Virus record (IMG/VR): IMGVR_UViG_3300048065_000600
Coordinates: 1-26,423 of that record
Length of the DNA stretch: 26,423 bases
DNA from: a virus
Reading direction: 5' to 3' (one strand)
The position numbers and the translations under genes are program-made. The notes beneath the pieces were generated by a model. That model did no database searches and was not told where the DNA came from. It saw nothing but the letters and a program-made list of their open reading frames with translations. Positions 1-26,423 of this stretch are shown here, in pieces (positions within the stretch are counted from its first letter, which is position 1; the number at the start of each line of letters is the position of its first letter).

Positions 1-3000
1 TACAAGTATACTTGTCTAATTTTATTTGTATCAACAATAGGATTACTAGATCTAATAGTAGTCCATGCCGTTATATCTTTTTCAGTATTATAATTTATTA
101 GACGGCCGCCGTTACCTGACTCGTTGTCTATTCTTGGGCAACCAACATATATATGATTTCTGTTTAATAATAAATTTTCAGCAAATCTACTATCTGACAC
201 ATTGTCATATTCTAATTCCTCAGCGTAAATATAGCCGCCGCTTGTCTTTTCATAAATTGCAACGCTGCCGCTATCTGTAGCTACGTTAACAAATTTAGTA
301 AATCCTCGATCCCATATTGTATTGATATTATTGTCTTTATCAAATGTAGTATCTAATATTATGTCACCATTATAACTTGAAATTGCAATATGTGTATTTG
401 TAGCTGAAACCTTATTACCAAATCTTCTTGAAAGATTAGTTTCTGCACCTTTTAACGTTTCTACTAACACAAAATTAGTGCCTATTCTTTCGTATATAAA
501 CACCTTGCCTGTATTGTATCCTAGATCATCATTGCCTGGATCTCCTACAACTAATGTATTACCATCTGGTGTTAAATCAATACTTGATCCCCACTGTGTT
601 TGGCTATTTGGAGCAATAAGTGTTTGACTCCATACATATCTGCCATCAGTGTTTAATCTATAAATTGCAACTTTATTATCAGCATCAGCATCAATAGCTG
701 TTACTACACTTAAAGCCACAACTTGTCCATTTGAACTTACACTCATATCTTGACTAAAGTCAACTAGTCCAGTAGTATCAAACATATCATCACTGTAAAT
801 GTTGTTAGCAACAGTTTTTGGCAAGTAATAATTGTTTTGTATATCTTCCTCTACTAGTTCCCACTTGTTAGTGTTAGTTAATGCAGAGCCAAAGTTAAAA
901 GTTAATGCTCTATATAAAGTAATGCCCTGTCTTACAATTTCGTCTTTTGCATAAGGAAGCGTAATATCAAATTCGCCCCTGTATAAATTATCAATATCAA
1001 GAGCAAACTCAAATTGTTCACCGTTAGAATCAACTCCGTGTTTAATTAAAAACACTTTGTCTTTTGAAGCAACAAATATCCTATAAAGATTGTTGTCTTG
1101 GCTTATTTCAATTTGCTTACCTAGGTTTTCTATAGTTGCTAAACTACCTGGAGTGTAATTTACATTGTCTGTAGTTAACGGAACTGTATATGATCCTCTA
1201 AATTGCCATGATGAATTAAGTTTTTCGTATACAAAAAATAGTCCTGTGTTTGTATAGAATCCGCTTTGTCCTGTTAACGTAGTAGGAATATTATTAGCCA
1301 ATGTCCAATCTCTGTTAGTAGAAGCAGGGAAACTTGCAGGTAAATTTGCACCTACCTCATCTAATTTTTCAGTGTATAACCAATATTCTTTATTAATATA
1401 TCCAAAGTTATTTAGATCCTTTGTATTTGCTGTAGATCCGTAACTATCAGGATGTGGATCAAATGTAAAGATCCCTGGATTTGTATTAAAATAATCTTCT
1501 GGTGTAAATCCTGACGGATTGTCTATTTGATCATAAAATCTTAAACTAGCACCTTCTGCAACTACTATTAATTTTCCTAACAAATTATCATGATTTGTAT
1601 CAGCAATACTTACTTTTTGTATTTGTCCCATTGGACGCTTTGCATCACCGTGTGGAGTAAAATCTACTTTTACATCATTTTTATTTCTAAAACCTGTATT
1701 AGTAACTGTAATATTCTTTACAAATACTCTTACATCAGCAACGTTTCTTTTGATGTAGTGAACAACTTGAGCTCTTGCTCCAGTTATCCCATCTTCAATA
1801 AAGTCTCCTACAGAAGGTTCAAAGTAATCACCAATAGCAGAATCTGCATCACTAGGTACATCAATATCAGCTGTTTGTTTTGCTGTCATTAATATGTCAA
1901 TATAGCCGTCCCAAACATCATGAACTACATGCGGACTAGTAGATGAACTTGTATTAACTAATCTGCTAACAACTTGGTCTCCGTTATTACCGTCTAAGAG
2001 ATCTATGTCATTTATTTCAGTATTTAAAAATAGTCTAAATTCGTCACCAATATTATATGTTGCAGTAGACGGTGCCCTTACAAACCATCTAGTATCTTTA
2101 ATAGATCTCACACCTGATACATTATCGTATGCATCACCTAGGTGAGATAGTATTTGAATGTGACCAACTTCTTTGTTCGAGTAAGATGCTACATTATTTA
2201 AAATGTTTGAATAGTATCTATCTGAACTTGTATAAGAATCTGTATTTTCGTCATACACTAATACGTCTTTATAAACTAATCCATATGCTGGGGTTCCAAA
2301 ATTACTTAGATATGTAAATTCGTTGCTGTTATAATATCCGTCTGCTTCTGCTGCTATATACCAAAAGCCACCTAAACTATCATTTGGAGTATGATTAGGT
2401 TGTGTATAATCTCCAATAACAACATTTTCAAAAGACAATATCGAGTCTGTTGGAAATACACCATTTACATTATTAATATAAATTACAGATCTATCTAATT
2501 TAGAAAATACCTTAACAACTGTTCCTGCGCCAGTAGGGCAATCAACTAACGATCCTTCTTCTGGTAGCAATGCTGGGTTGCTTATGAATAGTACATGATC
2601 AACTTTGTGTAAAATTTCATGTTCGCCGTTAATAAAGGTCGATCTAGGTGAAACATATGTTTTATTACTAGCATCAGGTGTATTTGTGTTAGCTAATGAT
2701 ATATTGCCTGGAAATACGTCAGTAAAAGTATACTGATCAGTAGATCTGTTATACCCTGTATATCCATTCCATCCTAACACTACTTTATCTTGAGGCTTAG
2801 TTGCTCTGTATTGATCTCTAGGAGCTCGTATTAAAATATGATCAGTAGGTGTATTAGAAAGATACGGTGAACCTTGTAAAATTAAAGTAAGCTGTCTGCT
2901 ATTTAAATTAACTGCATCCTCAGATGTTATAGTATCTATACTTGCTGTTGCACCTGAACTAAATCCAGTAATTTGTTCTCCTTGAACAAACTCTCCAGTC

Positions 3001-6000
3001 AATAATCCAACCCTAATACTTTCACCAACTCTATTACCAGAGTTATTTAAAATTGTATCTATTTCAGTGACTATACCTGTAAATCCATTTACACTACCTG
3101 TGACTATTTCATTAAGTGTAAACTGTCCTAGCATATCTACAACTACGCCATCGTCTTTTAATGGAAATGTTATATACGAACTTTCTGCTACTGGATCTAA
3201 AGTTTCTTCAAAGAACGCATAACTGTCAAACGTACTAAATGTTACAGAATTATTTTCTGCTGGTACACTACGCACTGCTTTCCAAAAGTTTTCTTTATAC
3301 TTTACAATATTACCTTGTTTGTATTCACGATCTACTTCGTCTATAGGACCAGATGGATTAAAGTCTCCTTTAATATTATCAACTATATTTCTTGCACTAG
3401 GTGCACCGACTACCATTAACTTGCCATCTGGACTTATTGCTGTATCAGAACCAAATTCCGAATGCATACCAAATCCGCCAGCAGTATTAATTAAACCTTC
3501 TTCGTACACACCATATGATGTTGTATTAATTGGTGTTGTTAATCCAACGTCACTATATATAGAAAATGTATTAACATCAATAACATTTGCAAATACTTTA
3601 ACATTATTAAGTTCTGTTATACCTTTTATTTCTTTAAATCTTAAAGCATCGCCGCTTGTTAATCCGTGACTACTTGCAGTTACTACACCAGGATTAGCAT
3701 TCGTTATAGCTTGAGTAAACACTGCTCGTGTTTCTGGTCTAAGTGTTTCTACTATCTTTAGATCATTGGCAGAACTTGCTCTTTGATAAACATGCACTGC
3801 ACCGTCTTCTGTTTTATTATCTCCTATAGCTACAATAGTGTTGCCGGCATTAGATGCAATGCTACTTGTGAAGTTTTCTTCAGTATCAAATAAAACAGGA
3901 TTTATAATTTCGCTATAATCTGTAAATATTTCTTTTTTCTTTAATACTGCCCAATCTGTTTCTGCTGTACCGTCTAACCAAATATACTGATCAGTTAGTT
4001 TAAATTCTTCTAATATATTATTTGCTTGTGCAAAACTAGCAGCCCTTACACTTCTTAGTTTGCTCATATAACCGTTTAACTGAACATCATCTGGAGTATC
4101 ATCTATAGTAACACTGTCAGGTACAAGACATTCTACAACATTATTTGTAACATTTATAACTAAGTAAAATCCGTCAGCGCCGGCTCCAATTTCTTGTAGT
4201 CCTATTATATCGCCAATAACTAAATTAACAGTTTTGTTAAATGTTATTCTAACTCCTGGAGTGCTTGCTCTATCAATTGCATCTATTGTAGATGCAAATC
4301 CTTCAATCTTTAATACTCTAAAATCTGTAGTAACATGTTGTAGGACATCCCAATCGCCTGTAGTACCTGTAACCCATATGTAATCACTTTGAGATATAGA
4401 ACCAGGCAAACTAACCAGTAGGTCATCTTTAGTTTTTACTTTATAAACAATATCATTTTCGTTTACATATCCTGCACTCTTTAAACCTTTATTAGGAGTA
4501 GTTGTTACTGGAAACGGTTTATGATTATAATCTTTTGGTCTGTAATATACATCGTTAGGAATAATTTTAAGTATATCATCAGTGTCATTTCCTGGTATAC
4601 TGTTTACTAACTCTACAGGTGTAGGATCTATTACAATTTTATCTTCGTCTATAATAAATTCAACTTCTTGGAAATTATCTGTAGCACCGTACTGTCCAGA
4701 CCGTATTGCCCATTCTTCGTAAAACTCAATACTATCTTTATCTGCACTGCTTAGGGCATCAAACAATTTATCAAGAGAATTAATAGTACCTTTATCTTGT
4801 ATCATTCCTTGATAAAATTTATACTGACTAACATCATCATTAATAATGTTTTGTAGATACTGACGTTTTTGATAACCTATCAAATGTTGTGCATGTTTCT
4901 GTTGTTCAACATCGAAGTTATCTGAATCTAAATCATAAAAGTCTGCAAACTGATTAATTCTGTAATCAAAGTTTGGATACATCTTAGCTTCAGGTCGTTC
5001 TTCTAAACGCTCCCAGTCATTATCATTAAATTTTTCTACGCCAGTAAGATCTAACGTGCTTACATAATAGTATTCTTTATACTTTACTAATGATCCGATT
5101 GGATAATCTTTATATGCTATCCAATCTTCTACAATAGCTTCGTCGTATACAAATCCAGGAATATTTAGGCCGCCGGTCCAGTTGTCACTTCGGTAACCTG
5201 TTACTCTAATTCTCTCTTGTCTATACCCTGCTTCTTGGTCGTATATAACATCACCAAATACAGTTTCGTTATCTAAAACAATTGCATGTTCTCTTTGTAT
5301 TAATGGTAATTGAACATGGTATACTCCATCTTCTGTAGTTTTAGGACGGATGCCAAATGTGTTTTTATTATCTCTTATAACATTTGTAAATGGGCGTTCT
5401 AATCTAGTACCGTCTGATTTAAACAAACTATAATCATAAAATGGATCAAAAATATTATCAACTACATGATAATCTTTTGAAAAGCTAATTTCATTTGCAG
5501 CAGGACTTAAACTAATTAAACTATTTTCTGCCCAATTCTGTGTGGACCAAAACAAAAATTCTTTAACACTTAAATCCCAGTTACATACCTGTTTAGTGTT
5601 TTCATCAAAATAATCAAAAGCAAAACCAGTTTGTTGTAATTTACTTTGATATCCTAATAAGAAATCAACTACGTCTTGTACAGTTTTTAATAAACTACCA
5701 TACGGAAGAGTTTTTGTTCTATTTGTAAAGTTCTTTCTTATAATTGCTGTTTTGCCGCCAATAAGTGGTAGTGCAGCAACTCTTTGAAATTTATCATTAT
5801 CAAACTCGGTAGTACTAATATGACTTTCTTTACATCTATAAAACGCTCCGCTAAGTCTTACATTTTGTGCTTTTATGTATTGTTTTCTTTCATCCCATTC
5901 AACAAAACTTTCACTTATACCGCCGATGTTAATACTAGGATCATTACTTTTTTGAATTGCTTCGTGGTATTCAAATATAGATCTTTCTCTGTCGTATCCT

Positions 6001-9000
6001 CTTACTACATAGCCATTAGATTTCTTTTCTATAATTACGCCGCTATAACTTACTGTTTCAACAGGAGAACTACTATTTAAAAATACTTTATAGTTTTCAA
6101 TAGGTACAAACACATTACCTTCATTTAATGGTGTTCTACTATCTAATATTAATTTGAATTTTTCTTTTTCAGTAAAGCCGCCAACTTTTAACGACAACCT
6201 GTTAGTAATATTTTTAAGTGTATTTTGATAAGTTTCATAACTTGCAGTTGTATTACTTGCAAGATAATTATACACGAAGTTTATTAATCCAGAAGTAGAC
6301 AAACGTTCGTCATCTTTTGTAGTATTAGGAAATACTACATCTTCTATTCTCAATGCATTATTAGTTACTGTAGAAACTAAATTTCCTTGCGGATCACGCT
6401 TAATACGACTAATATCAAATCCTATACCTATAACATGAGCAGGTTGATTTAATATCCAACTTAACATAACTGAGAAGGGATATTCTGCTGATTTCCTCCA
6501 TGCACTTTCTACAGGATGGCCGTCGCCGTATTCGTAAAATGAGTTGTTTCCACCGGCAACATAATTTTGTGCATAGTTGCTTTCTAATGGACTTGACAAA
6601 TTTCCGTTTTCATCTACAGGAATATGTTTAGTTAATCCTGGTCTAGCATATTTAGAATTAGTAAATGTTCCTGTAGGAGCCTTAATTAAACCTTTTTCAA
6701 GGTCTTCCCAAAGTACAAAATTATTTCTAGTATACGGTACTGTACCATATTCTGCTTCCCACCATAAAGGCTTAATAGTAAAGCCAAGCATTTCCCAAGG
6801 ATGAGTATGAGGACGATCAGTATCGTATGCTTGAATATAAACTTGTCTCCACCATCCTGGTAAAGGTTTACCTGACGGAGATGACATATTTTTATAGTTG
6901 TAGGTAAAGCTATTTCCTTCTATATATTGATCAGCTGAAGTGTAATCTGGATTTCCAGCTAAAGTAACATACTCAATAAAATCAGCTGTTTGTGATTTAT
7001 CAATATTGTCTTTTGTAAATCCAGTATTTCTATATTCGCCGCCAAGGAAGTCATGTATATCAAGTATGTCAGTTCTATATTCTTGCTTAATATTATTATA
7101 GATTCTAAGTTCTAATTCTAATATTAAATCATCTCGATAATCTTCAAATGCTCTAATTAAACTTCCGTCGTGACCTTGTATCATTTTTACAGGAACAACA
7201 TATGTGTCGTCAATAAAGATTTTTGGTTCGTACTTAGGATATAACCCTAACTTTGTAGGTGTAGCTGGTACGTAACAGCCATCAGTAGATTCATATTCGT
7301 AAATTTCAATTAAGTCACCAGCAGTTTTAGTTGCAGTTACATTTATAAAACCTTCACTGTTAAATGTGTAGTCTTTTCCGTATGTTAATTGTGTACCATT
7401 TAAGTAAACAAGAACTGCTTTTTGACTAAGTTCATTTAGATCAAATATTTCAGATAGAGCATAGTATTGTGTATCGCTTGCTTGTACTGGATGTTCGATT
7501 CTTCTTGAACCTGAGACTGGAATCATGTCTGTAAAATAAAACGGCATGCCATCATTCTTTTCAGAATTTATTACCTCAAAAATCCTATCAACAAATTGTT
7601 TTGTAGGACCGTCATATCCTATTGTATTTGCAGTTTGTAAAAATAATCGTTTAAACTTTGCATATTCTAATCTTGCATATTTTACTGCTTTAATAATGTT
7701 TGCAGATTTGTCTGTAATGTGATACAATGGCAAATTAATTGGACCACTATGTTTTACAAAGCGTGTTCCAAACTCGTCTAACTCACCTAAGTCTCTTAAA
7801 TTACTTGTACCAGGATATACACTACCATCATAATCACGTACATTTTCAACAATAGTGCCAACATGATCAATTACTTCTCCCAAAGTAAAGTTTTGCATAT
7901 CATTGTTTAAAGGATTTCTTTCTAAATTGTGTGCAAGTTCGTAATAGCCATTATCATTTGCTACTGCGGTACTAAAACATTTTAGTTGAATTACGTCATC
8001 TTCTGCAAGAGTATTTAAAAATCTAATATAAGAAATATTGTTTATTTTATCAATTGTATAATGCAATTCTTCTTTTTGTAATATATTATTTAAGAATACT
8101 TTTACTTTTAAATCTTGTAAAAGACCACTATTATCAAACACATCTACTGCAAAATTATTAGTTTGTGTACCTACTACATATTGACGTATTACTGCTTGCT
8201 GGCTTTTCTTAGCAGCCTTTGTCCAACCGCTTTGTGTAGAAAAGTTATCTCTACTTTTAAACTTATGAAGATAAACAGAGTTACTTTTTATAGATTCTAA
8301 AGTATTAAATGGATTTTGTTGGTAAGTGTATGTTTCTTTTATTAATGTAAAATCAAAAAGAATATCACCTATGTTTTCTATATTTTTATAAGTTATACCA
8401 AAGCCAAGTTCGCTATCAACTTCGCCAGTATCGTTTTCAATATAAGAAAAAACTTTATTGCCCAAAAATGAAGTAGCAGGATATTTTGTAGTATCTGCTA
8501 AACTTACGCTAGTATCATCAAATAAATCAAATAAAGGTGCTTGATTTACTTTAGATTTTAATTGAGACTTTTTCCATTCAGATCCGTTATAGAACCAAGA
8601 TGTGCCTCTATAGGTCTGTCCATTAGTTATTAATACTGTTTCATTTTCTAAAGGTGACGTGTCAGTTTCTTCAACTAGACTAATAATTCGACCTCTATCT
8701 TGAACTTGTATAAAATTAACTTTATATATTTTTCCGGTAACAAGTATATCAGTATCAGCTGTAAATAATATTCTCATTCCATCTGCAACGTCAACTCCGT
8801 CAATGTTATAACCAGTTGAACCTTCAATGTCACTAAACACATCTTTTGTAATGACATCAATTAGATCAACATCATTTTTTGCTTGAGTGCCAAAGTTGTA
8901 TAATTTTAAACCTGCTTCAAATTCTATAATTGGTCTAATTGCTCTAGCAGACTGGTCAACTATTGCTGCTTGTCCATTATATGACGCACTTTTTTCTATT

Positions 9001-10298
9001 ACATCTCTATGGAACCATCTGTTGTATCTTGACCATGCATTTCTATCAACACTTGATCTACTAATTACAATATAATCTTTAGTACCAGCAAAACTATTTG
9101 CATTTTCATAGGGCATTCTATCAAATGCTTCGGAATCAAAAGCAACTTCAACATCTGCAACATATGCAGCAGGAATAGTTAAATCATCTTCGCGGATTAA
9201 AACTATCTCGTCACCTACTCCGCCAACATACCATGCATCAGTTGCATACTTTTCTGGAGTTACTGTTCCTATAAATTCAACTTTTAATCCATTTGTAAAT
9301 TCTACGCCGTTTGCGCTTTTGTATGCTTTCTTTCCAAGAATATCATTAATATTAATTTTTGTATTTTCTTCGATATCATCTATGGTTATAAATCCGCTTG
9401 TATTGATACTATTTTGACTTGCGTAATATAATCTATCAGGGGCATTAAACGGTACTGTAAATTCAATAATACCTTGTTCTACATTTGCAGGAGGTATTTC
9501 ATTACCGTCTAAATCTGTTGCTGTTATATTTTCAATGTATATAGAACTTTCGTTTTCGCCGCCGCCAATAGTTGTTAATCTCCAAAGATTTCCGTCATCA
9601 CCTTTAATTAACTCAAACGGTGTATCTGCAAAGTTTAAGTTAGTTGAAAAGCTGAACGGGTGTCCAGGAGTATTAATTTCAAATCTATATGTTTGTCCTC
9701 TAAATAAATTCAATTCTGGATTAGGAGTAAATCCTTTATTAAACAAGTATACTGATACACCGTCTTGATCTTCATTACTAACAGTTAATGTACTTTCTAC
9801 TTTTTCATTTTCGCCATAAACATTTACAGTTTGTGGACCATAAGGGAGCCAGTAATATTCTCTAAAATTAACAAATTTGTCCCAATCAATATTTGGATTC
9901 CAAGCATAAAATTCTTGGCTGTTTAATAGGCTTTGATTTAATACATTACCATTAAAGTTTTTTATTTGATTTACATAATCTGTATAATCTTTATGGAATA
10001 AAACATTTCCTAAATTATCAGTTACAACAGTAGCAGGTTCAAGTTGTCGAGTTTGCCTTTGTTCACTAACGTCTTCTACATACGTATCAGATGGTCTATA
10101 ACTTTTTGCTGTCGTTCTACCAAAATATCCTTCGACTTTTTCAGCTACGCCAGGCTGTAACATCTGATCTAGCGTACTAGATAATATTTTTTGGTTTGCG
10201 TCTGTTCTAAAATATTTTGGTAGAAGATCTACACTTTTTCTTTCAGCATCGGCGCCTAATGGAATTGGACTCTCTGATTGGTTTTTATTATAAGCCAT
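1..10298 (-). CDS. Giant baseplate/tail structural protein, partial (C-terminus beyond left edge)
   Basis: The minus-strand frame opens at ATG 10298 and stays open to the window edge, giving at least 3432 residues. The ATG overlaps the gp6 stop (TAATG), and GGAGG at 10311-10315 is its Shine-Dalgarno site. By position it takes the place of T4 gp7 after gp6, but it is more than three times longer, and I see no clear gp7 likeness. The N-terminus (about residues 20-60) has an LLPKYFRTD-type motif. Four short modules resemble CBM5/12 chitin-binding folds (about residues 1466-1510, 1719-1766, 2317-2366 and 3111-3149), with the pattern Y-x-x-G/D-x-V-x-Y/G-x-x-Y-x-A ending in W or F. FG-GAP-like propeller strands (SPDGKLMVVGAP, TPDGNTLVVGDPG) occur near 2142, 2281, 3180, 3235, 3292 and 3370. 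No signal peptide or membrane segment is visible. I infer a virion protein at the tail tip that touches the cell surface. The reading frame is certain; the role is inferred. Confidence 0.88.
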   Translation of the reverse strand, partial: MAYNKNQSESPIPLGADAERKSVDLLPKYFRTDANQKILSSTLDQMLQPGVAEKVEGYFGRTTAKSYRPSDTYVEDVSEQRQTRQLEPATVVTDNLGNVLFHKDYTDYVNQIKNFNGNVLNQSLLNSQEFYAWNPNIDWDKFVNFREYYWLPYGPQTVNVYGENEKVESTLTVSNEDQDGVSVYLFNKGFTPNPELNLFRGQTYRFEINTPGHPFSFSTNLNFADTPFELIKGDDGNLWRLTTIGGGENESSIYIENITATDLDGNEIPPANVEQGIIEFTVPFNAPDRLYYASQNSINTSGFITIDDIEENTKININDILGKKAYKSANGVEFTNGLKVEFIGTVTPEKYATDAWYVGGVGDEIVLIREDDLTIPAAYVADVEVAFDSEAFDRMPYENANSFAGTKDYIVISRSSVDRNAWSRYNRWFHRDVIEKSASYNGQAAIVDQSARAIRPIIEFEAGLKLYNFGTQAKNDVDLIDVITKDVFSDIEGSTGYNIDGVDVADGMRILFTADTDILVTGKIYKVNFIQVQDRGRIISLVEETDTSPLENETVLITNGQTYRGTSWFYNGSEWKKSQLKSKVNQAPLFDLFDDTSVSLADTTKYPATSFLGNKVFSYIENDTGEVDSELGFGITYKNIENIGDILFDFTLIKETYTYQQNPFNTLESIKSNSVYLHKFKSRDNFSTQSGWTKAAKKSQQAVIRQYVVGTQTNNFAVDVFDNSGLLQDLKVKVFLNNILQKEELHYTIDKINNISYIRFLNTLAEDDVIQLKCFSTAVANDNGYYELAHNLERNPLNNDMQNFTLGEVIDHVGTIVENVRDYDGSVYPGTSNLRDLGELDEFGTRFVKHSGPINLPLYHITDKSANIIKAVKYARLEYAKFKRLFLQTANTIGYDGPTKQFVDRIFEVINSEKNDGMPFYFTDMIPVSGSRRIEHPVQASDTQYYALSEIFDLNELSQKAVLVYLNGTQLTYGKDYTFNSEGFINVTATKTAGDLIEIYEYESTDGCYVPATPTKLGLYPKYEPKIFIDDTYVVPVKMIQGHDGSLIRAFEDYRDDLILELELRIYNNIKQEYRTDILDIHDFLGGEYRNTGFTKDNIDKSQTADFIEYVTLAGNPDYTSADQYIEGNSFTYNYKNMSSPSGKPLPGWWRQVYIQAYDTDRPHTHPWEMLGFTIKPLWWEAEYGTVPYTRNNFVLWEDLEKGLIKAPTGTFTNSKYARPGLTKHIPVDENGNLSSPLESNYAQNYVAGGNNSFYEYGDGHPVESAWRKSAEYPFSVMLSWILNQPAHVIGIGFDISRIKRDPQGNLVSTVTNNALRIEDVVFPNTTKDDERLSTSGLINFVYNYLASNTTASYETYQNTLKNITNRLSLKVGGFTEKEKFKLILDSRTPLNEGNVFVPIENYKVFLNSSSPVETVSYSGVIIEKKSNGYVVRGYDRERSIFEYHEAIQKSNDPSINIGGISESFVEWDERKQYIKAQNVRLSGAFYRCKESHISTTEFDNDKFQRVAALPLIGGKTAIIRKNFTNRTKTLPYGSLLKTVQDVVDFLLGYQSKLQQTGFAFDYFDENTKQVCNWDLSVKEFLFWSTQNWAENSLISLSPAANEISFSKDYHVVDNIFDPFYDYSLFKSDGTRLERPFTNVIRDNKNTFGIRPKTTEDGVYHVQLPLIQREHAIVLDNETVFGDVIYDQEAGYRQERIRVTGYRSDNWTGGLNIPGFVYDEAIVEDWIAYKDYPIGSLVKYKEYYYVSTLDLTGVEKFNDNDWERLEERPEAKMYPNFDYRINQFADFYDLDSDNFDVEQQKHAQHLIGYQKRQYLQNIINDDVSQYKFYQGMIQDKGTINSLDKLFDALSSADKDSIEFYEEWAIRSGQYGATDNFQEVEFIIDEDKIVIDPTPVELVNSIPGNDTDDILKIIPNDVYYRPKDYNHKPFPVTTTPNKGLKSAGYVNENDIVYKVKTKDDLLVSLPGSISQSDYIWVTGTTGDWDVLQHVTTDFRVLKIEGFASTIDAIDRASTPGVRITFNKTVNLVIGDIIGLQEIGAGADGFYLVINVTNNVVECLVPDSVTIDDTPDDVQLNGYMSKLRSVRAASFAQANNILEEFKLTDQYIWLDGTAETDWAVLKKKEIFTDYSEIINPVLFDTEENFTSSIASNAGNTIVAIGDNKTEDGAVHVYQRASSANDLKIVETLRPETRAVFTQAITNANPGVVTASSHGLTSGDALRFKEIKGITELNNVKVFANVIDVNTFSIYSDVGLTTPINTTSYGVYEEGLINTAGGFGMHSEFGSDTAISPDGKLMVVGAPSARNIVDNIKGDFNPSGPIDEVDREYKQGNIVKYKENFWKAVRSVPAENNSVTFSTFDSYAFFEETLDPVAESSYITFPLKDDGVVVDMLGQFTLNEIVTGSVNGFTGIVTEIDTILNNSGNRVGESIRVGLLTGEFVQGEQITGFSSGATASIDTITSEDAVNLNSRQLTLILQGSPYLSNTPTDHILIRAPRDQYRATKPQDKVVLGWNGYTGYNRSTDQYTFTDVFPGNISLANTNTPDASNKTYVSPRSTFINGEHEILHKVDHVLFISNPALLPEEGSLVDCPTGAGTVVKVFSKLDRSVIYINNVNGVFPTDSILSFENVVIGDYTQPNHTPNDSLGGFWYIAAEADGYYNSNEFTYLSNFGTPAYGLVYKDVLVYDENTDSYTSSDRYYSNILNNVASYSNKEVGHIQILSHLGDAYDNVSGVRSIKDTRWFVRAPSTATYNIGDEFRLFLNTEINDIDLLDGNNGDQVVSRLVNTSSSTSPHVVHDVWDGYIDILMTAKQTADIDVPSDADSAIGDYFEPSVGDFIEDGITGARAQVVHYIKRNVADVRVFVKNITVTNTGFRNKNDVKVDFTPHGDAKRPMGQIQKVSIADTNHDNLLGKLIVVAEGASLRFYDQIDNPSGFTPEDYFNTNPGIFTFDPHPDSYGSTANTKDLNNFGYINKEYWLYTEKLDEVGANLPASFPASTNRDWTLANNIPTTLTGQSGFYTNTGLFFVYEKLNSSWQFRGSYTVPLTTDNVNYTPGSLATIENLGKQIEISQDNNLYRIFVASKDKVFLIKHGVDSNGEQFEFALDIDNLYRGEFDITLPYAKDEIVRQGITLYRALTFNFGSALTNTNKWELVEEDIQNNYYLPKTVANNIYSDDMFDTTGLVDFSQDMSVSSNGQVVALSVVTAIDADADNKVAIYRLNTDGRYVWSQTLIAPNSQTQWGSSIDLTPDGNTLVVGDPGNDDLGYNTGKVFIYERIGTNFVLVETLKGAETNLSRRFGNKVSATNTHIAISSYNGDIILDTTFDKDNNINTIWDRGFTKFVNVATDSGSVAIYEKTSGGYIYAEELEYDNVSDSRFAENLLLNRNHIYVGCPRIDNESGNGGRLINYNTEKDITAWTTIRSSNPIVDTNKIRQVYL

Positions 10299-13200
10299 TA
10301 GTAACTATATCCTCCATTGTTACCTGACGAACTATTTGAGCTACTAGAATTAGTTGAGCTACTTGTAGTTGTACTAGCTGTGCTTGTTATACCAGTGTTA
10401 CCTAATATACTTGAGCTAGATATTACTTTACCTGATGAATTTAATCTACTTGCTGTAATTTCATCAATAATTTCAACATCTGCAACTGTTGCAGAGTTTA
10501 TAAAAATTTCATCAGATTCTGATTTTATTTCAAACAAACTTCCGAAAGATTGGCTTGTTTGTTTTGGTACAATAACCATTGTTACTAAATCAGGAGCTAG
10601 TCGGTTCATAACATAAGCTACAAGCTCTTGGAAATAAAATGTATCTCCGAAGTCCCAATTTTCTAAAGCAAAATACTGATTTATAGCATCTATAACTCTT
10701 GTTCTAATATCGTTATCATTTAAAACTTGATCTTTATTTTTTACTAATTTAAACGTAGCTTGTAAATCACTATTTGCATATTTTCCAAACAACGGCTTGT
10801 ATTTTACAGGATGATAAATTACTTCGTCGCTGATTGATTTAATTTTGTTAATTTCTTTTCCGTATGATCTATATAGTTGATCGGAACTAGGTGGCATAGG
10901 TTTAGTGTTTAACTGGCCATCTAGATATAATCTATATTGATTATCATAATCTTTAGTTAATAGATAACTGTCAATTATGTTACTTGCACTTGGATCAATT
11001 CTTGCGTTTGCATCAGCAACATGTACATACTGGAATTTAATGTCATCACGGCCGATAAATGCTTTGTAATCTGCTGTAAGATTTAATTCAGGAACACTTG
11101 CATCTAACACTTCAAAAGTATCTGTTGTAGGATAATAAAATAGCTGTCCGTCATCGTACGCACTAAGTTGTCCAATCAATCCGTCATAGGTTAAGTTGTT
11201 TTGACCAACAGTACCTTTTCCGACTATATGAACTTTTAAATCTTTTTTCGAAATATAACGGAAGTCTTCTGTGCCTGCTTGTGTTTTATATTTTTCTAAA
11301 AATACATAAGGTGTATCTGCATTTAGTCTTGTGTCAATACAATAAACATTAAATAGTTCAGGATCATCTACAGTGTTGTCGTTATCTTTATCAGAGAAAG
11401 TTATTTCTATTTTTGTACTATCTATATAACCATCTTTATCTCTGTATTCTGCAAGAGTTTCCCAGTCAAATGTTCTTGTAAAGTTATTAATTTCGTTTGG
11501 CTTTGTGTTTATTCCAAGAATACTAATTTTATCTTTGACTAACTTGCCAGTCTTAGAATCAAATATTTTATCATTATCATCAAACCAAAATCTTATTTCT
11601 TTATCACTTTCGAAAACATACCTTAATGATCTATATGTTACATTATAAGTTTCGCCGTCAGTTTCAAATAATAGTAGCCAACTTGCATCAAGATTTTGAT
11701 TACTCACATCTCCGGCAAAACCTGTAGCAAAATTATTACGTTTATCTAAGTCTGATCCTTTAATTAATCTCCATTGACGTAAATCTCTATCGTATCTTAA
11801 ACCAAAATCATTATACGCAAAAGTTTGGTCAACTATTTCAGTTTTTATATCGTCTAATAGACTTACTGCAAGTCTAGGACGCACTTGTGTAAGTTGAGCT
11901 CCTGTTGGTATTTTATCACTTAAAATAATACCGCCAATACTTTGATCAGATGATTCAATGCCATCTGATTCTACTTGAATAACTTTAGTCCAAATGTAGT
12001 CTCTTGATCCAGGATGATCAGCAGCACCTAACATAATAGTGCCGTCTTCCATAAAGTGTCTTGTATTTCCATCTTCGTCAGGTGGAGCAACAAACTTGAG
12101 TATAGCGCCAGGTTCTATGTAACGCATTGAAGTTGTTGTAAAACTACCTACTTGGAACAATTCATTATCAATATCTTGAAAATATCCTGTAAATGCATTA
12201 ATATCCTCACTTACACTATTCCAGTATGTACCCAAGTCTACTGTGCTAACATTAGAAATGTTATCTAGATAAAAATGTTTTACTTTTTTATCTGCAAGAA
12301 TAGGTTCTATATCATTTATAATAACGCCTTCAATGTCAGTTTGTGTATTAAAAGTAAAACTAGTCTTGCCAGTAATGTTTTGCTTGTAAATAATTCCGTC
12401 GTTGCCGTATAAATTTGTATTACTGTACTTGCCGGTAGCGTCAATTAAATCAAAGTATCTTGAAATACCACTTGAAGTTCTGTTTACACTTTTTACTTTC
12501 ACAATATCTTGACTAATACCTAAGGGTCCAATATTATAATCTTCTCCTGTAATTAATCTATTTTGAGTATAATAAGTTGACGGAGCACTTCTTTTAATAC
12601 TCTCGTTTGTTTCAGTAACTTCTCCATTACTTACAGTATATTGCAATCCAAGTGTAATAGTAAGTGTTTGTACTTTGCCTGTTTTACTTAGATATGAAAT
12701 ATCAATTTCAACTCCATTTACTGCAGAAGGTGCAATAATCATTTTTCTATTTGCACTTGTTCTATAATAAACTTTAAAATTACCTTTTGGTAAATTTCCA
12801 AAAACGCCATCGCTAAAGATTAAGTTAATTCTATCGTCAACTCTAGTTGTTACACTATATACATTTCTAATTTGTTTACTTAAACTATTGTATATAATGT
12901 TGTTGCCTTCAATAGCATCTAATTTTGTCCAGTATTCTGTTTCATTGCCGTTAGCATCTAATTTATATAACCATACATCGCTATTATTGATATTAGTTGT
13001 ATCAATTGCAATTGTTTGATTACTTGTTGGTTGTGTTATACTAAATTGTCCTGTGTTTAGAGCACCTTGTCTAAAATGTGCAAAAAATCCAGTGTTACTG
13101 CTGCCAGCACCTTGTCCGTCATCTCTATATAGATATGCAAAATTATTTCCTGGTACAGGCGGTTCTTCTACAATATTGCCATCGTCAATGTCTGTGCTTA

Positions 13201-13843
13201 CAACTTGGAACGGTGTTGACTTTGCTTCAATAGGTTTATTAAAACTATAAACTGGTACGTTTGTATTAATACCATTTACACGGTACTGCTCTGTGGTTAT
13301 TCCGTTTACTTCGTCTTTTTTATTAGGACGTCCAAAAACACCATTCACAGGCAAAGACGTATTCATAACTTTAATAAACTGCTCGTACCAGTTAGCATTT
13401 GTGCTATCATTCCATTCAATTGTCTGTCCTGCTAGGTTAACTCCGTTTGAGTCTAGAACATCTTCTGTTGTGCGGACAGCACTAAATTTTAGTAGTCCAT
13501 TTGCTGCTTGGTTTCTTTTTGCATTATAGGATAGTAAACGTGCAAGGCGCAATACGCTTTCGCGACGCTCTGCAAGCTCTAAATAATTTTCTCTTGCATT
13601 TAGGTCAATACGGAACGCTAAGTTTTGGCCTAAGAAAGCAATAAGATCTATTAGAGCTAGATATTCTGATGATTCAATATAATCATTAAAATCCTCAGGA
13701 TAGTTTCTCCTAAGGTAATTTATCATTGTTCTGCGCAGATTATCAAAGTCGTAGCTTTGAAAGTCTGCATTACGGAATGACTGGTAAACACGTTTCCAAT
13801 CTTCCGCAACTAATAATCTATTCTGTCTATCTGTTGCTGACAT
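10298..13843 (-). CDS. gp6: Baseplate wedge subunit gp6 (long form)
   Basis: This is a baseplate wedge protein. In T4, gp6 dimers join the six wedges into a ring around the hub. The N-terminal 130 residues carry the gp6 signature: an NLRRTMINYLRRNYPEDFNDY helix region, then LALIDLIAFLGQNLAFRIDLNARENYL and an RESVLRLARLLSYN stretch. The rest is beta-rich and baseplate J-like toward the C-terminus (DAINQYFALENWDFGDTF, about residues 1070-1090). At 1181 residues it is far longer than T4 gp6 (660). The last 30 or so residues are a Ser/Thr/Asn/Gly-rich tail ending NNGGYSY, likely disordered. GAGGA lies just upstream of ATG 13843. A 56-nt gap with late-promoter-like boxes separates it from gp25, so it can be transcribed alone as well as with the upstream genes. 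The stop overlaps the next start by one base. Confidence 0.92.
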   Translation of the reverse strand: MSATDRQNRLLVAEDWKRVYQSFRNADFQSYDFDNLRRTMINYLRRNYPEDFNDYIESSEYLALIDLIAFLGQNLAFRIDLNARENYLELAERRESVLRLARLLSYNAKRNQAANGLLKFSAVRTTEDVLDSNGVNLAGQTIEWNDSTNANWYEQFIKVMNTSLPVNGVFGRPNKKDEVNGITTEQYRVNGINTNVPVYSFNKPIEAKSTPFQVVSTDIDDGNIVEEPPVPGNNFAYLYRDDGQGAGSSNTGFFAHFRQGALNTGQFSITQPTSNQTIAIDTTNINNSDVWLYKLDANGNETEYWTKLDAIEGNNIIYNSLSKQIRNVYSVTTRVDDRINLIFSDGVFGNLPKGNFKVYYRTSANRKMIIAPSAVNGVEIDISYLSKTGKVQTLTITLGLQYTVSNGEVTETNESIKRSAPSTYYTQNRLITGEDYNIGPLGISQDIVKVKSVNRTSSGISRYFDLIDATGKYSNTNLYGNDGIIYKQNITGKTSFTFNTQTDIEGVIINDIEPILADKKVKHFYLDNISNVSTVDLGTYWNSVSEDINAFTGYFQDIDNELFQVGSFTTTSMRYIEPGAILKFVAPPDEDGNTRHFMEDGTIMLGAADHPGSRDYIWTKVIQVESDGIESSDQSIGGIILSDKIPTGAQLTQVRPRLAVSLLDDIKTEIVDQTFAYNDFGLRYDRDLRQWRLIKGSDLDKRNNFATGFAGDVSNQNLDASWLLLFETDGETYNVTYRSLRYVFESDKEIRFWFDDNDKIFDSKTGKLVKDKISILGINTKPNEINNFTRTFDWETLAEYRDKDGYIDSTKIEITFSDKDNDNTVDDPELFNVYCIDTRLNADTPYVFLEKYKTQAGTEDFRYISKKDLKVHIVGKGTVGQNNLTYDGLIGQLSAYDDGQLFYYPTTDTFEVLDASVPELNLTADYKAFIGRDDIKFQYVHVADANARIDPSASNIIDSYLLTKDYDNQYRLYLDGQLNTKPMPPSSDQLYRSYGKEINKIKSISDEVIYHPVKYKPLFGKYANSDLQATFKLVKNKDQVLNDNDIRTRVIDAINQYFALENWDFGDTFYFQELVAYVMNRLAPDLVTMVIVPKQTSQSFGSLFEIKSESDEIFINSATVADVEIIDEITASRLNSSGKVISSSSILGNTGITSTASTTTSSSTNSSSSNSSSGNNGGYSY

Positions 13844-13899
13844 TTGCGTTCCTCTGTTACACTGTATTTATTTGATTTATAAAGTACGTATTTTATTTT
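13844..13899 (-). promoter_or_regulatory. Late-promoter-like region upstream of gp6
   Basis: This is the only sizeable gap in the baseplate operon. On the minus strand it contains AATAAATA (13872 to 13865) and TATAAATC (13881 to 13874). Both resemble the T4-type late -10 box TATAAATA, used by RNA polymerase carrying gp55, and the looser NATAAATA form seen in marine T4-like phages. The AATAAATA box lies 21 nt upstream of the gp6 start, so transcription would begin in a short leader that includes the GAGGA ribosome site. There is no -35 hexamer, as expected for late promoters. The match is by eye only. Confidence 0.55.
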
Positions 13900-14346
13900 T
13901 TAACCAAGTAATCCGGCGTTTTGATCAAACCGTAACTGCATGGTTTCTGCTATGCTATAGTTAAGATAAATTAACACACATTCAATTTGTAGCCCGTGTT
14001 CATACTCAGAAACAATTACTTGATCTACATTAACACGTGGGTCGTAATTTATAATATCTTCAACGTTTTTTACAATAGCAGTTTTTAAATCGTCAGTTAG
14101 CGGATCAAATAATACATCCCATATAATTGTTCCAAATTCCGGATTTTCTAATTTTTCGCCTTGACGTATATGAAAATGATTAATAATATCTTGTTTTATA
14201 ACTGCTAGGTCATATAAACGAAAACCTTCATTACTATCGTTTACAGTTGATATACTTCTGTATGCTGCACTACTAGAAGGACGTTCATCTTTTTGTCCTG
14301 TCTGAACATTTACTCTTTTGTATAAGTTTTTTTCTAATGTACTCAT
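13900..14346 (-). CDS. gp25: Baseplate wedge subunit gp25
   Basis: This is a GPW/gp25-family baseplate wedge protein (148 residues; T4 gp25 has 132). In T4 it sits in the inner baseplate, helps trigger sheath assembly and is structurally like the sheath-connecting part of other contractile systems. The family core is visible: DLAVIKQDIINHFHIRQGEKLENPEFGTIIWD with an LFDPLTDDLK segment (about residues 46-90), then VEDIINYDPRVNVDQV. The N-terminal 45 residues are polar and Ser-rich. The start is supported by AAGGA at 14353-14357, which overlaps the gp5 stop and lies 6 nt from the ATG. The gene is 9 nt downstream of gp5, so it is probably coexpressed with it. Confidence 0.93.
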   Translation of the reverse strand: MSTLEKNLYKRVNVQTGQKDERPSSSAAYRSISTVNDSNEGFRLYDLAVIKQDIINHFHIRQGEKLENPEFGTIIWDVLFDPLTDDLKTAIVKNVEDIINYDPRVNVDQVIVSEYEHGLQIECVLIYLNYSIAETMQLRFDQNAGLLG

Positions 14347-14355
14347 TTTTATTCC

Positions 14356-16794
14356 TTACTGCGGTCCTGCTGATCTAGTCGGAGGCGCTCCTGTAGCATT
14401 ATCTGTTGTAGGTCTTAAAGCTCTAATAGCAGCTATCACTACTTGGGGAGCTACAAGACTTTTGTTTAACCCATCTCCTGCATAATAACTTTCTTCTGCA
14501 TTAACAATTCGGTTACGTCCTTGTGTTCTACTGCACACTGGCATACTTGCCCATTCCTGTGCAATGTTAATCGCAAATTGTGCTTCTGTAAGACTACCTG
14601 AAATATAACTATCAATTTTACGTATTTTAAGTAACCCGTTAGCACATTTATCTTGTCCTGCTGAGTCGAATAATTCATCAGAACTAATTACACCTCTACC
14701 AACTAGCTCTCTTAACGTGCCTCTAATAATTTGATATTTTCCTGCTGCACTACTAGCACTACCTAATGTATCTGTGCTATGATCTGCCCAGACAAGAACT
14801 TCGTCAACAGTACATTCTGTAAGGCGTTTGCCTAAGTATTCTTCAGGAGTAATCCTACTATTACTAAACACTGTATTATAATTTGCTCCTGACTCTGCTT
14901 GAGCAATTATGTTTAGAAGATTGCCGCCTGGTCCAACACTTGTATAATCTGGGGTTACAGTTACAGGTGCTGTGCCGCTTGTGCTAGGTGCAGGTCCAAA
15001 GCCGCCGGCTTCTCCCCTAGTGCCGCCTGTCATGCTTTTTTGGAATGTATCCGGTACTCTAATATTAAGTGTATCTATAAATGCACCTTCAGTTTGTTGA
15101 TCTGTTTTTTCTTTCTTAAACTTTAGTGGATCAAGATTTTCATGATGATTCCATGGTTCATGACTAGGCATTCTTCTAACTATCGATATCACATCATTAG
15201 GACGTAATACTCCAGCATCAGTAACAGGAAGTCCGTGTCTACGTAAGTGTGTAACAGTTTCAGCAGGATCAGGAAGAGTTGGATTAACTGCTATCGATGA
15301 TTTATTACTATTCCAGTATATCTTAGTAGCATCACCTGCAATATTATTAGCAGACGCTTTTAAACTAATGTCGCCTGCGTATGCTTCTATCTTTACACCA
15401 TCTTGTCCTATAATATTAAAATCACCAGCTGTTGCTTCTGCATAAAAAGAATCGTTAGTTTGGAAACTTATTTCACCTGCTACATGATTTTTATAAAATC
15501 CAGTAGAAACTTCAGTGTGCAGATTTCCTTCTATAACTGCTATTTTATAATCACTCTTAACATAATCGTCACGCTTTCTTTCAGTATGTAGTTTCATATC
15601 TTGATCAGCACGAAGATTCATGTTGTACTTGCTTTCAATCTGCACATTTCCGCTAGTTCCATTTGCATCAGCGCCTGCTGCATATCTAGAACTTGCTCTT
15701 ATATTAACATTTCTTCCACCTTCGATATTAATATCTCTGTTTGCTGTAAAATTTAAATCGTTATCACTGTGTACACTTATACTGTCATTTGCATACACAT
15801 CTATTTTTCCGTCACTTGACAATTCTACCCAAGCAGTTCCTCTTGCATTTGAAATATAGATAAAATCTTCTGTGTTATGCATGAGTATTTGGTGACCGCT
15901 GCGTGTTCTAAATCTTACAAGTTCGTTGTGAGGTAATGTAGGATCACCTCCTGCTTCTCCTGCTTCTTTATTAACATACTCAGGTGGGCCTAAGTCAGCT
16001 GGTGTTTTTCTTATAAGTTTGTCGTCACCGTCATCCATTACAAAGCTGCTGCCGCCAAGTCTGTTAACAAAGCGATTTGCTCTTGCAGATGCTTGTCCAG
16101 ACTGCCCTTTAGGAGCGCCGTCTCGTTTATCAACTGGTCCTGGTGTACTCCATCCGTAAACTGAGCTAGGTAAATCTCTTCTAGCACTTGAAGTAGTAAG
16201 TCCTCTAGATTCGTCTTGTATTAATCCTTGCACTTCTAAAACTTGTGTAAAATCTTTGTTATACGGTTTCCTAAATTTTGTAGGATCTCTTCTATCACCA
16301 GTTTCAATTTTTTTATTGTATTCACCAACAGGTAATTTTGCTCCTTTTAGATCTGTAGGAGTAGCATCAGTAGTAATTTCAGTACTTGCTCTGCCATCTG
16401 GAACCATAAAGTTCATGTAAGCATCTTGAATACATCCAATCCAATAACATCTAGAAATATCACCATTTACAAATAAAACTAATACTCTTGTTCCTGGGTC
16501 TGGTGGCACTGCCCATATGCCGTAACTTTTTTGTGTATTTGCATATCCGTCATTTGCCTGTGTATGTTTAAATCCAGTAGTTCCGTAAAATGGTGACAAG
16601 TACCTAGCTTCGATACTATTACCAATTTTTTCAGGTTGACTGCCGCCATCGCTTCTTCTAAGTATATCAACTAACAAGCCTCCTTGATATGTTGGATCTA
16701 AGGTGCTTACCACAACCGCTTCAAATGGGCCATTGCCGTGTATTGCAATTTCGTTTGCTAGTTTATTTTGATTACTTCTTTGACTAATTGCCAT
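14356..16794 (-). CDS. gp5: Baseplate central spike gp5 with C-terminal lysozyme/transglycosylase-like domain
   Basis: This is the membrane-piercing spike at the baseplate centre. An N-terminal OB-fold region (about residues 20-135: EAVVVSTLDPTYQGGLLVDI, then RVLVLFVNGDISRCYWIG) matches the gp5/VgrG type. A beta-helix stretch (about 320-490) has alternating hydrophobic repeats such as DLNFTANRDINIEGGRNVNI. T4 gp5 has its lysozyme domain between these two parts; here I see none there. Instead, residues 625-760 look like a lambda R-type or SLT-type muramidase, with catalytic Glu candidate E634 in AQAESGANYN, then SSAAGKYQII and AQEWASMP. It has 812 residues (T4: 575). The ATG at 16794 overlaps the upstream stop as TAATG, and GGAGG at 16801-16805 is 6 nt away. 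Spike identity is firm. The enzyme class is from motifs only. Confidence 0.9.
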   Translation of the reverse strand: MAISQRSNQNKLANEIAIHGNGPFEAVVVSTLDPTYQGGLLVDILRRSDGGSQPEKIGNSIEARYLSPFYGTTGFKHTQANDGYANTQKSYGIWAVPPDPGTRVLVLFVNGDISRCYWIGCIQDAYMNFMVPDGRASTEITTDATPTDLKGAKLPVGEYNKKIETGDRRDPTKFRKPYNKDFTQVLEVQGLIQDESRGLTTSSARRDLPSSVYGWSTPGPVDKRDGAPKGQSGQASARANRFVNRLGGSSFVMDDGDDKLIRKTPADLGPPEYVNKEAGEAGGDPTLPHNELVRFRTRSGHQILMHNTEDFIYISNARGTAWVELSSDGKIDVYANDSISVHSDNDLNFTANRDINIEGGRNVNIRASSRYAAGADANGTSGNVQIESKYNMNLRADQDMKLHTERKRDDYVKSDYKIAVIEGNLHTEVSTGFYKNHVAGEISFQTNDSFYAEATAGDFNIIGQDGVKIEAYAGDISLKASANNIAGDATKIYWNSNKSSIAVNPTLPDPAETVTHLRRHGLPVTDAGVLRPNDVISIVRRMPSHEPWNHHENLDPLKFKKEKTDQQTEGAFIDTLNIRVPDTFQKSMTGGTRGEAGGFGPAPSTSGTAPVTVTPDYTSVGPGGNLLNIIAQAESGANYNTVFSNSRITPEEYLGKRLTECTVDEVLVWADHSTDTLGSASSAAGKYQIIRGTLRELVGRGVISSDELFDSAGQDKCANGLLKIRKIDSYISGSLTEAQFAINIAQEWASMPVCSRTQGRNRIVNAEESYYAGDGLNKSLVAPQVVIAAIRALRPTTDNATGAPPTRSAGPQ

Positions 16795-19700
16795 TACCTG
16801 CCTCCGCCTCCGCTGTTATTTTGAAGTATAGATCTAACTTTGTCTCCTGTAAGATAATCATATCTATTATCTCTAGGTGTTAATGGTAAGTATGGTCTAA
16901 GATCAGTACTCGATACTTGGTTACTCTGTGCAGGTGCTGGACTTACTGTTTGCTGTTCTTGTGTAACAGGACTTGTGCCAGCTACTGGTGGTTGTGAGGA
17001 CGCTGCTGCTGCATCCATACTGCCTGTGCCTGCTGGTGGTGGTGAGCCTGGAGGCGGTTGATCTGGGTAATTTGTTGTATCTGGTGATTTTGGAATAGTT
17101 CCATTCTTAAAACTATTTGCATACGTTCCGCCTTCATTAGCACCTGCACTAAAATGCATTGCATCTACTGAACTTGTCCAGTCGCCACCCCATCCTAAGC
17201 CGTGTTTTGCAGCCAAAGCACTCATAAGACTTCCTGTGCCTGCTTCAGGCATATCTGTATAATCATCAACACCACCTGACGGTCTAGGTTTAATAAAAGG
17301 ATTAGCTCCTGGATTTATATCTAATGCTAGGCCACTATTATGCCAACTAAAATTAGTACGAGAATATGTACCGCTTCCTGTGTTGACTCCTCCAGTTCTA
17401 TTAGGATCTCTATACCCTCCCATAGATCTTATATCATAACCATATTCGTCTTCTAATTCATCAACTAAAGCCTGGAAGTTTTCTTGTACTACTTTTGCAA
17501 CAAGTGCTCGTTGTCCGCTTTTACTGCGGATTTCTGCTAAGTCAGCACTACTACCAACTTGGCTAGGCCTTGCTGTTCCGCCCTGTGGCGCTCCTGAAGT
17601 TCCTTCATTTCCTACTACTTCAGGAGTTTGTACTTCATTATCGCTATTAAGTGATTGTGCGTTTTGATCTTCACCAATAGCATCAGCACCAGCTGCTGGA
17701 ATAACATCAAAATAATCTTCTTGATTTTTTCGTCTTATTAAACTAAGCGTTTGAACAAACTGATTTTCTCGTATAGTTGTTACTACTTTTAAAACTTTAT
17801 ACACTCCGCTAAACTGTCCTACGGATTGTGTTGCTAGTTCACCTCCAGGAAAAATTGCATAACCGTCTGGACCGTAATCAATAGGAGTTTTAAAATTAAT
17901 TAAAATATCTACTTCTGACCTCTGATAATCTAGTGAGCCATCTACTGTTAAACTAGTTGTTTGTCCGCTATTTGCTGCATTATAATTTCCTAATCCACTA
18001 GAAGGAACATAGTAAGGGTCGCCCCATATTTCTAATTCAGCTACAATTAAGTCAACATCACTTTCAAGTAATGCTCGCTGAAACTGTTTTGCAAGAGCTG
18101 CGCCCTTATCAAGATTATATCCGCCACCTGTGTACGTTAATGCTGTAGAAACAGGCTGTACTACAGTTTCAGGTGTTCTTCCAGGAATATTTTTTATATT
18201 ATACGCTGGAACTCCATTTGCTGCAACTATATTATCTACATTTTTAGTTTGTTCACCTGCTGAAAGTTCACCAAAATCTCCTTGAATTGCTTCAAAAAAT
18301 GCTGCATTAAATTTAATATCAAATGCTAGTACATCTTCATTTTGACCACTATATATGTAATTGTATTCTTTTACAATTTGTTTCTTTCTATTTTCTGCAG
18401 AATGTGTACTTGCTGGTGAAGGAAATGTGCTAGAATGAACTTCATAGGGAACAATATTATATACAAATATTCTTGCAGGTTTTCCGTTGAGTTTTTCTAT
18501 TTCTTTGTCAGGTATAATAAAACATTGGGGTTCTATTTTATACCATCTAATCATACCTTCAGAATCAGCATTAAAAATAGATTCTCTTCCGTAGCTACTA
18601 ACTGTTACTAATTCTTCAATAATTGATTGTATGCTAGATCCTTTATCAAATGTAAAAGAAGGTACTCCGTCTAAAAGTGTAAGCTCAACACCGTCTCTTT
18701 TAAAAATGCCTGTTTCAGGATCATAATTATATCTTTCTAATCCAAATGGCGAATCTGATCTAGCACCATCTGGAAGTTTTAGTAAGGCTGCACCAATTGC
18801 ACTTACGTCACTAACTGCTGTTGTTTTTAAATTTTCAAATAATGCACTACCGCTAGTTCCTGTACCAACAGAATCAAAAAACCCTGTTAGTTGTCCTTCG
18901 ACTACTTCTTGTAATTCAGATCCTAATCTTGATCTAGCTTCTTCTAATTCTGTTGTTGTAGCTTGGTTAACCGACGAACTACCAATTCCTTGCATCTGTA
19001 AACCATTGGCACTAGTTCTTCTTGTTGGAAAACGTATCATGTAATAATCTGTGGCAGATTGGTTTTTTGCTGTTGCTACTTTTTCAAGTGCAGTGTTAAT
19101 AACTGTTGTAAGTGCTTGTTCTCCTAAAGAAAGTGCTTCTAAAAGTGTTGTGCCTACAATTTTTACAGGATCAGGTATTTTTTGTATTTCGTCCATTAAG
19201 GAAACTTCGTTGTAAGGAACTGCTGTAATTTCGTAAACACTTCCTGCTCTTTCTACATCAAAGTTAATTGCTGTTAAACTTAGTGGTATTTTTCTATTAG
19301 CGTGTTCTACTAATTCTGCGTTACCATCGTCATCATACCCGATAAAATCTAATTCTAACATAAATGGTGCTTTTAGATAATTTGCAAATCCTGCTTCTAG
19401 AGCTGCTGCTTGAAGGCTTTGTAAAAATAATCCCATACTATATGGTTCATGTACCTTAAAGCTCATAGGCATAGCTTGCGTCATACCTGTACGTTTGTTA
19501 GGAGCAACAAGTGCTTCTATTTCAAATTCATCAATAAAATATTCTAAACGACCTGGAAGACCATTAGACTGTCCTAGTGCATCATATATAGTCATTACAC
19601 GTTTGTTATCAATTCCGCCGCCACCGCTTTGTAAAATACTAACATCTGCTCCATTTACTAGATAAGTGCTATCCGGAAAATTTACACTATTTGCACTAAT

Positions 19701-20291
19701 AGCTCCAAACTTAAAAATAGTGTTAAAACTTGCATACTTTCTAAGTTGATTTTCTAAGTACGAATCTTTTGCAATACCGGGTGCTTTTTGTTCTGCTTGA
19801 GAAAGACTGCCTACGTTAGAGTTGTCGCCTTTGTTAACGTAAGGAACATCAAGATTAATTCCTGCTGCAAATGCTGCTGCTCCAAGCTGTCCTTGTGCAA
19901 ATGCATTTTCTACACCTTCTACTATTGAAATTGCCGAATTTAATTGATTAGTGATAGACGCAAGATTTTGATCTAATTTGTCTTGAAAAAATGCTTGAGG
20001 ATCGTTTAGTATTGATCCTACACCTAGTGCCTTATTTGCAAGTCCCTGTATGTCCCCAGGAAGCATACTAGTTAGATCACCTAACTGTGCTGTATTAATA
20101 CCTAAGTCGCCGGGCAAACCGTTAGCAATATTGCGTATTTCACCAGTAGCTTCTTTAATGCCGTTTTCTACTCCAAGTTTTAAATTAGCAAGGTTTCCGC
20201 TAGATAACAAATTATTAGCAGTATCAGTTACGCCGCTGGCTTTTGCTAACGCTTGCGTTTTTGCTTCTTGTATTAACTTAGGGTTTAACAT
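16794..20291 (-). CDS. Large baseplate hub-type protein with M15 peptidase-like domain
   Basis: This 1165-residue virion protein lies between gp53 and gp5. Residues 1-160 are Ala/Leu/Gln-rich and helical. Residues about 180-900 form a mixed alpha/beta body with hub-like segments (GRLEYFIDEFEIEALVAP near 250; GVYKVLKVVTTIRENQFVQT near 820). Its place beside gp5 suggests the role of T4 gp27, the spike-holding hub, but I cannot show homology. Residues about 940-1050 look like an M15 peptidase of the L-alanyl-D-glutamate type: SWHNSGLALDIN gives zinc ligands H984 and D991, and GWGGDW plus DAMHF gives D1043 and H1046. A Pro/Ala/Ser/Gln linker follows, then a short YLPLTPRDNRYDYLTGD tail and a Gly-rich end. 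The ATG at 20291 abuts the gp53 stop, with AGGAG 5 nt upstream. The peptidase assignment is good; the hub role is inferred. Confidence 0.75.
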   Translation of the reverse strand: MLNPKLIQEAKTQALAKASGVTDTANNLLSSGNLANLKLGVENGIKEATGEIRNIANGLPGDLGINTAQLGDLTSMLPGDIQGLANKALGVGSILNDPQAFFQDKLDQNLASITNQLNSAISIVEGVENAFAQGQLGAAAFAAGINLDVPYVNKGDNSNVGSLSQAEQKAPGIAKDSYLENQLRKYASFNTIFKFGAISANSVNFPDSTYLVNGADVSILQSGGGGIDNKRVMTIYDALGQSNGLPGRLEYFIDEFEIEALVAPNKRTGMTQAMPMSFKVHEPYSMGLFLQSLQAAALEAGFANYLKAPFMLELDFIGYDDDGNAELVEHANRKIPLSLTAINFDVERAGSVYEITAVPYNEVSLMDEIQKIPDPVKIVGTTLLEALSLGEQALTTVINTALEKVATAKNQSATDYYMIRFPTRRTSANGLQMQGIGSSSVNQATTTELEEARSRLGSELQEVVEGQLTGFFDSVGTGTSGSALFENLKTTAVSDVSAIGAALLKLPDGARSDSPFGLERYNYDPETGIFKRDGVELTLLDGVPSFTFDKGSSIQSIIEELVTVSSYGRESIFNADSEGMIRWYKIEPQCFIIPDKEIEKLNGKPARIFVYNIVPYEVHSSTFPSPASTHSAENRKKQIVKEYNYIYSGQNEDVLAFDIKFNAAFFEAIQGDFGELSAGEQTKNVDNIVAANGVPAYNIKNIPGRTPETVVQPVSTALTYTGGGYNLDKGAALAKQFQRALLESDVDLIVAELEIWGDPYYVPSSGLGNYNAANSGQTTSLTVDGSLDYQRSEVDILINFKTPIDYGPDGYAIFPGGELATQSVGQFSGVYKVLKVVTTIRENQFVQTLSLIRRKNQEDYFDVIPAAGADAIGEDQNAQSLNSDNEVQTPEVVGNEGTSGAPQGGTARPSQVGSSADLAEIRSKSGQRALVAKVVQENFQALVDELEDEYGYDIRSMGGYRDPNRTGGVNTGSGTYSRTNFSWHNSGLALDINPGANPFIKPRPSGGVDDYTDMPEAGTGSLMSALAAKHGLGWGGDWTSSVDAMHFSAGANEGGTYANSFKNGTIPKSPDTTNYPDQPPPGSPPPAGTGSMDAAAASSQPPVAGTSPVTQEQQTVSPAPAQSNQVSSTDLRPYLPLTPRDNRYDYLTGDKVRSILQNNSGGGGR

Positions 20292-20591
20292 TTACACTCC
20301 TAATGCATCTTTTAATAAAGATTTTTTTGGTATGAATATTGTTACTCCTGGTACCATATCATACACAGGATCTTTAATTATATCCATATTTCTTTGAGAA
20401 AATACCCACCACAATTTTACTGTGCCGTACAAATCGTAAGCAAGTAGATCCGGTCTATGCAAATACTGTGTTTGTATTGTATATTGTGCATCGTCGGCCC
20501 TTGCAGGTATTGGTCGTATTCTAAGTGTATCCAAAGCACCTAAAGTTGTATATCCTGTATTTGCCCAAGGACTTGTTTTACTATATTGCAT
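20292..20591 (-). CDS. gp53: Baseplate wedge subunit gp53
   Basis: This is a short (99-residue) gp53-type wedge protein. T4 gp53 has 196 residues and links wedge to hub with a LysM-like domain. The recognisable core is YLHRPDLLAYDLYGTVKLWWVFSQRN (about residues 43-68), followed by DMVPGVTIFIPK, the shape of a LysM-like fold ending in a strand. The T4-like extra C-terminal part is missing, so this is a minimal version. The ATG overlaps the gp48 stop as TAATG, GAGGA is 8 nt upstream, and the stop touches the next start. Translation is therefore likely coupled on both sides. Confidence 0.85.
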   Translation of the reverse strand: MQYSKTSPWANTGYTTLGALDTLRIRPIPARADDAQYTIQTQYLHRPDLLAYDLYGTVKLWWVFSQRNMDIIKDPVYDMVPGVTIFIPKKSLLKDALGV

Positions 20592-21508
20592 TAGATAAAT
20601 CCTCTACCATCAAGCACATAATTTCCATTTACAAATTGATTTAAATCAAATTGACTAACTTGACGTCTACTGTATGTTGGTTTACAAGTTATTGTAATTT
20701 GACTCATTGTCGGAACCCATGTTGTTCCGCTACTATTATATGTAGTTGGAATTCCCATGTCGTTTTCTCCTTCGCTTTTAGCGTTGAGGCCAACAGCGAT
20801 ATAGTCTACCTCTACAGGTAAATCTACAGTAAAATTACTTATCACAACAGGAACGTTCTTAAAAATATAATCTCCGTATCCATTTAATCGTACCACTGGT
20901 GGAGGTGAACCATCTGTACCATAATTCATTTTAGTAACACTTCTTAGGTAGTGCATACATGCTACCCAATATCTGCCGTCATTATCGTTTTCTACAGGAA
21001 ATTCTCCAGTAATTGTCATATCATCTGTACTACTATTTTCGTATACTTGAAAAGGATAATTTGTATGTACAGGTTGTAAACTATTATAATTTGCACTATG
21101 CGAAATAATTACACTCGGAGTAAGAGGAAAAGTTAAACTATTTTGTGTTGTTGATAAAGGTTGTAACAAACTACTGCCACTCATTGACGACGGTACACTT
21201 AATCTTACACGCCAATCCGCTTGTGTATCACTGCTAAATTCTGCTGATGCTGCTACCTTTGCAGGTGCATCTTCTTTTGGTAAATCTTGTCCTCGTAATT
21301 TACTTGCAAAATTAAACGGCTCAAACACTGCTTCAACTGAAGATTTGACATCATTTGCAAAATTTGTTGCAAACGTTTTTCCAAAATTTACTGCCGATCC
21401 TAAAAAGCCACTTACACTATCTTCAATTGCTGCTTTACTAGCTTGAGCTGCTGCGTTTGTTGCTTCTGTTTTTATCTTATTTCCGATTTCTTGTGGATTA
21501 AAAGCCAT
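20591..21508 (-). CDS. gp48: Baseplate/tail-tube junction protein gp48
   Basis: This 305-residue protein matches gp48-type proteins of marine T4-like phages. In T4, gp48 (364 residues) caps the baseplate and starts polymerisation of the tail tube. Residues 1-65 are an Ala-rich amphipathic helix region. The body has tube-like beta segments: TNYPFQVYENSSTDDMTITGEF (near 150), YWVACMHYLRSVTKMNYG (near 180), VVRLNGYGDYIFKNVPVVI (near 205), and a C-terminal ITITCKPTYSRRQVSQFDLNQFVNG. The ATG at 21508 has AGGAG at 21518-21522, 9 nt upstream. It is the first gene of the minus-strand baseplate operon and is read away from gp55. T4 gp54 is a related alternative, but the central motif fits gp48 better. 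Confidence 0.85.
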   Translation of the reverse strand: MAFNPQEIGNKIKTEATNAAAQASKAAIEDSVSGFLGSAVNFGKTFATNFANDVKSSVEAVFEPFNFASKLRGQDLPKEDAPAKVAASAEFSSDTQADWRVRLSVPSSMSGSSLLQPLSTTQNSLTFPLTPSVIISHSANYNSLQPVHTNYPFQVYENSSTDDMTITGEFPVENDNDGRYWVACMHYLRSVTKMNYGTDGSPPPVVRLNGYGDYIFKNVPVVISNFTVDLPVEVDYIAVGLNAKSEGENDMGIPTTYNSSGTTWVPTMSQITITCKPTYSRRQVSQFDLNQFVNGNYVLDGRGFI

Positions 21509-21528
21509 TTTTTTTATCTCCTATACAC

Positions 21529-21536
21529 TATTTAGT
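21529..21536 (-). promoter_or_regulatory. Weak late-promoter-like box for gp48
   Basis: The minus strand reads ACTAAATA here, matching 6 of 8 positions of the T4 late box TATAAATA. It lies 20 nt upstream of the gp48 ATG, with AGGAG between. It is the only late-box candidate in the short divergent region on this strand, and the operon must start near here. The match is imperfect, so the call is tentative. Confidence 0.3.
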
Positions 21537-21564
21537 TGACAAAATTAACTACGTATATTATAAT
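21536..21564 (+). promoter_or_regulatory. Consensus sigma-70-type promoter for gp55
   Basis: TTGACA at 21536-21541 and TATAAT at 21559-21564 are both perfect hexamers, separated by the ideal 17 nt. The gp55 start lies 23 nt downstream of the -10 box. This should be read by unmodified host RNA polymerase, so gp55 can be made before any late transcription. Confidence 0.9.
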
Positions 21565-21569
21565 AAATA
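21562..21569 (+). promoter_or_regulatory. Late-type AATAAATA box overlapping the gp55 -10 box
   Basis: AATAAATA fits the NATAAATA late box described for marine T4-like phages and shares three bases with the sigma-70 TATAAT. If functional, gp55-bearing polymerase would also transcribe gp55 itself, sustaining late sigma factor supply. In AT-rich DNA such a box can occur by chance. Confidence 0.4.
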
Positions 21570-21587
21570 CATTACTAGGAGACTACT

Positions 21588-22460
21588 TTGAGAAAAAGAA
21601 ACTACTTAAATAACAAAGACATACTTGCTGAAATACACAGATCAAAAAATACATTCAATAGCTATGTTGACAAAGACTATGCTCATTTTGATATCATCCT
21701 ACCAGATGTTGAAAAAATCAATAGACTTACTGTTGCAGAAGCAAAACGTAATAAAGCTAAACGTTTAAGCACCGAAGCATACGAATCAAGACGTATGGCA
21801 GGTGAAAAAGTTAAACAAGCAGAATGCGAAGTACCATACACAGATATTACAAAAGAAGAACTTATTTTTAGAGTTATGACTTTTGATCATATTCCAGAAG
21901 AACCAGGACGTAAGAAGAATCCTAAAACAGTAGCTGATACAAAAACAAAACTTAACTTTCCTCCATTTGTACACTACAAATACAACGAAGATGATGAACT
22001 AGAATTAGTAGGAAAAAGTCATTGGGTAGGCGGGATGGAAAACGGACACTTTTCAAAAGACCACGGTTGTGCTACAAATAAATTAGCAATGATGTGGATG
22101 AAACTTGTTGATAGATATGCAACAAGAGGCAATGTTCGTGGTTACACATACAATGACGAAATGAAAGGACAGGCTATCCTGCAACTTTCACAAATTGGCC
22201 TACAGTTTGACGAATCAAAATCAAACAATCCATTTGCTTATTATACAGCGGCGGTTACTAATAGTTTTGTACGTGTTATTAACATTGAAAAACGCAATCA
22301 GAACATACGAGACGATATTCTTGAAATGAACGATATGAACCCTAGCTACACAAGACAGATGTCAGGTGAATGGGAAGCCGAAGTTAGACGCAACGAAGAA
22401 GCAGCGTTTTCGTCATTTAGAGAAACAAAAACACCAGAAGAACGATTGCAAAAAAAGTAG
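21588..22460 (+). CDS. gp55: Late-transcription sigma factor gp55 (extended)
   Basis: This is a gp55-type sigma factor, which directs host RNA polymerase to late promoters together with the sliding clamp. The diagnostic part is the C-terminal half: LAMMWMKLVDRYATRGNVRGYTYNDEMKGQ (about residues 165-194), IGLQFDESKSNNPFAYYTAAVTNSFVR, and IEKRNQNIRDDILEMN followed by PSYTRQ. It has 290 residues against 185 in T4. The first 150 or so residues are extra: a basic, Lys/Arg/Glu-rich stretch and a KSHWVGGMENGHFSKDHG segment. The start is TTG at 21588, chosen because AGGAG (21577-21581) is 6 nt upstream and the coding pattern begins here with RKRNYLNNKD. It has its own promoter and leads the plus-strand block with gp47 and gp46, the T4 order. 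Confidence 0.94.
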   Translation: MRKRNYLNNKDILAEIHRSKNTFNSYVDKDYAHFDIILPDVEKINRLTVAEAKRNKAKRLSTEAYESRRMAGEKVKQAECEVPYTDITKEELIFRVMTFDHIPEEPGRKKNPKTVADTKTKLNFPPFVHYKYNEDDELELVGKSHWVGGMENGHFSKDHGCATNKLAMMWMKLVDRYATRGNVRGYTYNDEMKGQAILQLSQIGLQFDESKSNNPFAYYTAAVTNSFVRVINIEKRNQNIRDDILEMNDMNPSYTRQMSGEWEAEVRRNEEAAFSSFRETKTPEERLQKK

Positions 22461-22489
22461 TTGACAAATGTTAAAATAGACTGTATAGT
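22461..22489 (+). promoter_or_regulatory. Sigma-70-type promoter for gp47-gp46
   Basis: TTGACA (22461-22466), a 17-nt spacer and TATAGT (22484-22489, 5 of 6) begin directly after the gp55 stop. GGAG at 22505-22508 and the TTG start at 22517 follow. The recombination genes can therefore be read early, independently of gp55 read-through. Confidence 0.85.
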
Positions 22490-22516
22490 TGTACATATAC
22501 ATATGGAGTCTATATT

Positions 22517-23530
22517 TTGTTTAAAAAAGCAGCAGTATTTACAGATATACACTTTGGACTAAAAGGCAATAGTCGTATACACAACGACGACTGCGAAGAG
22601 TTCATTGACTGGTTTATCGAAACAGCAAACGCTAACGGTTGTGAAACTGGAATATTCTGCGGCGATTGGCATCACAATCGCAACAGTCTTAATCTTACAA
22701 CTATGGATGCAACTATTCGTAGTTTAGAAAAACTAGGTAGTAATTTTAAACAGTTTTTCTTCTTTGACGGTAATCACGACTTGTACTACAAAGACAAGAG
22801 AGATATTAATAGTACTGCCTTTAGCAAGTTTATTCCTGGTATAACATTTGTAGACGAAGTTACTACTGTCGACGATGTTACACTTGTACCTTGGTTAGTA
22901 GGTGACGAATGGAAGCAAATAAGTAAAATCAAAAGTAAGTATATGTTTGGTCACTTTGAGCTTCCTAGTTTCTATATGAATGCTCTTGTAAAAATGCCCG
23001 ATCACGGTGACTTAAAAGTTGAACATTTTAAGCATCAAGAATATGTGTTTAGTGGGCACTTTCATAAACGTCAAAAGCAAGGTGCAGTACATTACATAGG
23101 TAATGCATTCCCACATAACTATGCAGATGCATGGGATGATGATCGAGGAATGATGATACTTGATAGAGAAAATGATCTAGAACCTGAATACATTAATTGG
23201 CCTAACTGTCCTAAGTATCGAACAGTAAAATTGAGCAATTTGTTAGATAATACTGATACAATTATTAAAGACAAAATGTATTTGCGTGTTGAATTAGATC
23301 TTCCTATTAGTTACGAAGAATCAAGTTTCATTAAAGAAACTTTTATTACTCAATACAACTGCCGAGAAATCACACTTATCCCACAAAAACAAATTGAAGA
23401 AATATCAACTAACTTAGATATTTCTGCTTTTGTAAGTGTTGATCAAATTGTAGCAGGTGAAATATCAGAACTTGACACCGAAAGCTACAATAAAAAAATG
23501 TTACTAGATATCTACGATGGATTAGAATGA
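22517..23530 (+). CDS. gp47: Recombination nuclease subunit gp47 (Mre11-type)
   Basis: This is the nuclease of the gp46/gp47 complex, the phage version of Rad50/Mre11. It resects double-strand ends for recombination-dependent replication and helps degrade host DNA. The calcineurin-type phosphoesterase motifs are present in order: D10-x-H12 in FTDIHFG, CGDWHHNR (D50), GNHD (N86, H87), GHFELP, and GHFHKR with its metal-binding histidines. The length of 337 residues is almost that of T4 gp47 (339). The start is TTG at 22517, with GGAG 8 nt upstream; FKKAAVFTDIHFG follows at once, so no later ATG is possible without losing motif I. The stop overlaps the gp46 start by four bases (ATGA), which indicates coupled translation of a 1:1 complex. 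Confidence 0.96.
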   Translation: MFKKAAVFTDIHFGLKGNSRIHNDDCEEFIDWFIETANANGCETGIFCGDWHHNRNSLNLTTMDATIRSLEKLGSNFKQFFFFDGNHDLYYKDKRDINSTAFSKFIPGITFVDEVTTVDDVTLVPWLVGDEWKQISKIKSKYMFGHFELPSFYMNALVKMPDHGDLKVEHFKHQEYVFSGHFHKRQKQGAVHYIGNAFPHNYADAWDDDRGMMILDRENDLEPEYINWPNCPKYRTVKLSNLLDNTDTIIKDKMYLRVELDLPISYEESSFIKETFITQYNCREITLIPQKQIEEISTNLDISAFVSVDQIVAGEISELDTESYNKKMLLDIYDGLE

Positions 23531-25299
23531 TTAAAATTAAAGATCTAACTGTTAAAAACTTTATGAGTGTGGGCAACCAAACCCAAGCCGTAGACTTTAA
23601 CAAAGAACAATTAACGCTCGTTCTTGGTGAAAATTTGGACCAAGGCGGAGATGACAGCGGTAGTAGAAATGGTACTGGTAAAACTACTATCATTAATGCA
23701 CTTTCGTATGCACTATATGGTCAAGCTCTAACAAATATTAAACGTAATAATCTTATTAATAAGACTAATAGCAAAGGTATGCTAGTTACGTTACACTTTG
23801 AAAAAGATGGACAAGATTACCGTATTGAACGCGGAAGATCTCCTAATGTTCTAAAGTTTTATGTAAACGATCAAGAACAAGAAATGACTGACGAAAGTCA
23901 AGGAGACAGTCGCAAGACACAAGAGTTTATAGGTGACTTGTTAGGTATGAGTCATGATATGTTTAAGCATGTTGTAGCACTTAACACTTACACAGAACCC
24001 TTCTTATCAATGCGAGCAAACGATCAACGTGCAATTATTGAACAGTTGTTAGGTATAACAATACTAACTGAAAAAGCAGAACTACTTAAAGATCAAGTTA
24101 AGCAAACAAAAGATGCTATTACTCAAGAAACGCTAAAAATTGAAGCGATACAAACTGCTAATAGTAAAATCGAAACTACTATTACTAGTTTAAAAAGTAA
24201 TCAAAAAGCGTGGTTAGCAAAACGTTCTACAGACACAATAAAACTTCGAGAAGCAATTGATGAATTAGAACATCTAGACATTAATAATGAATTAGAGTTG
24301 CACGAAAAACTATCAAGTTGGACTGAGCATAACAATGCTATTTTGGCTCTTAAAAAAGAATTAAGCACACTTGAACCAGCATTACAACGTGCAGAGAGAT
24401 CTGTAGAAAAAGCACAAAAAGACTCAGAAAATTTAGATCAAGGCACTTGTCATTCTTGTGGACAAGATCTTCCAGCTGATAAAAAAGCAGAGATCGAAGA
24501 ACGTAAAAATAAAGAACTTGAAGATGCTGTATCTTACCAATTAGAAATTGCAGGGAAAGTATCAGACGTTGAGAAAGCACTTATAGAAATAGGTGACATT
24601 AATGGTAAGCCTACAACGTATTACGAAACTGCAAAAGAAGCATACGATCATAGAAATAATGTAGATAGTTTAACACAAGCGTGGACAACGAAGAAAGACG
24701 AACACGATCCTTATCAATCTCAAATTGACGAACTAACAAATTCTGCACTACAAACTGTTAGTTGGGACGTTGTAAACGAACTTACAAGTTTCAAAGATCA
24801 CCAAGAGTTTTTACTTAAACTATTAACAAACAAAGATTCGTTTATACGTAAGAAAATTATCGATCAAAACTTAGCATACCTAAACAACAGACTTACACAC
24901 TATCTTGATAGATTAGGTTTGCCGCATCAAGTTACATTTTTAAATGATCTAAATGTTGAAATTACACAACTAGGTCAAGATTTAGACTTTGACAACTTGT
25001 CAAGAGGCGAACGTAACAGACTTATACTTGGTATGAGTTTTGCGTTTAGAGATGTTTGGGAAAGTTTATATCAAAATGTAAACTTACTGTTTATCGACGA
25101 ACTTATAGATAGTGGAATGGATACTGCAGGTGTTGAAAATGCACTAAGTGTTCTTAAGAAAATGGCTAGAGAACGTGAGAAAAACATATTCCTTATTTCA
25201 CACAAAGATGAGTTAATTGGTAGAGTTAATAATGTAATGAAGGTAGTTAAAGAAAATGGCTTCACTTCATATGCAAATGACATTGACTATGTAGATTAA
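23527..25299 (+). CDS. gp46: Recombination ATPase subunit gp46 (Rad50-type)
   Basis: This is the SMC/Rad50-like ATPase partner of gp47. The Walker A motif is GSRNGTGKT (residues 45-53), preceded by an Asp/Gly-rich insert after LGEN. A coiled-coil region (about 180-440) carries the zinc hook CHSC (C308, C311), through which two complexes dimerise. The ABC signature LSRGERNRL starts at residue 491, Walker B LLFIDE ends at D524/E525, and the ISHKDE H-loop follows near residue 558. At 590 residues it is slightly longer than T4 gp46 (560), and all key residues are intact. The ATG lies within the gp47 stop region (ATGA). Ten bases after its stop the small basic gene begins, so the three genes appear cotranscribed. 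Confidence 0.97.
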   Translation: MIKIKDLTVKNFMSVGNQTQAVDFNKEQLTLVLGENLDQGGDDSGSRNGTGKTTIINALSYALYGQALTNIKRNNLINKTNSKGMLVTLHFEKDGQDYRIERGRSPNVLKFYVNDQEQEMTDESQGDSRKTQEFIGDLLGMSHDMFKHVVALNTYTEPFLSMRANDQRAIIEQLLGITILTEKAELLKDQVKQTKDAITQETLKIEAIQTANSKIETTITSLKSNQKAWLAKRSTDTIKLREAIDELEHLDINNELELHEKLSSWTEHNNAILALKKELSTLEPALQRAERSVEKAQKDSENLDQGTCHSCGQDLPADKKAEIEERKNKELEDAVSYQLEIAGKVSDVEKALIEIGDINGKPTTYYETAKEAYDHRNNVDSLTQAWTTKKDEHDPYQSQIDELTNSALQTVSWDVVNELTSFKDHQEFLLKLLTNKDSFIRKKIIDQNLAYLNNRLTHYLDRLGLPHQVTFLNDLNVEITQLGQDLDFDNLSRGERNRLILGMSFAFRDVWESLYQNVNLLFIDELIDSGMDTAGVENALSVLKKMAREREKNIFLISHKDELIGRVNNVMKVVKENGFTSYANDIDYVD

Positions 25300-25309
25300 A
25301 GGTGTTATA

Positions 25310-25522
25310 ATGGAAGATGATATACATGACAAATTAGTTGAGGCATATCTTGAATATTTTAAGGCAAACGAAAAATTTGAACTACGGAATAGTGTAAGAA
25401 CGCATCGATATGTTAGAAAATGTCTACGTGAAATACGTAAACTAGCAAAAATTCGTTCAGAGCAAATACACGTTCACCATAATACTAATAGGCGCACCAC
25501 AAAGGAAGGCAAAAAGTCCTAA
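25310..25522 (+). CDS. Small basic helical protein, unknown function
   Basis: The 70-residue product has an acidic start (MEDDIHDKLVEAYLEYF) and then a strongly basic run (RTHRYVRKCLREIRKLAKIR) with alternating Arg/Lys and Leu/Ile, the look of one or two amphipathic helices. The tail is polar and basic (HHNTNRRTTKEGKKS). AAAGGTG lies upstream of ATG 25310, 10 nt after gp46. In T4 the corresponding slot between 46 and 45 holds rpbA, but I see no likeness. Small basic proteins next to gp46 occur in marine T4-like phages. DNA or RNA binding is plausible from charge alone; no function is claimed. Confidence 0.7.
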   Translation: MEDDIHDKLVEAYLEYFKANEKFELRNSVRTHRYVRKCLREIRKLAKIRSEQIHVHHNTNRRTTKEGKKS

Positions 25523-25539
25523 GCATACATATATAATTG

Positions 25540-25989
25540 ATGCAGTGGACTTATGAAGGCAAAGAAATAGACAAAATACCAGATGAATACGAAGGATTTG
25601 TTTATCTTATTACTAATACCACTACAGGCCAAAAATACATAGGTAAAAAACTAGCAAAGTTTAAAACTACCAAGCCACCACTCAAAGGCAAGAAAAACAA
25701 AAGACGAGGCTACAAAGAAAGCGATTGGAAGACTTACTACGGTAGTTCAGACAGATTAAACGCAGATGTAGCCGAACTAGGCGAAGAACACTTCACAAGA
25801 GAAATATTATACCTATGTAAAGGTAGGGGCGAAATGTCCTACATAGAGGCAAGAGAACAGTTTGATAGGCGTGTACTTGAAACAGATGAATACTACAACG
25901 GTATCATTAATGTTAGAGTAGGCGGATCAGACAAACTCAAACAGGCATTGCTAGAACACTCCATCAAGGCAAAACAATCTAACACATAA
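25540..25989 (+). CDS. GIY-YIG family endonuclease, probably free-standing homing-type
   Basis: A 149-residue protein with a GIY-YIG nuclease core. The two strand motifs are VYL (21-23) and YIG (33-35); the glutamate candidate is E103 in SYIEARE, and N124 in IINVRVGG fits the late asparagine. Between them is a Lys/Arg-rich insert (KKLAKFKTTKPPLKGKKNKRR) and WKTYYGSS. The usual Arg after YIG is not in its normal place; lysines stand there, so activity is uncertain. The ATG at 25540 is preferred to TTG 25537. Neither has a recognisable ribosome site, so translation may depend on the gene ending 17 nt upstream. G+C is about 38% by hand count, above the roughly 32% of sampled gp46, and Arg codons are mainly AGA/AGG. 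It lies where T4 proceeds from 46 toward 45, which suggests insertion. Confidence 0.82.
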   Translation: MQWTYEGKEIDKIPDEYEGFVYLITNTTTGQKYIGKKLAKFKTTKPPLKGKKNKRRGYKESDWKTYYGSSDRLNADVAELGEEHFTREILYLCKGRGEMSYIEAREQFDRRVLETDEYYNGIINVRVGGSDKLKQALLEHSIKAKQSNT

Positions 25990-26330
25990 GGTTGGCGGGC
26001 CAGATTAATTTACCGCTGTGGAAAAAGCTCTCGTATAGAAGCACACGTAACACGTTGAGTCGCGTCTGGTAATAAGGCGTTGGATTGACGTAGATTGAAT
26101 GTTAGCAATTGAAAAACACAACACAGTTCATAAAAACTCTTTAGCAATAGGAACGAAGCGAGAGGTAGCTGGAAACAGCGATGTCGACGTAGGTTGGGAA
26201 AGGTCAGAGCCCATTGAACTAAGTGTATAAACAATTACCTACTTCCAATGTCTCGGCTGGTGCGACTCACATGAAGCGTATTTTGAGATTAGATGGGACC
26301 GTAACAGGTTCCGTCTGACTGAAACAATCT
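25990..26330 (+). ncRNA. Candidate structured RNA of unknown family
   Basis: About 340 bases directly after the endonuclease stop have frequent stops in the plus frames and G+C of about 44% (150 of 340 by hand count), against about 23% in the 93 bases after it. Many helices can be drawn: 26056-26063 with 26262-26269 (8 bp, perfect); 26189-26194 with 26237-26242 (6 bp) enclosing 26195-26198 with 26210-26213; a GAAA-capped hairpin at 26168-26179; a 10-bp hairpin at 26291-26316; and 25994-25998 with 26013-26017. A perfect 6-bp pairing (26028-26033 with 26159-26164) crosses the 8-bp helix and would make a pseudoknot. I recognise no tRNA, tmRNA, RNase P or intron core. Strand and boundaries are uncertain. 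Confidence 0.5.
26291..26316 (+). other. 10-bp hairpin with 6-base loop
   Basis: The arms AGATGGGACC and GGTTCCGTCT pair over ten positions (two G-U pairs) around the loop GTAACA. No T-run follows, so it is not an intrinsic terminator. It is more likely a structural element at the 3' side of the candidate RNA. Confidence 0.6.
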
Positions 26331-26344
26331 ACATGAAACTTAAA

Positions 26345-26366
26345 CATTATTACATTCGTAATAATG
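26345..26366 (+). terminator. AT-rich 9-bp hairpin, possible weak terminator
   Basis: CATTATTAC and GTAATAATG form a perfect 9-bp stem around the loop ATTC. It is followed by CATTTGTAT, not a clean T-run, so termination would be inefficient. It sits just after the G+C-enriched RNA-like block and could mark its end, or simply shape the leader of the next gene. Confidence 0.3.
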
Positions 26367-26380
26367 CATTTGTATCATAT

Positions 26381-26386
26381 TATAAT
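26381..26386 (+). promoter_or_regulatory. TATAAT box, possible promoter for the next gene
   Basis: A perfect -10 hexamer lies in the AT-rich tail of the window, but the position 17 nt upstream (GTAATA) does not resemble a -35 box. In T4 order the next gene would be the sliding clamp 45. The stretch from 26331 to 26423 has no gene; apart from this box and the hairpin before it, I see nothing else there. Confidence 0.3.
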
Positions 26387-26423
26387 CACTTCTATCAAAC
26401 ATAATTAAATACGAAGTAAGTAG

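Follow-up and report, generated by a model that had tools for sequence, protein, structure and literature searches.

Which element occupies the stretch that follows gp46 and a nuclease gene in this phage DNA, and does it belong to the nuclease? The window analysed here, i.e. the whole stretch of 26,423 bases, is an entire IMG/VR record of an uncultured marine virus of bacteria, and the carrier is an uncultured marine myovirus. An earlier note on the same DNA had suspected a structured RNA behind a GIY-YIG endonuclease gene and had read the two as a mobile unit.

The gp46 locus and its neighbours

The main features of the locus are the following:

22517-23530: gp47
23527-25299: gp46
25310-25522, plus strand: small basic gene of 70 aa; syntenic, downstream of gp46 and upstream of the nuclease gene
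25540 (ATG)-25989 (TAA), plus strand: complete SegE-like GIY-YIG endonuclease gene (149 aa; PF19835)
25984-26340, plus strand: structured non-coding RNA core of about 357 nt (51-sequence alignment, 64-pair structure)

The relatives of the locus are mostly metagenome contigs, and in this clade the order is constant: gp55, gp47, gp46, the small gene, the nuclease, the RNA, a variable late gene, the baseplate hub on the opposite strand, a structural protein and the T4-type portal. The earlier note had spoken of a 46-45 interval, a name that is inapt because the genes next in line in the relatives are the variable late gene, the hub and the portal just mentioned. The small basic gene, which gave no match in Pfam and PHROG searches, belongs to cluster C2 and is present in 79 of the loci listed.

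Extra genes are occasionally inserted at the locus, and nuclease and RNA remain there. In several relatives a hemC-like porphobilinogen deaminase gene (PF01379, 211 bits; cluster C14) lies between gp46 and the small gene, e.g. at 5424-6164 on the minus strand of L110; it occurs in about eight loci, among them L079, L111, L141, L153, L169, L173 and L183. A tryptophan-halogenase-like gene (PF04820, phrog_2928) separates the small gene from the nuclease in L099 (1490-3121) and also in L132.

The nuclease matched the Pfam profile PF19835 (SegE_GIY-YIG) with 120.9 bits (cut-off 25) over positions 7-123 of 123, i.e. over the full domain, in agreement with its earlier designation as a GIY-YIG endonuclease. 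By family it is a SegE-like, homing-type nuclease with putative cleavage or homing activity. Relatives are present in 814 cultured phage records, the closest cultured one being the nuclease of Melnitz. Many of the matched phage records repeat the name 'NAD synthetase', which PHROGs gives to the SegE-like GIY-YIG family phrog_447; this label looks like a misannotation.

A structured RNA gene with a pseudoknot

A structured non-coding RNA does lie beside the nuclease, as the earlier note had proposed; its start was moved to approximately position 25984, at the 5' motif ACATAAGG, inside the stop region of the nuclease gene, whose stop codon falls within this conserved motif. The shift in G+C content is also as estimated from the first inspection, with 33.7% in gp46, 37.7% in the nuclease gene, 43.4% in 25984-26340 and 21.7% in the sequence after the RNA (34.3% in the whole window). 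The shift alone is weak evidence, since about 2% of the 357-nt windows are equally rich. The plus strand folds with -99.1 kcal/mol and beats shuffled sequences (z = -2.5, 0 of 100), while the minus strand folds no better than shuffles (z = -0.1). The block was also considered as a coding region and rejected: its ORFs are short (43 aa on the plus and 74 aa on the minus strand) and would be broken by the indels that are frequent in relatives. Because of these indels and the pairing pattern described below, we regard it as an RNA and not as a coding region. It is single-copy: each of the 15 large contigs in which it occurs has exactly one.

What decided the matter was the comparison of relatives, and it is for this reason, beyond G+C content or fold, that we accept a structured RNA gene. 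The core word GGGAAAGGTCAGAGCCCATTG (26196-26216) is present in at least 118 viral loci. When 51 diverse copies were aligned, a model of 64 pairs including a pseudoknot had 92.6% of its cells paired, compared to 85.4% with shuffled partners and at most 40% with slid partners. Changes on both sides were found in 27 pairs (16 with partners shuffled, at most 10 with partners slid), and the number of cells with double changes was 243 (79 and at most 29, respectively). The covariation score of this alignment is 0.259 versus 0.132 in shuffles. The suspicion of a structured RNA is thus borne out by compensatory changes.

In the model the RNA is closed by a 5'-3' helix and contains several hairpins as well as a long-range pseudoknot, whose strands are the following:

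26120-26130, plus strand: 5' strand of the pseudoknot (AGTTCA, with ACAC 5' of it), pairs with 26215-26226
26215-26226, plus strand: 3' strand of the pseudoknot, pairs with 26120-26130

The pseudoknot columns 257-261 and 466-470 are paired in every sequence, with the swaps GC/AU, UA/CG and AU/UA/GC. The outer four pairs of the pseudoknot (26120-26123 with 26223-26226) found no support in the 51-sequence alignment. A tree-based null, for which we used our own script and whose effective sample size was only some 30 sequences, was exceeded at an E value of about 0.02 by the pseudoknot pair 26128-26217 and by the P4 pairs 26053-26090 and 26054-26089.

These data also bear on the question whether the block works as DNA, namely as an origin or recombination site, and not as RNA. 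Direct repeats and hairpins are present, and the recombination genes gp46/47 adjoin the block. However, the compensatory changes keep pairs of the RNA type, G-U among them, and only one strand folds better than its shuffles, which makes a function at the DNA level very unlikely.

The periphery of the RNA is variable. The stem between the GGAACGA motif and GATGTCGACG (approximately 26165-26182) is swapped among otherwise near-identical RNAs, and the swapped-in stems, unrelated in sequence, are either hairpins with GAAA-type tetraloops or rich in AT and as long as about 150 nt. The repeat-hairpin block is likewise exchanged as a module between RNAs. Judged from its sequence, the RNA is a recombination mosaic. 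In many loci the metagenome contigs stop inside the RNA, 75-148 nt past the nuclease stop, probably because conserved RNA stretches break the assembly.

A search of the block with Rfam covariance models, which the earlier note had recommended, matched no family. This holds for the whole window at the gathering threshold and for 25500-26423 at E values up to 10, and five divergent members searched at E values up to 1 gave no match either. The Rfam models of group I and group II introns, RNase P, GOLLD, ROOL, OLE and HEARO were unmatched in the window and in these five members. ARAGORN and Rfam detected no tRNA or tmRNA in the window, and neither a tRNA-like domain nor a tag reading frame was found.

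Twin 7-nt repeats change in concert

Near its 3' end the RNA contains two direct repeats flanking a hairpin:

26269-26275, plus strand: first 7-nt repeat ACATGAA, after ACTC
26292-26315, plus strand: hairpin GATGGGACC/GGTTCCGTC between the repeats (9 pairs, 98.9% of cells paired)
26331-26337, plus strand: second 7-nt repeat ACATGAA, after ATCT

The layout is ACTC-N7, hairpin, ATCT-N7, with a distance of 62 nt between the repeats in the window, and the second 7-mer is located directly 3' of the 3' strand of the closing helix. While ACTC and ATCT are invariant, N7 occurs in 10 different sequences, and still 157 of the 160 window-family RNAs have the same N7 in both places. On a tree calculated with the N7 columns masked, each copy needs at least 14 changes and the two taken jointly need 15, and therefore nearly every change struck both copies. 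The agreement between the copies ceases past position 7.

Since the repeats are direct, they cannot pair with each other, and no consistent complement of the 7-mers was found within the RNA. Neither N7 nor its complement is enriched in 12 contigs, and a target of the 7-mers at gene starts common to the phages was not detected. The idea that the 7-mers are complementary to a tRNA anticodon loop was dropped, because position 37 would need a G after U36, which runs against general tRNA knowledge. Based on the concerted change and on the lack of a complement inside the RNA, we propose that the twin 7-mers are exposed recognition elements for one shared partner, which may be an RNA or a dimeric protein. 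In the simplest reading, both copies would meet this same partner outside the RNA.

Alternatively, the RNA could be a ribozyme or another self-processing RNA, in which the two YCY/N7 sites would be sites of cleavage or joining. Its conserved unpaired stretches and the pseudoknot are ribozyme-like, and the position of the 7-mers, behind invariant tetranucleotides and in the second case right after the closing helix, would also suit this possibility. However, known introns, RNase P and small ribozymes are unmatched in Rfam and a catalytic core was not recognised, so that we consider self-processing unlikely.

The RNA and the nuclease occur independently

At first sight nuclease and RNA form a pair. 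In each of the best 80 nuclease relatives from viral contigs (89-96% identical), the nuclease stop is directly followed by the conserved 5' end of the RNA, with the contig ending within the RNA in some of them, and the two are adjacent in 102 of the 118 RNA loci listed. The gap between the nuclease stop and the RNA is 0 in most loci and 25 to about 320 nt in others, some of which have an extra small gene. In a different phage (L107, L113 and L197-L199) the RNA was found without a GIY-YIG gene of the same family nearby, and here it is located upstream of terminase genes, where the contig extends far enough. The motif ACATAAGG is retained in this second phage, which assigns it to the RNA rather than to the reading frame of the nuclease. 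Conversely, the nucleases of Melnitz and of L266-L283, which are located away from gp46, have no such RNA nearby. As far as blastn (with five blocks) and profiles (in L201-L205) can see, the RNA is absent from cultured phage records, and GTDB representative contigs of bacterial genomes contain no exact match to its core. A match in L200 was discarded as a chance match in coding sequence.

The mobile unit of the earlier note, i.e. a homing cassette made of nuclease and RNA, would be in line with the homing-type family of the nuclease and with the frequent adjacency. On the other hand, the locus is fixed at a single syntenic spot in the clade, joint movement was not seen, the gap is variable, and since RNA and nuclease each occur alone, a unit of the two is unsupported. 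Occurrence of either of the two without the other had been named in advance as a finding against such a unit; we found both cases, although clade members nearly always have RNA and nuclease side by side. We therefore give the homing cassette little credence and regard it as largely refuted.

For the bolder suggestion of a nuclease that makes use of the RNA, processes it or protects it, we found no evidence. One could imagine the RNA as a guide or cofactor of the nuclease, given the adjacency in almost all clade members and the overlap of the nuclease stop with the 5' motif of the RNA. This is hardly credible in view of the second phage family, which has the RNA without a nuclease of the same family nearby, and of the nuclease family, which is widespread without the RNA. 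Most likely, the adjacent nuclease is a neighbour of the RNA and not a component.

Proposed transcription of the RNA

Two features outside of the RNA may be relevant for its transcription:

25283-25311, plus strand: candidate sigma-70-like promoter where gp46 ends, TTGACT-17-TATAAT, TG in front of the second hexamer (11 of 12 positions agree with the consensus)
26346-26367, plus strand: AT-rich 3' hairpin CATTATTAC...GTAATAATG, read from the sequence; terminator-like, lacks a good T run, not called by a terminator scan

The first is a candidate promoter for the small gene, the nuclease and the RNA; it was called by a consensus scan only, in which sites with 9 of 12 positions are expected by chance. 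In relatives, consensus promoters were found just upstream of the RNA, with 12 of 12 positions in L113 and L178 and 11 of 12 in L118 and L184. In the spacer of L118, L178 and L184 this is TTGACA-17-TATAAT or TATACT (11-12 of 12), approximately 90-100 nt before the RNA. A 930-nt coding stretch of gp46 served as control, and there the score was never above 10 of 12.

An AT-rich hairpin similar to that at 26346-26367 follows the RNA in most relatives. Between the RNA and the late promoter, their 3' flank (e.g. in L004, L023 and L081) mostly contains two hairpins, the conserved AGTTTGAGCG-TTA-GCGAAAAC and a second AT-rich one. The late-promoter-like motif (A/C/T)ATAAATA is present about 120 nt past the RNA in 103 of 149 loci, compared to 0 of 107 in a gp46 coding control, and the downstream late genes therefore seem to be separately transcribed. 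We suggest that the RNA is made early, together with the gp46 operon or shortly after it, or else from a sigma-70 promoter of its own, and that the transcript may end near the AT-rich hairpin.

In most relatives a late gene lies downstream of the RNA, and a role as cis-acting leader of this gene, i.e. as a riboswitch or attenuator, has to be considered. Such a role is at odds with the late-promoter-like motif past the RNA and with the nature of the downstream genes, which fall in several unrelated clusters; moreover, at some loci the gene called next lies on the other strand, and an unrelated gene follows the RNA in the second phage family. We thus consider a cis-acting leader improbable. As signs of action in cis are absent, we infer that the RNA acts in trans during infection, as RNA or as an RNA-protein particle.

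A wider family and its relation to RF01718

With the Melnitz nuclease as query, more distant loci adjoining gp46 were detected, many of which carry a block of 400-600 nt beyond the reach of nucleotide profiles. A direct repeat of at least 7 nt flanking a hairpin is present in 17 of 19 diverged blocks; among shuffles the count was 29 of 380, and among coding controls 2 of 18. Two of the 17 blocks, L308 and L310, have another pair as the automatic match, and AGATAAT twins are visible there by eye. In L308, L310, L328 and L333 the Rfam family RF01718 (Polynucleobacter-1) matched with 63-108 bits (gathering score 37), just after the gp46-linked nuclease. The window RNA itself gave no match to RF01718 even at E values up to 10 and did not reach the 37-bit gathering score. 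A covariance model of the 3' half of the window family found the bridging members L323 (1e-11) and L345 (5e-8), and after one iteration this model (R2) had as its best hits L308, L320, L342, L328, L333, L327 and L310 in the expected place at E values of 0.007-0.09, which are rough and individually marginal. The model of the 5' half failed to find the RF01718 region, i.e. homology of the 5' halves was not detected. From these comparisons, RF01718 is probably a distant relative, which would share the 3' half, and not the window RNA's own family.

A word match derived from RF01718 in L346 lies within coding sequence and was rejected. In a subgroup consisting of L285, L300, L331 and L336, the 3' half is shared and the 5' half (AAGGACACTGTTTGATC...GTCCAACAGGCTGTATGCTACGAAAACCCC) is shorter and looks unrelated.

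RF01718 was described from Burkholderiales and from fresh water and estuary, with no function assigned (Weinberg et al. 2010, PMC2864571). The phage loci that match it occupy the same spot as the window RNA, and the blocks there carry twin repeats. Unlike the window RNA, the RF01718 model spans only 141 nt of the 5' part, without a pseudoknot or twin repeats.

These relations may hint that large phage RNAs of this kind form a new superfamily, in which RF01718 would be one fragment and the identical 7-nt twins beside the closing helix would be freely re-programmable. Pairing of the 5' strand might alternate between a site before copy 1 and one before copy 2, so that the RNA would have two states and would recognise or process a single, phage-specific partner. 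We know of no precedent for RNA recognition by such twin 7-mers, and we put this extended reading forward tentatively, as a rather doubtful one.

Proposed role of the RNA and comparison with known systems

On balance, we favour the explanation that 25984-26340 is a single-copy, stand-alone structured RNA which acts in trans early in infection and whose twin 7-mers recognise one partner; we hold this for somewhat probable. Since the RNA is large, conserved and single-copy across the clade and is common to an unrelated phage, it very likely does something important in infection. Our analysis links the orphan Rfam family RF01718 to phages and to a fixed gene neighbourhood, and the co-varying twin 7-mers provide a sharp, testable handle on function.

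Large RNAs of the GOLLD, ROOL and OLE type are in part phage-borne. The window RNA is shorter than GOLLD, ROOL and OLE and has no Rfam match, but like these (PMC12286853) it is a large, intricate and conserved non-coding RNA. Another system for comparison is the two-piece tmRNA encoded by Melnitz (PMC9004378). According to ARAGORN and Rfam the window differs from Melnitz in having no tmRNA; nevertheless, in both cases a structured RNA gene is present in a marine myovirus, and it is Melnitz that has the closest cultured relative of the window nuclease.

Follow-up and report, generated by a model that had tools for sequence, protein, structure and literature searches.

A conserved noncoding RNA with a covariation-supported pseudoknot in uncultured aquatic phages

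Here, we describe an RNA gene of roughly 350 to 480 nt that is present in hundreds of aquatic phage sequences and has no catalogued relative. We consider it most likely (with a probability of about 70%) that its product is a stand-alone, trans-acting phage noncoding RNA, comparable in kind to GOLLD and ROOL and unrelated to them in sequence, which would most likely serve as a scaffold. The RNA is widespread in uncultured marine phages, and the groups that carry it number at least two and are unrelated to each other. Its fold, including a pseudoknot in the 3′ core, is backed by matched mutations among homologues. The copy with which the others were compared comes from a linear IMG/VR fragment, 26,423 bases long, the whole of which is called the window below.

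Results

In the window, the genes ahead of the RNA run in the order gp55 (late sigma factor), a gp47-like gene, a gp46-like gene and segE; ARAGORN called no tRNA or tmRNA gene in the window. The segE-like open reading frame (25537 to 25989, + strand) encodes a 150-residue GIY-YIG endonuclease (PF19835, E = 1.7e-36) and lies directly 5′ of the core of the conserved structured RNA (25990 to 26343, + strand), as delimited by nhmmer/MAFFT homologues and by a covarying structure. The conserved element reaches upstream to about 25967 and downstream to a hairpin at 26345 to 26366. Its leader, AGGCAAAACAATCTAACACATAA (25967 to 25989, + strand), overlaps the 3′ end of segE and stays 5′ of the RNA even at loci with a displaced segE; in L081, L166, L148, L202 and others, in which other sequence separates segE from the RNA, it reads AGGCAAA...CAACACATAA and travels with the RNA. 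ACATAAGG is also the start of the RNAs of a second phage lineage (lineage 2, below). The AT-rich hairpin downstream (CATTATTAC/GTAATAATG, + strand) varies in sequence and, judged from the sequences, is kept as a hairpin in most homologues; it is probably the end of the RNA or a terminator. Small open reading frames of about 90 to 102 codons are inserted between segE and the RNA in L081, L166, L082 and L128, and one such frame weakly matches a PHROG of unknown function.

The initial annotation had proposed a noncoding structured element at 25990 to 26330, and this held up for the + strand. The + strand folds at -97.5 kcal/mol, compared with -85.2 ± 5.95 kcal/mol for shuffled sequence (z = -2.07; 2 of 100 shuffles were as good), and the - strand gave a z of -0.29. 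The energy is only moderately better than that of shuffles, and by itself it is insufficient for a claim of structured RNA. Because reading frames are broken across homologues, and most indels relative to the window have lengths that are not divisible by 3, the region is noncoding. The + strand is the RNA strand, since it is on this strand that the fold contains many G-U pairs, which would turn into A-C mismatches on the - strand.

IMG/VR contigs were gathered with a degenerate 25-base pattern representing the GNRA hairpin and with the segE protein, which yielded 110 loci; nearly all of them have the RNA after segE (in L047, the contig ends after its first 36 bases). A further pattern, based on the GGGAAAGGUCAGAGCCC hairpin, added more loci, and the family counts are lower bounds: at least 169 full-length homologues in IMG/VR, with a non-redundant set of 104 (60 to 98% identity, 327 to 476 nt). 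Distant homologues matched the family profile with nhmmer E values from 2e-5 to 3e-48. Seed members scored 5e-11 to 4e-25 against the covariance model R1, and L279, outside the seed, scored 1e-7. L303 and L284 were considered as members and set aside; they have only the 5′ start in common with the family, and the divergence is too great for a claim. The RNA is present in one copy per record in five large records of lineage 1 (the T4-like phages described below) and in four lineage-2 or other records.

Searches of 50,697 phage isolate records with blastn and four queries (the window, L284, L267 and L296) gave no credible match, and the window core found nothing relevant among plasmids; thus, the family is known to us only from uncultured phages. 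The RNA is absent from Melnitz, HTVC026P and DSL-LC06. In a genome collection, matches were confined to two contigs of one Neomarinimicrobiota MAG, L261 and L262 (PBPT01000016.1 and PBPT01000082.1; 335 kb and 153 kb). Both carry the T4-like phage segE-RNA block, and L262 also has gp47-gp46. These are probably misbinned phage contigs, or else a clue to the host.

Covariation among homologues, which the initial annotation had named as its decisive check, was overwhelming both against the tree null and in two-sided changes. A G-test with average-product correction, applied to the 104 sequences against a null of 30 alignments that were simulated along the tree, returned 11 column pairs with E < 0.05 and at least 80% canonical pairing, nearly all of them inside helices. 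The proposed structure has 70 pairs in 13 helices. In 63 sequences, it is 95.4% canonical, and 34 of the 70 pairs show two-sided changes (450 cells). None of 500 shuffles reached its values for pairing and two-sided change, and sliding the partner columns by 1 to 3 positions lowered pairing to 34 to 43%.

All of the helices lie on the + strand. At the 5′ end, H1 (GCGG/CCGC, 25995 to 26016) is a hairpin that is 100% paired, with two-sided changes at 2 pairs. H2 (26018-20/26044-46) encloses the H3 hairpin (26027-32/26038-42), and the two (26018 to 26046) are supported by covariation and pairing, with E < 0.05 in H3 at 26027/42, 26028/41 and 26031/39. They are followed by H4, a stem-loop of variable length (26053 to 26090; 26053/90 and 26054/89 at E < 0.05, two-sided changes at 5 pairs), and by the H5 hairpin (26093-26097/26106-26110), which is 98.4% paired and has two-sided changes at 4 pairs. 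The H8 hairpin (26137 to 26164; 26138/163 and 26139/162 at E < 0.05) carries a 12-nt loop with a highly conserved GGAACGA; in lineage 2, it is swapped for stems of 6 to 7 bp, such as GTATAAC/GTTATAC. H9 (26168-26171/26176-26179; 26169/178 at E < 0.05) is the GNRA hairpin already recognized in the initial annotation, here capped by GAAA. It is a length-variable peripheral domain, ranging from a minimal tetraloop hairpin to more than 100 nt (L008).

Several other elements of the initial annotation were recovered as well. Its 4-bp UGGG/CCCA pairing is H11 (26195-26198/26210-26213), a hairpin with a conserved AAAGGUCAGAG loop that is 98% paired and shows compensation from GC to AU in L309 and reads GGA/UCC in L267 and L307. 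Its 10-bp hairpin is H12 (26293-26300/26307-26314), of the GGGACC/GGUUCC type, which can reach 10 bp in the window and is 99.4% paired, with many G-U/A-U exchanges. Two helices have weaker support than the others: H13, which is tentative, pairs GUCAG (26203 to 26207) with CUGAC (26315 to 26319) and is 99.4% paired and almost invariant (93% in the divergent set), and H14 (26250-54/26285-89), of variable length, is 77.7% paired, with two-sided changes at 2 pairs and moderate support.

In the 3′ core, conservation extends to loops (GGAACGA and GGUCAGAG) and to single strands (UUCC and CUCACAUGA). Candidate closing pairs at 25991-93/26186-88 were rejected because they show no two-sided change; so was a pairing of the loop GGAA with UUCC at 26243-46, which, read on the divergent sequences, is lost in L301, L306 and L307. 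An ACAURA motif recurs in the 5′ AACACAUAAGG, in CUCACAUGAAG (26266-76) and in CUACAUGAAAC (26329-39), with a related GUUCAUAAAAAC at 26126-37, and is kept as ACAUSA in divergent members.

The pseudoknot is formed by H7 (26125-26130/26215-26220, + strand) and H10 (26189-26194/26237-26242, + strand), which cross each other; the comparison of homologous sequences proves this pairing. H7 is 100% paired, and 3 of its pairs covary at E < 0.05. Its sequence is fully replaced, with pairing kept, in the divergent loci L232, L255, L257, L144, L136, L267, L301, L307 and L309, where it reads, for example, ACTCCC/GGGAGT (L232), ATCTCC/GGAGAT (L257), AACACAC/GTGTGTT (L267), GGACA/TGTCC (L307) or GCGCT/AGCGC (L301). 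In L261, it is a perfect match of TATGCTAC with GTAGCATA. H10 (GUAGGU/ACCUAC), a 6-bp pairing that the initial annotation had already listed, is 98.9% paired in alignment A2, and among 30 sequences it is compensated from UA to CG in 5 and from UA to GC in 2. The three-way-junction-like shape seen earlier at 26189 to 26242 is H10 enclosing H11.

An alternative partner for the 5′ strand of H10, GUAGGUUG (26189-96) with CAAUCUAC (26325-32), is 98% canonical and shows hardly any covariation. It is broken where H10 is compensated (L142 and L024, and by sequence also L144, L232, L255 and L257), and H10 is favored over it. As a separate matter, the two pairings may represent a conformational switch.

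The initial description of a pseudoknotted large RNA of an unrecognized family was thus right overall, but the pseudoknot as then drawn was not; a different one is proven. The crossing pair proposed at the time, CTCTCG/CGAGAG (26028-26033/26159-26164), pairs in only 63% of cells, both of its strands belong to well-supported local hairpins, and it shows no excess covariation jointly with the 8-bp helix that it was meant to cross. That helix, GUAGAUUG/CAAUCUAC (26090-26097/26325-26332), lacks two-sided changes and is incompatible with the covarying H5 hairpin. A suggested competition of TTCCAA with TTGGGA found no support, UUCC being nearly invariant.

The RNA is found in two phage lineages. Lineage 1 consists of T4-like phages with the order gp55-gp47-gp46-segE-RNA, and a Gp23-type capsid protein was present in 5 of 6 large records tested. 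Here, segE is adjacent (usually at 3 nt) or lies within about 330 nt upstream in all 200 testable loci, a figure that is biased by loci selected through segE but with which loci found by DNA pattern agree. Lineage 2 consists of small phages (L136, L144, L267, L296, L306, L309 and others) in which the RNA lies upstream of an ORF of about 85 codons, followed by putative TerS and TerL genes. The nearest relatives of this TerL, at about 50%, are those of phage DSL-LC06 and of Pelagibacter phages such as HTVC026P. Neither TerS nor the ca. 85-residue protein has a Pfam match, so TerS is named by position and by reading of the sequence. No segE was found in the lineage-2 stretches examined, including the upstream DNA of L136 and L144, and L257 provides a third gene context, again with the RNA and without segE nearby. 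Since distant homologues occur without segE, upstream of terminase genes, segE is not an obligate partner; indeed, the two lineages have no conserved protein partner in common. L257 and L261 retain the 3′ core and have another 5′ domain in place of the usual one.

A near-consensus sigma-70 promoter (TTGACA-N17-TATAAT/TATACT, 0 to 1 mismatches) sits 94 to 116 nt upstream of the RNA in 14 lineage-1 loci; most loci of this lineage, the window among them, lack a good promoter for the RNA itself. The RNA precedes the next gene in every case, on the same strand in 127 of 133 loci and at a median of 157 nt from its ATG. In 99 of 127 loci, a T4-type late-promoter motif, ATAAATA, lies within 80 nt of the downstream ORF, against a background of 2.1%. 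The downstream genes are diverse in lineage 1 and unrelated between the lineages. In lineage 1, these genes (for example in L041, L049, L086 and L106) often start MKINDIL.EA-like behind the ATAAATA motif, and such starts resemble the capsid-targeting N termini of T4 internal proteins; the site after the RNA may be a hot spot for exchangeable, encapsidated proteins. In L233, a T4-like phage contig, a 251-residue ORF on the reverse strand between the gp46-like gene and segE encodes porphobilinogen deaminase (HemC; PF01379, E = 6.7e-41 over the first 140 residues), possibly an auxiliary metabolic gene of heme synthesis.

Discussion

To our knowledge, RNA classes of bacteria or phages that are so long and so conserved without coding for protein are very few, and they have tended to be ribozymes, ribonucleoprotein cores or RNA assemblies. 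As we see it, the + strand would be transcribed into an RNA of roughly 350 to 480 nt, whose pseudoknotted 3′ core, in which H10 crosses H7, is accompanied by an exchangeable 5′ domain and a length-variable H9. In part of the family, transcription would start at the RNA's own sigma-70-like promoter, about 95 to 115 nt upstream; elsewhere, including the window, the RNA is probably cotranscribed with segE, and perhaps with the genes before it, and then processed. We suggest that it acts in trans during infection, because it has been retained as a single copy per record in two unrelated phage groups, amid different genes, and because a late promoter usually lies between it and the gene downstream. 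By analogy with GOLLD and ROOL, its most likely role would be that of a scaffold, either within a ribonucleoprotein or as an RNA assembly, with catalysis as the second choice.

That the RNA might instead be a cis-acting 5′ leader of the downstream gene, such as a riboswitch or attenuator, is suggested by its position on the same strand, a short distance ahead of the next ATG, and by its placement in lineage 2 before the ca. 85-codon ORF and the putative terminase genes. However, a variable hairpin follows the core and the downstream genes are unrelated between lineages, and we consider such a leader unlikely in lineage 1 because the downstream genes vary and 99 of 127 loci have the ATAAATA motif in between. 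Just as unlikely, in our estimate, is a large ribozyme, or a derived, no-longer-splicing, intron-like mobile RNA that was spread with homing endonucleases. The ribozyme-grade conservation of loops and joining strands, the pseudoknotted core, the GIY-YIG ORF alongside (segE, in lineage 1) and, 1.3 kb upstream of the RNA in L136, a weak match to an HNH-like homing endonuclease would all fit such an origin, but the RNA lies between intact genes with promoters, occurs without segE, and matches no Rfam model of group I or II introns, RNase P or any self-cleaving class. A self-splicing intron in particular is improbable since the RNA interrupts no gene and is matched by no intron model.

The nearly invariable placement of the RNA just 3′ of segE in lineage 1 also brings to mind an OMEGA-like guide for the SegE endonuclease, as reRNA sits at the 3′ end of tnpB. 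This is very improbable, because several loci (among them L136, L144 and L257) carry the RNA without segE nearby, and neither end of the RNA shows a variable guide segment; its 5′ end is leader and segE code, and its 3′ end is a hairpin. Conversely, segE relatives without the RNA occur in Methylophilales phage Melnitz. We give least credence of all to a DNA-level element (a packaging site, an origin or a SegE homing target) of which the structure would be a by-product. The RNA gene does lie near putative terminase genes in lineage 2, and homing endonucleases favor conserved targets, but G-U pairs on one strand, together with the long-range and pseudoknot compensations, mean that the pairing is RNA pairing. 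With a cis leader, a SegE guide and a self-splicing intron each unlikely, a stand-alone trans-acting RNA therefore remains as the preferred explanation. A bolder reading, which we hold tentatively and with some doubt, is that the family is a hitherto undescribed class of large phage RNA with a three-dimensional, pseudoknotted core of its own; it would be a new natural ribozyme or would assemble from RNA alone, and unrelated groups of aquatic phages would share it and need it during infection.

Phages thus appear to possess a large conserved RNA machine. Because it is widespread, has a covariation-proven pseudoknot and lacks a catalogued relative, it gives structural biologists and phage geneticists something concrete to work on. 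The case also illustrates that the reading of raw sequence can find RNA genes that protein-centered viral annotation leaves as intergenic gaps.

In general kind, this is a large structured phage noncoding RNA: long, noncoding, phage encoded and with covarying structure. Judged against Rfam 15 and a subset of the open-access literature, in which we found no description of it, the RNA belongs to no catalogued family. A cmscan of the window RNA with all Rfam 15 models gave no match at gathering thresholds, in keeping with the initial view of an unrecognized family, and at E ≤ 10 it gave only a chance match to mir-7371, with none for the divergent loci. A tmRNA or RNase P RNA is likewise not indicated by ARAGORN (tmRNA) or Rfam. 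The group I introns with GIY-YIG endonucleases of T4-like phages are similar in size, pseudoknotted and accompanied by a GIY-YIG ORF, but here complete ORFs flank the RNA in place of exons, and the strand order differs from the group I P3/P7 core, with a hairpin (H11) between the 5′ strand of H10 and the 3′ strand of H7. OMEGA, HEARO and TnpB reRNAs share the arrangement of a structured RNA beside a small nuclease ORF; in our case, however, the nuclease is GIY-YIG rather than RuvC/HNH, there is no guide end, and homologues occur without the nuclease.

GOLLD had been raised earlier as an alternative identity. Neither the window RNA nor the divergent loci match its covariance model (RF01998 in Rfam), even at E ≤ 10, which leaves that identity unsupported. 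GOLLD RNAs are often longer than 800 nt and lie near tRNA islands (PMC12286853), whereas this RNA is about 350 to 480 nt and occurs in other gene contexts, next to gp55-gp47-gp46-segE or terminase genes. As to tRNA genes, the scan covered the window, which has none. ROOL, a phage-encoded large RNA with multiple pseudoknots and no known function (PMC12286853), is also phage encoded, large and pseudoknotted like ours, but its Rfam model does not match and its context is different. There is also a likeness to GOLLD, one member of which was first found in a marine metagenome: the constant 3′ core with an exchangeable 5′ part resembles GOLLD as described (PMC12286853), a resemblance of kind rather than of membership.
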